A program made the position numbers and the translations under genes. The notes below the pieces were generated by a model. That model did not search any database and was not told the origin of the DNA. It worked only from the letters and a program-made list of their open reading frames with translations. DNA of 64,000 bases from Cylindrospermum stagnale PCC 7417 (lineage in GTDB: Bacteria > Cyanobacteriota > Cyanobacteriia > Cyanobacteriales > Nostocaceae), in assembly GCF_000317535.1 (NCBI RefSeq), contig NC_019744.1, forward strand, positions 62,001 to 126,000. The letters are read 5' to 3'. How positions within the stretch are numbered: position 1 is the first letter of the stretch; each line of letters begins with the position of its first letter. Positions 1 to 64,000 of the stretch are shown here, piece after piece.

Positions 1-1
1 C

Positions 2-3000
2 TTTAATACCATTCCCAAAATGCCACTGGATGTTTTTCCAGCCTTTGCACCTCCCCAAGTCGAAATTGAGACAGCAGCCCCTGGACTAGCACCAGAAGAA
101 ATCGAATCTTTAGTGACATTACCAATTGAAAGTGCCATTAATGGAACTCCAGGCTTAACTACCGTTCGTTCCTCTTCTTCAGCCGGACTTTCTGTAGTCA
201 GAGTTGTTTTTGGCTGGGGAACAGATATCTTTCAAGCCCGCCAGTTGATACAAGAACGACTGCAACAAGCCGTAAGCAAGCTACCAGAAGGAGTTGAAAC
301 CCCACGAATTGCTCCCACTAGCTCTCCCATCGGTACTGTATTAAAGTACGCCTTGACTGTGGAAGGGGAAGGCAATAACCAATCTGCCACTGAAATCGAC
401 CTCATGGAAGTCCGCAGAATTGTTGATTGGCAAGTGACGAATCGCCTTTTAGCAGTTCCCGGTGTCAGTCAAGTACTTGTGTATGGCGGCGATGTGCGTC
501 AGTATCAAGTGTTAGTAGACCTCAACAAACTACAAGCTTTTAATGTATCTTTACAACAGGTAAGTGAAGCTGTACAGGCGGCAAATGTCAATGCTCCTGG
601 TGGCTTTTTGACTACTCCTGATAAACAAACTTTAATTCGGGGAATTGGGCGGATTGAATCCCTTGATGATCTTCAACAATCTGTCATTGTCGCCCGTCAA
701 GGAACGCCCGTCCGCCTGGGAGATGTCGCCCAAGTGCAAATTGGTGGTGCTGTGAAAATCGGCGATGGTAGTTTAAATGGGAAAGATGCTGTTGTGGTGA
801 TGGTGAATAAACAACCCCTAGCTGATACTCCCACCGTCACCCGCGCTATTGAAGCCGCAATATCTGAGCTAAAAGCAGGTTTACCGAAAGAAATTAAAGT
901 AAATCAAACCTTCCGCCAAGCAGATTATATCGATACTTCGGTGGAAAATGTCAGGTCAGCCTTGGTGGAAGGTAGTATCATTGCAGCAGTTATCCTCATC
1001 CCTTTTTTAATGAATTGGCGGACTCTTGGAGTTGTGCTGTTGAATTTTGCCCTGACTTTTATATTTTCATTGCAAGTATTATCTTTTTTGGGCTTAGGGC
1101 TGAATACAATGACTTTGGGAGGATTAGCGATCGCCATTGGTACAGCGATCGATGATGCCATTGTCTATGCAGAAAATGTTTTTCGTTTGTTGCGACAAAA
1201 TAAATACTCTCCCAACCCGCGTCCAGTACTGGAAATTGTTTTTGAAGGAGTACAGGAAGTCCAGGAATCTTTAATTGGGGCAACTTTAATTACTATAGTC
1301 GTCTTTTCTCCAATATTTGCCCTCGCTGGTGTGGAAGGTCGGATTTTTGGTCCAATGGGTCTTAGTTATCTGGTGGTAGTTGTAGTCTCTAGCTTAGAAG
1401 CGCTGCTTGTGAGTCCGGCTTTATGTGCAATTTTATTACCTCACAATAAAATGTCAGTCAGGGAACCCTTTGTACCAAGAGTTTGTAAAAGGATTTATTA
1501 CCCTTTTCTCGATTTTGCTATCAGAAATTCGATAGTTGTTATTACTGTGGCTGCGGCGGGAATGATAGCAGCAATTATAATTTTCCCAGCTTTAGGACGG
1601 GCATTTTTACCTGAATTCCAAGAAACAACTTTGGTAAATACCTTAGCACTTTACCCAGGTACATCTTTAGAAGCTACCAATAGTGCTGCTTTTGCTTTGG
1701 AAGATAAACTCAAAGACGACCCTAGATTAAAGTATATTCAATTACGCGCCGGACGCGCCCCCAATGATGCAGATGCTGCACCTGTGAATTTGGCTCACCT
1801 TGATATTGGGTTGAGTGACAAAGGAATGAAAAATCGCGCAGCTACTGTAGAATGGTTGCGCGAAGAGTTTAACAAAATACCAGGGGCTGCATCTAATATT
1901 GGTGGATTTATTGCTCACCGTATTGATGAAATTTTGTCTGGGGTCAGAAGTCAAATCGCGGTCAAAATTTTTGGTTCCGACTTGGAAGAACTTCGCAAGC
2001 TTGGAAAGCAAGTTGAAGACGCAATAAAATCTATTCCCGGAATTGTAGATTTACAGCTCGAACCACAGATCCCTATTGAACAAATTCAAATTAAGTTTGA
2101 CCGTGTTGCTGCATCTCGCTACGGTTTAACTATTGGACAATTATCTAATATCATTGAAACAGCGCTCAATGGAAGAGTAGTCTCTCAAGTTTTAGAGAAG
2201 CAACAAAGCTTTGATTTGGTTGTGTGGTTGCAACCGCAGTATCGCAACAATCTACAAACTATTGAGAATTTGTTAGTTGATACCCCTGATGGGAATAAAA
2301 TCCCTTTAGCTAAAGTTGCTACGGTTGCCTATGGCACTGGCCCTAATACTATCAATCGGGAAAATGTTTCACGTTTAATTGTGGTATCTGCTAATGCTAA
2401 AGGCAGAGATTTGCGCTCTGTAGTGACAGATATTCAAAATAAAGTTAAGGCACAAGTGCAACTTACTCCAGGTTATTTTATCCAATATGGAGGTCAATTT
2501 GAAGCAGAAGAACGAGCCTCACAAAATATTCTGATTTTCAGTGCTATTTCCTTTGTTGTGATTACAGTACTAATGTATCTTTCTGTAAAATCAATCGCTT
2601 CAACAGCGATGATTATGATTAACTTGCCCATTGCGTTAGTGGGTGGAGTAATTGCGGTAGCTTTTACAGGTGGAGTTGTTTCTGTAGCCTCGTTGGTGGG
2701 GTTTGTAACTTTGTTTGGTGTGGCTACTCGAAACGGATTATTATTAGTAGATAATTACACTACAAAAGTTGCGATAGGAATGTCTTTAAAAGAAGTATTA
2801 ATTGCTGGGTCAATGGAACGACTCAACGCTATTTTGATGACATCTTTAACTTCAGCTTTGGGTTTAGTTCCGTTGATCATTTCAGTGGGGCCAGGGAAGG
2901 AAATTTTGCAACCTCTTTCGATTGTAGTGTTAGGTGGGTTGTTTACTTCTACGGCGTTAACTTTGTTGGTTTTACCTGCTTTGTACTCGAAGTTTGGTAG

Positions 3001-3073
3001 GTTTTTGTTACCTAAGCAAAGTGCGGCTGTTGTGGGAAATGGGAAGGTGGCGGAATCTGTGTTGGAAAATTGA
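2..3073 (+). CDS. RND heavy-metal/multidrug efflux pump, 5' end outside window
   Basis: Inner-membrane proton-driven pump subunit of the RND superfamily (CzcA/CusA/NrsA-like). The frame is open from base 2, six residues before the ATG at 20. Alignment with the complete paralogue at 14774-17893 puts the missing start about 30 residues upstream, so that ATG is internal. It has two periplasmic halves and two membrane bundles, with the TM4 signature IDDAIVYAEN; the paralogue has VDDAIVDMEN. The adaptor subunit, if present, lies left of the window. Metal specificity cannot be read from the sequence; the surrounding metal genes favour a divalent cation or copper. Confidence 0.93.
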   Translation, partial: FNTIPKMPLDVFPAFAPPQVEIETAAPGLAPEEIESLVTLPIESAINGTPGLTTVRSSSSAGLSVVRVVFGWGTDIFQARQLIQERLQQAVSKLPEGVETPRIAPTSSPIGTVLKYALTVEGEGNNQSATEIDLMEVRRIVDWQVTNRLLAVPGVSQVLVYGGDVRQYQVLVDLNKLQAFNVSLQQVSEAVQAANVNAPGGFLTTPDKQTLIRGIGRIESLDDLQQSVIVARQGTPVRLGDVAQVQIGGAVKIGDGSLNGKDAVVVMVNKQPLADTPTVTRAIEAAISELKAGLPKEIKVNQTFRQADYIDTSVENVRSALVEGSIIAAVILIPFLMNWRTLGVVLLNFALTFIFSLQVLSFLGLGLNTMTLGGLAIAIGTAIDDAIVYAENVFRLLRQNKYSPNPRPVLEIVFEGVQEVQESLIGATLITIVVFSPIFALAGVEGRIFGPMGLSYLVVVVVSSLEALLVSPALCAILLPHNKMSVREPFVPRVCKRIYYPFLDFAIRNSIVVITVAAAGMIAAIIIFPALGRAFLPEFQETTLVNTLALYPGTSLEATNSAAFALEDKLKDDPRLKYIQLRAGRAPNDADAAPVNLAHLDIGLSDKGMKNRAATVEWLREEFNKIPGAASNIGGFIAHRIDEILSGVRSQIAVKIFGSDLEELRKLGKQVEDAIKSIPGIVDLQLEPQIPIEQIQIKFDRVAASRYGLTIGQLSNIIETALNGRVVSQVLEKQQSFDLVVWLQPQYRNNLQTIENLLVDTPDGNKIPLAKVATVAYGTGPNTINRENVSRLIVVSANAKGRDLRSVVTDIQNKVKAQVQLTPGYFIQYGGQFEAEERASQNILIFSAISFVVITVLMYLSVKSIASTAMIMINLPIALVGGVIAVAFTGGVVSVASLVGFVTLFGVATRNGLLLVDNYTTKVAIGMSLKEVLIAGSMERLNAILMTSLTSALGLVPLIISVGPGKEILQPLSIVVLGGLFTSTALTLLVLPALYSKFGRFLLPKQSAAVVGNGKVAESVLEN

Positions 3074-3219
3074 TTTTGGGGATAGGGATGAAATGCGAAT
3101 TTTACAGCTTTCATCTTCTGAAACAATAAACTGCCAAAAATATTCACCCTTCCTTTGATTTGTGAAAATTAAAAATATTAAAAGCTTTGATAACTATGTC
3201 TCTTGTTTAATGAAGGTAC

Positions 3220-4650
3220 CAGGGTAAGCTCATCTAATTTGGTATAATTCAAACTTGACAAATCAAAAAAGATAAGCATAAGCGACCGGATTAAAAACGT
3301 ACTTGACAACTGAGCAGGATAAACGAGAAGACTTCAATGCTGTTGTCAAAAAATGGTCAGGAGTCAGGTTGATGTCACAAGGCTTTGAAACTAAATCTGC
3401 TGATGCTACGAAAAATTCTGGTGGTCACAGACAGCCAACACAAGTGACAGACATCGGCAGTATCCAACGGAGTTTAGTGGAGCATTTCTCAGATATCAAA
3501 GACCCAAGAGTAGAGCGAACCAAAAAACATCAACTCACAGAGATCTTAATAATTGCAATTCTGGCAGTCATAGCAGGAGCAAAAGGGTGGGAAGATATCG
3601 AGAATTACGGTATCAGTAAGCAACAGTGGTTAGAAGAATTTTTGATGCTACCAAATGGAATTCCGTCAGATGACACTTTCCGTCGGGTGTTTGAGCTGAT
3701 CAACCCAGAGGCATTAAATCGATGTTTTATCAGTTGGGTAGAAACCTTGGTCATCAAGATGGGGGGAGAAATAATCCCCATCGATGGTAAGACGATTAGA
3801 GGTTCTTATGACCGCAATCTAGGTAAATCAGCACTTCATGTAATTAGCGCTTGGTCGAGTGAACAACATTTGGTGTTAGCACAGATGAAAGTAGAGGATA
3901 AATCCAATGAAATTACTGCGATTCCTGCATTATTGGAATTGCTAGATATCACAGGAGCTATCATTACTATTGATGCGATGGGAACACAAACCGAAATTGC
4001 CAAAAAGATTATCGACAAGAAAGCCGATTATGTCCTGGCGCTGAAAGCTAATCATCCTACTCTCTGTTCTCAGGTGAGCGAATGGTTTGAAATTGCTCAA
4101 GCCAATAATTTTCAAGGGATTGATGTCAGTTATGACAAACGGATTGAGAAAGGACATCATCGCACCGAAATTCGTGAAGTTTGGACTGTACCTGTAACGG
4201 CAATTGGTGCGCTTTATCAACCAAAATTATGGGCAGGATTGCAAACGCTAGTTATGGTCGTCCGCGTACGTCATCTTTGGAATAAAACTACCCGCGAGGT
4301 TCAATTTTATCTTACTTCTTTACACAGTGATGCTCAACTTATCGGTCGGGCTATCCGAAAACACTGGGGCATTGAAAACGAGGCTCATTGGACACTTGAT
4401 TGTACTTTTGCGGAAGATGCTTGTCGCATTCGTTCTTTCCACAGTCCGCAAAATTTTGCTCTTTTAAGACGTATTGCTCTCAATGCTCTCAACAGTGAAC
4501 AGTCTTACAAACGTAGTCTCCGTCAAAAAATGAAACGCACTGCTATGGATAACAGTTATATGCTTCAGGTTCTCAGTTGTTGTTTCCTTGACTCTACATT
4601 AGATTCTTCTGAGTCCTTGTGTCAAGCCTGATTGAGATGCTCTTACCCTG
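3220..4650 (+). mobile_element. Complete ISAs1-family insertion sequence, 1431 bp
   Basis: The left end CAGGGTAAGCTCATCT (3220-3235) and the reverse complement of the right end, CAGGGTAAGAGCATCT (4635-4650), match at 14 of 16 positions. Both ends are flanked by a perfect 10-bp direct repeat ATGAAGGTAC at 3210-3219 and 4651-4660, the target-site duplication expected for this family. It holds one intact transposase gene. The perfect duplication and intact frame indicate a recent, probably still active insertion in intergenic DNA. Confidence 0.95.
3372..4631 (+). CDS. ISAs1-family DDE transposase
   Basis: Cuts and pastes the surrounding IS. The N-terminal half has the DDE_Tnp_1-associated pattern (HFSDIKDPRVERTKKH). 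It is followed by the DDE catalytic core with PIDGKTIRGS, ITIDAMGTQ and a C-terminal HWGIENEAHWTLD segment carrying the last acidic residue. About 419 residues from ATG 3372. A TTG at 3303 extends the frame by 23 residues, but those do not look like the family N-terminus. No frameshift. Confidence 0.93.
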   Translation: MSQGFETKSADATKNSGGHRQPTQVTDIGSIQRSLVEHFSDIKDPRVERTKKHQLTEILIIAILAVIAGAKGWEDIENYGISKQQWLEEFLMLPNGIPSDDTFRRVFELINPEALNRCFISWVETLVIKMGGEIIPIDGKTIRGSYDRNLGKSALHVISAWSSEQHLVLAQMKVEDKSNEITAIPALLELLDITGAIITIDAMGTQTEIAKKIIDKKADYVLALKANHPTLCSQVSEWFEIAQANNFQGIDVSYDKRIEKGHHRTEIREVWTVPVTAIGALYQPKLWAGLQTLVMVVRVRHLWNKTTREVQFYLTSLHSDAQLIGRAIRKHWGIENEAHWTLDCTFAEDACRIRSFHSPQNFALLRRIALNALNSEQSYKRSLRQKMKRTAMDNSYMLQVLSCCFLDSTLDSSESLCQA

Positions 4651-4704
4651 ATGAAGGTACTAGAGAAATCGAAATGATTTAAAAAGTTTATATTAGCTGT
4701 TAAT

Positions 4705-5251
4705 ATGCAAACAATTTCTCAGATGAAAATCCCTTTTGATAAATTTTATATACCGTGTTTAAAACAATGTTATCAAGATTATGAAACTCATAAAGAAACG
4801 GGTGCGAGGGGTTGGGTAGTCGGTGTTATTCCTTTTCTCGGTGCTACTTAACCCTGAACATCGAAAATTTTTATCAAATTTAATTGACTCTTTAGATATT
4901 ACAGAAAATATTAATTCAGGAAGAATTATCTATTTAGATAAGCATCTAGCTCTAACTTATAAACAAGATGATGCGAAAAACCAAGCATTAGGAGAACTGT
5001 TGTTTGCGGCAAGACATTCCGAGGATTTATGGTCTTTTAACCAAACAGATGTTTTTGTACCCGTAAAATCCTTACGTCAAGCTAAAATTGCTTTAGCTAA
5101 TTACCACGGTAAACCCCGAAAAGGAGAATTAGTAGGAAACGACTCTACAGGTTTTTCCAGATTTTTAGGCTTAGATATTAAAGATAATGATGCCTATATG
5201 TCTGGATATGAAGAATTAGTTAATTATAGAGGAAAAGGATTCCAAAAATGA
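4705..5251 (+). pseudogene. Unrecognised cyanobacterial protein, frameshifted
   Basis: An ATG at 4705 opens a frame (MQTISQMKIPFDKFYIPC...) that stops at 4849-4851. The same protein seems to continue in the next frame (LLNPEHRKFLSNL...) to the stop at 5249-5251. The two halves join naturally at about 4840 (VVGVIPFLG then LLNPEH), so a one-base change probably broke one gene of about 180 residues. No domain recognised. It begins 45 bp after the IS right-hand target duplication, so the IS may have cut its promoter off. A sequencing error is the alternative. Confidence 0.6.
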
Positions 5252-5406
5252 TAATCGGCGTTCTTGAATCAAGAGTCATGTAGGTAGAGTGGGTATCCTA
5301 AAGCCTGGAAATAAAACACGTTATTAGAGTGCATCAAAATAGTACAAACTAAAAACACCTAATTAATAAGTGTTGAGTTGAGCTATGCTCAACCCAAACT
5401 TCTATT

Positions 5407-7053
5407 TTAGAAAGTGAAAGTTGTTCTCAATGTACCAATCACAGCATCATTGTTATTGTTAGCAGATTGACCAGGATTAGTTAACCAAATTACACCAGGA
5501 GTAATAGAAATGTTGTCACTAATGCGATATCTGTAAAAGCCTTCAATGTGATAGGGTTTATCTCCGTTGTTACTACCTAAATATGGTTGCGCTCCTGCAA
5601 AAATCCCTAAAAGATTGCCCTTCTTGCCAAAGTCGGGTAAAGCTACACCCAATCCATAGCTCCAAACTTCATCGTTATCGTTAGCTCCAAAGCCTGTAAT
5701 ATTACTGTGGAGTGCAAACCCACTAATTGACAGTTTATCGCTAGGTCTGAAAGCTGCTTCAAAGCCGTAAGAATTACTTACAAATGGATTGCCACCACCG
5801 ACAAAATTAGCTTGTGAAGTCCCAACTACAGCAGCACTTACCGAACCAGCATCAAATAAAGCACTATTTGCACCATGATAACCGTGAACGTAGGTTGCAG
5901 CCAAGGTCAGGCGATCGCCAACGTTAAGATTCAACTGTGCTAAAGCTGCATAGTTACCATCTAATAAACCTGAGCCTAGACTAGGATTATTCGGTTCAGC
6001 TCCTAAATAACCCAAAGTTAATGAAGGTTTAAAAGTACTACCACCACCAAATGGGACATTAACACCAATTCCTGCACCGCCACCGATGCGATAGATAGGA
6101 CTTTCGGAAGCAAAGGTAGATAAAGCACCGTTACCATTATCAAAGTCTTCAAAATAAGGGTTGACAGTGGGAACATAATCGCTTTGAATACCTCCAGTAG
6201 CAGCTACATAAACTTGAGAGTTGCCAACAGGGAAGTAATACGCCAACCAATCAATAAAAGCATTATTATTACTACCAAGAAACAAGTTAAAAGTTTGAGT
6301 ACCTTCGGCAGTGCCATTGGGTAAAGATAATGGAGTAGCATTACCGGCTGCAATCCGAGTGTGTAGGGTATCTTTACCTGTAAAACTAGTTTGCAAGTCT
6401 AAACGCACCCGGTTTTGGAAAACGGTATTATTACTATCGTTGCTGCCAAAACTATCCGTAACCGCAAAAACTGCTTCACCTACTAGTTTTGTTGTAGTCG
6501 AAAATTGATTAGCTTCCAATTCAGCAGTACGTGCTTCCAACGCATCTACTCGACCTCTGAGTGTTGCAAGTTCCGCAGAAAATTCTTCTTGTAAACGCTG
6601 TAGGGTAGCTAAATCCTCTTTTGTCACCAAATCAGTAGTTGCTGTAGCAATCAGTTCATTAACTCTATCCAAACAAGCATTCAAACCTGCCGCAAATTCA
6701 TAACGAGTTAAGGCACGATTACCCCGGTAAGTACCGTTGGGATAACCTGCAATACAACCGTAACGCTCCACTAAAGATTGCAAAGCTTGAAAAGCCCAGT
6801 CTGTTGGTTGTACATCCGAAAATTGGGAAACTGATGTAATTTGAGATAGTGAAGTTTGATTATTGGCTTCAAGATTGTATTGGTTTATTTGTGACAAACC
6901 GTTTTCGTCAGCGTTTGTTTGGGCAAGTAACGGCTGATGAGTTTGTGATGGCTGTTGTTGGCTGTCAGCAGCAATGGCACTAGCCGAAACAGCAAAAGTT
7001 ACTCCCAAAAATGCTGGGCTGAACACCAGTGTTTTCCACAATAGATTCGACAT
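5407..7053 (-). CDS. SLH-domain OprB-type porin (iron-uptake porin family)
   Basis: Outer-membrane beta-barrel of the cyanobacterial SLH/OprB class, about 548 residues. A signal peptide (to about residue 28) is followed by one SLH domain (SQFSDVQPTDWAFQALQSL to TRYEFAAGLN), which binds peptidoglycan, then a coiled coil (about residues 135-180), then the OprB barrel ending in Phe (TLRTTFTF), as expected for outer-membrane assembly. The start at 7053 is preferred over upstream codons because GAGG lies at proper spacing before MSNLLWK. Beside metal exporters it may mediate ion uptake; the substrate is unknown. Confidence 0.93.
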   Translation of the reverse strand: MSNLLWKTLVFSPAFLGVTFAVSASAIAADSQQQPSQTHQPLLAQTNADENGLSQINQYNLEANNQTSLSQITSVSQFSDVQPTDWAFQALQSLVERYGCIAGYPNGTYRGNRALTRYEFAAGLNACLDRVNELIATATTDLVTKEDLATLQRLQEEFSAELATLRGRVDALEARTAELEANQFSTTTKLVGEAVFAVTDSFGSNDSNNTVFQNRVRLDLQTSFTGKDTLHTRIAAGNATPLSLPNGTAEGTQTFNLFLGSNNNAFIDWLAYYFPVGNSQVYVAATGGIQSDYVPTVNPYFEDFDNGNGALSTFASESPIYRIGGGAGIGVNVPFGGGSTFKPSLTLGYLGAEPNNPSLGSGLLDGNYAALAQLNLNVGDRLTLAATYVHGYHGANSALFDAGSVSAAVVGTSQANFVGGGNPFVSNSYGFEAAFRPSDKLSISGFALHSNITGFGANDNDEVWSYGLGVALPDFGKKGNLLGIFAGAQPYLGSNNGDKPYHIEGFYRYRISDNISITPGVIWLTNPGQSANNNNDAVIGTLRTTFTF

Positions 7054-7147
7054 ATTATTTTTCCTCACACCCTCTTGTAACGATGACACAAACCGTAATC
7101 TTAAACTGTATTATTTCATACTTTAATGTAATCTTAATTTTATAATC

Positions 7148-7636
7148 TGTCGTGTCATTACACTCATTGATGGTCTTGATGCTTTAACTGTTCAGACCAT
7201 TTTATCTGAGGTGGGATTAAACCCAAAACGCTTTCCTACAGTTAAGCACTTCACATCTTGGTTGGGTTTATGTCCTGGTCAAAAGGTCACTGGCGGTAAG
7301 GTTAAAAGCTCTCAAACTCGTACTGTTGTCAATCGCGCTGCCAACGCTTTTCGCATGGCGGCTTTTTCCCTGACTCACAGTCGTTCTGCTCTGGGTGCAT
7401 TTTATCGCCGCTTACGTTCTCGCTTGGGGGCACCCAAAGCAATAACTGCTACTGCACACAAATTGGCTCGTTTGTTCTACCGAATCTGGACAAAGAAGGG
7501 AGAATATTCTGATCCTGGTATGGACTATTATGAGCAAAAATACCAGGAACTGATTCTCAAAAACCTCCGACAAAAAGCTCAGGCTCTTGGTTTGGAACTT
7601 ATTCCTATTTCTCTCCCCACCGAATGTGTTTCTTGA
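7148..7636 (+). pseudogene. IS110-family transposase, C-terminal fragment
   Basis: Carries the Transposase_20 part of IS110-type enzymes: a helix-hairpin-helix-like stretch (LIDGLDALTVQTILSEVGL), then FTSWLGLCPGQKVTGGK and a C-terminal helix bundle. The reading continues upstream of any start codon to about 7148, so the N-terminal DEDD domain is missing. It ends normally at 7636. Non-functional remnant. Confidence 0.75.
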
Positions 7637-7781
7637 AAGAGGGCTAAATTTTCTTTTTGAAGATTCTGTACTTGGGCGATGAGCCTCGGAATCTCCTGGT
7701 CGTACCGTGTAATACTCGGCAATGGTTCAGAAAAATCCTGTGAATTAAAAGTAGAAATATTTGAATTCTTCCGTGTAATAC

Positions 7782-7925
7782 ATGGAATCATGGGTTGAAA
7801 AAAATAGAACTGTCTCAAATGAACCAGGAAAGTATTGCCAGGTAAGTAGTTTAGAGATTTCCGATGAAGGGTTGAGAACCCATTTGAGAGAATTTGGATT
7901 TATCAAGTTGTTTAGGAAAGACTTG
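7782..7925 (+). pseudogene. Possible internal transposase fragment
   Basis: The frame VSSLEISDEGLRTHLREFGFI reads like a piece of a larger transposase, but the family is not certain. It is abruptly joined on its right to a palindromic repeat and to an opposite-strand transposase fragment. Listed because it is protein-like within a transposon graveyard; no function claimed. Confidence 0.3.
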
Positions 7926-7950
7926 CCTTCGGCACGCTACGCGAACAAAG
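7922..7950. repeat. Short GC-rich palindromic repeat
   Basis: Contains GCCTTCGGCACGCTACGCG, one of several dispersed GC-rich palindromic repeats in this window. A close relative is at 55520-55553. It lies at the point where the IS1182-like fragment stops matching its family. Confidence 0.6.
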
Positions 7951-8234
7951 AGGCTCAATATATACTTCCAGTCAATATGTCCACGTACTGCATCTGCCGC
8001 CTGTCTGTCAGATAAATTCTCCATAAATTGCATTATGCACACCGATGCTAACCGCCAAGGTGCATATGCTGGCTGCCCGTTTTGTGGAAATAAGTCGGCA
8101 AATACTTCCTCCTCAAAGATACTTCCCAAGGTATCCCGGATCTTCATGTAAATATTTCCTTTGGGGAAAGATGCACGCGCCACCTCTACTGTTTGTTGAG
8201 GTATGTCGGGGATATTTTGGGGATGCATCGACAT
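7945..8234 (-). pseudogene. IS1182/IS5-like transposase, N-terminal fragment
   Basis: Begins like a DUF772-type transposase (MSMHPQNIPDIPQQTVEVAR, then FPKGNIYMKIRDTLG, FADLFP, GQPAYAPWRLA, NLSDRQAADAVRGHIDWKY) and loses all similarity after DWKYILSL, where the palindromic repeat sits. The catalytic core is absent. Dead remnant. Confidence 0.75.
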
Positions 8235-8506
8235 GGTAACAATTTATCTAAGCGTTCAGGATTTAATTATCCTATCGCTGCGGAAGTGATCAGAATTTTC
8301 GTGCAATATTACGTACGTTGCCAAAATTGTTAAGTAATATTTCGCCAACAGTGTCTTCGCTACTTTTACCCCTTCAAGTAAGTGAAGTATAAATGCAGGA
8401 CTCAAAATCAAATATACAAACTTTCTGCCTCCTGCCTCACAACCTGTAAATTTGTACTTCATGCAAACGAAAACTGCTGTATCTTTAATTATGGCGATCG
8501 CTAATA

Positions 8507-10972
8507 TTAATCCTCAAAAACCTTGCTTTTAAACAGCCGCATTCCATTCGCGGTCACTAATAAGGAAGTTCCCGTGTCTGCTAAAACCGCGATCGCTAAC
8601 CCAACAAAACCGAAAGTTCCCAGCAGCAGAAACAAACCCTTTGTTACTAGAGAAAAGACCACATTCTGTTGAATCACAGATACAGTGCGGCGGCTTAAAT
8701 CTACTGCATAGGCAAGCCGTCTCAAATCACTACTAACCAGTACGACATCTGCTGTCTCTAGGGCAATATCAATTCCACCAACTGCAAAACTAATATCCGC
8801 AGCAGCTAAGGCAGGTGCATCGTTAATACCATCCCCAACCATACCTACGACCCCGGCTTGGCGCAGTTGTTGGATTGCTTGAAGTTTATCTTCAGGTAAC
8901 AGTTCTGCCTGATACTCTGTGATTCCAACTTGCCCAGCAATCTGCTGGGCAACAGTAGACCTGTCTCCTGTCAGCATCACCAACCGTTTCAGCCCAACCC
9001 GTTTCAATTGCCGTACAGCTTCTGTTGCTTCTAACCTTAATCCATCTGCCAGTGCAATCACCCCTATTAACCCGTGGGTCGTTCCAACTAGCACTGGGGT
9101 TTGACCAAGCTGTTCAATTTCAGCCAATACGGATTCAGCTTTTTGGGACAAATGAATATCTGTGTCTGCAAACAAGCGTCGATTGCCAACGAAGTACAAC
9201 TGCTCACCTAAATTTGCCTGAATTCCTTTACCAGGTAGCGCTGTAAAGTTGTGAGGTGTTTCTAACTCTATGCCCAGTTCATGAGCGTTTGCCACAATTG
9301 CTCTTGCTAGTGGATGTTCTGAGTGTTGCTCCAGGGAAGCCGCAATCTGTAACACCATGTTTGCACTTACTTTTTTCAAGTCATAAATATTTTGGATAAT
9401 GGGCAGCCCTTGCGTAATTGTACCAGTCTTATCAAAAGCAAGGGTGATAAGGCGTCCAGCCGTTTCCAGCGCATTACCCCCTTTGAACAAAACGCCCTTA
9501 CGAGTTGCTGCACCAATGGCGCTAACAATCGAGACAGGAGTAGAAATTACTAAAGCACAGGGGCAGGCTATTACTAGCATTACCAGTGCTCGGTAAAGCC
9601 AGACGTTGAACGATTGAGCAAATGCCAAAGGCGGTATTAAAGCAATGGCGATCGCTGCTAAAATCACTACCGGTGTGTAGACCTGTGCAAACTTATCCAC
9701 CCACTGCTGCGAGGGTGCGCGGCTTTCTTGGGCTTGTTCCACAAGATTAATAATTTTGGCAACAGTTGTATCGCTAGCAGTGTGAGTAACTTTGACTTCT
9801 AAAAAGCCTGTCTGATTCAGTGTCCCAGCAAAGACATTATCACCTGGAGCTTTATCTTCTGGAATTGATTCTCCTGTAATTGGAGACTGATCGATGGTGC
9901 TTGCGCCAGAAACAACTACACCATCCAACGCTACACGCTGTCCTGGTCGAATTGTCAAAGTTTCACCTAGCTGAATACTTTCGACGGAAACTGTCACCTC
10001 CTGACCATTCCGCTTGACGGTAGCAGTGGGCGGAGTCAAATCCATCAGGGAGCGAATGGCATTGCGAGTGCGACCAAAGGTGAAAACTTGCAGTGTTGTA
10101 CCAAAAGTGAACAAAAAGACGACTAGCGCCCCTTCAAACCAGTCCCCTAAAATTACAGCCCCGATTACTGAAATCGTCATCAGCAGATTCATATCGGCGC
10201 GGCGCAAGCGCAATTCAAACAAACCAGCCCGTGCGATCGGATAGCCAGTAATTACTATGCCGATGCCATAGAAAGCCCGTGCTATCCAAATAGGTAGCGC
10301 TAGATTTTGAGAAATTAAGCCCAACACTAAGCCTATACCTGCAAGTATGACACTCTGCCCCCGGCGATTTTCAATCCAGAATCTCCAGCTTGCCAGGTCT
10401 GACTTTTGTTTTGGCTTGTTTATTGGCTTTTCGTGTTGGTGTTCGTACTCACGATCGCCTACGGCGGGCGTTTCGCCATCGCAAGAATCAGTATGATGAT
10501 GGGAACTTGCCTCAACAACTGTATAACCCAAACTTTTAATCCGATCATAAATTGCCGTCTCATTTACCAGTTGCGGGTCATAGTTTACTTGCAATCGTTC
10601 GCTGGCAAAGCTGATCGATGCTTCTTTTACGCCTATTATCTTCTGCACCCCAGCCTCAATCGTCTTGGCACAACTGCCACAATCCATCCCGCCGATTTGT
10701 AGTTGTAGCGTTTTCACAGGAGTTACATCGACGTTATGGTCATGACTCTGTTCAACCGTATAACCCAAACTTCTAATTTGGTCATAGATAGTCTTTTCAC
10801 TCAAGACTTCTGGGTTATAGGAAACCCTGGCTTTGCCTGTCGTAAAGTTTACTTTTACTTCTGTAACACCATTTAACTGCTGCAAACCGACTTCAATCGT
10901 CTTGGCGCAGCTTCCGCAGTCCATACCATCAATTTGCAAAGTTTGGGTTTTGAGGGAAGGAGTTTGAGTCAT
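8507..10972 (-). CDS. Zn/Cd/Pb-type P1B ATPase with two HMA domains
   Basis: Exports soft divalent metals. Two N-terminal heavy-metal-associated domains each carry GMDCGSCAKT (about residues 15-24 and 94-103). A His/Asp-rich linker, a membrane domain with the CPC motif (VIACPCALVIS), the phosphorylation motif DKTGT, and the hinge GDGINDAPAL follow. Length of 821 residues fits CadA/ZntA/ZiaA. Start ATG 10972. It is divergent from the SmtB-type repressor at 11102, and a matching operator lies between them, so zinc or cadmium induction is likely. The linker contains an in-frame GC-rich palindromic repeat (10452-10482). Confidence 0.95.
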   Translation of the reverse strand: MTQTPSLKTQTLQIDGMDCGSCAKTIEVGLQQLNGVTEVKVNFTTGKARVSYNPEVLSEKTIYDQIRSLGYTVEQSHDHNVDVTPVKTLQLQIGGMDCGSCAKTIEAGVQKIIGVKEASISFASERLQVNYDPQLVNETAIYDRIKSLGYTVVEASSHHHTDSCDGETPAVGDREYEHQHEKPINKPKQKSDLASWRFWIENRRGQSVILAGIGLVLGLISQNLALPIWIARAFYGIGIVITGYPIARAGLFELRLRRADMNLLMTISVIGAVILGDWFEGALVVFLFTFGTTLQVFTFGRTRNAIRSLMDLTPPTATVKRNGQEVTVSVESIQLGETLTIRPGQRVALDGVVVSGASTIDQSPITGESIPEDKAPGDNVFAGTLNQTGFLEVKVTHTASDTTVAKIINLVEQAQESRAPSQQWVDKFAQVYTPVVILAAIAIALIPPLAFAQSFNVWLYRALVMLVIACPCALVISTPVSIVSAIGAATRKGVLFKGGNALETAGRLITLAFDKTGTITQGLPIIQNIYDLKKVSANMVLQIAASLEQHSEHPLARAIVANAHELGIELETPHNFTALPGKGIQANLGEQLYFVGNRRLFADTDIHLSQKAESVLAEIEQLGQTPVLVGTTHGLIGVIALADGLRLEATEAVRQLKRVGLKRLVMLTGDRSTVAQQIAGQVGITEYQAELLPEDKLQAIQQLRQAGVVGMVGDGINDAPALAAADISFAVGGIDIALETADVVLVSSDLRRLAYAVDLSRRTVSVIQQNVVFSLVTKGLFLLLGTFGFVGLAIAVLADTGTSLLVTANGMRLFKSKVFED
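10452..10482. repeat. Palindromic repeat inside the P-type ATPase gene
   Basis: Has the pattern CGATCGCCTACGGCG followed by GGCGTTTCGCCATCGC, the same style as intergenic palindromic repeats elsewhere here. It encodes CDGETPAVGDRE in the linker between the second HMA domain and the membrane domain, so it is tolerated in frame. Confidence 0.6.
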
Positions 10973-11024
10973 GGCATTACAACCAAAGCGAAAAAGTTAA
11001 CTGCCAATATTCTAATACAACAAT

Positions 11025-11038
11025 TGAATACATGTTCA
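11025..11038. promoter_or_regulatory. SmtB/ZiaR-type operator
   Basis: TGAATA-CA-TGTTCA is a 6-2-6 imperfect inverted repeat matching the SmtB/ZiaR-type pattern TGAAYA-N2-TRTTCA. It lies between the divergent ATPase and repressor genes, so one site could control both. Confidence 0.75.
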
Positions 11039-11101
11039 ACTGTACAATACTTTAATTTTAGTTAAAATTGAAAGTGATAACCATTGCCTATACTTAATGC
11101 C

Positions 11102-11497
11102 ATGAACAAGCGCCAAAGCGAAGAAGAGTTGGAATTGCTTCAGAATGCAGGCGTACCACAGTGTGATACCCATTTGGTGCATCTGGATAATGTGCGGTCA
11201 ATTCAAACACAAATCTTGTCTATAGACAAGGCAAAACAAATGGCAGAAGTCTTTGGAATACTTGGAGATCCGAATCGTCTGCGGCTGATATCAGCTTTGG
11301 CCTCCCAAGAATTATGTGTTTGTGATTTAGCTGCATTGATGAAAATGACGGAATCAGCTGTTTCTCATCAATTGCGATTATTAAAAGCGATGCGTTTAGT
11401 CAGTTATCGTCGAGAAGGTAAAAATGTTTATTACAGCTTGGCTGACAATCACATCATCAATTTATATTGCTCTTTGGCAGAACATTTAGATGAATGA
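11102..11497 (+). CDS. ziaR: ArsR/SmtB-family zinc/cadmium repressor (ZiaR-like)
   Basis: Winged-helix metal-sensing repressor of about 131 residues. The recognition helix region is ESAVSHQLRLLKAMRLVSYR. The alpha-5 metal site is complete: D-x-H, ten residues, H-x-x-E in LADNHIINLYCSLAEHLDE, exactly the SmtB spacing. An alpha-3 CxC (ELCVCDLA) and an N-terminal Cys/His (QCDTH) resemble ZiaR/CadC sites. ATG 11102 preferred over TTG 11084. Metal binding should release the operator at 11025-11038. The symbol rests on these features, not on a database match. Confidence 0.9.
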   Translation: MNKRQSEEELELLQNAGVPQCDTHLVHLDNVRSIQTQILSIDKAKQMAEVFGILGDPNRLRLISALASQELCVCDLAALMKMTESAVSHQLRLLKAMRLVSYRREGKNVYYSLADNHIINLYCSLAEHLDE

Positions 11498-11525
11498 AAT
11501 AAACAAATAATGGTGTATAGAAACA

Positions 11526-11542
11526 TACTTACTAAGTAAGTA
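11526..11542. promoter_or_regulatory. 17-bp perfect palindrome, operator-like
   Basis: TACTTACTAAGTAAGTA is an 8-1-8 inverted repeat just after the repressor gene, upstream of a decayed CDF gene. The form resembles a TetR-type operator. No TetR gene is in the window, so its regulator is either elsewhere or lost. Confidence 0.4.
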
Positions 11543-11634
11543 GTATTGATGAGTGTAGAAAACCAGCCCTTTCAAGGTGATGAAATTTGGAACAAAGATT
11601 GGTGATTTCAACCTTCAAAAAACGCAAAATCTGA

Positions 11635-11886
11635 GCAGGGGCGCGTCGATTTGTCTCCTTCCATGTCTTGGTGCCAGGAGAATGGTCAGTCCAACAGGGT
11701 CATGCACTGTGTGAGGAGATAGAGCTAACGATTATGCGATCGCTGCCAGAAACCTATGTCCTTACCCATCTTGAACCATTGGAAGACCCAGTATCGTGGT
11801 ATGACCAGAACTTAGACATGACAACTAATATTACTAAGGTTGAGCCTGAGCAGAATCCGAAGGTTAGGGAACCTACTAGAGCTTAA
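11635..11886 (+). pseudogene. CDF-family cation exporter, C-terminal remnant
   Basis: The frame [20 protein letters not shown] then [20 protein letters not shown] is the cytoplasmic C-terminal domain of a cation diffusion facilitator. A stop codon precedes it at 11632 and no membrane domain is present. It differs from the intact CDF at 18883, so it is debris of another exporter. Confidence 0.75.
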
Positions 11887-11994
11887 ATTGCAACTTCCCT
11901 ACAAGAAAGAAAAATTTTGCCACTAAAGATTGATGTTTAGTCCAGATTTTCTGACATTATGAGAAAAATATGAAAGAATTTCTCCAGAAAATAA

Positions 11995-13320
11995 ATGACT
12001 CGCCCCGAAAACCGCCCCAGTCTCCCTGAAGTTCACCGCAGTATTAAAATTCCCAACAGTAAGAGCTTTTGGCGCAAGATGTTGGCTTATGCAGGGCCAG
12101 GGTATCTGGTTTCAGTCGGATATATGGACCCTGGCAACTGGGCAACAGATATCGCTGGGGGGTCTAAGTTTGGCTATACCTTGTTGACAGTAGTTATGCT
12201 GTCGAACCTGATGGCGATATTACTGCAATCGCTATGTGTGCGTTTGGGTGTTGCCACAGGACGAGACTTAGCACAGGCTTGTCGGGACTATTTCAGTCAA
12301 AGGGTGAGCTTTTGTTTGTGGGTGCTGTGTGAGATTGCTATTGCGGCTTGTGACTTGGCAGAACTACTAGGAAGTGCGATCGCCCTGCAACTTTTATTCG
12401 GTATTCCTTTGATATGGGGTGTGTGTATAACGGCGCTGGATGTCCTGGTATTGCTATTCCTGCAACATAAAGGCTTTCGCTATACAGAAGCCTTAGTAAT
12501 AATGCTGGTAGCAACCGTAGGCTTCTGTTTTACAGCAGAAATTCTCTTCTCTCGACCTAATATGGGAGGGATTTTATTGGGATATCTGCCCAAGAAAGAA
12601 ATTTTACAAAATCCAGAAATGCTCTACATTGCGATTGGCATTTTAGGCGCAACAGTGATGCCTCACAACTTATATTTACACTCCTCTATTGTGCAAACCC
12701 GTGATTGGCAACCTAATACTGAAAAAAGATGGGAAGCAATTAAGTTTGGCACAATTGATTCAACTTTTGCTCTATCGTTAGCACTGTTTATCAACTCAGC
12801 AATTTTAATTGTATCTGCCGCTACATTTCATTTTTCTGGGAATCAGAATGTGGCAGAAATTCAGGAAGCTTACAAACTGCTTTCACCATTGTTAGGCGTT
12901 AGTGCTGCTAGCGCCATCTTTGGGATTGCCTTACTTGCTTCTGGGCAAAGTTCGACACTAACTGCAACTCTAGCTGGGCAGATTGTGATGGAAGGCTTTT
13001 TACAATTTCGCCTTCCATCGTGGTTACGGCGTTTAGTTACCCGTCTGCTTGCTATCATTCCAGCGTTGATTACAATTATTATCTTTGGGGAACATAGTAC
13101 AAGCAGTCTCATTGTTCTTAGTCAAGTTATCCTCAGTTTACAGTTACCGTTCGCAGTAATTCCATTGGTGATGTTTACGAGTAACCGTCGCTTAATGGGA
13201 GAATTTGTGAATCCTTTGTGGCTGAAATCTCTAGCTTGGCTGGTTGCTATTATTATCGTCGGGTTAAATGTTTGGTTGCTATTACAAAGTATTTTGGTTT
13301 GGTTGGGTTTCAATCTCTAA
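11995..13320 (+). CDS. mntH: Nramp-family divalent metal transporter (MntH-like)
   Basis: Proton-coupled Mn(II)/Fe(II) importer of the inner membrane, 441 residues, about 11 membrane helices. Both family signatures are visible: DPGN in TM1 (GYMDPGNWATDIAGG) and MPHN in TM6 (VMPHNLYLHSS), which supply the metal ligands. Standalone gene, 108 bp after the CDF remnant and 85 bp before the TPR gene. It is an importer inside an island of exporters. Confidence 0.94.
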   Translation: MTRPENRPSLPEVHRSIKIPNSKSFWRKMLAYAGPGYLVSVGYMDPGNWATDIAGGSKFGYTLLTVVMLSNLMAILLQSLCVRLGVATGRDLAQACRDYFSQRVSFCLWVLCEIAIAACDLAELLGSAIALQLLFGIPLIWGVCITALDVLVLLFLQHKGFRYTEALVIMLVATVGFCFTAEILFSRPNMGGILLGYLPKKEILQNPEMLYIAIGILGATVMPHNLYLHSSIVQTRDWQPNTEKRWEAIKFGTIDSTFALSLALFINSAILIVSAATFHFSGNQNVAEIQEAYKLLSPLLGVSAASAIFGIALLASGQSSTLTATLAGQIVMEGFLQFRLPSWLRRLVTRLLAIIPALITIIIFGEHSTSSLIVLSQVILSLQLPFAVIPLVMFTSNRRLMGEFVNPLWLKSLAWLVAIIIVGLNVWLLLQSILVWLGFNL

Positions 13321-13405
13321 ATTTCTTGAAACCGCTTAGGATGGATCTAGTCGAGAACAATCCCGTGCATCTGTCTTGATATATCTATCAGGAGAAAGTC
13401 AAGCT

Positions 13406-14089
13406 ATGAACTATATTCGCAAAGCTGCTACCATCTTAGGAATAACAACTAGCGTACTGAGTGGAATACCTGTTGCTGTCCATGCTGCACAAGAAGCACC
13501 AACGCGCATCCAACAGATGAATTTTCAGGAATACCATAACCAGGGAGTGCAAAAGCTTGAGCAAGGTAACTTCAACGGCGCAATAGAAGATTTTAGTCGG
13601 GTAGTACAGTTAAATCCCCGATATTACGAAGGTTTTTGCCTTAGAGGTTTAGCAAAGTCTCAATTAAAAGACTTTAAAGCAGCCGTTAGCGACTTTGATC
13701 AAGCACTGCGACTCAACCCCAACCATACAGATGCTTACAACGGTCGAGGAACTGCTCATGCGGAACTAGGAAGCATTGAAGCGGCTATTACCGACTTTAA
13801 CCAGGTACTTAGAATTGATCCGAAGTCTGTAGATGCTTACTACAATAGGGGCTTTTTGAATTATAGACAGGGAAATCATAAACTGGCGATCGCAGATTTT
13901 AACCAAGCACTACAAATCAACCCCAATTTAGCTGATGCCTACGGCAACCGAGGACTTGCTGAATATGCTTTAGGCGATCGCAAAAATGCCATTAATGATT
14001 TAGAGCAAGCTGCAAGTCTGTTTCAACGGCAAGGAGATACTCTTCGGTATCAGCAAACACAAGCTCTCCTTCAGCAGATTCAGCCCTAA
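13406..14089 (+). CDS. Secreted TPR-repeat protein
   Basis: 227 residues with an N-terminal signal peptide ending near VHAAQEA and five tandem tetratricopeptide repeats (about residues 40-210; pattern GNFNGAIEDFSRVVQLNP). TPRs are protein-binding scaffolds; the partner is unknown. Start ATG 13406 fixed by GGAG at 13391. A stem AACCCAACT/AGTTGGGTT follows the stop. Confidence 0.9.
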   Translation: MNYIRKAATILGITTSVLSGIPVAVHAAQEAPTRIQQMNFQEYHNQGVQKLEQGNFNGAIEDFSRVVQLNPRYYEGFCLRGLAKSQLKDFKAAVSDFDQALRLNPNHTDAYNGRGTAHAELGSIEAAITDFNQVLRIDPKSVDAYYNRGFLNYRQGNHKLAIADFNQALQINPNLADAYGNRGLAEYALGDRKNAINDLEQAASLFQRQGDTLRYQQTQALLQQIQP

Positions 14090-14108
14090 GTAATTCAAAT
14101 AATTGTCA

Positions 14109-14147
14109 AACCCAACTTTTCAACAAACCTTACGGAATAGTTGGGTT
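14109..14147 (+). terminator. Hairpin after the TPR gene
   Basis: 9-bp perfect stem AACCCAACT / AGTTGGGTT with a 21-nt loop, 20 bp past the stop codon. The downstream T-run is weak, so it is only a possible terminator. Confidence 0.4.
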
Positions 14148-14195
14148 ATTCAATTTTGTTATCGAACTGTTGAGGAAAAGATAAGCTGCTTTAGC

Positions 14196-14243
14196 TCAAT
14201 TTTTCCAGTTTTTACTGCCATTCTGTGATTGAAAGACAATCAT
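14196..14243 (-). pseudogene. C-terminal scrap of a BNR/Ycf48-like protein
   Basis: On the minus strand it reads VFQSQNGSKNWKN then stop. This matches the last residues of the fragment at 27801-27904 (VFQSQNEGKAWKELN). The remaining intergenic sequence to 14671 shows no gene. Confidence 0.5.
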
Positions 14244-14671
14244 CTTCTGTATATTGCTGTGATTCATTCCCTGCATATTATTAATTATGAGTTGGCAGCA
14301 GCTATTTGGTTGCGATTGCCCATATTGTATGAATTCTCTACGCACCCTACGCGGTTAAGCACCAATAGTTTACTAGTATTTTGATTGTAAGGAAAGCCGG
14401 GTATATTCTACTTGTCATGTGTCTGCTGAGTTTGGCATTAATCTTTTAAGTAGTAATACTATAAAAAATTCACATTTTTTATGATCTATTGAGGTAGATT
14501 AGCGTGATCCATAGCCCACCAATCTGCAAAATTTTAATTTAAAGCCTTTGCTCTTAACCAATGAGAGAAGTGGTCAAGAAAACAACTCCTATTGAAAAAA
14601 TAGCCAAACCAATAAATTGCAGTATCTTTAAGAATTACTAACCTGAAACTTCCACCTGTTGTCCCTAAAAA

Positions 14672-14689
14672 TTTCATCTCAATTTCATC
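14672..14689 (+). promoter_or_regulatory. RppA-type box before second RND pump
   Basis: TTTCATC (14672) and TTTCATC (14683), 11 bp apart, 85 bp before the RND start. The same tandem box occurs at 22866, 23464, 24461, 25342 and 25560. Confidence 0.65.
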
Positions 14690-14773
14690 TTCATTTGGGA
14701 GAGTAGGTAAAGTACTTGATCTTTAAACTTACTTAGCTGCACAGCAAGCAGACATCCCTTAACGCGTTTAAAA

Positions 14774-17700
14774 ATGCTTAATTCTATTGTTAAATGGTCG
14801 ATCGCTCAACGCTGGCTAGTAGTTATTGCTTCCATCCTCATATCTGTTTGGGGCTTTCGTGTCCTCACACAAATGCCACTGGACGTGTTTCCCAGCTTTT
14901 CCCCGCCTCAAGTCGAAATTCAGACCGAAGCCCCTGGTTTAGCACCAGAGGAAGTGGAGTCGCTGGTGACTCGTCCTATAGAAAGTACAATAAACGGAAC
15001 TCCTGGACTTGAAGCTTTACGCTCTTCCTCAGCTGTAGGTCTTTCTGCTGTAAGAGCCACCTTCAGTTGGGATACGGACATTTATCGCGCCCGCCAAGCG
15101 GTGACGGAGCGGTTGCAACAAGCACGCAGTCAGCTACCGCAAGGCGTGGAAGACCCAGAAATTCTTCCCGTCAGTTCCGCTTTAGGATGGACTGTTAAAT
15201 ATGCCTTCACTTCTGAAACCACGCCTCTAATGGATGTATGGCGTATTGTCAACTGGCAAGTGAAAAACCGCCTTCTGGCTGTCCGTGGTGTCAGTGATAT
15301 CATCATATATGGTGGGGATGAGCGTCAGTATCAAGTACTGGTTAACCCAGATAAACTAAAAGCGTTTAATGTTACTCTCGATGATGTCACCAAAGCCGCC
15401 GCTGCCGCCAACGCTAATGCACCAGGAGGATTTTTAATTACTCCAGACCAAGAAACATTGGTTAGAGGTGTGGGGCGGATTGAGTCTATTGAACAGCTAA
15501 AGAAATCAGTAATTAAAGCCCAAAATGGCACTTCAGTATTGTTAGAACAGGTTGCTGATGTACAAATTGGCGCAGCGCTCAAACGTGGTGACGGTAGTTT
15601 TGCTGGGAAAAAGGCAATTATTCTGACAGTTAACAAGCAACCAACTGCGGATACACCGTCAGTCACGAAAGCAGTTGAGACAGCAATAGAGGAAATTAAA
15701 GCTGGTCTGCCAAAGGATGTCAAAATTACAACTACCTTTCGTCAAGAAGATTTTATTGAAGCCTCGCTCAAAAACGTTGAAGAAGCTTTGCGTGATGGCA
15801 CTATCATCGTTTCCGTCATCCTGATTCTGTTTTTAATGAATTGGCGCACAGTCATCATTAGTTTGAGCGCTCTACCCGTGTCCTTATTACTGGGGATGAT
15901 GATTCTCAACTGGACGGGACAAGGCATAAACACTATGACTCTGGGCGGACTAGTGGTAGCTATTGGTTCGGTGGTGGATGACGCAATCGTTGATATGGAA
16001 AACGTCTACCGCCGTCTGCGGGAAAACCAACTCGCTGGAAATCCCATCCCACCATTGCAAGTAGTCTTCAATGGTTCGGTGGAAGTGCGCGTTAGTGTTC
16101 TGTTCGCCACAATTATTATTGCCGTCGTCTTTGCACCGATTTTCGCCCTCTCTGGTGTGGAAGGCCGGATTTTTACACCGATGGGTTTAGCGTATCTACT
16201 ATCAATTGCTGCTTCTACCTTGGTGGCGTTGACATTAACCCCAGCAATGTGTGCCCTACTGCTGGTGAATACAAGATTGCCAAGTACAGAAACCTGGTTA
16301 GAAAAACAAACGCATAAACTTTATAGTCCAGCTTTGAGGTTTTCTATTCGTCGCCCCAAAATTATTTTGGTAACAGCGTTCGCTGGTTTTGTGGCTTCAA
16401 TGGTAATTGTACTTGGTTTAGGGCAAGTTTTTTTACCAGAGTTTCAAGATCGTGCCCTCGTAGTTGCCGCCGTTCTCATGCCTGGTGAATCTCTAGAAGC
16501 TACTAATCAAACAGGGTTGGCGATAGAAGAAGCTTTGAAAAAAAATCCCGGAGTTGAAACTGCTCAATTCCGCTCTGGACGCGCTCAAGGAGATACTGAG
16601 ATAGCTGGCGTTAACGCTGGGGAACTGGATGTCCAACTGAGTGAGGAGGGAGCAAAAGATCGAGAAGAAACAATTGAAATGATTCGTAAAGAATTTGAGA
16701 AAATTCCCGGTGTAGTTCCTAATATCGGTGGTTTTATTTCTCACCGAATGGATGAGGTACTGTCGGGGGTAAGAAGTGCGATCGCCGTGAAAATCTTCGG
16801 TACCGAGTTGGAGCAACTCCGTACCCTTGGTCAACAAGTGCAATCAGCTATAAGTGATGTTTCGGGTTTAGCAGACTTGCAACTAGAACCGCAAGTACCA
16901 ATGAAACAAGTGCAAATTCAGTTTGACCGGAATGCAGCTGCTCGTTATGGCCTAACGATTGGGGAATTATCAGAGACAGTAGAAACTGCACTCAATGGGC
17001 GAGTCGTTTCCCAAGTATTGGAACAGCAACAAACCTTTGACATGAATGTTTGGTTGCAAGAAAGCTACCGTAATAATATAGAAATCATCCGTAATTTATT
17101 AGTTGATACACCCAACGGACAAAAAATTCCCTTAGCTCAAGTTGCCAAAATTGAATACAGTACCGGCCCCAATACCATCAACCGCGAGAACGTCTCTCGT
17201 TACATAGTTGTATCTACCAACGTAGCTGGGCGAGATTTGGGTTCTGTAATTAAGGATATTCGAGACAGGGTTAAACAACAGGTACAATTACCCCCTGGAT
17301 ATTTTATTGAATACGGCGGTCAATTTGAAGCCCAAGAGGGAGCTACAAAAACTTTACTTTGGGCTGGGGTATTAGCATTTGTAGCGATCGCAGTCATACT
17401 TTACTTTGCCGTCAAGTCAATTCCAGCAACCATCATGATTTTAATTAATTTACCCTTAGCGTTAATCGGTGGTGTGGTTTCCATCGCCTTGACTAGCGGC
17501 ATTGTTTCCGTAGCTTCAATGGTAGGATTTATTACTCTATTTGGTGTAGCAGCACGGAACGGACTTTTGTTGGTTGAAAACTACAATGCAAGGTTGGCAG
17601 AAGGGCAACCTTTACGGCAGGTTTTGATGGAAGGTTCGATGGAACGTTTAGTTGCTATTTTAATGACGGCATTGTCTTCAGCATTGGGTATGGTGCCACT

Positions 17701-17893
17701 GGTAATTGGTAGTGGAGCCGGAAAAGAAATTCTTCAGCCATTAGCTGTTGTGGTGTTAGGTGGTTTGTTTACCTCAACTGCTTTAACTCTGCTAGTGCTT
17801 CCGGCTTGCTATGTGCAGTTTCGTAAGTTTCTGGTTCCGAAAAAGACTACACCAATACAAAATATTGAAGTTACCCAAGGTTCAGCTGTATGA
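14774..17893 (+). CDS. RND heavy-metal efflux pump (CzcA/CusA/CopA-like)
   Basis: Complete 1039-residue inner-membrane RND pump, closely related to the truncated one at 2-3073. Typical N-terminus (LNSIVKWSIAQRWLVVIAS, first TM), two large periplasmic domains, and TM4 with VDDAIVDMEN. Upstream box at 14672 suggests activation by the regulator at 25670. No membrane-fusion adaptor or outer-membrane factor is next to it, so it would need partners encoded elsewhere. By analogy with systems that pair this regulator class with a CopM protein, copper is a plausible substrate. Confidence 0.93.
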   Translation: MLNSIVKWSIAQRWLVVIASILISVWGFRVLTQMPLDVFPSFSPPQVEIQTEAPGLAPEEVESLVTRPIESTINGTPGLEALRSSSAVGLSAVRATFSWDTDIYRARQAVTERLQQARSQLPQGVEDPEILPVSSALGWTVKYAFTSETTPLMDVWRIVNWQVKNRLLAVRGVSDIIIYGGDERQYQVLVNPDKLKAFNVTLDDVTKAAAAANANAPGGFLITPDQETLVRGVGRIESIEQLKKSVIKAQNGTSVLLEQVADVQIGAALKRGDGSFAGKKAIILTVNKQPTADTPSVTKAVETAIEEIKAGLPKDVKITTTFRQEDFIEASLKNVEEALRDGTIIVSVILILFLMNWRTVIISLSALPVSLLLGMMILNWTGQGINTMTLGGLVVAIGSVVDDAIVDMENVYRRLRENQLAGNPIPPLQVVFNGSVEVRVSVLFATIIIAVVFAPIFALSGVEGRIFTPMGLAYLLSIAASTLVALTLTPAMCALLLVNTRLPSTETWLEKQTHKLYSPALRFSIRRPKIILVTAFAGFVASMVIVLGLGQVFLPEFQDRALVVAAVLMPGESLEATNQTGLAIEEALKKNPGVETAQFRSGRAQGDTEIAGVNAGELDVQLSEEGAKDREETIEMIRKEFEKIPGVVPNIGGFISHRMDEVLSGVRSAIAVKIFGTELEQLRTLGQQVQSAISDVSGLADLQLEPQVPMKQVQIQFDRNAAARYGLTIGELSETVETALNGRVVSQVLEQQQTFDMNVWLQESYRNNIEIIRNLLVDTPNGQKIPLAQVAKIEYSTGPNTINRENVSRYIVVSTNVAGRDLGSVIKDIRDRVKQQVQLPPGYFIEYGGQFEAQEGATKTLLWAGVLAFVAIAVILYFAVKSIPATIMILINLPLALIGGVVSIALTSGIVSVASMVGFITLFGVAARNGLLLVENYNARLAEGQPLRQVLMEGSMERLVAILMTALSSALGMVPLVIGSGAGKEILQPLAVVVLGGLFTSTALTLLVLPACYVQFRKFLVPKKTTPIQNIEVTQGSAV

Positions 17894-18139
17894 GGTTTTT
17901 ACCTCATATTTTCTGGAGCTGATAACGCCGTATCTTTACCTGTTATTTGTTAACTGGTTTGTACCATTTCATTTTCAGGTTACTACAAATAGGCAGCAAA
18001 GGAGCAGGCGGCAAAGGAGGAATGATTTGTAGCTGTAATGCGTGTAAATTGGTATTTTGGACTATTTTTCTATGTTTTTACCAACTGTTCAAATACCAAA
18101 TTGTGTTTTAATTACTAACAAGTGATGAGGAGTGAACCC

Positions 18140-18685
18140 ATGAAATCATTAAAATTAGGTTTGGTTGCTTTTACAAGTATAGGATTACTTTTCTTGGGAG
18201 CTTGTAATGGCGGAAGCCAAGAAAATAATTCAAACAGTAACACGAAAGCTACTACAAACACAGCAGCAAATACCTCAAAAGCTGAAGCTAATAAATCAAG
18301 TGATTCATCCAAACAACATGATGAGAAAGACCATTCTCATAAACACGATGAATCACAAGAAGGTAAAGAACATTCACATGGCGGTCAAGTTGTTGAATCA
18401 GGTCAATATCATTTAGAGTTAGTCACAGAAAAAGAAGATAAAGGAACTCATTTAGATTTTTATTTGAAAAAAGGTGAAAAGCATGAGGTAGTTTCTAATG
18501 CTCAAGTGACAGCTGCAATTCAACTACCAGACGGGAAACAAAAGTCGATACCTCTTGCCTATAACGCTGATGGTAAACTTTACGAAGCAGAATTATCAGA
18601 ACAAGCAACTGGTCAATATCAGGTGAAAATTACTGCGAATGTCGGCGGTGAAAAGCTAAACGGTCGGTTTAATTTTAATCAATAG
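18140..18685 (+). CDS. His-rich periplasmic lipoprotein, probable metal binder
   Basis: 181 residues. A lipoprotein signal peptide ends in the lipobox LGAC. A low-complexity Asn/Thr/Lys stretch and a His-rich segment (HDEKDHSHKHDESQEGKEHS) follow, then a beta-rich domain (HGGQVVESGQYHLELVTEKE onward). Related sequences occur near cyanobacterial RND exporters; the role as a periplasmic metal buffer or donor is inferred. ATG 18140 has GAGGAG 8 nt upstream. It sits 247 bp after the RND pump, possibly cotranscribed. Confidence 0.8.
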   Translation: MKSLKLGLVAFTSIGLLFLGACNGGSQENNSNSNTKATTNTAANTSKAEANKSSDSSKQHDEKDHSHKHDESQEGKEHSHGGQVVESGQYHLELVTEKEDKGTHLDFYLKKGEKHEVVSNAQVTAAIQLPDGKQKSIPLAYNADGKLYEAELSEQATGQYQVKITANVGGEKLNGRFNFNQ

Positions 18686-18882
18686 CAAGTTTGTCTTGCT
18701 CGCGGGACAGTTATGTTTTAAATGAGTTTATTTCATTATTTAACTACTGTCCCTAATTCTATAAAAAACAATAGTCTACTGCTTGTATGTTAATAGGCAA
18801 AGTTAAAAACTAAGATAATTCTTTTTATTAAGATAGAAGAAAGATATAGAAATCCTATTTTATTTTTGAAAAGCTGATAGTC

Positions 18883-19797
18883 ATGTCTCACAATCATAGT
18901 CACGGACACGATGGCGGTGGCAGTAATTACAACCGTGCTTTTGTTATCAGTGTTGCCCTAAACACTGGTTTTGTCCTCATTGAGGCAACCTATGGCATTG
19001 TTGCTAACTCCCTTGCCTTGATTGCTGATGCGGGTCACAATTTGAGTGATGTTTTGGGTTTACTACTTGCTTGGGGCGCAAGCATCCTCGTCCGTCGTCG
19101 CCCGACATCACGTCGCACCTACGGGCTGCGCCGTTCTTCAATTTTGGCTGCGCTTTTAAACGCCGCTTTTCTCCTAGTTGTTTCTGGCGGTATTGGCTGG
19201 GAAGCAATTCAACGGTTTCGTGAACCTGCTCCGGTAGCAGGGGGAACAGTAATTACAGTAGCAGCTATAGGAATTTTCATTAACACAGTAAGTGCCTTGA
19301 TGTTCTTGTCGGGGCGTAAAAGTGACTTGAACATCAGAGGCGCATTTTTGCATCTAGTTGCAGATGCTGTGGTATCTGTAGGGGTTGTACTGGCTGGTAT
19401 TGCAATTATTGCTACAGGTTTGTTGTGGTTTGATCCAGCGGTGAGTTTGATTGTTACTGTGGTGATTGTAGCTGGCACTTGGGGACTTTTGCAGGAATCC
19501 TTGAATTTGATTACAGATGCTGTACCAGCAGGAATAGAACCTTTAGCTGTCCGTACTTATCTAACCGAACTCCCTGGCGTGGCTCAAGTTCATGACCTAC
19601 ATATTTGGGCAATGAGTACCACAGAAACAGCACTCACTGTTCACCTTGTCATCCCAGCAGGTTATCCCGGTGATACTTTTTTAGCACGGGTAGTGCGTGA
19701 GCTTCACGACAATTTTAGCATTGAACACCCAACTATTCAGGTGGAGACAGGCGATCCAAGTTACCAATGTCCTTTCGCTCCTGACAACCTAGTTTAA
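18883..19797 (+). CDS. CDF-family cation exporter (CzcD/ZitB-like)
   Basis: Inner-membrane antiporter for Zn(II) and similar metals, 304 residues. A His-rich N-terminus (MSHNHSHGHDGGG) precedes six membrane helices. The metal site is in TM2 (HNLSD in LIADAGHNLSD) and TM5 (HLVAD). A cytoplasmic C-terminal domain includes GVAQVHDLHIWAMS. This is the zinc-type HxxxD arrangement. Confidence 0.93.
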   Translation: MSHNHSHGHDGGGSNYNRAFVISVALNTGFVLIEATYGIVANSLALIADAGHNLSDVLGLLLAWGASILVRRRPTSRRTYGLRRSSILAALLNAAFLLVVSGGIGWEAIQRFREPAPVAGGTVITVAAIGIFINTVSALMFLSGRKSDLNIRGAFLHLVADAVVSVGVVLAGIAIIATGLLWFDPAVSLIVTVVIVAGTWGLLQESLNLITDAVPAGIEPLAVRTYLTELPGVAQVHDLHIWAMSTTETALTVHLVIPAGYPGDTFLARVVRELHDNFSIEHPTIQVETGDPSYQCPFAPDNLV

Positions 19798-20023
19798 GCC
19801 AATTGTTAGATATTTAGTAACGGCTACACTCTTAGCTAGATATACTAATAATTCGTCTTTCTCAATAAAGCTTGCCCATTCGCATCAGAACCACCAAGTA
19901 TTATTCCTAGATTTGAGGGGTCTTCCAGGGAAAAACCTGTGTTCCTAATGCTACGACTCTTTATAATATTAAGCTATTCGCTTTAAACGTCAAGCTGAAT
20001 ATATGATCGTAACGCCAATTTAG

Positions 20024-20992
20024 CTATTTCTCCATCTGAGAATACCGCCCTTTACGACGCAGAAAGAGCAACAACTGGGAGACTAGCACCATGACAGGCA
20101 GTTCGATAAGTGGTTCAATAGCCAAAACAAGGGTAATCAAAGGACGATCAGGAAAAACAGATGTAGCGATCGCTAATGCAAGGGGTGAATTGCGTGCAAG
20201 TGTTGTACAACTGAAACAAGCAAAATCCTCGTAACTAAAGTTGCCGAATCGTGAGATTACTTGAGTCAGCAAAAAGGTAATTACATAGAAAATAAGGATA
20301 AGTGGTAACATTTTTAGCAGTACATCTGGACGCTGAATTAGGGTTTGCCCCTGCGAGGCAAATACCGCTGTAATTGCCAAACACAGAAATAGCGTTTGCC
20401 CTGCTGCTATTTTCAGTGGAATTTCACGCCAAAACCCGTTTACCTTTGGTATTAACCACTTAGCGATAAACGCTAAAAGCATAGGAACAACTAAAACCAG
20501 TGCAATGCTTTCGAGAAAAATCGCTGTATCAATCTGCACCAATTTTCCAACAAAAACTAACAGATAGACGGGTAGGAGAACCACTTGCAAGATCATATTC
20601 CAAGGAAGGAAAGCTGTAGCTAAAGCAACATTTCCTTTGGCAATCCCTGTAAAAATGAGATACCAGTCAGTACAAGGTGTGACCATCAGCATAATTAGCC
20701 CAACCCAAAGATCGGGAGAGTCCCGTAGGAAAATAGCTCCCAATCCCCAAACAAAAACAGGTGTCCAAATAAAGTTCATTCCCAAAATAAGTCCGGTCAT
20801 CTTGTAGTTTTGAAATGCCTGACCTAAACGATTAAGTGGAATATTTAGAAATACCCCATAGAGCATGACCATCAAGGATGGAACAATCAAAGATACAGCA
20901 TTTTCCTCAACCCATTTGATTTGTCCCAACATCAGCCCAATTAAGATGGCAATGATGACAAATACAGATTGAAGTTTTTCAGTCAAACTCAT
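20024..20992 (-). CDS. ACR3/bile acid:sodium symporter-family carrier
   Basis: 322 residues, about ten membrane helices. Resembles arsenite exporters of the ACR3 branch (LMVTPCTDWYLIFTGIAKGN with the conserved Cys, and TTLARNSPLALAIA). Arsenite export is plausible in this island, but no arsenate reductase or ArsR gene is adjacent, so the substrate is open. Confidence 0.8.
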   Translation of the reverse strand: MSLTEKLQSVFVIIAILIGLMLGQIKWVEENAVSLIVPSLMVMLYGVFLNIPLNRLGQAFQNYKMTGLILGMNFIWTPVFVWGLGAIFLRDSPDLWVGLIMLMVTPCTDWYLIFTGIAKGNVALATAFLPWNMILQVVLLPVYLLVFVGKLVQIDTAIFLESIALVLVVPMLLAFIAKWLIPKVNGFWREIPLKIAAGQTLFLCLAITAVFASQGQTLIQRPDVLLKMLPLILIFYVITFLLTQVISRFGNFSYEDFACFSCTTLARNSPLALAIATSVFPDRPLITLVLAIEPLIELPVMVLVSQLLLFLRRKGRYSQMEK

Positions 20993-21161
20993 GTTGGTAG
21001 ATCTCCATTAAATATTTGAAGAGAGCAATAAATATGCTGTAAACATTGGGCAGCAACATTGAACAATCCATTCCTAACCGGATTGCCTACAGTGCTATTG
21101 TATTGACGAATCATTTGTTGATCTGAGCAGTAAATTCTCAAATTGCTTTGGAAGCGCAATT

Positions 21162-22073
21162 TTAGGGTTGGGAGGAATAGGAGGAGTGTAAGTAAGTGCT
21201 AGGAAAAGCCTGTAATTCTTCCCAAACCTGCCACTGAAAAGCAATAACTTGTATATCTAAAGGTAAGTTAGGGTGCTGTTGCCAATCACCTAAAGGACTC
21301 AAAAATTCTCTTACCCATTGGTTGAGTTTAGTCTCATTTTGCTGAATAGAAGCAGTTGGATACTCGCGCCTCAGCAGCGCCTCAAGTTCGTTCTTAACGT
21401 TGCTTACACCAACAGGGAAGAGGCTACGTTTGGTAGCCGCGACTAGTACCCAGCCTAGAGGACAATCGACAGTGGTATAATCCATACGCATTCCAGCACC
21501 ACCTTGTTGATAAGTCAACGGGGTCATGCCGAGATAAGGAACGGCTCGTCCATACAAGCAACTGCTAGAACCATAGCCCGCTTGATAGAGGGCTGTTGCC
21601 ACGGATTGTCTCTGTTTAAGTAGCGTCTTCAACTGGCGTAAGCGGTGTGCTTCTGTAAATGCGCGTGGAGTGATACCCATAATTTGCTTGAAGGTGCGTT
21701 GCAGGTAGGACGGACTTTTATTAGTCCGTTCACTGAGAACCGTTAAGGGTAGTGGATCTTGAACATTTGCCTCTATGTATCGACAGACCTGTAAAACCAG
21801 ATCGAACTGGGGATCAGGAGGCGCAGGGTCACGAGGACAACATCGCTGACAAGAGCGAAACCCAGCCTGTTCAGCCACTTCAGGCAGCACAAAAAAGACA
21901 ACCTGTTTCCGTCGAGGCTGTCTAGCAGGACATCCTGGGCGGCAGTAAACGCCTGTAGATCGCACAGCATATACGAAAACGCCATTGAGGCTAGTATCTC
22001 TACTTAGCACAGCTTGCCAACAATCTTCTTCCCTTAGTGTCATCGGCTGATAAATATCACGTTCCTGATGCAC
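21162..22073 (-). CDS. Ada-like protein lacking its methyltransferase active site
   Basis: The N-terminal Ada domain has the four Zn/acceptor cysteines (GVYCRPGCPA and SCQRCC), followed by an AraC-type HTH (ADA repair/transcription activator) and the start of the O6-methylguanine methyltransferase domain. The protein ends at FQWQVWEELQAFPSTYLHSS, before the PCHR active site, so that repair function is gone. Phosphotriester sensing and DNA binding could remain. GTG start at 22073 is chosen because AGAGGAGG lies 9 nt upstream; ATG 22043 has none. Confidence 0.85.
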   Translation of the reverse strand: MHQERDIYQPMTLREEDCWQAVLSRDTSLNGVFVYAVRSTGVYCRPGCPARQPRRKQVVFFVLPEVAEQAGFRSCQRCCPRDPAPPDPQFDLVLQVCRYIEANVQDPLPLTVLSERTNKSPSYLQRTFKQIMGITPRAFTEAHRLRQLKTLLKQRQSVATALYQAGYGSSSCLYGRAVPYLGMTPLTYQQGGAGMRMDYTTVDCPLGWVLVAATKRSLFPVGVSNVKNELEALLRREYPTASIQQNETKLNQWVREFLSPLGDWQQHPNLPLDIQVIAFQWQVWEELQAFPSTYLHSSYSSQP

Positions 22074-22412
22074 CTGCTGACACCTCCTCTAGTTATTGTC
22101 CCTTCAAGTTATAAATAAGCTGGATGAGCGCAGAAATCTATCCGAATCTTGCACTTGAATTTTATGTTGTGATGTTGTGAAGAGAGACAGTATCTGGATT
22201 AATGTGAGTTCTGTTGTGGAGTAACGTAATTTCCAAAAAGTTAAAAGCGCCAAAATAATCGATATCAATTCTGCTCACTGCATTTAAGAACTATCTTTGT
22301 GTAGACATTTATCTTGCATATTTATTGGGGGAGAGAGGGAAAGACAGAGGCAACCCCTCTCTCCCTCCTTAAAATGATTATCATTTTTATTGACTGTATA
22401 TTTTATTCTCTG

Positions 22413-22652
22413 GAAGTCCCCAAAACCTTGCGCGGCCAGTTCGCGATCAAAATCCGTTTTTTGTCCCTGGTGTAGTCGGTCTACTGCGGCGGCTGAGACT
22501 AGGCTTTCTGCACTGGCGATCAAGGCGATCGCAGTTGCCACCACCACAGCAATCAGAACACCAGGTAGCAAATTCAATTTTCGTGGTTTATTATCCCAAA
22601 CTACGAGTGTGAAGATGCTAACCAGACCTATAAGCGCAGCAATTTGAAGCTC
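22413..22652 (-). pseudogene. SulP anion transporter, internal fragment
   Basis: Minus-strand frame with LLPGVLIAVVVATAIALIAS then VDRLHQGQKTDFDRELAAQG, typical of the SulP membrane core. Neither end of the family is present. Interrupted on both sides by unrelated sequence. Confidence 0.65.
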
Positions 22653-22656
22653 TATC

Positions 22657-22833
22657 CGTTATTTATTAATTCTATTTATTGTTCCTTTATTAGTAAATCT
22701 TCTGTTTAAAATATTTGTAATTAAACATTTGATTTATAAATATTGGAGTCAAAAAACATCGGAAATTTTCTTAAATTCTTCTCAGGAAGAAAGCGCCTTA
22801 ACTGAATTGAAAAGATTTGAGCGTAAAATTTAA
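22657..22833 (+). pseudogene. PxcA/CemA-like C-terminal fragment
   Basis: 58-codon frame without a start (ILFIVPLLVNLLFKIFVIKH, then EIFLNSSQEESALTELKRFE) resembling part of the cyanobacterial proton-extrusion protein PxcA. It abuts the SulP fragment at 22652. Both neighbours are broken pieces of inorganic-carbon or ion genes. Confidence 0.4.
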
Positions 22834-22865
22834 TTTAATGAATAATTTTCCCAAACCAGCCAAAA

Positions 22866-22906
22866 TTTCATCTTGATTTCATCGTGACCTGTCAAACTCA
22901 TAATGT
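22866..22906 (+). promoter_or_regulatory. RppA-type box and promoter of first DUF2808 gene
   Basis: TTTCATC (22866) and TTTCATC (22877). The second half-site sits where a -35 would be, 18 bp before a -10-like TAATGT at 22901. A further CTGTCAA at 22889 is conserved at the same spacing in three sister sites. Confidence 0.65.
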
Positions 22907-22971
22907 AAAGGTTCGTTCAATAAGCAAAACTATGTAGCTTATTTTACATAAAAATTACTTATAGATTCCAG

Positions 22972-23436
22972 ATGAAGAAAACATTGATTTACACAAGTAC
23001 AGTGTTTGCTCTTGCCACTACAGCTTTCATTTCCCTTAGTCATGCAAGTGCTAAGGAGACTAATATTGATAATAATTTGCAATATCCTGCTAATAGTTGG
23101 CGGCTTGTCAAACATACTTTTCGGTTAAACATCCCCCAAAACAACAACCCTCTTTCCCAACTTATTATAGAAACTCCATCTACTGTAGCAGTGAGTAATA
23201 ACATTGATGTCTTCGATGCGAATGGTCAGAAAATTAATACTAATATTTCCGTCAATGGCAAACAGATTATTATAGATTTCCCTGAAAAGGTCATTTCTAA
23301 CACTAAACTCTTAGTTAATTTTAATCAAGTTCAACAACCAGTCACAGGCCCAGCTTCTGTATACAACTTTTCAGCTAAGGTTGTTGGTAGTGAGATAGAG
23401 ATTCCCGTTGGTATAGCTCAATTCCCTACATTTTAA
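22972..23436 (+). CDS. DUF2808 periplasmic protein 1
   Basis: 154 residues with a signal peptide ending near SHASA, then a DUF2808 domain (NSWRLVKHTFRLNIPQ to IPVGIAQFPTF). Cyanobacterial family of unknown function. It is the first of three paralogues in the regulon of the downstream two-component system. Confidence 0.85.
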   Translation: MKKTLIYTSTVFALATTAFISLSHASAKETNIDNNLQYPANSWRLVKHTFRLNIPQNNNPLSQLIIETPSTVAVSNNIDVFDANGQKINTNISVNGKQIIIDFPEKVISNTKLLVNFNQVQQPVTGPASVYNFSAKVVGSEIEIPVGIAQFPTF

Positions 23437-23463
23437 TCCTTAAGTTTTGAAATTCATCAAAAA

Positions 23464-23504
23464 TTTCATCTTGATTTCATTCCGACCTGTCAAACTGATC
23501 AATA
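23464..23504 (+). promoter_or_regulatory. RppA-type box 2
   Basis: TTTCATC (23464), TTTCATT (23475) and CTGTCAA (23487), spaced exactly as at 22866. A -10-like TCAATA follows at 23499. The next coding start is about 300 bp away. Confidence 0.6.
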
Positions 23505-23678
23505 AAGGTAGTATACCTTTTGGACTTCAAACGGTAAACAAGTTAACGGTAATACTTCTAACTTCCTTTAATTAACGTGTAAGCGTATACTGACTTTTCA
23601 TGGAATTTTTTGAAATTGTTGGTATTACGAGGTGTAAAAGTGTAAAAACTTAAAATCTTTACACCTAATCTTTTTTTC
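23505..23678 (+). ncRNA. Candidate small RNA or terminated leader
   Basis: The stretch runs from the regulated promoter to a Rho-independent-type terminator: stem AGGTGTAAA (23630-23638) / TTTACACCT (23658-23666) followed by a T-rich tract. It holds no convincing ORF. It could be a stand-alone RNA or an attenuated leader of the DUF2808 gene at 23800. A second palindrome, TTTTCACA-T-TGTGAAAA (23674-23690), follows. Confidence 0.4.
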
Positions 23679-23799
23679 ACATTGTGAAAAGTAAGAAACG
23701 TAGAAGGTAGTTAAATTTAGTTTTACCAGATTGTTACGTATTGATTTATCACAGGTTCATTTTGATTTGCTGACATTAATGATTAAGTGAGGAGTAAAC

Positions 23800-24288
23800 A
23801 TGAAGAAAGTGCTAGTTTACGTTGCTATATCTACTTTAGCTGCTGCACTTTTAATTCCTGCCAATTATGCAAGTGCTAATGAAGAAGATGGTAATATTCC
23901 TCATGTTGATGGTAACTCTCAATTTCCTCAGACTCGCTGGTCGGCTGTTAGACATACTTTGCGAGTACACGTTCCCAAAAATAGCAAGAGTGTTTCACAG
24001 TTAAAAATTCAAGTTCCAAATACTGTCAGGTGGAGTTATGATACTAATAATGTTGTTATAAACGAAGAGAATGGTCGAAAAATTAATACTAATGTTTCTG
24101 TAAATGGCAAAACTATACTACTAGCTTTTGCTGAACCAATTGTTCCTAATACTAAGCTAAAGATTGACATCAAGAATGTCAAACAACCATTTCTTGGTAA
24201 TGGACCTGTCTACCATCTATCTGCTAATTTTGTTGGCATTAATGCAGAAATACCTATAGGTGTAGCTAGATTTCGTATAAATCCTTAA
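23800..24288 (+). CDS. DUF2808 periplasmic protein 2
   Basis: 162 residues; signal peptide to about ANYASA, then a DUF2808 domain (TRWSAVRHTLRVHVPKNSKS to IPIGVARFRINP). Start ATG 23800 with GAGGAG upstream. Followed by a very strong terminator. Function unknown. Confidence 0.87.
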   Translation: MKKVLVYVAISTLAAALLIPANYASANEEDGNIPHVDGNSQFPQTRWSAVRHTLRVHVPKNSKSVSQLKIQVPNTVRWSYDTNNVVINEENGRKINTNVSVNGKTILLAFAEPIVPNTKLKIDIKNVKQPFLGNGPVYHLSANFVGINAEIPIGVARFRINP

Positions 24289-24310
24289 ACTTAGCGCTAT
24301 TCAATAAAAA

Positions 24311-24363
24311 AAGCTCCTGACATTTAACTTATAGATAAGTTAAATGTCAGGAGCTTTTTTTAA
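24311..24363 (+). terminator. Strong bidirectional terminator
   Basis: Perfect 22-bp stem (AAGCTCCTGACATTTAACTT arm at 24311, partner arm to 24356) with a 2-nt loop, flanked by A-run and T-run. It ends transcription of the second DUF2808 gene. Confidence 0.92.
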
Positions 24364-24460
24364 TTTTTTAACACAATTTTCCAAGTATTATTAATTATTA
24401 ATAATTTTAAATTATTGATAATTGATAACTATAGTTTAAATCTTACGTAAGATAAGAATA

Positions 24461-24499
24461 TTTCATTTCTATTTCATCAATAGCTTTCACAATTATAGA
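24461..24499 (+). promoter_or_regulatory. RppA-type box and promoter of third DUF2808 gene
   Basis: TTTCATT (24461) and TTTCATC (24472), 11 bp apart, with -10-like TATAGA at 24494, ending 43 bp before the start codon. Confidence 0.6.
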
Positions 24500-24541
24500 T
24501 ATAGAAGTAATTAACCGATTAATAAAACAAGGAGAATATTG

Positions 24542-25015
24542 ATGAAAAAGCTGATTTACACATTTGCTTTTACCTTAGTTTTCGCATCTTCAATTCCTAC
24601 TGCTTGGGCGAAAAATCCAAATGATGCTAAATTTTCCCATCTCGGAAATAGTGCTGCTGTTCCTAATGATGCCCGTACCATAGATGCTACTCATAAGTTT
24701 GATGTTCATGTCCAAGGTAAAGCTCTTTCAGAATTGGCGATTGATTTACCAGAGGGGGTAAGTATTGATAAAGGAATTGAAGTCCAAAATAAATTAGGTC
24801 AAAAAATTCCGACAACGGTTTCCATTAACAACAGAAAAGCTACAGTAGCTTTTTCGGAACCAGTAGCCCTTGGTACAAGCATATCAATTCGTATGAAAGG
24901 AGTTAATACTCCAGGTTATGAGGAAACTTGGCATTATCCAGTATCTGTCAAAAAGGTTGATATGAAAGAAGAAATTCCACTTGGTTTAGCCCGGATTCAG
25001 ACTTACGGTGGCTAG
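24542..25015 (+). CDS. DUF2808 periplasmic protein 3
   Basis: 157 residues; signal peptide to TAWA, then a divergent DUF2808 domain ending EIPLGLARIQTYGG. ATG 24542 has GGAG 9 nt upstream; the TTG just before it is not used. Same promoter box as its paralogues. Confidence 0.85.
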   Translation: MKKLIYTFAFTLVFASSIPTAWAKNPNDAKFSHLGNSAAVPNDARTIDATHKFDVHVQGKALSELAIDLPEGVSIDKGIEVQNKLGQKIPTTVSINNRKATVAFSEPVALGTSISIRMKGVNTPGYEETWHYPVSVKKVDMKEEIPLGLARIQTYGG

Positions 25016-25131
25016 AACGACACCATCTACGTTGGTAAACTGGGTAACACTTTTGCTTTCTAAAACGGCTAGGCTAACAGATAATGGTTAATATTTATTA
25101 GCTATTAGCTATTCTCATTTGGAAAAATCTT

Positions 25132-25155
25132 AGCTCGCCTGCGGGCGGGCTTTTA
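25132..25155 (+). terminator. Terminator after third DUF2808 gene
   Basis: Stem GCTCGCC/GGCGGGC (one G-T pair) followed by TTTTA. Confidence 0.7.
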
Positions 25156-25341
25156 TATGGAAAAATGAGCAATTTATTGAGATTTATAATTTGATATAAA
25201 CAAGGGTTGTTTTGTCTAGGGTGGTATATCAAAACTAATACTTATTTGTTAGTACATGAACGAAGTCAAAACCCTAGCTGTTTATTTGTGTATTGTGGTT
25301 TGGGTTAAGTGCAATTAGAGATTTTCTGATCTGACTTAATA

Positions 25342-25359
25342 TTTCATCTTGATTTCATC
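25342..25359 (+). promoter_or_regulatory. RppA-type box before candidate sRNA
   Basis: TTTCATC (25342) and TTTCATC (25353), plus CTGTCAG at 25365, the same spacing as at 22866, 23464 and 25560. No coding gene starts in the next 200 bp. Confidence 0.65.
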
Positions 25360-25381
25360 ATTATCTGTCAGAATAAAAAAT

Positions 25382-25478
25382 AACTCAGTAGACGTATTGC
25401 AATTAGTTAGATTTTTTAACTTCTCTAACTGAGTATCACTCACACCAATTGAGCAATGAGATCTACTGAGTTTTTTTT
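25382..25478 (+). ncRNA. Candidate regulated small RNA with terminator
   Basis: A 95-nt non-coding unit between a regulated promoter and a T8 tract. The outer stem AACTCAGTAGA (25382-25392) / TCTACTGAGTT (25462-25472) acts as terminator stem. An inner stem AGTTAGA/TCTAACT (25405-25430) also forms. The 5' ACTCAGT can instead pair with ACTGAGT at 25428-25434, giving mutually exclusive folds. The outer stem requires a transcript start at or before about 25385. Confidence 0.5.
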
Positions 25479-25559
25479 AGAGATTATCTACTGCCAAGGC
25501 GTAGCATCTGTTTATGGTCTTAGATAGCTTGCTTGTATATATTATTTAATAAATCAGAA

Positions 25560-25577
25560 TTTCATCCTAATTTCATA
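25560..25577 (+). promoter_or_regulatory. RppA-type box before the response regulator
   Basis: TTTCATC (25560), TTTCATA (25571) and CTGTCAA (25583). Presence before the regulator's own gene implies autoregulation. Confidence 0.65.
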
Positions 25578-25669
25578 AACTTCTGTCAACCTGTTTTTAG
25601 GGAATAACCCTGTTATTAACTATGCTGATTTCACAAAATTGCCACGAACCTCTAACTTTTCAATTTGAT

Positions 25670-26374
25670 ATGCGGGTACTGTTAGTCGAAGATGAGTCAG
25701 ATTTAGGCGCTGCTATTAAGCGAACGCTGAAGCAGCAAAAGTATTTAGTTGACTGGGTAATGGATGGTAATGAAGCATGGGCATATTTAGAAAATAGTTC
25801 GGCACAATATACAGTGGCGATTTTAGATTGGATGCTCCCAGGATTTACTGGTTTGGAATTGTGTAAAAAGCTGCGTTTAAAAGGAAATTCTTTGCCTGTC
25901 TTGATGCTCACAGCTAGAGATAGCATGGAAGATAAAGTTGCTGGCTTAGATGCGGGTGCTGATGATTACTTGGTGAAGCCTTTTGGAATGGCAGAATTAC
26001 TGGCAAGGTTGCGGGCATTGCAGCGGCGTTATCCCCACTTACAACCTCAACAACTAACCGTTGGTAACTTTACTTTAGATTACAGCAATAGTACAGTTGT
26101 CGGTCAAAATACGACGGGGGAAAAACAGGAAATTTCTTTAACTAATAAAGAATTCCAACTGGTGGAATATTTTATGAAGCACCCCAATCAAATTGTTACC
26201 ACCGAACAGATTCGCAATCAGCTTTGGGAAGTGAGTGCAGAACCTGCTAGCAATGTGGTAGCAGCGCAAGTACGTTTGTTGCGTCGCAAACTAGCCTGCT
26301 TCGACTGCGCCAACCCGATTGAAACTTTGCACGGTATGGGATATCGTCTGAATCTGACTAATGAATCAAAATAA
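25670..26374 (+). CDS. rppA: OmpR-family response regulator (RppA/CopR-like)
   Basis: Receiver domain with acidic pocket (VEDE), phospho-acceptor Asp53 (VAILDWMLPG) and KPF, then an OmpR-type winged helix with recognition region VVAAQVRLLRRKL. Start chosen at MRVLLVEDE (25670), the usual family N-terminus; the ATG at 25622 adds 16 unusual residues. It overlaps the kinase gene by 14 bp, indicating translational coupling. It probably binds the tandem TTTCATC boxes listed here. The symbol follows common cyanobacterial naming; CopR is an alternative, favoured by the CopM-like gene downstream. Confidence 0.88.
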   Translation: MRVLLVEDESDLGAAIKRTLKQQKYLVDWVMDGNEAWAYLENSSAQYTVAILDWMLPGFTGLELCKKLRLKGNSLPVLMLTARDSMEDKVAGLDAGADDYLVKPFGMAELLARLRALQRRYPHLQPQQLTVGNFTLDYSNSTVVGQNTTGEKQEISLTNKEFQLVEYFMKHPNQIVTTEQIRNQLWEVSAEPASNVVAAQVRLLRRKLACFDCANPIETLHGMGYRLNLTNESK

Positions 26375-27776
26375 ACTGTTTCGAGGAACTCGTGTTCGTT
26401 TAGCTCTGTGGTATGCCCTCGTCATGGGTTTAATTTTAAGCGTTTGTGCTTTCGGTGTCTACAGATCTGTTTTCCGTGCCTATGTGGTAGCTTTAGACAG
26501 TGAAATTGAGTCTGTAGCGGGAACACTGCATGACAGTATTGAATTTAAGCTCAGGCAACCTGGGAGTTTGGAACCCGTTATACAGGAGCTATTTCCAAAT
26601 ATAAATCTATGTAAAATTGGAGCCAGCTGCACTCAACAGCAGTCAGATACTAAACGTCATTTTCTTGGTGTAGTTAATAAAGATCACTACTATGTGCGTT
26701 TTTTTGATACTTCAGGACGCTTAATTGCTACTGCTGGCAATTATCCAGAAGGACTGTCTAATGTCTTCAGCAATGAAAAATGGTTATTTCTCAAAGACAG
26801 CAAAGGCAATGATTACCACCAAAATTCCTTAGTGCTACACACCCCAGATAATGGGGATTGGGGCTATATGCAAGTGGGGCGAAGTCTTGAAGAATTTAAT
26901 CGTTATCTGGATAGTGTGAAATTAAGTTTAGGTTTGGGATTGCCGATCGCAATGGGTATGGTTGCAGTTGCTAGTTGGTGGTTGGCTGGTTTAGCTATGC
27001 AACCAATTTATCAATCTTATCAACAAATTCAACAGTTTACAGCAGATGCTGCACACGAATTGCGAACGCCTTTGGCTGCAACAGGGGCAACGGTGGAATC
27101 AGCGCTTTTAATGTCGCAGATGGACGAAGAAGAAACGCGGGACATTCTGCGAACTATCCACCGTCAGAATCAGCGACTTATTACTTTGGTTGTAGATTTA
27201 TTATTATTGGCTCGTTTAGATAGACAACACCTACCAGTACAACTAGAAGAATGTTGTTTAAATGATATTGTCAGCGATTTAGTCGAGGAATTTGAAGCGA
27301 TGGCAATTGCGGCAGGTGTAATGCTGCAATCTAGGATACAGGTAAATGAGCCAGTAAATATTGTCGGTGATAGTGACCAGCTTTACCGTTTGGTTTCTAA
27401 TTTAATTGTCAATGCAATTCAGTATACACCCAAAGGAGGGGAGGTTACGGTTTGCCTGGGTTGCAGTGACCATCATGCTGTGATTCGGGTTCATGATACG
27501 GGTATTGGTATCCCAGAGAAGGAACTGACTCGAATTTATGATCGCTTTTATCGGGTGAATAGCGATCGCTCTCGTAGCACTGGCGGTTCTGGATTAGGAT
27601 TGGCGATCGCCTCTGCAATTGTTCAGGTACACCACGGTAGTTTGAATGTGCAAAGCGAATTAGGTAAAAATAGTACTTTTACCATCGAACTACCGTTTAA
27701 TGTTATCCACCTAAATAGCGATCGCTCTTTTTCGCCATTTAAATGGCTGTTTCGCCGCTTACGCCAATCTAAATAA
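26361..27776 (+). CDS. rppB: Sensor histidine kinase (RppB/CopS-like)
   Basis: 471 residues: TM1 (about 15-35), a periplasmic sensor domain (about 40-185) with CKIGASC, TM2 (about 190-215), an H-box with His232 (ADAAHELRTP), and a catalytic ATPase domain with N-box NLIVNAIQYT, DTGIGIP and GGSGLGLAIA. Phosphorylates the overlapping regulator. The inducing metal is not readable from sequence; neighbours suggest copper or nickel. Confidence 0.92.
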   Translation: MNQNKLFRGTRVRLALWYALVMGLILSVCAFGVYRSVFRAYVVALDSEIESVAGTLHDSIEFKLRQPGSLEPVIQELFPNINLCKIGASCTQQQSDTKRHFLGVVNKDHYYVRFFDTSGRLIATAGNYPEGLSNVFSNEKWLFLKDSKGNDYHQNSLVLHTPDNGDWGYMQVGRSLEEFNRYLDSVKLSLGLGLPIAMGMVAVASWWLAGLAMQPIYQSYQQIQQFTADAAHELRTPLAATGATVESALLMSQMDEEETRDILRTIHRQNQRLITLVVDLLLLARLDRQHLPVQLEECCLNDIVSDLVEEFEAMAIAAGVMLQSRIQVNEPVNIVGDSDQLYRLVSNLIVNAIQYTPKGGEVTVCLGCSDHHAVIRVHDTGIGIPEKELTRIYDRFYRVNSDRSRSTGGSGLGLAIASAIVQVHHGSLNVQSELGKNSTFTIELPFNVIHLNSDRSFSPFKWLFRRLRQSK

Positions 27777-27800
27777 AGGTCTTACGTAGATAATAGATAG

Positions 27801-27904
27801 TTAATTTAACTCTTTCCAGGCCTTACCTTCATTCTGCGATTGAAAGACAGTATTGTTCTCATTCACTGCATAAAGCATTTGCGGATTTTTGGGAGCGATC
27901 GCTT
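27801..27904 (-). pseudogene. BNR/Ycf48-like C-terminal fragment
   Basis: Minus strand reads AIAPKNPQMLYAVNENNTVF, then QSQNEGKAWKELN and stop, a BNR-type propeller repeat. Similarity ends at a GCGATCGC site at about 27898-27905. Beyond it the frame is only the antisense of the CopM-like gene. A shorter relative is at 14196. Confidence 0.55.
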
Positions 27905-28572
27905 CTTTTTCCAGCAGCGTTTTGACAGCCTGTTCTACACCCACTTCCCAAAACCAAAGCCAAGCACCAAACCCTACTAACACTGCTATCGATACTAGCG
28001 ATAAGCAACCGATGAACCATGACGGCATGATGAATCAGGGTAGTGGCATGATGAACCACAGCATGGCAATGGATTTAGGCCCAGCCGATGCTAACTATGA
28101 TTTGCGCTTTATTGATGCGATGATTCCGCACCATCAGGGAGCAACGGTAATGGCAAAAGAAGCACAGCAAAAATCGAAACGCCCACAGATCAAAAAGCTA
28201 GCAGACGAAATTATCAAAGCAGAAAACCAAGAAATTACGCAGATGAAACAGTGGCGTACAACCTGGTATCCCAAAGCGGGAGATAAACCAATGGCTTATG
28301 ATACCAAAATGGGTCACATGAAGGAGATGTCACCTGATCAAATGCAAGCCATGATGATGAACATGGACTTGGGTGGAGCTGATGCAGAATTTGACCTGCG
28401 TTTTATTAACGCGATGATTCCTCACCATGAATCAGCTGTAGTTATGGCGAAAGATGCCTTGCAAAAGTCTCAGCGTCCTGAAATCAAAAACTTGACTCAA
28501 GAAATTGTCAAAGCCCAAGAATTAGAGATTAATCAAATGAAACAGTGGCGCAAAGCTTGGTATAACAAGTAG
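27889..28572 (+). CDS. copM: CopM-like protein with two DUF305 domains, 5' end damaged
   Basis: Periplasmic copper-binding type protein. A lipobox-like SSVLTAC and a Met/His-rich linker (MNHDGMMNQGSGMMNHSMAM) precede two DUF305 repeats, each with DLRFIxAMIPHH (about residues 70-140 and 165-225). The frame has only a TTG (27889) before the lipobox and no charged signal-peptide N-region. Upstream sequence belongs to the BNR fragment, so the original start appears lost. Translation may begin at Met42 (28012), which would leave the product in the cytoplasm. Follows the kinase gene, as in copper systems where CopM accompanies CopRS. Confidence 0.75.
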   Translation: MGAIASFSSSVLTACSTPTSQNQSQAPNPTNTAIDTSDKQPMNHDGMMNQGSGMMNHSMAMDLGPADANYDLRFIDAMIPHHQGATVMAKEAQQKSKRPQIKKLADEIIKAENQEITQMKQWRTTWYPKAGDKPMAYDTKMGHMKEMSPDQMQAMMMNMDLGGADAEFDLRFINAMIPHHESAVVMAKDALQKSQRPEIKNLTQEIVKAQELEINQMKQWRKAWYNK

Positions 28573-28808
28573 TTTCAAGTTTCAATGTATATTGAGAAAC
28601 GGGTGCAAAGTTTGCCGACGCAATTGAGAATTCTGGATGTCAAAGAAAGCTAGTTTCTCAGTTTTAAATGGCAAAGTACCAAAAGCAGTTTTTGAGCAAT
28701 GATGGTTGCTACAGGAACATCACAGCTATAACTAAAAAACACTACACTCCTTCGAGAAAACTTAACGTCTTTAATGCTTTCTTCACCCCAACTTACCAGG
28801 GTTAGCGC

Positions 28809-28941
28809 GTCTCAAACCCTATTGACAAAAGGACTTACCTGATCGGCAATCAGGTGGGAAACAAAGTGGTACCATCCGAGGTAGGGTAAGATTTAATTCA
28901 TCAAGATGCTAGCTCAAAGTAATGTCAACGGGATTTGAGAC
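28809..28941. repeat. 133-bp inverted-repeat unit
   Basis: GTCTCAAACCCTATTGAC (28809-28826) and the reverse complement of 28924-28941 match at 15 of 18 positions. An internal hairpin CCTGAT/ATCAGG lies between. Could be a small MITE, an IS end or a structured RNA. The remainder of 28573-29051 shows no gene. Confidence 0.4.
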
Positions 28942-29051
28942 TGGAGTTTAGACTAAATCGGTCATGTTCAAGAAAAAAAGGAGGTCTGATTGAATACAGC
29001 CCCCCTAGTAGCAGAAACTGAGAGAAGTACTACCAACTCTCAGCTGCTAAT

Positions 29052-29378
29052 ATGAAACGTGCCAAATTAGAAGAATTCCGTCAAGCAGCCTACAAACACT
29101 TAGGTAGAGCTAAAGACGCTACCTTTGAATTGACAGATGCCATATTGCTGACCCGAAATATTTATTGCCTAGCAGACTTGTCCTTATCACCAGTGTTTAG
29201 ACGCAAGTGGACAAGCATCTATGAGGCACTACAAGATAGCAGGCCACAGCGACAGAAATTGATGCAGCTATATATCAAACAGATACCAACGGGGGAGAGA
29301 CCGCTATTGGCAGGCGACCATACTAACTGGTCACGCCCAGATGCAGTCAAACTACAAGAAAGAACTTATGAACATAGT
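29052..29378 (+). pseudogene. Transposase N-terminal fragment
   Basis: Frame KRAKLEEFRQAAYKHLGRAK to GDHTNWSRPDAVKLQERTYEH resembles the N-terminus of a family of cyanobacterial IS transposases (NF041680-like, from memory). It stops matching at about 29375, where group II intron sequence begins. Catalytic residues beyond GDH are absent. Confidence 0.6.
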
Positions 29379-29613
29379 GGCACATCCATAGTGGCAATAC
29401 CTTAGACTATGTTCATCCTTCTACGTCTTTCCCTCTTGCTCCTCACTGCCTGACCCTGGCAGCTACGGCTACTTTTAGCGTCTGCACTCCAACTTTTTCG
29501 TTGCCTACTCGGTTGTGACGTACCGTTATTTACGGATTTCTCTATGAGGGTCTGGGGTAGAAATCCCAGAGAGACTTCAGAGTCTCAATTTAGTTGACCT
29601 TTTCAGGTCGCAC
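29370..29613 (-). mobile_element. Group II intron 5' fragment (inner)
   Basis: On the minus strand it begins with the group II 5' consensus form GTGCGACC at 29613 and continues with domain-I-like stems (e.g. GAGACT/AGTCTC). It starts directly after the codons for DNRG of the outer intron's maturase, so it inserted into that gene. It is truncated at about 29370 against the transposase fragment. Confidence 0.55.
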
Positions 29614-29825
29614 TACCTCGGTTGTCCTGTGTTACCCTACGAACCGCTAAACACTTTGCTGACCAGGAGTGCAACAACGTTTTTTGGAGTTTGCGAACTG
29701 CCTTGACATCACCACGCTGAGAGGCTTTGTAGATACGATGACAGCAACTTAAATACTTTCCGCTCTAGCTTTCGCCAAGGGATAGCATTCCATTCCACCG
29801 TAGTCTTGAAACTCGTTTTAGCCAT
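29614..29825 (-). pseudogene. Group II intron reverse transcriptase/maturase, N-terminal fragment
   Basis: ATG at 29825: KTTVEWNAIPWRKLERKVFK then, after a one-base frameshift, RIYKASQRGDVKAVRKLQKT and CLAVRRVTQDNRG. This is the conserved RVT_N region of intron-encoded proteins. The rest is lost at the inner intron insertion. Confidence 0.75.
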
Positions 29826-30428
29826 ATAAATTGCTACTAGTACCTCTACAATCCAAGTCACCGTGCCTCTGTCTGCATATCCTCCCCGTTACAAGGAGGC
29901 ATTGGCTTCTGAGACAATCCCTCTCCCTAATGACTTCCGGTTGGCTACCTACTCCAAATTTCGACCAATTTGGAGAGTACATTAGGGGGTTACTTCGTTC
30001 CCAATTTTTCGTTTGATGTTGGTTTTAGGATTCTCTCTCTTCACGCCCGTTTATTGTGAGTGCTTGTTGGTCTGCCGCAAAGGACGCCAACCACTAATCT
30101 TTTCCCTTTTGGGACAAGCCTGTCAGCCTTTTGGCTTGTTTTGCATTACGATGATTCAATCGAGAGATTCGTATCACTATCCATGACCAACTATGCTAGG
30201 CGGGATTCCACTTTAGGCTAGTAGTTACCGTCATGATTAAGAGCTTCACCCCAACAAAGAACCACTTTGCTGGAATGGGGGACTTGCTGTCACTCCTGCA
30301 CTTGGAGGGATGGAATTACACCATCACGAAAAATAGAGTTGTCAAGGTTCTGTCAGGATTTCTCCCGAATATTTCCCTTGCCTGTCATCCCAGAGTATTT
30401 CAACTCATTTCGACAGAACGAATCACAC
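29826..30428 (-). mobile_element. Group II intron 5' non-coding part (outer)
   Basis: About 600 nt from a GTGTGATTCG 5' end at 30428 to the maturase ATG, the distance expected for domains I-III plus the start of IV. The upstream exon ends TTTGCAGTTCGCTA, which is the left end of the element at 30429-31053. The 3' part of the intron (domains V-VI) is not in the window. Confidence 0.55.
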
Positions 30429-31053
30429 TAGCGAACTGCAAACATAAATCGTTAAAACTGCAAACAAGCTGATTTTGAAACCACATTATTTGCAAATAAG
30501 GGGGGTCTCAAAACCACAATAATTGCAAATGAAACCACAATCGCTGCAAACAAACCGCAAACATAACTTTGAAACCACTTTAACTGCAAATAGGCTGTAA
30601 TCCTTAGCCAGTAATACTTTTGGTTTTATTACGCCTTTGGCGATGAAACTGTCCAAATTAAAAAATATTACTTTCACCCCAGTTAGAAACTTAAGAGTCT
30701 TTGCCAAGCGAGAAAAACAAGTTGGTGATACTTGCTCCCAAAAACCTAGTTCATGATTTAATTGGACGGATATCGTTCAGATTAAACCACAACATTCGGG
30801 CATAAGTGTTTGGCTAATTGGTTCATATAAATTGGACACTTTTGGAACTATAAATCCCCTAACTCAATCACCGTAGGGGTTACGGCTTATTTGCAGTAAA
30901 TGTGGTTTGAAAACCCTTGTTTGCAGTTTGAAAATTATGTTTGCAGTTTCATTTGCAGTGATTGTGGTTTTGAGACCCCTCTTATTTGCAGAGAATGTGG
31001 TTTCAAAATCGCCTTGTTTGCAGTTTTATCGCTGGATGTTTGCAGTTCGCTAC
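30429..31053. mobile_element. Non-autonomous element with long inverted ends
   Basis: The left end (30429-30533) and the reverse complement of the right end (about 30949-31053) match over about 105 bp at high identity (TAGCGAACTGCAAACAT... in both). Each end carries degenerate units of about 22 bp, form AACCACA-N6/7-TGCAAA. The right terminus is 5'-TGTAGCG, the TGT of Tn7/Mu-like elements. The centre (30600-30890) has no credible ORF. The left TGT was removed by the group II intron. Looks like a MITE of a TnsB-type transposon; the family assignment is inferred. Confidence 0.55.
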
Positions 31054-31096
31054 AATTAATCATCAAAAAATTATGATTACAGGAGGTAATGTTACC

Positions 31097-31514
31097 ATGA
31101 GCAACAATCAAAATTATGTAGAAACTATGTCAGAGCGCAAAATAAATATCAACCAAAGTGGGGCATCAATTGGTGTTGGCTATAGTGAGAACGTTGAGGC
31201 AAATCAACTCGGTGGCACTATAAACAACTATCCTTCGGAGCGAGCGGAAGCAGACTCTTGCAGAAGCAGCCGCAGAGATACAGCAGCTTCTGCAACAGCT
31301 AGAGCAGACTTACCCCACCAACACCACAACAGGGCAGATGGTAGTAGCGACAAAAGTTATTGAGCGTATAGAAAGTGACCAAATTTGGAAACAACGGGTT
31401 GTAAACGCAGTTAAAGAAGGTGGTCTTCAAGCGTTCGAGAAAGCCATTGATAACCCTGTAGGTGCTTTTATTGTAGGAGCGATTAAAGGTTGGCAGGAAG
31501 CTGAAATTGAGTGA
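31097..31514 (+). pseudogene. Small Gly/Asn-rich-N-terminus protein, frameshifted
   Basis: ATG 31097 with AGGAGG upstream: an N-terminal segment (ININQSGASIGVGYSENVEA, then LGGTINNYP) of the kind found before effector-associated domains. It changes frame at about 31240-31262 in a short GC-rich stretch (TTCGGAGCGAGCGGAA) and continues as LAEAAAEIQQLLQQLEQTYP to GAIKGWQEAEIE, stop 31512. Combined about 138 residues. Function unknown; the palindromic stretch probably broke it. Confidence 0.6.
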
Positions 31515-31732
31515 TGTCTACTGCTAATTTAACAAACACTCCCAGGTTTTGAGCATTTGGTCAAGTTCCTCCTTTGTCGCGCGTTCAAGTAGTGTCTCGG
31601 TAAGGAGAATCGCGCATCAGCAGAATCAATTACTTAACCTCAGTCGCCGATCTTAAATTACCAGCATTATTTCATAAATTGTCCTTGTGGACGTATTCAT
31701 TCTCGTTGATTAGCTCGATTCAAATGAGTATT

Positions 31733-32584
31733 TTATCGTTTAAAAAATAACAATATTCCATGTGGATTATCTAAAAATACATCTTTATTACTGTTGTGAT
31801 TCTGCGACTCATACCCTTGTAAATCTTGATTTGAAAGTGAGTACACATCAGTTGCAACAAGCTGATATCCTTGACTATTTAAATAACCAACTAATTTATC
31901 AGGCATGACATGAGACGCGCCGTAACTTGGTAACAAATTATGTTCAATTTTCTCCTGGTCTAAAATATTTAATTGCACAACACCTGTACGACAAAATATA
32001 TCAAAATCAATCGGCTCGACTAAGCCACTTGTAGTAATTTCTATTGAATCTAATTCCATCGCCAATTGCTCTATACTCGCAAAATTACACGACCACGGGT
32101 TGCCCATTAAAAATAGTCTTATCGATATTACCTCTGGCTGTACCTTCACGATATCAAGTAATGTTTTTGTAACCGTATGTGGTTGTAAGTAATCTAATAC
32201 TCCATGAACTGAAACTAGCCGCAGGCTATTTCGAGCGTAAAGTTTTGTCAGTTCTAGTTCTGCTAGATTGCGATCGCAAAAATAATTTAACTGTAGGTTT
32301 GGATATTGGCTGCGTAAAGCTAAAAACTTTTCTGGCGGATTAGTAGCAATGTCGTAACAGTCGATTGTCGGAAGTTGGTAGTGCGTCAAGTCAACTCCCT
32401 CAAAACCAAAAAAAACTTCACGTTCGGCAAAACCTGCACCCAAGATAGCTGCACTGTCACCATTACCTGAAAGAATCGCTTCCCAAGTGAGGGGATAAAC
32501 ATTGGGGGTAAGTTCTAAAAGCCTAGCTCGACTAATTTCTAAGATATTGCCACTGCCCTTATTTTCTAGGAATCTTACTGCCAT
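31733..32584 (-). CDS. Unrecognised protein, possibly methyltransferase-like
   Basis: 283 residues, no signal or membrane segment. A Rossmann-like stretch AAILGAGFAEREVFFGFEGV, a later acidic strand TIDCYDIA and VSVHGVLDYL vaguely resemble a SAM-dependent methyltransferase, but I cannot confirm it. Last gene of a three-gene minus-strand set (14 bp after the 32599-33393 gene) divergent from the DNA cytosine methyltransferase. Confidence 0.6.
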   Translation of the reverse strand: MAVRFLENKGSGNILEISRARLLELTPNVYPLTWEAILSGNGDSAAILGAGFAEREVFFGFEGVDLTHYQLPTIDCYDIATNPPEKFLALRSQYPNLQLNYFCDRNLAELELTKLYARNSLRLVSVHGVLDYLQPHTVTKTLLDIVKVQPEVISIRLFLMGNPWSCNFASIEQLAMELDSIEITTSGLVEPIDFDIFCRTGVVQLNILDQEKIEHNLLPSYGASHVMPDKLVGYLNSQGYQLVATDVYSLSNQDLQGYESQNHNSNKDVFLDNPHGILLFFKR

Positions 32585-32598
32585 AAAACCTCGCTATA

Positions 32599-33393
32599 TT
32601 ATGAAATAACCTTGGGACGACTGATTAGGGTTATATCTTTACCTTCGCCCAAACGGTACACTTCTGTGCGATCGCCAACATCAATTTCAAAAAACCGATA
32701 GCTTGTAGTAAACCGCGCCCACGGTGCCAAAGGATTAATTTTTGGGAGATTGGTTGTTGCTTGGTAAGTAATTTCAAACCCCGCTCCCCCATCTTGCTTG
32801 AACATCCGCAAAAAACATTCGTAGTCTCTAGCGTGCCAAAAATCAGTTGTTCGGCGACGCACCACATCTTGTGAGTCAGAACTCATTGCTCGTGCTGCTG
32901 ATGCGGACACGATTAATTGCAAATTGTCAGACATTCGTGTTAAGGCAAGTTTCTTGTCTGGGTTTGAGAATATTTCATCAACAATTGGTCTAAGCTCAGG
33001 GTGCAAACAAGTTTCAGCAATGTAAAACCCTGAATACTTGCTGATATCATTCTCAAATTTCCGATTAACTAGTCTTTCTGAATCACAACTAACCGACTTT
33101 CGTAAGCTCGCAAAAATCAAGTCTTCGTATAACTTCTGCTGCGATGTTGGCGTTGCTGCAATAATTTTGAATGCAGACCCACGCATCCCCTGAATTCCTA
33201 TCAAAGCAGAGGTACAATCGAGGGATGCCGCCCACATTGCTAGAAATTTTCGATAGTTGGTATAAAGCATTAATGCTTCCTGGTAGTCAGGAGCTTTAAT
33301 TTTGAGTAGATGCTTTACTGGGTTGGGTTTAATTTCCCATCCAGGCTTGCATAGTAAAGCCCATAACGCAGAAGAATCTTCAATGGCATCCAT
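32599..33393 (-). CDS. Unrecognised protein with PAS-like C-terminal half
   Basis: About 264 residues. The second half (LQLIVSASAARAMS, then TTDFWHARDYECFLRMFKQD and ARFTTSYRFFEIDVGD) has the rhythm of a PAS domain, which could sense a ligand or bind protein. The N-terminal half is not recognised. ATG 33393 used; a TTG at 33423 would overlap the preceding gene by 10 bp. Confidence 0.6.
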   Translation of the reverse strand: MDAIEDSSALWALLCKPGWEIKPNPVKHLLKIKAPDYQEALMLYTNYRKFLAMWAASLDCTSALIGIQGMRGSAFKIIAATPTSQQKLYEDLIFASLRKSVSCDSERLVNRKFENDISKYSGFYIAETCLHPELRPIVDEIFSNPDKKLALTRMSDNLQLIVSASAARAMSSDSQDVVRRRTTDFWHARDYECFLRMFKQDGGAGFEITYQATTNLPKINPLAPWARFTTSYRFFEIDVGDRTEVYRLGEGKDITLISRPKVIS

Positions 33394-33413
33394 GCATTTA
33401 TGCCCCAAGCTTA

Positions 33414-33626
33414 TTAATGACAATTATTGGTCTGTCCGTTTTTGTCAAACCTCATGCGGGATATCAAATCCTTAAGATGCGCTGGATCTACACCAAACCT
33501 ATGAGCAATGTCATACTCCTCATCTTCAGTTGGTGGTGCATTTAGTGTAAGTAAATGCTCCAAAAAAGGTTGCGACCCCCCTAAAGGCAAACCATCATCC
33601 GTAAAAGGTAACCTATGTTCGTGCAT
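33414..33626 (-). CDS. Small protein of unknown function
   Basis: 70 residues, acidic centre (APPTEDEEYDIAHRFGVDPA) and a predicted helix HLKDLISRM, loosely HTH-like. First gene of the three-gene set; 122 bp from the divergent methyltransferase start. Confidence 0.55.
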   Translation of the reverse strand: MHEHRLPFTDDGLPLGGSQPFLEHLLTLNAPPTEDEEYDIAHRFGVDPAHLKDLISRMRFDKNGQTNNCH

Positions 33627-33748
33627 TGACTGCTCAAATACCGCAGGGCGGGTATTTTGTAGCCGACTTGAAACTCAGGCATAACTCCGATTGTAATTGA
33701 TGTGTGTTTAAAGCCAAGTGCAAGAAGTTAACATTAATTAGAATCTTG

Positions 33749-35008
33749 ATGAACTCAACAGCAACGAACAAAAAAATAGCTGTTAGCCTATTCTCCGGGG
33801 TGGGTGGATTTGATTTGGGATTTAAAGCAGCAGGATTTGAAATAGCGATCGCCATTGATAACAATCCCATCGCCCTAGCAACATACCAACATAATTTCCC
33901 CCACGCCACAGTTTTGTGCAAAGACATTCGGGAGGTGACGGGGGAAGAAATACGCGCCTGTATTCAGGCGAAGTACATAAATTGGGACGGGGAGATTCAT
34001 GCCGTTTTTGGTGGGCCACCATGCCAAGGATTTAGCGTTGCCGGACTGCAAAATGTTGAAGATGAGAGAAACTCGTTGGTAGGGGAGTTTGTTCGGCTGG
34101 TGTTGGAACTCAATCCTCTTGCAGCAATCATGGAGAATGTGCCGGGGATTGAAAATCAAAAGTTTGGCTGCATTACTGCTAACCTCCAAGCAGTGCTAGA
34201 AGAACATTATTTTCTCTCAAAGTGGAACCTGAACGCTTCAGATTACGGGGTTCCGCAAGCTAGAAAAAGGGTGTTTTTTGTTGCATCTAGGTTTGGAGAA
34301 ATTATACCGCCAAAGCATCAACCTCAACATACAGTTAGAGATGCGATCGCGGACTTGTCGCCAGTCCCCCTACTCCCCAAGCAAAACACTCAAGAATGGC
34401 ATCCAGATTGGGTGAAGGGAGAATATGCTAAGTATCTTGAAAAAATATTCCCAAATCTTAGTATAGTAACTAACATTGAGACGGGATTCGCAGCGACAAC
34501 ACATACACCAGAAGTAATTCAGCAATTCATCAACACTCCCCCAGGTGCAAGGGAAGCTAAATCCAAGTCAAAAAAGCTGCAATGGGATGGATTCTGCGTG
34601 ACGTTAAGAGCGGGGAGTGGCAACCGCACCGCATTACGTCCCCTCCATCCAGAACAGCCACGGGTTATATCTGTAAGAGAAGCTGCTCGCTTGCACAGCT
34701 ACCCCGATTGGTTTAATTTCAGCGAGGCAATACTCCACGCCCAAAGAGAAATCGGAAATTCGGTACCCCCATTGCTTGCATATGCTGTGGGAATGCAAGT
34801 TAAAGAACATCTAGAATGCAATATCACTTATCAGATTAAGTGCCAAAATTGGCAAAACTGCCTATTTTTACCAATTTCTTGCAATTTTAAGAATATATTC
34901 GTTTTTCTCAATGAAATACTGTCTTTAAGCGGGTTAAGCAAAATCAGCAAAGAGCGATCGCCTCCACGTCTGGCTAAAAAAAAGCAAAATTTGGTTACTT
35001 GCCTTTAG
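33749..35008 (+). CDS. DNA (cytosine-5) methyltransferase
   Basis: C5-MTase with motif I FSGVGGFDLGF, catalytic motif IV GGPPCQGFSVAG, motif VI ENVPG, motif VIII VPQARKRVFFVAS and motif X GNSVPPLLAYAVG. Target-recognition region about residues 230-320. ATG 33749 preferred over the upstream non-ATG start. The protein runs about 65 residues past motif X through low-complexity sequence, as if the original stop was lost. No restriction enzyme is recognisable next to it; the divergent genes are candidates. Confidence 0.92.
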   Translation: MNSTATNKKIAVSLFSGVGGFDLGFKAAGFEIAIAIDNNPIALATYQHNFPHATVLCKDIREVTGEEIRACIQAKYINWDGEIHAVFGGPPCQGFSVAGLQNVEDERNSLVGEFVRLVLELNPLAAIMENVPGIENQKFGCITANLQAVLEEHYFLSKWNLNASDYGVPQARKRVFFVASRFGEIIPPKHQPQHTVRDAIADLSPVPLLPKQNTQEWHPDWVKGEYAKYLEKIFPNLSIVTNIETGFAATTHTPEVIQQFINTPPGAREAKSKSKKLQWDGFCVTLRAGSGNRTALRPLHPEQPRVISVREAARLHSYPDWFNFSEAILHAQREIGNSVPPLLAYAVGMQVKEHLECNITYQIKCQNWQNCLFLPISCNFKNIFVFLNEILSLSGLSKISKERSPPRLAKKKQNLVTCL

Positions 35009-35340
35009 GTCTGGCGGATAATAAATGATTATTTTAACCGCGAATTAATTGTGTGCGTCACTCTGGGCAAGAAGACCACCAAACAGGAGTAATCACATAG
35101 GAATTGATTGAAGGCCAAGCGTTCGCAGATTATCACGCCAAAATCAAATCCCAAGAAAAAGAGCAGTCCCAGGAAGAGACTGCTGAATCTGAAGTGGTTG
35201 AGTTGAGTATGCTTCCACAATTAGAAACATCCCCAACAGAGAGAGAAAAAGCTCTATAAGTTAATCCCAGGCTAAAACAAAACGAACAAACCAGCACCAG
35301 TAACGCTACAGAACAGCAGCCAGTTGGGCAAGAAATATTA

Positions 35341-35658
35341 ATGCTGGCAGAAAAACTCAAATCAGCTACCAGTTATTATCAAATTAGAAGTGCTATATAC
35401 AGGCATCTGGCTGTTAAAGATGAAGCTTTGAAGCAGCTTTCCCCAGAAGAACAGTTAAGAATTGAAAGATTGTTTCCCCAGGAAGTATTAGCTCTAAAAA
35501 TCTCTAGAGAATCAGGTTTAGTTCTTGATTTCTATGAGTTAGAAACTGGTTGTTTTCAAATATTTATTGCAGGTCAAGATAAGCCTGTAAGCATTAGTAA
35601 ATCAAATGTAATTACTTGGGTACAAGAGCAAGAAAGGCTCAACTGCGTAACGTCATAA
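35341..35658 (+). CDS. Hypothetical protein, possibly the end of a decayed gene
   Basis: 105 residues (KLKSATSYYQIRSAIYRHLA, then LSPEEQLRIERLFP). In-frame protein-like sequence continues upstream to a stop at 35257. Another frame (35105-35260) also reads protein-like (ELIEGQAFADYHAKIKSQEK), so this is probably the remnant of a longer, broken gene. Not recognised. 35009-35104 shows nothing else. Confidence 0.45.
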   Translation: MLAEKLKSATSYYQIRSAIYRHLAVKDEALKQLSPEEQLRIERLFPQEVLALKISRESGLVLDFYELETGCFQIFIAGQDKPVSISKSNVITWVQEQERLNCVTS

Positions 35659-35712
35659 ACCACCACAATTAGCTAACGCCTCAGTTTTCAAAATAATCCT
35701 AAAAAACCATAA

Positions 35713-36045
35713 ATGGAATTGTCAGGAAAAATCCCCTCAATTCCTTGCTGTTACCTGATTGAGCTATCTCGTCCGCTTGGTAACGAGAAACATCAAGCTC
35801 GTTATTACTTAGGTTCGTGCGCGAACCTCAAGAAAAGATTTCAGCAGCATCTACAAGGGTCTGGATCAGCATTTACTCGTGCTGCGATAGAACGCGGCAT
35901 CGAATTCAAAATTGTCTATGTGTGGAAGACCTCAAGTAAACAAGAAGCCCGTCAGCTTGAAATTCAACTTAAGCGATATAAGAACCACGCACGATTATTA
36001 AGGAGAGTACAAAATGCCAAAACGAATTCGACAAAAACTAGGTAG
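35713..36045 (+). CDS. GIY-YIG nuclease-superfamily protein
   Basis: 110 residues. The first strand YLIELSRPLG and YYLGSCANLKKRFQQHLQGS follow the GIY-YIG pattern, with helix Arg (KRF) and His, then FKIVYVWKTSSKQEARQLEI with a Glu in the expected catalytic place. Small standalone nuclease, perhaps linked to mobile DNA. Overlaps the next small gene. Confidence 0.75.
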   Translation: MELSGKIPSIPCCYLIELSRPLGNEKHQARYYLGSCANLKKRFQQHLQGSGSAFTRAAIERGIEFKIVYVWKTSSKQEARQLEIQLKRYKNHARLLRRVQNAKTNSTKTR

Positions 36046-36319
36046 ATACCATTTAAGACGTAGATTACGTGGAAAAGTTTTGTTATCAAAGGTTACAAGC
36101 TTTAGTTGCTATCAACATAACCATCAATAAAAAACCTCTACAACTGCAAGGAAATTCATTCGTAATAACAATATTCAACCACCATATGTTATCACAGTAC
36201 TCAAGATATCGGGTAGTGAAGAAAAATTTTTCTTGTCAAACAATGGACTATTTAGTTATAAATATGTCATCGAAAATCACAAATTATTCTCACCAGAAAT
36301 AGCGTCTGTTGCTAGTTAA
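36014..36319 (+). pseudogene. Small basic gene with an in-frame stop
   Basis: ATG 36014, preceded by AGGAG, encodes a very basic 38-residue peptide (PKRIRQKLGRYHLRRRLRGK) ending at TAA 36128-36130. The same frame continues protein-like for 62 codons (RKFIRNNNIQPPYVITVLKI to SPEIASVAS) to TAA 36317. One base change (CAA to TAA) would explain the break. Function unknown; it overlaps the GIY-YIG gene by 32 bp. Confidence 0.5.
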
Positions 36320-36506
36320 AATCAGCTATAATCTAAATCTACTATAGCCTGTCAAATATGGCAGGCTAAAAACGAAAAAGACTTACTTGACCAAGTTTAT
36401 GAATATAGATGACAGTATTATTAATTTTTGATTTCATATAAAATTTTTGATTGATGATTGCCAGGATTTTATTAATTTTTGCAGTTAAACTGATTCAATT
36501 AGCCCT

Positions 36507-37070
36507 CTAACGAGATAAAATTCGTTTTCGCGCTCCAGTAACATTAATACGCATATTGATAACTTCCTTGCTAGCGCGGTAATATTCAACAGCCTCATCT
36601 ATTGTCATTCCAGTTTGAACGATATGGAGGGCAGCTTCTTCTGAAATTAAAAGTGCCGGACCTAACCAGTTTGCTTCATCTTCATATTCTTGGTTAAAAT
36701 TCCGGCATCCGCATTCGTTAAAAACTTCATCTGGCTGGTGTTGAAGGATACCATGACTTATTTCGTGAGAAACATTAGAAGCCTGACGTAGACGGCTGTG
36801 AGCGTCATTGTGAACAATTATTCTTTGCATACCATAAAACACTGTTATCGCAGAAAAACTTTTTATGTCTTTTTCTGTAAAATAGCGAACCTCTTCAGAA
36901 ATTTCATTTTGAAATTCCGACAGTGGAACAATAGGAATTGCTAAATGTTCAGCAAGCTGCCAAGGGCATAAGGGAGCGTGTGGTTTTAGACCAAGCTCTG
37001 CTCGAAACTCCCTGGCATAAGCACTTGCCTCCTTCTTAAAGCCACGACGGAACTTCGCCTTACCTGGCAT
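36507..37070 (-). CDS. ImmA/IrrE-family zinc metallopeptidase (CapP-like)
   Basis: 187 residues with the zinc motif HEISH (SNVSHEISHGILQH) and downstream acidic ligand region (EYEDEANWLGPALLI). Peptidases of this family cleave an HTH partner repressor. Start ATG 37070 is chosen because AGGAGG lies 9 nt upstream; the ATG at 37076 is too close. Directly downstream of the HTH gene. Confidence 0.88.
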   Translation of the reverse strand: MPGKAKFRRGFKKEASAYAREFRAELGLKPHAPLCPWQLAEHLAIPIVPLSEFQNEISEEVRYFTEKDIKSFSAITVFYGMQRIIVHNDAHSRLRQASNVSHEISHGILQHQPDEVFNECGCRNFNQEYEDEANWLGPALLISEEAALHIVQTGMTIDEAVEYYRASKEVINMRINVTGARKRILSR

Positions 37071-37111
37071 AAGCATTTGCCTCCTGACTAAAACCACAGC
37101 GTAATGTCATC

Positions 37112-37468
37112 TCATTGATCCTTGCGAAGTTTCTCGTAAGCAGCTTTGATGACAGCTTCCATTGCAGATGCAGCTTCTGGCGTTAAATGGGGATCTGCAC
37201 GCAAATACGCCGTAATTTTAGCGAGTGGTTCGGATTCGGTTAGAGTATCCTGTTCGCGCTTGATGAAGGAGTCTGCGTTCAGCCCAGACCATGTTAACAA
37301 AGCCGCCATACTGTCTACATCTGGTCGTCTACCTTGCGCGATCCGAGTCAAGGTAGACGCACTAACACCAGATTTTTCGGCAACTTGTTTCCATGTCATA
37401 CGCTTAGACAGCCGTTGGCTGTCTAATGCTGCATAAAAAGCTTCAACATCAAACTGTCCTTTTGCCAT
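37112..37468 (-). CDS. XRE-family HTH repressor (CapH-like)
   Basis: 118 residues with HTH at about residues 22-60 (MTWKQVAEKSGVSASTLTRI) and a helical tail. Start ATG 37468 with GGAGA upstream. Pairs with the peptidase and faces the ubiquitin-like operon. Such HTH/peptidase pairs regulate CBASS and other defence operons, opening them on DNA damage or infection (family knowledge); here that is inferred. Confidence 0.88.
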   Translation of the reverse strand: MAKGQFDVEAFYAALDSQRLSKRMTWKQVAEKSGVSASTLTRIAQGRRPDVDSMAALLTWSGLNADSFIKREQDTLTESEPLAKITAYLRADPHLTPEAASAMEAVIKAAYEKLRKDQ

Positions 37469-37488
37469 TTCATCTCCAATTTCACTCT

Positions 37489-37541
37489 TGCAATTTTAAA
37501 TCATGTGTGCAATATAATGGATAAAATTTCACAAGTGAAAT
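37489..37541 (+). promoter_or_regulatory. Promoter and operator of the ubiquitin-like operon
   Basis: TTGCAA (37489), 18-bp spacer, TATAAT (37513), then ATTTCAC-AA-GTGAAAT (37526-37541), a perfect 7-2-7 inverted repeat where transcription would start. A half-site ATTTCAC recurs at 37480. Position suits repression by the divergent HTH protein. Confidence 0.65.
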
Positions 37542-37566
37542 CAAAAGTCACTTATGCAACAACAAT

Positions 37567-38091
37567 ATGACGAACAATATCGTGGTTGAGCAGATTGAAC
37601 TGGAAGCGTGGGTCAAGCAGCACGGGGCTGTACAACCACCGCTTGCAAAACACTACTTAGTGCGGATTGATGACCGAAGTTACAAAGTAGACGACCCCGT
37701 GATTACGGGAGGGCAGCTGCTTGATGAAGCAAGCAAGAGACCTGTGGATGAGTACCTTATCTTCCAAGTGCTAAACAACGGTCAGTTAGAAGAAATCCGC
37801 CTTGATGAAACCGTTGAACTCAGAAAGCCTGGTATCGAGCGATTCATTACTTGCAAGAGCGATCGCTCCTTCCGTTTTGTCATCGACGGTCGGCGATTTG
37901 AATGGGGAGCGCCAATTATCACAGGGTTAAAGCTGAAGGAACTTGCTGGCGTTGACCTTGCATCCTATGGAGTTTGGCTTGAACTACGTGGTGCAGAAGA
38001 CCGCCCAATTGCCGATAACGAATCTGTCGATTTACAAGCACCAGGAGTCGAGCGATTCTTCACTGGTAAAAAGACTACAACGGAGGGTTAA
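37567..38091 (+). CDS. Multiubiquitin (two tandem ubiquitin-like domains)
   Basis: 174 residues with two beta-grasp repeats of the Multi_ubiq family (about residues 27-92 and 98-168). Each starts FxVRIDxRxY/FRFVIDGRRF-like and ends PGIERFIT / PGVERFFT. The C-terminus is TTTEG, a single terminal Gly. Likely the modifier conjugated or processed by the enzymes encoded next. Confidence 0.85.
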   Translation: MTNNIVVEQIELEAWVKQHGAVQPPLAKHYLVRIDDRSYKVDDPVITGGQLLDEASKRPVDEYLIFQVLNNGQLEEIRLDETVELRKPGIERFITCKSDRSFRFVIDGRRFEWGAPIITGLKLKELAGVDLASYGVWLELRGAEDRPIADNESVDLQAPGVERFFTGKKTTTEG

Positions 38092-38094
38092 GTA

Positions 38095-38475
38095 ATGAGC
38101 TTTTTACCCTCAAACGATCGCCAATACCTGGAAAACAGGGGTTTACCTTTTGAAGAAGTGGTAGATGCCAGTCAAAAGGGCGTTATTTTACGCGAATTTC
38201 AGTTACCACTTGGCCGTTTTGATACTGAACAGGCAGATATCTTAATTCTCTTGCCGAGCGGATACCCAGATGCACCCCCCGATATGTTTTACCTGCTGCC
38301 GTGGGTAAAGCTGGTACAAGGTGCAAAATACCCAAAGGCAGCCGATCAACCACACCAATTTAATGGTCAGAAATGGCAGCGATGGTCGAGACATAATAAC
38401 GAGTGGCGACCTGGTACAGATGGCATATGGACAATGCTCAAACGGATTGAAAATGCTCTGGAGGTGGCTGCTTGA
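38095..38475 (+). CDS. E2-like protein (Prok-E2 family E), no cysteine
   Basis: 126 residues; LILLPSGYPDAPPDMFYLLP matches the E2/UBC core and the family found in bacterial ubiquitin-like operons. The whole protein contains no cysteine, so it cannot form the usual E2 thioester. His/Trp-rich segment (WQRWSRHNNEWRPGTDGIWT) occupies the later core. GGAGG 8 nt before the ATG. Three bp after the multiubiquitin stop. Confidence 0.82.
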   Translation: MSFLPSNDRQYLENRGLPFEEVVDASQKGVILREFQLPLGRFDTEQADILILLPSGYPDAPPDMFYLLPWVKLVQGAKYPKAADQPHQFNGQKWQRWSRHNNEWRPGTDGIWTMLKRIENALEVAA

Positions 38476-39899
38476 ATACTGTAAGCTTGACATTGCAAGA
38501 GCAACACTCAAATTACCTGCACGAATTGCTATTAACCATAGATGGTAAAGAGCGAGCGGCCTATGTCTTGTGTGGACAGGCCGTTATCAATGCCGACCCT
38601 TGGGATGGGCAGCCTCACCAAAAATTCATTTCTTATGAAGTAATACCAGTGCCAGAGGATGAAATTGTTTCTTTCTCTGCCAAACACATTACCTGGAAAA
38701 CGGATTCTTTTGTTCGGGCATTGCAAGCAGCACAAGCGAAAAACCTGACACTAGCCATTTTCCACAGTCATCGAGAAGGCTTGAGAGAATTCTCTATTCA
38801 AGATGATACTAACGAACCAGACTTGATTCAACTGGCACAAAACCGCAACGGCTCAGATACACAGATTTTGAGTGTTATCCTAATGCCGGATGGAAATTTG
38901 GTTGGTCGCCTGTGGGTTAGTTCGCAAGAAGTTATCTCCTTGCGGATGATTCGTGTGATTGGGCAGAAAATCCGTTTGTATTATCCAAACCGGGGGCTGG
39001 GGGTTTCTCCTCCAGCATTCCAGCGACAGGCTTTAGCTTTTGGGGAGGCCCTCAATCAAGACTTATCGATGTTGCGTGTTGGGGTCATTGGTTGCGGCGG
39101 TACAGGAAGTGCGATCGCTATGTTGCTGCCAAAGATGGGTATTCGGAACATTGCACTTTTCGATAAAGACATTGTTGAGGATACAAATTTAAATCGGCTA
39201 CACGGTGCGCGTCAGCCAGATGCTGATGCTATGAGTCCCAAAGTTGAAGTTGTTGCCAAGTCACTTATGGAACTTGGACTTGGTGTTCAAGTGAGAACAT
39301 ATCAAGCTTGGATTGGAGAAGCAGACTGCCGCGATCCCCTGAAAGCGTGCGACGTAATTTTTTGTTGTACTGATGATCATACGGGTCGCCTAATGCTGAA
39401 TAGGTTTGCCTACTACTATGCAACACCTGTATTTGATATGGGTTTAGCAATTGAGGTTTCTCAAGGGGAAACGCCCAATTTTCAGGCTTTGGATGGTCGC
39501 GTCACGGTGCTTGCACCTGCACCAGGACACACCTGTCTATTGTGTCGTGAAGTTATAAATCCTGTTGCTGCAAGGGATGAAGCGTTGAAACGCAGTAATC
39601 CTGATGAGTACGAACGCCGCAAGGCAGAAGCCTACGTTATTGGAGAAGGAAACCCCAGCCCTGCCGTTGTTTTATTTACAACGGAGGTAGCAATTATGGC
39701 GATGCAGGAACTTGTCCACCGCCTTCAGGGTTTCCGTGGTGAGGATGGTGCAGCAGCTCACAGGGTTCGTAAATTCCATCTGACGACTGACCGTAAACCA
39801 GCAGCAATCCCTAATCCCAATTGCCCAGTTTGCGGGACAGCCGGTGCCCAGTGGTGGGGCAGAGGGGATGTTATGCCTTTCCTTAATCTGGTGGAGTAA
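38472..39899 (+). CDS. JAB peptidase-E1 (ThiF) fusion
   Basis: 475 residues. N-terminal JAMM domain with HSHREGLREFSIQDD (HxH, S, D zinc site). Then an E1/ThiF domain with nucleotide loop VGVIGCGGTGSAIAML, FDKDIVEDTNLNRL, and paired CxxC (CLLC and CPVC) for structural zinc. It would both process and adenylate the modifier. TTG start at 38472 overlaps the E2 stop by 4 bp and has GGAGG 7 nt upstream. Confidence 0.9.
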   Translation: MNTVSLTLQEQHSNYLHELLLTIDGKERAAYVLCGQAVINADPWDGQPHQKFISYEVIPVPEDEIVSFSAKHITWKTDSFVRALQAAQAKNLTLAIFHSHREGLREFSIQDDTNEPDLIQLAQNRNGSDTQILSVILMPDGNLVGRLWVSSQEVISLRMIRVIGQKIRLYYPNRGLGVSPPAFQRQALAFGEALNQDLSMLRVGVIGCGGTGSAIAMLLPKMGIRNIALFDKDIVEDTNLNRLHGARQPDADAMSPKVEVVAKSLMELGLGVQVRTYQAWIGEADCRDPLKACDVIFCCTDDHTGRLMLNRFAYYYATPVFDMGLAIEVSQGETPNFQALDGRVTVLAPAPGHTCLLCREVINPVAARDEALKRSNPDEYERRKAEAYVIGEGNPSPAVVLFTTEVAIMAMQELVHRLQGFRGEDGAAAHRVRKFHLTTDRKPAAIPNPNCPVCGTAGAQWWGRGDVMPFLNLVE

Positions 39900-39902
39900 G
39901 GG

Positions 39903-40262
39903 ATGTTTCTTCGCGGTGTAGTTAGACAGTTATTAATCTGGCTGCGTTTTATTCGTCAGCCAGACTTATCAGCACGGATAGTTCCAACACATCCTGCACC
40001 TGAGAATATAAAACCAGGGGAGATTTTAGTCGTTGGTGATGCTGAATATCAGAAATGGGCTTGTTTTCGTTGCCCTGGAGGATGTGGTGAAAATATTTTG
40101 CTGTCTTTGAATCAAAAGCGGCATCCTTGCTGGGCGATCGCCATTGATTCGTTGGGGCGACCAACACTTAATCCTTCTGTTAGGCAGCTTAACGAATGCC
40201 ACTGCCACTTTTGGGTGCGTCAGGGAGTTGTTGAATGGTGCGCTGATTCAGGACAGAAATAA
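39903..40262 (+). CDS. DUF6527-family protein
   Basis: 119 residues, Cys/His-rich (CFRCPGGCGENILLSL, CHCHFWVRQGVVEWC), consistent with a zinc-binding fold. The family is a regular last member of bacterial multiubiquitin operons; biochemical role unknown. Three bp after the E1 stop. Confidence 0.78.
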   Translation: MFLRGVVRQLLIWLRFIRQPDLSARIVPTHPAPENIKPGEILVVGDAEYQKWACFRCPGGCGENILLSLNQKRHPCWAIAIDSLGRPTLNPSVRQLNECHCHFWVRQGVVEWCADSGQK

Positions 40263-40718
40263 ACCTTATAGTCTCGTTTAGCAGAAAAATCCACTTTTTA
40301 CTTACTCCTGGGTAAGCAATATTCCCATTGCATGAATTATTTGCGGAGCAACAACTCTATGACGAAGTGTACATGAATTGAGAGGAGAGCGATCGCTCCC
40401 CTTACCTTGAGTTAATCACCAGACTGAACGATAAACCGTAAAATTACTACTAACTATAGTACGGTTTTCACTAATAGTACAATTGTTCTTTTTAATCAAA
40501 AAGCATTAAAATACAGTGTAATAAAGTGCTACACACTGACATAGTGTGAGTCAATGTCGGCTGAATTCAAATGAATTTGGTTACTAACGATAGGTAATAC
40601 GAGTAAGTTTTTCTGGAAGATATATTTGATTCAAATATTGATGATGGTGGCATATGAAAAGAAATTACCATAGCGCTGCGCTATGAATAGCCCAATTCAG
40701 TAAAGGTAAAAAAAATAG
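40263..40718. other. Intergenic region before CBASS operon
   Basis: No ORF supported. Holds a HIP1-type palindrome at about 40387-40399, a CACACT/AGTGTG stem at about 40530, and a perfect palindrome at 40669. Confidence 0.6.
40669..40685. promoter_or_regulatory. 17-bp palindrome before CBASS operon
   Basis: CATAGCGCTGCGCTATG is an 8-1-8 perfect inverted repeat 33 bp before the CD-NTase start, placed where an operator would be. Confidence 0.45.
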
Positions 40719-41807
40719 ATGTTTCCGCTTATCACACACTTTGAAGAACTGCTCAAGAACATTCAACCACCCCAAGAACGCCTTGATGCAGCACGCGATT
40801 TGCCACCCTTAGTCCGTGAGTACATTGCCAAAAGCAAAGATTTTCCCACTGTCTACCCTCACTCTCGACTTGCAGGCTCATACGCCCAAAAAATGGCAGT
40901 AGGTGATGTTAAAGACGTAGATACCCTAATACGTGTCCCTGGCGATCCAAAGGCAAATGAACCAGAGGCTAAACGATTAATTCAAGACATGAAAAAGTTG
41001 CTTGATGGCTTGCCAAAAGCTTTGGGCTTTGAGGGATATGCAGAAGCGGAAATAGAAGTAGAGCGGGCACGCCGATCCGTCCATGTCTACTTCAAAGGCA
41101 AAGATTTCCACCTAGACTTTGTTCCTTGCATTGCACCAAATGGATTCGAGAGTGTGCTTTACGTCCCAGATCGAGGATTCAATAAGTGGATTGCATCGCA
41201 CCCCATCGGGTATATCAACTTACTCAATGAGCTACAGGAAAAACACGACCACAAAGTTAAACCACTTGGCAAGCTTCTGAAGCACTTCCGTGACTGCCAA
41301 ATGAAAAGCCGCAAACCCAAGAGTTACTGGCTTGGCGCTCTGCTAGTTAATCATATCCAAAAGAACACTTTAGACATGACACAGCCATTGGCAGTTCTAT
41401 TTTACGAGCTTTTGGATGCTATTTACTGCCAATACGATCACCTGCTATATACTAGCAATGTTGCAACCCCAAACCTCTCCGATCCAATCCTTGGTCATAA
41501 CATCTCTTGGAACTGGAGTCGCACCCACTTTGAAACCTTCATGAGACGGATTAATGAGGGACGGGATTGGGCAGCTAAAGCTTTAGAGACTGATGATCGG
41601 GAGAAGGCAATTAAATACTGGCAAAAAATCTTTAAAGAAGAATATTTTCCATCAGAGGTAGAAACCGCTGCGTCTCAATTGGCTAAAGTGGGTTTACCTG
41701 GCAAATCTTACGTCAGCTCTACTGGTTTGATTCTGCCCAGCCAACCTGCTTCTGGTTTATACACTTCAACCATTGCAACCAAGTTTCATGGGATTGACCA
41801 AGGCTGA
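40719..41807 (+). CDS. CBASS CD-NTase (cyclic oligonucleotide synthase)
   Basis: 362 residues, nucleotidyltransferase fold: GSYAQKMAVGDVKDVDTLIR gives the GS motif and two catalytic Asp, and FHLDFVPC the third. On phage sensing it would make a cyclic nucleotide for the SAVED effector downstream. The C-terminus is GIDQG; a terminal Gly suits conjugation by the E2-type partner. Confidence 0.9.
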   Translation: MFPLITHFEELLKNIQPPQERLDAARDLPPLVREYIAKSKDFPTVYPHSRLAGSYAQKMAVGDVKDVDTLIRVPGDPKANEPEAKRLIQDMKKLLDGLPKALGFEGYAEAEIEVERARRSVHVYFKGKDFHLDFVPCIAPNGFESVLYVPDRGFNKWIASHPIGYINLLNELQEKHDHKVKPLGKLLKHFRDCQMKSRKPKSYWLGALLVNHIQKNTLDMTQPLAVLFYELLDAIYCQYDHLLYTSNVATPNLSDPILGHNISWNWSRTHFETFMRRINEGRDWAAKALETDDREKAIKYWQKIFKEEYFPSEVETAASQLAKVGLPGKSYVSSTGLILPSQPASGLYTSTIATKFHGIDQG

Positions 41808-42282
41808 ATATTCTCAATTGAAACCCACTATCAACCTGGGGCTGCAAAACCTACACATATTGCACCGATTTCCTGGGTTCGCTTACAGGCGAGAGCGTGG
41901 GGTAGCTGTATGGCGAGGCACGCTTCAACCCCGTCAGTTTTCCCCAAAATATCGAGTAGCAATCCGCTACAAACTCAGCTCTTACCCAACCGTTAATGTC
42001 ATATCTCCCTCTTTGGCATCACGACCTCCCCATGTTTGGAAAGACGGAACTTTATGCCTCTACTACCCCAAAGAAAAACCGTGGCAGAAAGATATGCTGC
42101 TTGCAAAGACTATCATCCCGTGGACTGCATTATGGTTATATTACTATGAACTGTGGCTAGATACTGGAAAATGGCTCGGACCATCATCACACGCCTCAGA
42201 TTCAAAACTCCAAAGTTGGAGTTCCAATCCCGTTGAAGGGTATTCTATTTTGGAAAAACCGACTGAGCAGCAAACCGCATGA
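41788..42282 (+). CDS. CBASS E2-like protein (short type II)
   Basis: 164 residues. Core PPHVWKDGTLCLYYPKEKPW with the probable catalytic Cys (TLCLYY), then TIIPWTALWLYYYELWLDTG. This is the E2-only protein of short type II CBASS. ATG 41788 used; overlaps the CD-NTase by 20 bp. No E1 is in this operon; the JAB-E1 fusion at 38472 is the nearest. Confidence 0.85.
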   Translation: MGLTKAEYSQLKPTINLGLQNLHILHRFPGFAYRRERGVAVWRGTLQPRQFSPKYRVAIRYKLSSYPTVNVISPSLASRPPHVWKDGTLCLYYPKEKPWQKDMLLAKTIIPWTALWLYYYELWLDTGKWLGPSSHASDSKLQSWSSNPVEGYSILEKPTEQQTA

Positions 42283-43730
42283 CAGAGAGCGAACATTTGA
42301 CTCCCTCACTCCTAGAACCACAGTCTCGTGGTGGTGATATTGCTGAAGGTGGCTTTTCCTTTCAAGAGCAAGTCATGCTTGCTCGCATTCCTGCTTGGCT
42401 AGCTCAGGATGGCTTCACAGCTATGATCCGGGAAGGAATTGGAGATGTAGAGGCAAAGTTTTTTGTACCCGGCCGTGGGTTTGCGATAGAGTTTCTTGAA
42501 GTTAAAGACCATACACTCCAACCATCTAAGTTTTTAAATGAAATTCAACGGTTCCGAGAAGTAGATGCTGGTAGTCCAAACACCTATCACCAATTTATAC
42601 TTGTAGCAGGAGTTTCCAGAGACTTAGAGCCTTTGGTAAATGGATTGCGCCGCGTTCGTAATCCTCAAGATTTTTATGAAGAAAACTCTACAGTCAAAGA
42701 AAATTCTTTCAAAGAGTATACCCGCCTAGTCAAAAAAATTGGCGGCACAGAACAAGATGCCTTTTTCATTTTTGAAAAGGTGATAGTCGAGGCAGATTGG
42801 AACACCGCAAAATCTCATGGCGAAGCTCTTTTTAAGCAGTCTTTGGCTGACAATCTGAGTGAATATGAAGATTTATCTTTTAGAACTTTTGATAATATTT
42901 ATAATCACTTAGGTACATTTATACGACAGCGCAAGAATCAAAATATTACCCGCAAAGAGTTAGAGACAAAACTACGGGAAAAAATTCCTCCCAGTCAACT
43001 ACCAGCCCTCCGTCCCATCCTGATTTACACAGCCATTACCTCTGAAAATAACCCAGAGCATCATGGATTGTGTTTCGATTGGGCCCCTTTTTCTGGTGGT
43101 GAAACTCGTGCGATTGCCCCATCCCAAGAGTGGAATCGCTTACTCATTGAACTACAGGATACTCGAAGCTGGATTGAAAAGTATAGAAATACTAAGCGAA
43201 TCAGGCTTGCTGGCAATCGTCGTCTGGCAGCATGTCTTGCAATAGGATCTGTCTTCTCAGCTGTTAGGGGCTACGCAATTGAAATGGAATACCGTGAAGA
43301 GGTATGGGCAACAGATGCTCATCCCACTCAAGAAACCCCCGTTTATCCTTTGGCTCATCAGATGATAGGCAGAACAGGAACCCGCTTGGTTGTTAGCATA
43401 GGTATTCTTCGAGATATTATTCCTGAAGTCGAAGTTAATCTGGAGAAGTATGGACTCACAGGTGAGCCACTGCTTCACATTAGAGGAGAGCATCCTATTA
43501 CTTCTCCACAACATGCCAACAATGCCGTTGGAGGCATTAAAAAATTAATTGTCAATAACTTAGTGTGCATAGGCGGTAAAGAAATCCATTTATTTTTTGC
43601 TGGGCCTGCTCATCTTGCTCTATTCCTGGGACATCGCTTGGACGCTACAGCACCAGTCACTTGCTACGCATGGGTATCTAATGGTCAATACTCTAAAACA
43701 TTTCAACTCTTTTCAGGAATTTCCAGCTAA
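42279..43730 (+). CDS. CBASS effector: PD-(D/E)xK nuclease fused to SAVED domain (Cap4-like)
   Basis: 483 residues. N-terminal nuclease region (GGFSFQEQVMLARIPAWLAQ, GDVEAKFF, FAIEFLEVKDH giving D...ExK), then a C-terminal SAVED sensor (ending region IHLFFAGPAHLALFLGHRL). Cyclic nucleotide binding would switch on DNA cleavage. Start overlaps the E2 stop by 4 bp. Confidence 0.87.
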   Translation: MTESEHLTPSLLEPQSRGGDIAEGGFSFQEQVMLARIPAWLAQDGFTAMIREGIGDVEAKFFVPGRGFAIEFLEVKDHTLQPSKFLNEIQRFREVDAGSPNTYHQFILVAGVSRDLEPLVNGLRRVRNPQDFYEENSTVKENSFKEYTRLVKKIGGTEQDAFFIFEKVIVEADWNTAKSHGEALFKQSLADNLSEYEDLSFRTFDNIYNHLGTFIRQRKNQNITRKELETKLREKIPPSQLPALRPILIYTAITSENNPEHHGLCFDWAPFSGGETRAIAPSQEWNRLLIELQDTRSWIEKYRNTKRIRLAGNRRLAACLAIGSVFSAVRGYAIEMEYREEVWATDAHPTQETPVYPLAHQMIGRTGTRLVVSIGILRDIIPEVEVNLEKYGLTGEPLLHIRGEHPITSPQHANNAVGGIKKLIVNNLVCIGGKEIHLFFAGPAHLALFLGHRLDATAPVTCYAWVSNGQYSKTFQLFSGISS

Positions 43731-43809
43731 ATTTGCTGAAGCGCTCCTGAATGGTATGTACTGAACTACCATTGGTGTCAACTTAAGCCCAAACCCCTTT
43801 AAAATCTCG

Positions 43810-43830
43810 TTTCCAGCCTCTGGCTGGAAA
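43810..43830. terminator. Hairpin after CBASS operon
   Basis: TTTCCAGCC / GGCTGGAAA, 9-bp stem with 3-nt loop; no T-run, so termination is uncertain. Rest of 43731-44015 shows nothing. Confidence 0.35.
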
Positions 43831-44015
43831 TGCTATTCATTGCGGCTCCCAATGCTGAACTACCCTCCCCTACTTTGCTATCGGGTGGGGACTGCCGCCA
43901 GTTGTTCAGACGTTGCCAGTCGCAACAACTTTAACTTTAGACATAAATTACAAAATATAATCTTTAAGCGCGAGCTTCTTCCCACGAGAAGAATAATTGA
44001 GAATGTATCGCTAAG

Positions 44016-45236
44016 ATGCAGAAACCACCCATGCCGAAAAACTGGATTATTAAAGTAGACAACTATTTCCATGCAAACCCCAATTGCATCATCGCCACCG
44101 CCCATGTGGACACGTTTCCCACAAACCTACCCCTAGAACCCAACATCCGGGAACCCAACCGCAAAAGTGCGACATACCGACAAATCTTTGACTCTGTGAC
44201 GACTCAACCAGAAAAATTTTTCTCTCGTCACAGTGGAATCGTTCTGTCAGCGAATAAAGTTAAGCCCAGCAAAAACAAAACCGAACTGGAGTTAGAAGTC
44301 TTAGAAGCTAGTGAGGGGGGTAGCGATGGCATTATCAATGGAGGTCACACAGTTTTAGCTTTTGAAAGTGCTAAAAATTACAAATATGACCTAACCCAAG
44401 CCAGAGTCAAAGTTACCATCCACATCGGACTCCAGGAAGAGGAAGCTAAAGATATCGCTCTCGCATCCAATACCACTTCTCCTGTAGATTCTCGCTCCAA
44501 AGTGAACGCTAGGGGAGATTACAAATTTATCAAGCAGTATTTAGCCCAGTTAGAAAGAGCAGAAGATAGAAAATTTAGAATAGCCTATTACCAAAACCAA
44601 AGCGGCGCTCCTAGAAATGCTCAATGTAATGTTAACCACTTGTTCAAGCTGATCAACTGCCTCGACAGAAATAGATACAATCCCGACGGCAATAAAAGAA
44701 GCAAGCACCCTACAGGTACGAATACCCCAAGCCAAATCACAGACACTGAGAGGGAAAGATTAACTCTTTTACTGCCTCTACTTCCCAAAGCTCTGTGGAT
44801 AGAGCAAAGACTGTACGAAATCATCCAAGAACATATTAGCAACCCCAGAAGAAAGGGTGTCAACGACTTAGCATCAATCGATACACGCAAAAGTACCCTT
44901 CTCCCCGACAGCAAGTACTCGTTTGGGTTTGGTGCGCCAACTGACCTCGCACTACCCATCATTGCATCCTATCGGGTATTCCTAGACCAAGACTATAACT
45001 GGATTATTCCTTTTGACGAATTCGCCGAAAACTTTCTCCAACACCTGTGGGTTAACTATTACCGTAAATACTTGATATCGGAGAAAACAGCAGGAAATAC
45101 AGTGGGGACTAAAATTTGTCGCAACTCAGAAATTTGGGAAAGTCTGTACATTTCAGCCCAAAGTTATCTCAATCAGCACTTGGTGAAAATTGTCAACTCC
45201 AGCAAGCATGAAGAATTAACGCTGACACCAAGCTAA
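44016..45236 (+). CDS. AIPR-family abortive-infection protein, intact copy
   Basis: 406 residues. Matches the AIPR family (GIINGGHTVLAF; LASNTTSPVDSRSKVNA; WIEQRLYEIIQ). Members are linked to abortive phage resistance; mechanism not established here. ATG 44016 or 44031 possible. A truncated inverted copy lies at 49013-50201. Confidence 0.82.
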   Translation: MQKPPMPKNWIIKVDNYFHANPNCIIATAHVDTFPTNLPLEPNIREPNRKSATYRQIFDSVTTQPEKFFSRHSGIVLSANKVKPSKNKTELELEVLEASEGGSDGIINGGHTVLAFESAKNYKYDLTQARVKVTIHIGLQEEEAKDIALASNTTSPVDSRSKVNARGDYKFIKQYLAQLERAEDRKFRIAYYQNQSGAPRNAQCNVNHLFKLINCLDRNRYNPDGNKRSKHPTGTNTPSQITDTERERLTLLLPLLPKALWIEQRLYEIIQEHISNPRRKGVNDLASIDTRKSTLLPDSKYSFGFGAPTDLALPIIASYRVFLDQDYNWIIPFDEFAENFLQHLWVNYYRKYLISEKTAGNTVGTKICRNSEIWESLYISAQSYLNQHLVKIVNSSKHEELTLTPS

Positions 45237-46059
45237 AATGTCCACTTAACAATTAATTGTCATCTGAAAAGAGATTATGGGCATTTTCTAGAATGCCAGT
45301 CTCTAGGCAAAGCTTAATTGTGTTGCGATCGCCCACCGTAGGCGCTTTGTGCCATCGCAGCGCAAGGGATTTTCAAAATACAGGTTCTGTGGGTTGGTAA
45401 TTACCGTCTACCCCTAAAACCTGTAGCCTTTACTAGAAAAGGATTTCCGAATTTCAATAACAAATTAGACTTGACACGATAGATTTTACGGCGTACCAAG
45501 GTAGGTAAATTGCGCTTTCACGAGAATTAAACCTCGTCCAAGTTCAAAAGGGAACTCTTAACAGGCGAAAGTATAGGATTTGGGAGTAAAACCCGATTAA
45601 GAAAAAACTATGGGTTTCAAAGTAGACGCGGTTTATCTGCACTTTATTGGTGCGATGGGCTTACGCCCCGCCTTCTTGCGATGACCTCCGGTCGGTCGGA
45701 GACCATCGCGCTCCTAAACAGTTGCTCCCGTTCACCTGCGGCGGTTTGTTCCGGAAGCTAACAGCACCAGCTTCTGGAACAAACACGGGCGGTGAATTAA
45801 TATCAGAATGTCTATGACAAGAGTAGTTTTGGATACTAAGCCTGATGAAGACCCTCGCTCTTGAGTATCAGAAAACCGACTCGTGCGTTCACACAAGTTA
45901 ACATTTCAATTAATTTGGCAAAACCCTTTTTGTTAGTAGTGAGTAGAGTAGCAAGGGGGAGTAGAATGAGACTAAAAATGTCTGGGAACAAACGTTATCG
46001 GACATTTTTTTGGGGCGGATAAACCCGCTTTATTCCGCGTATTATTTTGAGGCTGTGTG
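45237..46059. other. Gene-poor stretch with palindromic repeats
   Basis: No gene supported. Contains GC-rich palindromic repeats at about 45327-45362 and 45648-45716, and a hairpin AAAAATGTC (45974) / GACATTTTT (46001) followed by T's just before the recombinase. Confidence 0.6.
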
Positions 46060-47127
46060 ATGACGTTATCACGTACAGACGCAGGTGTAGATACAGAAGA
46101 ATTAGGGGTTGCACTCGCTCAGTTATCACCGGAACAACTAGCGGTGATCAAAGCAACGGTCGAAGCGGTGGTACAGGCAACTGGCACGCCCAAAATCACT
46201 GGGGCGGAAACTACCAGCGAACTGTTTTCTAGTTGGCTCTTGAGTAGGGAGTCAGAGCAAACTGTGCGGGCATACCGAAATGATGTGATGCACTTTGTTC
46301 AGTGGCGGCTAGGCATTGACTATCCAGACTTAGACAATTTAAACCTCCACGCCACCACCAAAGAAGATGTGGACAATTACAAAGCTCACCTACTTAAGAA
46401 AGAGAAAACAGGAGAAATTGCCCGTGCTTCCGTCCGTCGTCGCCTTGCTTCCCTTAAAAGTTTTCTGCGCTACGCTTGCGATGTAGGCTACTTGCGGGCC
46501 AATCCGGCAATGTTGTTGAAAGTACCTCCGGAGCGCAAAAAGATTAAGGAGCGCACCCTGACTGAGACTGAAATTGAAATGCTATTCGACGCAGCCGCAC
46601 AAGTTGTAGAACAAGCCCCCACTCCTCACAAAAAGATACAAGCGCTACGCAACCAACTAATTCTGGAGCTTTTTTACTACGGTGCTATTCGGGTAGGTGA
46701 GAGTGGTTTAACCTGGGCTACCATGCATTCAAATCAGTCCGGGCTACCTTATATCAAAGTGGTAGGCAAAGGAGACAAGGAGCGCGATGTTCCCATACCA
46801 ACAGAACTTTACCAATACCTGCTGGCTAATCGGCAACACGCCAAAGACAAAACCGAGCCGCTTTTCACAAGCCAAAAAACGGGTGAACCCATCGGCGATC
46901 GCCATATCCGCCGCATCATCAAATCCATTGCCGAAGTAGCAGGGTTAAGTCGCATCCCCTCCCCACACTGGTTGCGGCACAGCCACGCCACCCATGCTGC
47001 TAAAAACACGCCTATTCACGTCATCACCAAAACTCTGGGACACTCGTCAGGAAAAATCACGATAGACAACTATCTACATGCGGGTGAAGATGAGGCTAGC
47101 TCTCTTAACCTCAAACGATATCGCTGA
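46060..47127 (+). CDS. Tyrosine recombinase (XerC/D-like integrase)
   Basis: 355 residues from ATG 46060 (GAGG 8 nt upstream). SAM-like N-terminal DNA-binding domain (about 50-150), then a catalytic domain with Arg in YGAIRVGESGL, HWLRHSHATH, LGHSSGKITIDNYLH (nucleophile Tyr). Likely plasmid or element resolution or integration. Confidence 0.9.
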   Translation: MTLSRTDAGVDTEELGVALAQLSPEQLAVIKATVEAVVQATGTPKITGAETTSELFSSWLLSRESEQTVRAYRNDVMHFVQWRLGIDYPDLDNLNLHATTKEDVDNYKAHLLKKEKTGEIARASVRRRLASLKSFLRYACDVGYLRANPAMLLKVPPERKKIKERTLTETEIEMLFDAAAQVVEQAPTPHKKIQALRNQLILELFYYGAIRVGESGLTWATMHSNQSGLPYIKVVGKGDKERDVPIPTELYQYLLANRQHAKDKTEPLFTSQKTGEPIGDRHIRRIIKSIAEVAGLSRIPSPHWLRHSHATHAAKNTPIHVITKTLGHSSGKITIDNYLHAGEDEASSLNLKRYR

Positions 47128-47165
47128 TGATAGTGTCAGTGCGGGTTCGCGCAAGCGATTTCACT

Positions 47166-47528
47166 TTATGCGCGAATTTCGTTGCCCCAAATCCTTATAA
47201 CGTTCAGTTTGGGTTGAATCCGAATCATGGTGTCAGTAACTACTACAAATTCTCTGCCTTGTTGTTGACACAGAATGTGAATGTGCCTAAACAAATTAAG
47301 ATTTTCTGGTGAGTTAATTTTGCTGACAGGTTTGACTTCTACAACTTGTTGTTTATCTGGTCTGGTTACCCAGAAATCTGGGGTGTAGGTTCTGAGAATA
47401 CCGTTGTCGCTATAGGTGATGCGGAATGGTTGACCTTGATAGGCAAGGACGCTTTTATCTATTTCTAGTAGGTAGATGTAATCCCGCTCAATTTGAGATT
47501 CCCACCAGATGATTGTGTTCATCTTCAA
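47166..47528 (-). CDS. TnsA-like endonuclease, N-terminal domain only
   Basis: 120 residues. WWESQIERDYIYLLEIDKSV (Glu), TYTPDFWVTRPDKQQVVEVK (D...ExK) match the restriction-fold catalytic domain of Tn7 TnsA. The DNA-binding C-terminal domain of full TnsA is absent, and no tnsB or tnsC follows. Confidence 0.75.
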   Translation of the reverse strand: MKMNTIIWWESQIERDYIYLLEIDKSVLAYQGQPFRITYSDNGILRTYTPDFWVTRPDKQQVVEVKPVSKINSPENLNLFRHIHILCQQQGREFVVVTDTMIRIQPKLNVIRIWGNEIRA

Positions 47529-47649
47529 ACTGGGGAATTTGCCTATAACTTTTTTGCATCAACTGTTGCTGATGCTTCTTACCCCAACTGCCAATGTGTA
47601 CCTTGCCGTTTTTGTCAGGTTATGATGTATCTTACTTGACAAAGTTACT

Positions 47650-47690
47650 TTTTCACTGACAACGTTACAATTTTTCAATTAGTGTGCGAA
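47650..47690. repeat. 22-bp iteron-like repeats, array 1
   Basis: TTTTCACTGACAACGTTAC (47650) and TTTTCAATTAGTGTGCGAA (47672), 22 bp apart, same family as array 2 at 48365. Lies between the TnsA-like and ribbon-helix-helix genes. Confidence 0.5.
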
Positions 47691-47724
47691 TTAGCGCTGT
47701 CTTGGCTGTTATAAGCTAAACTGT

Positions 47725-47742
47725 CTATACGTGGGTGTATAG
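47725..47742. promoter_or_regulatory. Operator-like inverted repeat before RHH gene
   Basis: CTATAC-N6-GTATAG, 11 bp before the ATG, overlapping the ribosome-binding region; suits autorepression by the encoded RHH protein. Confidence 0.5.
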
Positions 47743-47753
47743 GCGGTACAGAC

Positions 47754-48335
47754 ATGGCGATTGTGAAACGCGAATCGATTAATTTTAAACTGCCCAAAAC
47801 CCTTACCAATGCACTGCGTGCTGCGGCGCGAGAACGTAATACCACTGCTACCGATTTAGTTATTCAAGGTTTACATCACGTCCTTGGGCCTGTTCCTGTT
47901 CCTGGTACTGGGAACGGTTTAGAAACTCGTTTACAGGAACTGGAGGCTCAATTTAATTCGGTTATTTCTGGGGTAGAAACGGATTTAGACGATGGTGTAG
48001 ATGGGGACTTAAAACAGAGAGTTGTGCTGTTGGAGCAGAAAATTGAAGCCATTAATTTAAAATTGGCTCAAATTGAGGGGGCTATCTCGATTCTTGGCCA
48101 GCGTTCTTCTGGTGGTTCCAGGAGACAATCTTTTAATTACCACCCACCCCAACTGCAACTGCAAGCTTACAAGGGTGAAAATTTAGCTAAAAGATTGGGT
48201 ATCGATATGGCAACTTTGGAGCGGGAATGCCAGAATCAGACAGGAGAGGATTTTGAAAGGTGGTGTCGGTCGAAAGATCCTGGTTCTGTTGGCTGGCGGT
48301 TTGGTGACGATGGACTTTTCCACCCCATTAAATGA
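47754..48335 (+). CDS. Ribbon-helix-helix/coiled-coil plasmid protein
   Basis: 193 residues: N-terminal RHH DNA-binding domain (ESINFKLPKTLTNALRAAAR), a coiled coil (about residues 55-115), and a conserved C-terminal segment (ENLAKRLGIDMATLERECQN to GWRFGDDGLFHPIK). Probably a plasmid regulator or partition-type DNA binder; not proven. Confidence 0.7.
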   Translation: MAIVKRESINFKLPKTLTNALRAAARERNTTATDLVIQGLHHVLGPVPVPGTGNGLETRLQELEAQFNSVISGVETDLDDGVDGDLKQRVVLLEQKIEAINLKLAQIEGAISILGQRSSGGSRRQSFNYHPPQLQLQAYKGENLAKRLGIDMATLERECQNQTGEDFERWCRSKDPGSVGWRFGDDGLFHPIK

Positions 48336-48364
48336 TCGACTGTATTGACGGGAGTAGCTCCAAA

Positions 48365-48431
48365 TTTTCAACTTGTCTGCAACTTTTTTCAATTAGTCCG
48401 CGACGTTTTTCACTTTGTCTGCGAACCGACA
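48365..48431. repeat. Three 21-bp iteron-like repeats, array 2
   Basis: Starts at 48365 (TTTTCAACTTGTCTGCAA), 48386 (TTTTCAATTAGTCCGCGA) and 48407 (TTTTCACTTTGTCTGCGAA), exactly 21 bp apart. The outer edge reads 5'-TGTCGGTTCGC on the minus strand (to 48431). Confidence 0.6.
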
Positions 48432-48454
48432 CCTAAAGTGAAATCGACCGTGGA

Positions 48455-48838
48455 GTAGGGGTTTGAGAATGGTATAGACACTAATGTAGAAACTCGTCTG
48501 CATGAACTGGAAACTCAACTTACCCAAGTCGCATATAGTATAGAGGCACGTGTAGAAAACGGTGTAGATGAGGACTTAAAACAAAGATTTTCACAGTTAG
48601 AGCAGAAGACTGAAGCGATGGCGCGGAGCGCCCGCCGATCGCTTTGAGATTAGCACAAATTGAAGAGGCAATCTCTTTACTATCCCAGCGCTCGTCAACT
48701 CCGCATCCAAGGCAATCGTACCAATATCATCCACCGCAGCTTAAGCTTAAAGCTTATTGGCAAATCCTGGATGCTGCCCCATTTTGTGTCCCATGGGTCA
48801 CATTTTTACAGAACTTTGAGCAATGGGTTGCTTTTTAA
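48455..48838 (+). pseudogene. Broken tandem copy of the RHH/coiled-coil gene
   Basis: Translates to ETRLHELETQLTQVAYSIEA and DLKQRFSQLEQKTEA, then a GC-rich palindromic repeat (about 48618-48646) shifts the frame before RLAQIEEAISLLSQRSS and YHPPQLKLKAY. RHH domain and C-terminal segment are missing. Confidence 0.7.
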
Positions 48839-49012
48839 CAACCGTGCAGAGAATGTCAACTGGGAGCAACGCTCCAAAGTGAGATCGGGCTTTAATTCTC
48901 AATTCCACCGCTAGATTCTCAACAAAACCGGGTATTTTCGTTGCGAGCGCATCCCGAAATAGGCTATTTACGTACCCGATTTCAGCACCTCACTTTTTCG
49001 CGTTGCTCCCTG

Positions 49013-50201
49013 TCACCTTGGTGTCAGCGTTAATTCTTCACGTTTAGCAGAGTTGACAATCTTCACCAAATGCTGATTTAGATAACTTTGGGCACTAATG
49101 TACAGGCTTTCCCAAATTTCTTGATTGCGGCAGATTTTTGTGCTCACTGTATTTCCGGCTAATTTCTCCGATATTAAATATTTGCGGAAATAGTTACCCC
49201 ACAGATGTTGGAGAAAATTTTCAGCGAATTCGTCAAAAGGCAGAATCCAGCTATACTCTTTGTCCAGGAATACCCTGTAAGATGCAATTATGGGTAATGC
49301 AAGGTCGGCTGGCGCACTAAATCCAAAAGAGTACTTGCTGTCGGGGAGAAGGGTATTTTTACGCATATCAATTGGGGTAAAGACAAGATACGCGCAAAAT
49401 TTATCACGATATTAAGAAATATAAAGAACCTTAATAAATACCCCTGAATTTCGGCTATTCATTAGTTATTTTTTCATTTATCCCCTCTTTTGTAAAAATA
49501 ATGTTACAGTTAGTGGTAATTGAAGCGATCGCCAAAGTCACAGCCCTTCAAATTAACTTGACCGAAAAGGGAAGTGGGTGGATCAAGGAAAAAAGCTTCA
49601 AACCCTATCATTTCATTAGATTCAATCTCAAATATTGCCTAAAATGAACCCAACTAGGCAATGTTTGAAAGACATAAATACATGACTACTTTACAAAACT
49701 TTACGTCGTGATAAATTTTGCGCGTATCTTGTCTTTACCCCCAATTGAGGCTAAATCGTTGACACCCTTTCTCCTGGGATTGCTGATATGTTCCTGGATA
49801 ATTTCGTACAGTCTTTGCTCTATCCACAGAGCTTGAGGAAGTAGAGGAAGTAAAAGAGTTAATCTTTCCCTCTCAGCGTCTGTGATGTGGCTGGGGGTGT
49901 TTGTACCTGTGGGGTGCTTGCTTCTGGTGTTACCGTCGGGGTTGTATCTATTTCTGTCAAGGCTGTTTATCAGCTTGAACAGGTGGGTAATATTGCAGTG
50001 GGTATTTCTAGGAGCGCCGCTTTGGTTCTGGTAATAGGCGATTCTAAATTTTCTGTTTTCTGATACTTCTAACTGAGCTAAGTACTGCTTGATAAATTCG
50101 TAATCTCCCCTGGCGTTAACTTTGGAGCGAGAATCCACTGGCGATGTGGTATTTGAGGCCAGGGCGATATCTTTCGCCTCTTCTTCTTTGAGTCCAATCA
50201 A
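49013..50201 (-). pseudogene. AIPR-family gene, second copy, truncated and MITE-interrupted
   Basis: Two pieces of one frame nearly identical to the protein at 44016: 50201-49747 (IGLKEEEAKDIALASN to NDLASI) and 49368-49013 (MRKNTLLPDSKYSFGF to LTLTPR). The 368-bp MITE lies between. About 140 N-terminal residues are missing beyond 50201. Confidence 0.85.
49374..49741. mobile_element. 368-bp MITE with 36-bp perfect inverted repeats
   Basis: Ends begin GGGGTAAAGACAAGATACGC and stay identical for 36 bp at both termini. Flanked by 5-bp direct repeats CAATT (49369-49373 and 49742-49746). No transposase inside. Removing it and one repeat restores the AIPR reading frame. Confidence 0.92.
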
Positions 50202-50236
50202 TCAGCTAGATGGGAAAGGCACTCAAGATGCCCCGT

Positions 50237-50273
50237 GTCTACCCTGCGGGCGGGAACGCTCCGCAGGGTAGAC
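50237..50273. repeat. Long palindromic repeat
   Basis: GTCTACCCTGCGG / CCGCAGGGTAGAC, 13-bp perfect stem with 11-nt loop, at the broken N-terminal edge of the second AIPR copy. Confidence 0.6.
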
Positions 50274-50293
50274 CCTCAAGTGTCAAACATCAC

Positions 50294-50313
50294 AAAAAAC
50301 CCCCTAGAGGGGG
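50294..50313 (-). terminator. Terminator of the small minus-strand gene
   Basis: Stem CCCCCT/AGGGGG; on the minus strand followed by TTTTTTG. 34 bp past the stop of the 50347-50601 gene. Confidence 0.75.
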
Positions 50314-50346
50314 CATTATTTGCTGAGTCTGGCAAAGTAACAGTGC

Positions 50347-50601
50347 CTATTGCACCACAATAGGTCTATTCAAAATACTCATAACCTCGTTTGGGTTAGG
50401 GCTTGGTAGCAGAGGACTCCAATCTCCAACCTCTGCATAGCCAATAACCTGTAAGTAGTGAATTGTACTGGTTACAGCTTTAGGAGAACCTATCAAGAGA
50501 TGTTTGAGCGGTTCTTTAAAAGGGACTGACAACAGAGTCCCTTGACTTGCTCCGGGTGCATTTGGGTCTTCAATCTCGGATAAGAAGCTTTGGGTAATCA
50601 T
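50347..50601 (-). CDS. Small conserved-looking cyanobacterial protein
   Basis: 84 residues (EDPNAPGASQGTLLSVPFKE, then LIGSPKAVTSTIHYLQVIGY). No domain recognised. Has its own downstream terminator, which supports a real gene. Confidence 0.65.
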   Translation of the reverse strand: MITQSFLSEIEDPNAPGASQGTLLSVPFKEPLKHLLIGSPKAVTSTIHYLQVIGYAEVGDWSPLLPSPNPNEVMSILNRPIVVQ

Positions 50602-50688
50602 GATTCACCTGTGTTGAGCAGGAATAGCTATCACACAGAATAAAGTCACTGTTGTCATGGTGACAACTAAACAATGCACATGCGACAA

Positions 50689-51018
50689 CTAATCATTACA
50701 ATTTATATCGTGCTTGCGACGGCGCTTTCTCGCCCAGAGTTCTCTGAGGTGAACAGGTTCATTTTCAAATTGAGTCCACAGAGCATGAATTTCTGCCAGT
50801 CTGCGTTTATCAGCTTCTGACGGTTCCCTACGATGTTCACCTTGGGAAAACCAATGAGCTACAGTGCTTTTAGATCGTCCGCACAATTCGGCAAGTTCTT
50901 CGTAATTGACAACCCAGTGTTTTAGGAACTCTTCAGGCTCCATCTTAATAGCAACCTTAGCTTTGTAAATCTCAAACAGATCCCAGTGTCTTCTAGTGGG
51001 TGTTTTGGCTGCAATCAT
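50689..51018 (-). CDS. HTH DNA-binding protein
   Basis: 109 residues from ATG 51018. HTH-like YEELAELCGRSKSTVAHWFS, basic C-terminus (WARKRRRKH). The longer frame upstream runs through palindromic repeats and is not credible as protein. Likely a plasmid regulator. Confidence 0.65.
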   Translation of the reverse strand: MIAAKTPTRRHWDLFEIYKAKVAIKMEPEEFLKHWVVNYEELAELCGRSKSTVAHWFSQGEHRREPSEADKRRLAEIHALWTQFENEPVHLRELWARKRRRKHDINCND

Positions 51019-51149
51019 AGTGATGGCTATAAAGATGCACGGGTGACAACATAGATAATTATCATATCTTGCTTGGAAACAAAGCCGAGTAATTATAAAC
51101 TTTGCAATGAGGGCAGGGCGCGAGTGAATTGTACAGGGGGGGTTAAAGA

Positions 51150-51345
51150 ACGGAGGTGCGTTCGGCCTTGCCGTGCCGGAGGCAATCGCGCGGAGCGACG
51201 GAGGCGATGGTTGGGCAACAGTCCCCGCTCGCGCGATGGCTCTGACGGCGCTCTCCAGCGATGGGTTACGCCCCGCTGGAAGCGATCGCGCGGAGCGCAG
51301 CGCCAAAGGCGATAGCGAAGCGCTCCGAAGGAATCGCTTGTTTTT
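51150..51345. repeat. Cluster of GC-rich palindromic repeats
   Basis: Successive HIP1-containing units (e.g. GCGATCGCGCGGAGCGC, GCGATAGCGAAGCGCTCC) packed over about 200 bp. Not coding. Confidence 0.6.
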
Positions 51346-51806
51346 GATCATTAAACTCAGCAAGACTGTGTGCAGTTGCTGCAACTGCACATTTCTCAAT
51401 GTTTCCAAAACTTGCTTCGCGGTTTTGTGTCCCATGGATCACATTTGGTAATCAACAGTTTTGGTTGATACATACTTAAAACAGTAATTATGCTAGTTAA
51501 ATTACCTATCAAAATCAACTCAAAGGCTTATTCAGTATTTATAGGAAATAGAGTGTAGGCGGAAAACTCCCAAGGTGTTGATTGGTTTGCCAAAAAGAAA
51601 CCAATCAACACCATCATTTATGTGAGAGATGTAGCGAATCGGCAATTAAAATTGCCGCCAATTTGAACCAAGAATCTGCATCTCTTTAGAGCGCCGAATG
51701 TCAATAAAACAATTTAAATATTTTAGGGCTGCGGTTAGCAACCACCGGACTTTGATCGGTGGATATTTTCTGCTAAATAAGGTGCTATGTGTCTTATAAT
51801 AAGAGG

Positions 51807-52034
51807 TAATTAATATCCAAAAAACACGTCTGCTTAAAAACTATATTTATCTGCTAAATGAAAGCAAATTACAGGCTGATGTCTCAACTGGGGATGATGA
51901 CAGATTACAAATCAGATATATATGTAAAACCTAATTTTTTCATTATGAGTCAGGGCTGATGCCCTTATTATATGTGCAAGGAGTGAATCGACCGCTTCTG
52001 TCTTCAACCAGACTCAAGTCTGGTTGTTTTTTCT
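51807..52034 (+). ncRNA. Candidate non-coding RNA with own promoter and terminator
   Basis: TATAAT at 51795-51800, then about 228 nt without a credible ORF, a stem AGGGCT/GCCCT-type at about 51955, and a perfect terminator AACCAGACT/AGTCTGGTT (52006-52025) followed by a T-rich tract on the plus strand. No plus-strand gene lies upstream to explain the terminator. More hairpins occur at 51574-51612 and 51640-51657. Confidence 0.5.
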
Positions 52035-52084
52035 CAAAAATATTTCAATTAAATTTACGGAGTTGGTCACTCTCCTAGCTATTT

Positions 52085-52663
52085 TCATGGCGTAGCTGAC
52101 AGGTATCCTTGGCGGTACTTCTTTTTTTTCAAGGAAGCTGCTTGTCTCCTTGACCATTGCTTAATGGGAGTCAGTTGTGGAACATCTGCAAACTGGTAAC
52201 TCAATGATTTATTTCCACTTAACTTTGCTAACACATTAGCAATTAAACGACAACAGCGTTCTGGCTGACTAACCACTTGTTCTTCCGCGAACCGTATCAC
52301 CACCCACCCAGCTTCTACAAAACACCGATTCCTATAATCATCATCACCAATAAAGTGCGTAGGTTCTCCTGTTGAAAAACAATGGCTCTCATCCACTTCA
52401 ATATCAAGATGTAGCTCAGTATTTGGCTCTATAATTACAAAATCTGCGGTGTAAGGGCGGTCGTGACTATTTGGCAGCATCTCCTGTTGCTCACGTACCC
52501 AATCACCAAAATAATATCTTAGCACTTGCCCGAACCGTTCCTCAGAAGCACCCACAGTCGCACTACCACTACCATTCGGTTTAATACAAGGAGAGAGATT
52601 TTTAGTATCAGCGAAGGTGGGAATAAAAATGATGGGATAAACCGGAGTTGATTTAGTAGCCAT
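52085..52663 (-). CDS. DUF559/Vsr-like restriction-fold nuclease
   Basis: 192 residues. ADFVIIEPNTELHLDIEVDE gives D...ExD/E as in DUF559 nucleases; then DYRNRCFVEAGWVVIRFAEE, the typical last strand and helix. Substrate unknown. Confidence 0.75.
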   Translation of the reverse strand: MATKSTPVYPIIFIPTFADTKNLSPCIKPNGSGSATVGASEERFGQVLRYYFGDWVREQQEMLPNSHDRPYTADFVIIEPNTELHLDIEVDESHCFSTGEPTHFIGDDDYRNRCFVEAGWVVIRFAEEQVVSQPERCCRLIANVLAKLSGNKSLSYQFADVPQLTPIKQWSRRQAASLKKKKYRQGYLSATP

Positions 52664-52971
52664 TGTTGCATCTGACTAACACCACCACCATCATAAAGAC
52701 ACCCTTTTTTATCTAAAACTGCAATCTAATCTATTTTGCTTTCAAATATCGTATCTATCAATTGATGTCAATTTTTACGTAATTTAATACTAGCCATATT
52801 ATCAAACCAGAGATATCATTTTAGTAAAAGTTTATAGATATAAACCTCATCCAGGTTGAAATCTGTACCTGTAGTTTTTACAGTATTGACTGAAAAGTTC
52901 ATATACCAAGGGCTACATATCTCAACTGGCTGTTGAAAAATCTCCAGTTCTCAAGATGGACATGGTTTAAT
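52664..52971. other. AT-rich intergenic region
   Basis: Nothing gene-like seen. Presumably holds the promoters of the two divergent neighbours. Confidence 0.5.
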
Positions 52972-54642
52972 ATGGCCGCATATTTTTTTGACAAATTGCC
53001 AAAATTAATTACAGCAGGAGAACCTGTCATCATTTGTGAATCTCCTGTACAGGAAAGATATCGAATGCTCCGATATCTTTGCCAGTATTGCTCAAAAATG
53101 GGCATTAAGTGCTACCTATGGAATTTGGGACAAGAGATAATTAAGAAGGTTGAATACGTTAATAATGTACATCTAACTTTTGAAAGTTTTGATGAATTTA
53201 CTCCCACACCAGTAGAAGAATTAAAAGACCAATTTAGAATTTTGAAATTTTGGGAATCTTTTGACGCAGCAGGTATATTAATTATTGAGAATTTGTACCC
53301 TTGGATTAGTGCCAATGTACCGCAAGAAACCCAATTTTTCCTGGTATCTGAGTGGGTCAAGTCTAATTTGCTCAATCTTTCGTTTTCTCAACCTGCTATT
53401 GGTAAAATTAAGTGTGCTATTATTTTAGGTTCTCAAGCTAACTTACACCCAGAACTTGCTGCTCAAATTCCTCTACTTACTCAAGAATTGCCTGATACTT
53501 CAGAAATTATCATGGCTATTAGTGAAGAAGCAGAGGGAATTTTATCACCAACATTGACCGAGATGGACAAAATTACTATTGTCCGTAGCGGGATTGGGTT
53601 ATATATTTCAGACTTTATCAAAGGGCTAAAATCAATTAATTTTCAGGACGAAACTAGCGCAGAAGCAATAGCTAAACAATTACTCCAATATAAAATTAAT
53701 TTGCTCAATAGACTTTATGCAATTGAGTTTATTCCTACTCCCCAAGTTCCCTTGGGAGGATTGGATTTGATGCAGGAGGCTTTTAAGAAATTTAAAAGAT
53801 TGTTCAGTCCCCTTGCTAAAGCCTACAAACTCAGAGTTCCTAAAGGCGTTATGCTGGTAGGCCCCCCAGGTACTGGTAAATCACACTCTGCTAAAGTATG
53901 CTCCCAAATTTTGGGTGTTCCGCTTATTTTAGTAGATTGGGGAAACTTGAGAAGCTATGGTAATGAAGCAGAAAGAAGACTAAAACAATTACTAAAATTA
54001 GTAGACTGTCTGAATGAAGTTGTCATTTATTTTGATGACTTTGATAAAGGATTTGCTGGAGATGATGATATAGCTAGAAGGTTAGCAGGACAGTTACTCA
54101 CCTGGATGCAAGAACGCACCAGTGATGTAATTGTAATTGCCAGTGTAAATCGTTTAGAATGGCTACCACCAGAATTAACTAGGGCAGGGAGATTTGACTA
54201 CATTTACAAAGTAGACCTGCCCAATTATGGAGAAAGACACGGTATTTTCAAGCTGCATTGTGCTAGATTTGATGATAGATTTAGTGGTGATGTTTCTGGT
54301 AGCATTGACCCTTACAGTCAAGAGGAATGGCGACGATTGCTTAAAGAAACTAATCGCTGTGTAGGTGCTGAAATCCAAACTATTGTTGAGAGGGCTGCGG
54401 CTACTACTTTCTGTCAAATGTTTCCAGAAGATATGCCTGTGCCTACCAATGATAAACTACCACCATTGGAGATTTCAGTTTCCGCCCTTTTAGCCGAACG
54501 TCAGCAAATCAATCCATTAGCTATTAGAGAAGCAGATAAGGTGGAAAGTATGAGGAATAAAGCTGAACTTCAGGGTTTGCCATCTTCGACCGTAGATTCA
54601 TCTGAGTACGCAATTGGTAATATAGATATATTTGGTGAATAA
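52972..54642 (+). CDS. AAA+ ATPase (FtsH/Ycf46-like core)
   Basis: 556 residues from ATG 52972. The N-terminal half (about 1-250) is Ycf46-like, then an AAA+ module: Walker A GPPGTGKS, Walker B VVIYFDDFD, Arg fingers in PELTRAGRFDYIY. No protease motif. Probably remodels a protein or nucleic-acid complex; followed 27 bp later by a nuclease-like gene. Confidence 0.85.
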   Translation: MAAYFFDKLPKLITAGEPVIICESPVQERYRMLRYLCQYCSKMGIKCYLWNLGQEIIKKVEYVNNVHLTFESFDEFTPTPVEELKDQFRILKFWESFDAAGILIIENLYPWISANVPQETQFFLVSEWVKSNLLNLSFSQPAIGKIKCAIILGSQANLHPELAAQIPLLTQELPDTSEIIMAISEEAEGILSPTLTEMDKITIVRSGIGLYISDFIKGLKSINFQDETSAEAIAKQLLQYKINLLNRLYAIEFIPTPQVPLGGLDLMQEAFKKFKRLFSPLAKAYKLRVPKGVMLVGPPGTGKSHSAKVCSQILGVPLILVDWGNLRSYGNEAERRLKQLLKLVDCLNEVVIYFDDFDKGFAGDDDIARRLAGQLLTWMQERTSDVIVIASVNRLEWLPPELTRAGRFDYIYKVDLPNYGERHGIFKLHCARFDDRFSGDVSGSIDPYSQEEWRRLLKETNRCVGAEIQTIVERAAATTFCQMFPEDMPVPTNDKLPPLEISVSALLAERQQINPLAIREADKVESMRNKAELQGLPSSTVDSSEYAIGNIDIFGE

Positions 54643-54668
54643 AGTTATTAATTGGGAAATAAATTTTT

Positions 54669-55304
54669 ATGGTTCAAACAATACAGGCTAAAGACGTCAC
54701 TTTACTGGAATTAGAGACAGAATTTGGACTCCAATTGGTTGAGGATGAGCCATTTTTTACAGAGTGGTTTGTTGACTTGCAAGAAATTACAGAATTAGAA
54801 AAACAACAACTTGACAGAGTTAAGGCCAGTTATGCCAATTTGCTTAAGTACCCACCTCTGCTCGAAAATACTGTCAAGATGGTGGTGTTGTCTCCCTTAT
54901 TGGATTTAGCTGACTTTTATCTATCTCCATTTCATGTTAAATCAGAAAAATCTGTAGAAATTACCGCAGAGGATGCTGGTGTAACAGTTAAAGGACAGAT
55001 TGATGTCTTAGTTTTGTTTGAACAACTAGTAGTAGTAGTCATAGAATCCAAACAAGCAGCTTTTTCTGTGGAAGTAGGTAAAGCGCAGCTTCTTGCTTAT
55101 ATGCTGGCAATTTCTGAAGCTGATAAACCGATATACGGACTAATCACCAATGGCGGTAGTTTCATCTTCGTGAAGTTGATTAAAGAGAAAACACCAAAGT
55201 ATGCGTTTTCTCGCTTGTTCTATATTTTCAATCCAGGGAATGAGTTGTATACGGTTTTGGCTGTGTTGAAAAGCTTAGGTAAACTAGCAAGAAATCGCAC
55301 TTAG
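54669..55304 (+). CDS. HsdR-N-like restriction-fold protein
   Basis: 211 residues. GQIDVLVLFEQLVVVVIESK has the D...ExK pattern of type I restriction R-subunit N-domains; AAFSVEVGKAQLLAYMLAIS follows. Lacks helicase domains. Likely one operon with the AAA+ gene. Confidence 0.75.
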   Translation: MVQTIQAKDVTLLELETEFGLQLVEDEPFFTEWFVDLQEITELEKQQLDRVKASYANLLKYPPLLENTVKMVVLSPLLDLADFYLSPFHVKSEKSVEITAEDAGVTVKGQIDVLVLFEQLVVVVIESKQAAFSVEVGKAQLLAYMLAISEADKPIYGLITNGGSFIFVKLIKEKTPKYAFSRLFYIFNPGNELYTVLAVLKSLGKLARNRT

Positions 55305-55439
55305 TCAATGTGTTAAAAAAAACTTTCTGCCCGTTGCTCACAAGCACCTGAAAGAATTGATGTTGGGCAAGATTTTTTAGGATAGAGCGATCGCTATGCG
55401 GGTGCTGTTGCCCATCGCGGGAGCGGGTGCTATGCGCCA

Positions 55440-55636
55440 TCGCACTTCGCACCGCTGATGCTGTAATCTCTGTGTAAACTACTCGTTTTGGTTCTCTTAA
55501 ACCCAACGTTTCTCTGAGATGCCATGCATTCGCGTAGCGTGCCGGAGGCATTTGTTTCTCCTTCCCAATCTGGGTCTGTTGCTAAAACAACTTCATTGTC
55601 AGGGTCGATAACGTAGCGCAAATAGCAAGTAATCAT
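55440..55636 (-). pseudogene. Topoisomerase I (TOPRIM) fragment split by a repeat
   Basis: VVLATDPDWEGE is the TOPRIM DxD-type motif (usual form ATDPDREGE). After a palindromic repeat (55520-55553) the protein resumes in another frame as AWHLRETLGLREPKRVVYTE then ITASAV. Only about 55 residues of the enzyme remain. Confidence 0.65.
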
Positions 55637-55647
55637 ATCAATCTGCT

Positions 55648-56157
55648 TTAAGGACTTTTTGATCCATCAGTCACCTCTCCTAGTTTCTTCTCCCAGAATA
55701 ATGCCTTGCCCATCTGGGGATTTAGCTCATAGCCACTGAATCCGCACGCCTTGTATGCTGACTGGGCAACATGGTTTCCTTCCAGTACCTCTAGCGTGAG
55801 TTTGCAGCAGCCCAAATCGAACGCGATCTCCTCCGCTTTCTGTAGCATCAGTTTGGACAAGCCTCTACCACGGTAGGGTAAAGCAACGATGACATCGTGA
55901 ATATTAAGTAATGGCTTGCACGCGAACGTAGAGAATCCTTCTAAGCAGACAACAAGCCCTGCGGGTTCGGCATCGACAAGCGCAAGAATGACATGAGCCG
56001 CAAATCTCTTTGCAAGCTCTGCTGAGAGATTTGCTTTAACGTAGTCGGACAGACCTTTACCACCGCCCATCGGGTCGAGCGCATACTCATCCATTAATTG
56101 AACCATAGCATCCGCATGAGCAGGTATACTAAGGTCTGCTTCAACAATTTCAATCAT
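55648..56157 (-). CDS. GNAT-family acetyltransferase
   Basis: 169 residues, GNAT fold with acetyl-CoA loop PYRGRGLSKLMLQKAEEIA and later GNHVAQSAYKACGF. Substrate unknown. Confidence 0.87.
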   Translation of the reverse strand: MIEIVEADLSIPAHADAMVQLMDEYALDPMGGGKGLSDYVKANLSAELAKRFAAHVILALVDAEPAGLVVCLEGFSTFACKPLLNIHDVIVALPYRGRGLSKLMLQKAEEIAFDLGCCKLTLEVLEGNHVAQSAYKACGFSGYELNPQMGKALFWEKKLGEVTDGSKSP

Positions 56158-56550
56158 CTATTAATTCTTGATTCTTCAAATGTTGGCATAACGTTCCTGG
56201 TCAGTGGCTGCCGACAACCCTAGTTTTGGATAGTTTATTTGAATTAAAAAAACTAATTCCGATCCTGGAAAGATACTAGCAGGAAAGAGAGTAAATGAAT
56301 TCCTTGCTCAGAAAAACATTTTTTTAAGTAGGGGCAGATATAGCGGCTCCCACCCTAAGCATTGAGCTTTGGCGGTGTCCAGTTAGTTGCCCCATCACCA
56401 AGATATCTATCTCGTCCGCTGCAACACGGTTGTTGTGCCGCTGGCAATGACTACGCTACTGTATTTAGTAGATATGTACTATAATTCTACTTTTATTGCT
56501 TTCAAAGTACAACTTTGTGATGACTACACTTGGCATCAATTTAGCGAATA
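56158..56550. other. Intergenic region before RecD2-like gene
   Basis: No gene supported. AT-rich 3' part contains likely promoter sequence (TACTATAATTC at about 56476). Confidence 0.5.
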
Positions 56551-58800
56551 ATGTCCACTTTACCAAAACCAAACCCTGCTCCCCAACAAATTAATACTTC
56601 TGTTCCCCAAGAAACAATTACGGGAGTAGTAGAACGGCTAACTTTCTACTCAGAGGAGTCAGGCTACACAGTGGCACGGTTAACTCGCTCTAGTGCCAAG
56701 GATTTAACAACCATTGTTGGCAGTTTTGCTAATATTCAGCCCGGACAAACACTACAGCTAACAGGCTTTTGGCGTGAACATCCCCAATATGGACCGCAAT
56801 TTCAAGTAATCAATTATAAAGAAACCAAACCAGCTACACTTACAGGGATTGAAAAGTATTTGGGCAGTGGATTAATTAAAGGTGTCGGTCCAGTTACAGC
56901 AAAGCGGATTGTTGCCCATTTTGGAGTAGACACCCTGGAAATCATTGAAAATCAGATTGACCGTTTAATTGAAGTTAACGGTATAGCTAAAAAACGTATC
57001 AAGTTGATAAAAAATGCCTGGGAAACCCAAAAGGCCATTAAAGAGGTGATGGTGTTTTTACAAGGGCATGGCGTTTCTACTATTTATGCAGTCAAGATTT
57101 ATAAACAGTATGGGGATAAAGCGATCGCTATAGTCACTAACAATCCCTACCAATTAGCTACTGACATCTATGGTATAGGGTTTCTCACTGCTGATAAGAT
57201 TGCTAGAAATCTGGGAGTTGCACCTGATTCTCAGTTTAGATATTGTGCCGGACTTGTTCATGCTTTGAGTGAAGCCGCAGAAGATGGTCATTGCTACTTA
57301 CCCCAACCAGAACTAATTGACTCGGTAATTAAACTGCTAACAACAGATACTCATCAGCCAACAGAAGAGGCGATCGCTCAAACTATCAAGGACATGGCTT
57401 TGAAAGATGAGTTAATCAGAGAACGGGATAGTGATATATTACTTTGCTACAAGCCTACTTATTTTCACACCGAGCAAAACCTAGCGCAACTGATACATCA
57501 GCGTTTGAGTCAGCCTATCATTACTGATATTCCCCGCGTTCGTGCCTGGATGGAGAGATTTACTGCTAGTCAGAAAATTGAACTTTCACCACAACAACAG
57601 CAAGCTGTGGAGATGGCTGCTTATTCCCCCATCATGATTCTTACAGGGGGTCCAGGAGTAGGCAAAACTTTCACTACCCATACAGTAGTCAGTTTATGGA
57701 AGGCAATGGGTAAATCTATTGCTTTAGCTGCACCAACTGGACGAGCCGCACAGCGTTTGGCTGAAATGACTGGTTTGGAAGCAAAAACTATACATCGTTT
57801 ATTAGAATTTGACCCCAGGACAAGGGGTTTTAAATCCGACAACGACAACCCTTTACCTCAAACAGCAATTATTGTTGATGAAGCCAGTATGTTAGATTTA
57901 TTTTTAGCATACTCCTTAGTCAAAGCAGTTTCAGACGGCGCACAACTTTTATTAGTGGGAGATATTGACCAGTTACCGTCAGTGGGACCAGGTAGTGTAC
58001 TTGCTGATTTGATAAATTCTGGCAAAGTGCCAGTGGTGCGACTAACTCAGGTATTTCGTCAAGCTCAACAAAGTGCAATTATTACTGCTGCCCACGAAAT
58101 CAACCGGGGTCAGTATCCCACAATTGAACGAATCAACGATAACCCTGTTTCTGACTGTTTATGGCATGGCGGGGGATTTCAGCCAGAACACGGGGTACAG
58201 ACGATTTGTGAATTAATTACAGACTTGATTCCAAAATTAGGATTTAACCCCGCTACGGATGTGCAAGTGCTTTGCCCCATGACACGGGGGTTAGTAGGTA
58301 CTCGCAACCTGAATACAGTATTGCAGGAACTGATTAATCCTAAAAGTCCCGATCAGGTAGAAATTACCAGGGGTGGGATGACATTGCGGGTAGGTGACAG
58401 AGTAATTCAGCAGACTAACGATTACCAACGGGAAGTGTTTAATGGTGATTTGGGAATCATCACAGATATTGATACCATTGAACAAGAAGTAAATGTGCAG
58501 TATGGGGAACGTTCTGTAGTTTATGATTATGCCGACTTGAATGAAATTACTCTCGCTTGGAGCGTTTCTATACATAAATCACAAGGTTCAGAATATCCGG
58601 TGGTGATTTTACCTTTGTATATGCAACACTATATGATGCTTAGTCGTAATCTGCTTTATACAGGTTTGACTCGTGCTAAAAAGTTAGCAATTGTGATTGG
58701 TGCAAAAAAAGCAATATCCTTGGCTGTGCGCTCTACTGAGGATGTTCAACGATATACACGCTTACAACAAAGATTGATATCATTGTGTGAATTTGGTTAA
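56551..58800 (+). CDS. recD2: RecD2-like 5'-3' DNA helicase
   Basis: 749 residues. N-terminal OB-like and helix-hairpin-helix region (GSGLIKGVGPVTAKRIVAHF), then helicase domain with Walker A TGGPGVGKT, Walker B VDEASMLD, GDIDQLPSVGPG, and C-terminal SIHKSQGSEYPVVILP and YTGLTRAKK. RecBC-independent RecD family. Plasmid DNA processing role is inferred. Confidence 0.92.
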   Translation: MSTLPKPNPAPQQINTSVPQETITGVVERLTFYSEESGYTVARLTRSSAKDLTTIVGSFANIQPGQTLQLTGFWREHPQYGPQFQVINYKETKPATLTGIEKYLGSGLIKGVGPVTAKRIVAHFGVDTLEIIENQIDRLIEVNGIAKKRIKLIKNAWETQKAIKEVMVFLQGHGVSTIYAVKIYKQYGDKAIAIVTNNPYQLATDIYGIGFLTADKIARNLGVAPDSQFRYCAGLVHALSEAAEDGHCYLPQPELIDSVIKLLTTDTHQPTEEAIAQTIKDMALKDELIRERDSDILLCYKPTYFHTEQNLAQLIHQRLSQPIITDIPRVRAWMERFTASQKIELSPQQQQAVEMAAYSPIMILTGGPGVGKTFTTHTVVSLWKAMGKSIALAAPTGRAAQRLAEMTGLEAKTIHRLLEFDPRTRGFKSDNDNPLPQTAIIVDEASMLDLFLAYSLVKAVSDGAQLLLVGDIDQLPSVGPGSVLADLINSGKVPVVRLTQVFRQAQQSAIITAAHEINRGQYPTIERINDNPVSDCLWHGGGFQPEHGVQTICELITDLIPKLGFNPATDVQVLCPMTRGLVGTRNLNTVLQELINPKSPDQVEITRGGMTLRVGDRVIQQTNDYQREVFNGDLGIITDIDTIEQEVNVQYGERSVVYDYADLNEITLAWSVSIHKSQGSEYPVVILPLYMQHYMMLSRNLLYTGLTRAKKLAIVIGAKKAISLAVRSTEDVQRYTRLQQRLISLCEFG

Positions 58801-58948
58801 ACTGCGTTAAAACTGAACGCCTGCTTTTGGTGATAATCAAGAACCGTCTTCTAACTATACATAGATGTAATACAATTCTTTATCAGCCTTTTTTCCTAAA
58901 GGTTTTGGCATTCGTTATCAATATTGTTAAAATCAGGAGTATAAAATA

Positions 58949-59269
58949 ATGCAATTTACTGGAACTTGGCATATTTATGAAATGTCGAATTGGGATGAAG
59001 AATATTTCAATATGGAAGTTCAAGCGTATATCGAAATTGATGAAAAAGGGAATGGTGAGTTTCAATTTGGCTTAGTTTTTGGAGCTATTGATGGCAATCT
59101 TATTAAAGATGGCAATGCTAACAAATTAGAATTTACTTGGGATGGCAGTGATGAATGTGATGAGGCTTCTGGTAGTGGTTGGTTGAAATTACAAGATAAA
59201 AATACCCTGACAGGAAATATAAAATTTCATCAAGGAGATAGTTCTACATTGTTAGCCAAACGTGCTTGA
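58949..59269 (+). CDS. Small acidic conserved-looking protein
   Basis: 106 residues (GTWHIYEMSNWDEEYFNMEV, then FTWDGSDECDEASGSGWLKL). Soluble beta-rich; family name not known to me. Ribosome site AGGAG 7 nt upstream. Confidence 0.7.
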   Translation: MQFTGTWHIYEMSNWDEEYFNMEVQAYIEIDEKGNGEFQFGLVFGAIDGNLIKDGNANKLEFTWDGSDECDEASGSGWLKLQDKNTLTGNIKFHQGDSSTLLAKRA

Positions 59270-59290
59270 TTATCTAAATAACCGTAGATT

Positions 59291-59689
59291 ATGAATGAAT
59301 TTGAAAAACAATTAGCCGAAATCAAAAAGTATAATCAGCCAATATTAGATGGTTTTCAAGCATGGTCAAAGAAGTCTAATCTTTCAGCTAAAACGATAAA
59401 GCAGCATATCACCAATATTGAGTTTTTTGCAGAATATCTTGTTTACTATGAACCATTGCAAAAACTTAATGAAGCGGATGAACAAGATGTTTCGTCATTT
59501 TTAATGGATTGGTATCCTCATAAAGCAATGTGGGCATCTGAAAGTAGCACCAAATCTTACATGAGTTCTTTCAAAAAATTCTTCTCCTACATGGTTGAAA
59601 CTGAGCAAATTAGTCCTGATATAGCACTTGAAGTAAAAGATACCCTCAAAGAATATAAAGACGACTTTCTTGATGCTGTTAGTGAGTAA
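59291..59689 (+). CDS. Phage-integrase-type SAM-like DNA-binding domain protein
   Basis: 132 residues resembling the core-binding domain of tyrosine recombinases (LSAKTIKQHITNIEFFAEYL; STKSYMSSFKKFFSYMVETE) without a catalytic domain. Possibly a DNA-binding accessory. 21 bp after the previous gene. Confidence 0.65.
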   Translation: MNEFEKQLAEIKKYNQPILDGFQAWSKKSNLSAKTIKQHITNIEFFAEYLVYYEPLQKLNEADEQDVSSFLMDWYPHKAMWASESSTKSYMSSFKKFFSYMVETEQISPDIALEVKDTLKEYKDDFLDAVSE

Positions 59690-59703
59690 AAACTATGAGG
59701 AAC

Positions 59704-59737
59704 GAAACCCAACAAAGTCTCGGAAATGTTGGGTTTC
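59704..59737 (+). terminator. Hairpin after the SAM-like gene
   Basis: GAAACCCAACA / TGTTGGGTTTC, 11-bp perfect stem, 12-nt loop; weak T-run. Confidence 0.5.
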
Positions 59738-59785
59738 ACCACCTTCAACCCAACCTACAAAAATGCTGAACACCAAGCGTATTGA

Positions 59786-59872
59786 GGTAAAGGTAGCTAC
59801 CGCAATATAGAAGCTGCATTACAAGACTTAGAGAAAAACATCAAAGCATATTTTGAAGATAGGGGAATTTAA
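59786..59872 (+). pseudogene. C-terminal scrap of an unknown protein
   Basis: GSYRNIEAALQDLEKNIKAY then FEDRGI and stop; no start codon. The rest of 59873-60300 shows no gene. Confidence 0.35.
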
Positions 59873-60300
59873 ACGATAATAATGAGGGAATGGGGCGATA
59901 GCTGTAGGAATGGCTGCAAATTTTGTGTTTTTACCCCCGTGAGGGGAAGAGGTTATGGAAAGAGTTACCTTTTGGAAGTTTTACTGAGCAGGGGTTTTAA
60001 ATACCCATGATTTTTTTTTAATAAATTGATAGCTAAAAAGCTTATACAGTAATAATTTCAGCCTATCTTGTCCGAAGTAACCAGCAATAACAATCTTGAA
60101 AATAAGTCAAAATTCATACTAATATCTCTTATATCAATTGATAGATGTTGTCATAAGTTTTATACCAATGTTTTAGAAATAAGTGTTGAAAAAAAGAAGA
60201 GACCATTTTATATCTGCAATTACGAAATTTGATAGCTGACTGGGGGAAGCAGGATAGTAGAAAATGATGCTTATTCGTAAGTAGTTATAAAGATTGAGAC

Positions 60301-60912
60301 ATGAGAGCACACAATAATCCCGATTGCAGGAATTACCAAATTCCCAAACAACACGCAATTGAATTTTATCCAATGGTATCTCAGAGTCGCCCAGTTGATA
60401 AAAAAATTGAACTTTTTTTATTGGTAGCAGCAGCAACAGCATTAGTCTTGGCAAATATATCCATTAATCACCTGTTGATGTCTGTATTAATCTTGCTGAC
60501 TGCCATCATCGCAGCATTTCCCAAATTAGCAAATAAGTTGCTCACTAAATTTGAAAAATTGCAACGCCATTGGGGAATCAACTGTTATAGCATTTTAGTT
60601 AGTATCATCTGTATGATTTTCACTTTTGATTTCACAACAGTACCAGCTAACGCCCAATTTTTTAATAGCGCGCAAACATGGATGACAGGAGCTTTTGCAG
60701 GCATTCCTGCTGATGCTGTCACACTATTTTTTAATGTCCTCAGAGCATTGTTTCTGCTGTATCTTGGTATTGCCCTAGTGAGAATTGTCAATGCTGCCAG
60801 AAATGATGAAGATTGGCAGAATTTAGCCAGAACTCCTCTGATCATTAGCGTTACTATTGTAGTTGGCGATATCCTCACAGGATTGATTACTGGTAATGGT
60901 AATGCGGGCTAG
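60301..60912 (+). CDS. VirB2/TrbC-like pilin precursor
   Basis: 203 residues with long hydrophobic leader (two or three TMs), a signal-peptidase-like site VPANA|QFF at about residue 119, then a small mature part with two TMs (FAGIPADAVTLFFNVLRALF; TPLIISVTIVVGDILTG). This is the layout of conjugative pilins. A later ATG at 60373 is possible. Confidence 0.65.
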   Translation: MRAHNNPDCRNYQIPKQHAIEFYPMVSQSRPVDKKIELFLLVAAATALVLANISINHLLMSVLILLTAIIAAFPKLANKLLTKFEKLQRHWGINCYSILVSIICMIFTFDFTTVPANAQFFNSAQTWMTGAFAGIPADAVTLFFNVLRALFLLYLGIALVRIVNAARNDEDWQNLARTPLIISVTIVVGDILTGLITGNGNAG

Positions 60913-61132
60913 ATCAGAAAAAAATAGGGAAAGTTTAACCCTATTTTAAAAAAGCAGAATGGTTTTTTTAGATTCATAACAGGCGCTCGTCCCTAAATAG
61001 CTTCCATTACTTTTGGATAAATTAACTATTTTTCGACGTTACAGCAGACATAAATTTAAGCTTTTCTCCCATGCTGATAAAAGAAGTTTAGGCTAAATTT
61101 GCACCTTCAAAAACCTCAACCAGCTAACAGAG

Positions 61133-61483
61133 ATGATGAAGCGCAGAGAATTTAGAACAGTTAATCGAGTTTTGGGAGAACAGCCGAGAATTGGCCCATT
61201 TCCAGCAGATCAAGTTTTTCCTTGGACAGGTATTGCCCTGACTGCATACTTGATCTGCAAACAAAGTCTTCAAGCTTCTTGGTTAGTGACTGGGTTAGTT
61301 ATTGCTTGGGGATGGGGAACTTGGTGGACTCTTACCAGTAATAAAACCTGGTTATCAAAGTTTGTCACAGTACCCAGAGTTACCAGAGGGTATAAACGCT
61401 TTTACTCCCTGATTCAACAAACAGAAATACTAACATCAACTCAAAGAAAGATGTCCAAAGTTAGGAAAAATCACATTATTTGA
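61133..61483 (+). CDS. VirB3/TrbD-like membrane protein
   Basis: 116 residues, two adjacent TMs (VFPWTGIALTAYLICK; LVTGLVIAWGWGTWWTL) near the N-terminus, basic C-terminus. Position between pilin and VirB4 genes supports the assignment. Confidence 0.6.
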   Translation: MMKRREFRTVNRVLGEQPRIGPFPADQVFPWTGIALTAYLICKQSLQASWLVTGLVIAWGWGTWWTLTSNKTWLSKFVTVPRVTRGYKRFYSLIQQTEILTSTQRKMSKVRKNHII

Positions 61484-61494
61484 GTAAAGAAATC

Positions 61495-64000
61495 ATGACC
61501 ATGAGTTCTTCAGCTAAAGGGAAAATATCTAAAGATAAGGTAGGCAGTAAAAATATCTCTACTCAAGAGATTTCTGTTGCCAAACGTCTCACTCCTTTTG
61601 AGGACTTAACTCATATTGCTGCGATCGCTAGTATCTCCATAGCAGGCAGAAAAGATGTTGGTGCGATTATCCTGAAGAGAAAAGACGATATCCAAATTAA
61701 ATTCTGCTTTGACTGCCAAGGTATCCATTCTTCACTTCCAGATAGTCAAATTTTACCAATTTTTGCAGGCATAGAAGCAGGACTCAAGGAAATACCTTAT
61801 GGTGAATCCCTGACCTTCCACCTGGGTTCATTTACCGATGACCATGACCGTCAACAGGAGCTAAAAGCAATAGAACAAAATTGTAGTAGTGATGAACTCA
61901 TGCTACTAATTAGGTCAGAACGTTTGCGAATTAGAGATTTGACAAACCAAGGGAATCGCAAAAATAAATTTTTGAGAATTTACTGTACCTATACTGTTGC
62001 TGTTTCTGAAGATGGTAAAACAGCCGATTTTGTGGAAAAATTTATCCTGCAAGCTAGAGAAAGTTGGCATAAGTTTACTGGACAAATTCACGAAGTTAGA
62101 CATCAACGCATTGAATCAATCCTCAAAAATAGCTTTACATCTGGCTTTCAGCTATGGGAACAAACCCTCAATAATAAAATGGGGTTAAATATCAAACCTC
62201 TGGGTTCTCAGGAACTGTGGGGTGTAATTTGGAGCCAATTTAATACCAGCAAACCTCCAAATATCCCTCACTTGCTGACCTTGGATGATGATGGACTGCG
62301 GGAAGAACAAAACAGCGACTTTCACATTCGGCATTTAATTTTAGAACGAGAAGCATCAGTTCCTTTTTTGGATAGAGCTTGGGTGAACTTGCAAAACCAT
62401 TACATCGGTGCATTAACATTCACAGAAAAACCTATTGGCTGGGTGGATGAATATGCTCAATTACGGTATTTGTGGGAACTAATTGCTAGAGATAAGGTTT
62501 CTGACACAGAAATTATCTGTCAGCTGACGAGAGCCAATGAGGGGTTAGCCAAAACGGCACTGCAACGGATTACCAAACAATCTATCGTTTCCTCTGCCAT
62601 GTCTGCTGATAAAAACAGCGTGGACGTAAAGGCGAATTTGAACATGGGGGAAGCGATCGCAGCACAAGAAACCATTTATAAAGGTGCAGTGCCAATTCAT
62701 ACGGCAGTAGTCTTTCTGGTACACCGTCCTTCACGCCAAAAACTAGATGAAGCTTGTCGTTATGTTTCTAGCTGCTTTCTCCGTCCGGCTGTTGTGGTGC
62801 GAGAAATGGAATATGCCTGGAAAGTATGGTTACAATGTTTACCAATTGTCTGGGAAAACTTGCTGACTAAACCATTTAATCGCAGGTTGCCTTATTTCAG
62901 TAGTGAAGTGCCAGGATTAATGCCAGTGGTTAAAACTGCAACTGGAGATAAAGCAGGGTTTGAGTTAATTGCTGATGAAGGTGGCACTCCTATTCATTTA
63001 GATTTATACAACAACCACAAAAATTTAGCAGTATTTGGGACAACTCGTGCAGGTAAATCAGTGTTGGTGGCAGGTTTACTCACTCCTGCATTAGCTCAAG
63101 ATATTCCAGTGGTTGCTCTTGATTATCCTAAACCAGATGGTACTAGCACCTTTACTGACTATACCAATTTTATGGGAGTAGATGGGGCATATTTTGATAT
63201 TAGCCGTGAGACAAATAACCTGTTTGAATTGCCAGATTTGAGGGGTTTAGAAGCAGATTTAAGAAAAGAGCGATTAACAGACTTTAAGGATTTTCTCAAA
63301 TCCACAATCATTACAATGGTGATAGGTACTAATCCCGTTGGTGTTGATGCCACGATGGTGAGTAATATTGAAAGTATCATCACCTTAGCAATTGGAACAT
63401 TTTTTGCAGATGATGACATCAAATTACGCTATAAATTGGCATTAGAAAAAGGTTTGGGGACAGAGGAATGGAACGATACACCTACACTTAATGACTTCTA
63501 CAACTATTGCTCTCCAGGCTACATAAAGCTTGATTCAATTGCCAGCAATAGTCAAGAACAACTCAAAGCACTAGACCAAATTAGGCTGCGATTAAAATTT
63601 TGGCTCAATAGTAGAGTAGGTCAATCTATTAGCCAACCCTCTAGTTTTCGTACTGATGCTAAGTTGCTAGTATTTGCATTGCGTTCTCTCTCGAATGAGG
63701 CAGATGCAGCAATTTTATCATTGAGTGCTTATGCCGCAGCTTTGCGTCGCGCTCTTAGTTCTAAGGCTTCAATTTTCTTTTTGGATGAAGCACCGATATT
63801 GTTTCAATTTGAAGCAATTGCAGAACTAATTGGCAGATTATGTGCTAATGGTGCTAAAGCTGGGATTCGCGTAATTTTATCAGCACAAGAACCAGATACT
63901 ATTTATCAAAGTAAATCGGCGGCTAAAATTTTTGCTAACCTGACTACTCGGCTTATTGGTCGGATTCAAAGTAGTACAATAGAGTCATTTATCAAATATT
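61495..64000 (+). CDS. VirB4/TraC-type conjugation ATPase, 3' end outside window
   Basis: Frame open from ATG 61495 to the edge (835 codons). Walker A GTTRAGKS (about residue 520), Walker B SIFFLDEAPIL, then an ARNGAKAG-like helical motif region and LSAQEPDT. Energises pilus assembly and DNA transfer. 11 bp after the VirB3-like gene. Confidence 0.88.
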   Translation, partial: MTMSSSAKGKISKDKVGSKNISTQEISVAKRLTPFEDLTHIAAIASISIAGRKDVGAIILKRKDDIQIKFCFDCQGIHSSLPDSQILPIFAGIEAGLKEIPYGESLTFHLGSFTDDHDRQQELKAIEQNCSSDELMLLIRSERLRIRDLTNQGNRKNKFLRIYCTYTVAVSEDGKTADFVEKFILQARESWHKFTGQIHEVRHQRIESILKNSFTSGFQLWEQTLNNKMGLNIKPLGSQELWGVIWSQFNTSKPPNIPHLLTLDDDGLREEQNSDFHIRHLILEREASVPFLDRAWVNLQNHYIGALTFTEKPIGWVDEYAQLRYLWELIARDKVSDTEIICQLTRANEGLAKTALQRITKQSIVSSAMSADKNSVDVKANLNMGEAIAAQETIYKGAVPIHTAVVFLVHRPSRQKLDEACRYVSSCFLRPAVVVREMEYAWKVWLQCLPIVWENLLTKPFNRRLPYFSSEVPGLMPVVKTATGDKAGFELIADEGGTPIHLDLYNNHKNLAVFGTTRAGKSVLVAGLLTPALAQDIPVVALDYPKPDGTSTFTDYTNFMGVDGAYFDISRETNNLFELPDLRGLEADLRKERLTDFKDFLKSTIITMVIGTNPVGVDATMVSNIESIITLAIGTFFADDDIKLRYKLALEKGLGTEEWNDTPTLNDFYNYCSPGYIKLDSIASNSQEQLKALDQIRLRLKFWLNSRVGQSISQPSSFRTDAKLLVFALRSLSNEADAAILSLSAYAAALRRALSSKASIFFLDEAPILFQFEAIAELIGRLCANGAKAGIRVILSAQEPDTIYQSKSAAKIFANLTTRLIGRIQSSTIESFIKY

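What the first reader, a model, noticed from the sequence alone, without database searches (positions are those of the whole stretch)
36507..40262. Ubiquitin-like operon under a CapH/CapP-type switch
An HTH protein and HEISH peptidase are divergent from multiubiquitin, E2-like, JAB-E1 and DUF6527 genes. A perfect ATTTCAC-AA-GTGAAAT lies just after the operon's TATAAT. HTH/peptidase pairs are known to control CBASS; control of a multiubiquitin operon by one would be a notable combination.
Basis: partly seen in the sequence, partly recalled or inferred. Interest (0 to 1): 0.78.

Follow-up and report, generated by a model that had tools for sequence, protein, structure and literature searches.

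The report
Protease-released switch on bacterial ubiquitin operon
A cyanobacterial plasmid carries a bacterial ubiquitin-like (Bub) operon next to a repressor and the peptidase expected to destroy it; this pairing is already in print, but comparison of related promoters adds a conserved two-site operator that makes the switch directly testable.

Summary
An HTH gene and an M78 (HEISH) peptidase gene stand divergent from a multiubiquitin / E2 / JAB-E1 / DUF6527 operon, here identified as a Bub operon. The 16-base palindrome is real but is one of two sites. Across 20 cyanobacterial promoters the conserved element is TTKC-N6-GMAA, present twice, 44-48 bp apart; 18 of 20 fit strictly, and no shuffle of 8 diverged promoters gave such a pair. 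A viral-contig relative (L048, HTH 55% identical, beside Multi_ubiq) has it too; four Bub loci with other controller subtypes do not. O2's arms co-vary. Best reading: the HTH protein represses both divergent promoters, and the peptidase removes it under stress. The novelty claim fails: Kopfmann 2016 reported such pairs at 70% of multiubiquitin proteins (read as toxin-antitoxin), and a 2026 EMBO J paper reports CapW or CapH+CapP at 219 of 544 Bub operons. Strict CapH/CapP membership is weak (capH E=0.003, capP 1e-6 over part of the model, no C-terminal sensor domain). The controller's short-peptidase clade also faces pPIWI-RE operons. The neighbouring CBASS shows no such operator. Binding, cleavage and signal are untested.

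The parts
36507..37097 (-). M78 (ImmA/IrrE/PprI/CapP-like) metallopeptidase, HEISH; 196 aa as called from a GTG, true start probably an internal ATG (inference from relatives' starts)
   Evidence: Pfam PF06114 9e-18; PADLOC capP 1.1e-6, model 31-112 of 242; model's best folds are IrrE/PprI and Thauera CapP
37112..37468 (-). Cro/C1-type HTH repressor (118 aa): HTH domain, variable linker, conserved C-terminal helices
   Evidence: HTH_3 1.1e-7; alignment A3; model; fold hits include DdrO and CapH N-terminal domain among many HTH proteins
37478..37495 (.). Operator O1 (TTTC-N6-GCAA); contains the -35-like TTGCAA 37488-37493 of the Bub promoter
37506..37512 (+). Extra conserved half-site TGTGCAA directly before the -10
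   Evidence: mean column identity 0.98 over 8 diverged rows
37513..37518 (+). TATAAT, likely -10 of the Bub operon; overlaps TATATT (37516-37511) of the reverse promoter
   Evidence: sequence, scan for the reverse promoter; not conserved in diverged relatives
37525..37542 (.). Operator O2 (perfect ATTTCAC-AA-GTGAAAT in 37526-37541); contains TTCACT (37539-37534), -35-like for the hth gene
37555..37560 (+). TGCAAC half-site after O2, in register with the half-site after O1 (35-base units starting 37479 and 37526, 23 of 35 identical)
37567..38091 (+). BubA: two Multi_ubiq domains, ends ...KKTTTEG
   Evidence: PF14452 7e-49; PDB multi-ubiquitin protein 9cd2 9e-36 and others
38095..38475 (+). BubB: Prok-E2_E
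   Evidence: PF14462 7e-57; PDB Citrobacter BubB 3e-13
38472..39899 (+). BubCD: JAB + E1 (ThiF)
   Evidence: PDB Citrobacter BubCD 5e-36
39903..40262 (+). DUF6527 protein, last gene of the operon
   Evidence: PF20137 2e-23

Best explanation
The HTH protein is the local repressor of the Bub operon and of its own gene. It binds as dimers to O1 and O2, which flank the shared -10 region of two facing promoters and overlap their -35-like elements. Under stress the M78 peptidase cleaves the HTH protein, most likely in or next to its C-terminal part, dimers are lost, both promoters open, and the Bub conjugation enzymes are made together with fresh repressor that resets the switch. Shown by sequence comparison: the two sites, their spacing, covariation of O2's arms, linkage to this HTH clade. 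Inferred: binding, repression, promoter positions, cleavage. The signal is open: single-stranded DNA as for CapP/PprI, or zinc/redox as proposed for IrrE.
For: Site pair with 44-48 bp spacing in 18 of 20 cyanobacterial intergenics; 8 of 8 diverged ones, 0 of 3000 shuffles each. The same pair, 43 bp apart, stands between HTH and Multi_ubiq genes of viral contig L048 whose HTH is 55% identical (0 of 3000 shuffles), while 4 of 4 Bub loci with other controller subtypes tested (L015, L021, L022, L030) have no strict site. O2 arms co-vary: TTTC/GAAA against TTGC/GCAA (9 and 8 of 18 distinct rows, one intermediate), two further two-sided changes in L020; covariation 0.178 against 0.107+-0.013 shuffled (0/500) and at most 0.100 slid, both sites together. 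Arms 0.94 identical over 8 diverged rows against 0.60 for the O2 spacer. HTH recognition region invariant in 16 rows. Peptidase model's top five folds are IrrE/PprI and CapP; HExxH invariant in 13 rows. Related operons are inducible: sll6052-sll6055 up under isoprene stress (PMC4836186) and listed among late-growth genes (PMC7853294); alr7502 and alr7504 proteins up with BMAA (PMC8147232). ssDNA-driven cleavage is reported for CapP/CapH and PprI/DdrO (passages).
Against: No binding, cleavage or expression data for this locus. The covariation rests on few events (the T/A-G/C switch is probably one event; L020 adds another), all in O2: O1 has no two-sided change and one of its pairs is unpaired in 10 of 18 rows; two of the five covariation measures are not striking (two-sided pairs 4, reached by 24 of 500 shuffles; further pair types 10, reached by 88 of 500). 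The stretch between O1 and the half-site is also well conserved (0.82) and the O1 spacer reaches 0.77. Fold matches are weak (E about 2e-3, TM about 0.5; shallow alignments). Promoter elements are consensus matches at chance density (9 found, 7.9 expected), and the TATAAT is not conserved. L014 keeps O2 although its HTH gene is gone. Three other viral-contig HTH relatives (L046, L047, L049) have no strict site upstream.
Confidence: 0.75

Rival explanations
1. The HTH/M78 pair is a toxin-antitoxin module that stabilises the cassette (the 2016 reading); the operators serve only its autoregulation.
For: Proposed by Kopfmann 2016 for Slr6056-Slr6057 (PMC4963859, section 2.4.1 whole and other passages), listed there as a predicted TA locus; the passages seen give no toxicity test of this pair.
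Against: O2 lies on the Bub side of the -10, not only at the hth promoter; the M78 fold is that of repressor-cleaving IrrE/CapP; related Bub operons are stress-responsive; several HTH-M78 subtypes stand at the same operon type.
Confidence: 0.12
2. The pair is a strict CapH/CapP whose peptidase senses single-stranded DNA as CapP does.
For: PADLOC capP 1.1e-6; CapP among the five best folds; a canonical CapH/CapP stands at another Bub operon (L022: capP 1.4e-65, capH 5e-29); Arg seven residues before HEISH is invariant, as Arg85 before His92 in PprI.
Against: capH only E=0.003, capP only over positions 31-112 of 242; the protein ends after the predicted HTH-like helices, so the GAF-like domain with PprI's Arg207 and Arg267 has no counterpart; in the tree its nearest non-Bub kin are the pPIWI-RE controllers, not L022 (L022 is a long branch).
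Confidence: 0.25
3. O1 and O2 are bound by another factor (a global regulator) and the HTH gene is only a neighbour.
For: No binding shown; the sites were not compared with the motifs of other regulators.
Against: The exact 16-mer occurs once in the genome and its only 1-mismatch copy is inside an ORF; the site pair is present with this HTH clade, even in L048, and absent at 4 of 4 Bub loci with other controller subtypes tested; the HTH is single-copy in the genome.
Confidence: 0.06
4. The switch also governs the type II-short CBASS genes downstream (40719-43730) by read-through.
For: Same strand, 456 bp after the last Bub gene; no + strand promoter-like site was listed in that gap.
Against: No TTKC-N6-GMAA site in the gap; CBASS is absent from the fetched stretches of near relatives L008, L012, L013.
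Confidence: 0.2

Closest known systems
CapH+CapP beside Bub operons (PMC13373217, passages; Lau 2022 as cited there, not read)
   Same: HTH repressor plus M78 peptidase next to a Bub operon; the paper counts 219 of 544 Bub operons with CapW or CapH+CapP
   Different: Here a short, GAF-less peptidase and an HTH that the capH model barely finds; a mapped pair of operators
Slr6056-Slr6057 with sll6052-sll6055 on Synechocystis pSYSX (PMC4963859)
   Same: Homologous locus (L029), same gene order, two operators 46 bp apart
   Different: Read there as toxin-antitoxin; no operator described in the passages seen
DdrO / PprI (IrrE) of Deinococcus
   Same: Fold of the peptidase; XRE-type repressor cleaved by it
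   Different: PprI has a GAF-like domain and controls a set of DNA-damage genes
ImmR / ImmA of mobile elements (mostly recalled; PMC7907104 passages say that the other studied COG2856 proteins lack the GAF-like domain)
   Same: Short peptidase without GAF domain beside a repressor
   Different: Controls mobile-element genes, not a Bub operon
HTH-M78 pairs facing pPIWI-RE operons (L050-L052)
   Same: Same peptidase clade (99/98 support), same divergent layout and peptidase size
   Different: Different defence operon; no spaced operator pair of this type in the three intergenics (one single site in L052)

Membership tests
Bub operon | BubA multiubiquitin-like protein | tested here: met
   PF14452 7e-49; PDB multi-ubiquitin proteins (Citrobacter BubA itself only 0.14)
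Bub operon | BubB E2-like protein | tested here: met
   Citrobacter BubB 3e-13
Bub operon | BubCD JAB-E1 fusion | tested here: met
   Citrobacter BubCD 5e-36, residues 8-422
Bub operon | Conjugation activity | not testable with these tools
   needs biochemistry
CapH/CapP | HTH gene and M78 peptidase gene side by side at a defence-type operon | tested here: met
CapH/CapP | Match to the capH and capP family models | tested here: inconclusive
   capH 0.003; capP 1.1e-6 over 31-112 of 242, against 5e-29 and 1.4e-65 for L022
CapH/CapP | IrrE/CapP fold with HEXXH zinc site | tested here: met
   HExxH invariant; top five folds IrrE/PprI and 7t5t CapP, weak scores
CapH/CapP | C-terminal GAF-like domain as in PprI (for CapP inferred from model length) | tested here: not met
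   196 aa; model ends after the HTH-like helices; capP match stops at 112 of 242
CapH/CapP | Repressor bound at the operon's promoter | tested here: inconclusive
   conserved operators that track the HTH clade; no binding data
CapH/CapP | ssDNA-stimulated cleavage of the HTH protein | not testable with these tools
   needs purified proteins
Toxin-antitoxin module | Toxicity of one partner neutralised by the other | not testable with these tools
   no test of this pair in the passages of PMC4963859 seen

The most novel reading that the evidence does not exclude
The window's pair represents a separate class of defence controller: a short HTH-M78 pair without a ssDNA-sensing C-terminal domain that has been attached to at least two unrelated defence-type systems (Bub and pPIWI-RE), works at Bub through a two-operator lock on facing promoters, and answers a signal other than ssDNA, for example free zinc or redox state.
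Probability: 0.3. Interest if true: 0.55.

Novelty: new member of a known kind. Interest (0 to 1): 0.38.

Why it matters
It turns a published gene pairing into a testable regulatory map in a tractable organism: a homologous locus sits on Synechocystis PCC 6803 pSYSX. Knowing what turns Bub on would help answer what Bub is for, since the 2026 paper says Bub has not been shown to protect against phage. The lack of the C-terminal domain asks how such short controllers sense stress.

Tried and rejected
Single palindrome as the operator: rejected; the spaced pair is what is conserved. Control of CBASS through an operator of its own: none found in the 456-bp gap. Second genomic copy of the 16-mer as a regulon member: it lies inside an ORF. 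Sequence search of the HTH and peptidase in the PDB gave nothing useful. Literature: in searches I saw no listed paper that describes these operators; the main Bub papers (PMC12885553, PMC12145246) are not held and Lau 2022 was not read, so the operators could be described there. Rows dropped before the operator counts: L014 (HTH gene lost, O2 kept), L015 (other HTH-M78 subtype), L030 (fused HTH-M78), L039 (other operon class) and the non-cyanobacterial loci; L014, L015, L021, L022, L030 and L048 were looked at afterwards, the other non-cyanobacterial Bub loci (L023, L024, L031-L038, L040) were not scanned for the sites.
Full report
The observation. Searches confirm every gene and coordinate. 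The four genes on the + strand are BubA, BubB, BubCD and a DUF6527 protein: against the PDB the JAB-E1 finds Citrobacter BubCD at 5e-36, the E2 finds BubB at 3e-13 and the multiubiquitin protein finds solved multi-ubiquitin proteins at up to 9e-36, though Citrobacter BubA only at 0.14. The window lies on contig C1 of a 7.6-Mb genome of four contigs; contig C2 is 7.0 Mb, so C1 is probably a plasmid. Close copies are on plasmids typed as conjugative, of Nostoc sp. C052 (97.5%) and Chroococcidiopsis (92.9% over 63%).

How common the arrangement is. I fetched 36 further multiubiquitin loci: all 20 found by one scan of genome contigs and 16 of the 60 plasmid records listed out of 168, most of them among the nearest in sequence, so this is not an unbiased sample. 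An M78 peptidase gene is near the operon in 33 of 36: all 20 of the first set and L025-L037 of the second. None is annotated at L038, L039 or L040, and the unnamed genes before the helicase at L039 and L040 match no M78 model. A recognised HTH partner is present in 29 of 36, counting L030, where HTH and M78 are fused in one 370-aa protein. The other seven are L014 (HTH lost), L033, L036 and L037 (M78 with two neighbours that match no HTH family; weak or sub-threshold other matches) and L038-L040. In the phylum sample Multi_ubiq is rare: 3 of 386 genomes, the window's own included.

The operator. The 20 intergenics aligned are the window, 14 of the 16 cyanobacterial loci and 5 of the 7 cyanobacterial plasmid loci; dropped were L014, L015, L030 and L039. 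Two sites stand out, O1 and O2, with core TTKC-N6-GMAA and centres 44-48 bp apart (47 in 15 of 20). The strict pattern finds both in 18 of 20; L007 and L025 carry TTTTAC in the left arm of O2. For 8 diverged representatives, 8 of 8 have the pair and 0 of 3000 dinucleotide shuffles of each does. Mean column identity over those 8 is 0.94 in both sets of arms and 0.98 in an extra half-site TGTGCAA, against 0.60 in the O2 spacer, 0.65 at the -10, 0.77 in the O1 spacer and 0.82 in the stretch between O1 and the half-site.

Independent checks. Viral contig L048 has an HTH protein 55% identical to the window's, an M78 gene and a divergent Multi_ubiq gene. Between them stand TTGCTAGATTGCAA and TTGCAAGATTGCAA, 43 bp apart; 0 of 3000 shuffles give such a pair. 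In contrast the Bub intergenics with other controller subtypes that I scanned, L015, L021, L022 and L030, have no strict site (0 of 4). The other three viral-contig HTH relatives, L046, L047 and L049, have none upstream either; I did not find a Multi_ubiq gene at them in the ORF lists of L047 and L049. L014 keeps O2 alone.

Covariation. The arms of O2 change together: T-A in 9 and G-C in 8 of 18 distinct rows at one pair with L013 intermediate, and L020 has two further two-sided changes. For both sites together the covariation score is 0.178 against 0.107 +- 0.013 shuffled (0 of 500) and at most 0.100 for slid partners. Weaker measures: pairs with two-sided change 4 (24 of 500 shuffles reach it), further pair types 10 (88 of 500). 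O1 shows no two-sided change. These are few evolutionary events, so this supports but does not prove a dimer site. O1 and O2 start two 35-base units that are 23 of 35 identical, each a palindrome followed by a TGCAA half-site.

Layout of the switch. O1 holds TTGCAA (37488-37493), 19 bp before TATAAT (37513-37518). On the other strand TTCACT in O2 and TATATT form a promoter-like pair with a 17-bp spacer pointing at the hth gene. A repressor on both sites would shut both promoters. Promoter calls are consensus matches at chance density and the TATAAT is not kept in diverged relatives, so start sites need measuring.

The proteins. The HTH alignment of 16 sequences has an invariant recognition region (SASTLTR) and a variable linker before conserved C-terminal helices. 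Its best fold hits are a Clostridioides DNA-binding protein (3ivp) and SinR; DdrO is fourth and the CapH N-terminal domain thirteenth, so the fold does not single out CapH. The peptidase's five best fold hits are IrrE/PprI entries and Thauera CapP at E of 2e-3 to 5e-3; the next, a mycobacterial regulator, is about tenfold weaker. PADLOC's capP model matches at 1.1e-6 over 31-112 of 242, capH at 0.003, whereas a Bub operon of Altererythrobacter (L022) has capP at 1.4e-65 and capH at 5e-29. The window peptidase ends where PprI's GAF-like domain would begin (inference). PMC7907104 (passages) reports that IrrE without its GAF-like domain can still be activated and proposes zinc as the signal; PMC10904395 (passages) reports ssDNA. 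The signal here is therefore open.

Kinship. A tree of 25 peptidases (near-identical rows left out) puts the nine cyanobacterial Bub peptidases used, L048 and three that face pPIWI-RE operons in one clade (99/98), apart from the other Bub-linked peptidases. Deep branches are weak, L022 and L030 are long, and the tree program warns that some of these joins, that of the pPIWI-RE set among them, may be long-branch effects. The pPIWI-RE genes were recognised in all three loci (L050, L051, L052). So several HTH-M78 subtypes stand at Bub operons, and the window's subtype has kin at another defence-type operon. In the 386-genome sample the HTH profile found, at E up to 1e-6, the window and these three only.

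Prior work. PMC4963859 (section 2.4.1 read whole, other passages) describes the homologous pair Slr6056-Slr6057 at the multiubiquitin cassette of Synechocystis pSYSX and the alr7502-alr7505 locus of Anabaena 7120, and states that 70% of PF14452 proteins are adjacent to such loci, read as toxin-antitoxin. PMC13373217 (passages) states that 219 of 544 Bub operons are associated with CapW or CapH+CapP and 59 with CapK+CapS, and that Bub has not been shown to protect against phage. Related operons respond to conditions (passages): sll6052-sll6055 in isoprene producers and among late-growth genes, alr7502 and alr7504 proteins under BMAA. None of these shows that the HTH protein is the cause.

The neighbourhood. 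A type II-short CBASS (CD-NTase, E2, Cap4-SAVED; the type name is recalled) and an AIPR gene follow. The 456-bp gap has no operator-like site. Among near relatives CBASS is present at L005, L009, L010 and L025, in part at L006 and L026, and absent from the fetched stretches of L008, L012 and L013; L007 and L011 are too short to tell. I see no evidence that the switch controls it.

Verdict. A real locus with a well-supported local switch, of a published kind. New here, as far as the searches listed show, are the operator map and the link to the short-peptidase clade that also faces pPIWI-RE operons.

Noticed in passing
L050, L051, L052 (G070, G167, G024): HTH-M78 pairs of the same peptidase clade stand divergent from pPIWI-RE operons (REase-type and PprDinG-type genes; in L050 and L052 the helicase matches come in pieces). 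L052's intergenic holds TTTCATAAGTGAAA.
   Followed up: partly
L028:6025-6861, L031-L036: BubA and BubB are one reading frame; in the five fused junctions printed (L028, L031, L032, L034, L035) the ...TTEG end of BubA is kept before the E2 part, suggesting processing at that glycine.
   Followed up: partly
L030:4747-5859: Pseudanabaena galeata has HTH and M78 fused into one 370-aa protein at its Bub operon, with different palindromes in the promoter.
   Followed up: partly
L014:5404-6001: Scytonematopsis MAG locus has lost the HTH gene and O1 but keeps O2 and the peptidase.
   Followed up: partly
window 40719-43730: Type II-short CBASS (CD-NTase, E2, Cap4 nuclease-SAVED) directly after the Bub operon, variably present in near relatives.
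   Followed up: partly
L031, L032, L034, L035 upstream of BubA: Alphaproteobacterial and Methylomagnum Bub operons face a four-gene set: small (RHH-like) regulator, GNAT or unknown, HTH, long M78 peptidase.
   Followed up: partly
L033, L036, L037 upstream of BubA: Here the peptidase is accompanied by two proteins (about 138 and 189-197 aa) without a recognised HTH; one is annotated sigma-70-like in L036, and L033's has a sub-threshold sigma-70 match.
   Followed up: partly
L039, L040: Another multiubiquitin class follows a UvrD-type helicase gene on the same strand and has no recognised M78 gene in the fetched stretch.
   Followed up: partly
L048:1-1577: A viral contig carries an HTH (55% to the window's) and M78 pair divergent from a Multi_ubiq gene that runs to the contig end, with its own operator pair at 576 and 619.
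   Followed up: yes
L021, L031, L032, L035, L036: dCTP deaminase genes (PADLOC dCTPase in L021) stand beside Bub operons repeatedly.
   Followed up: no
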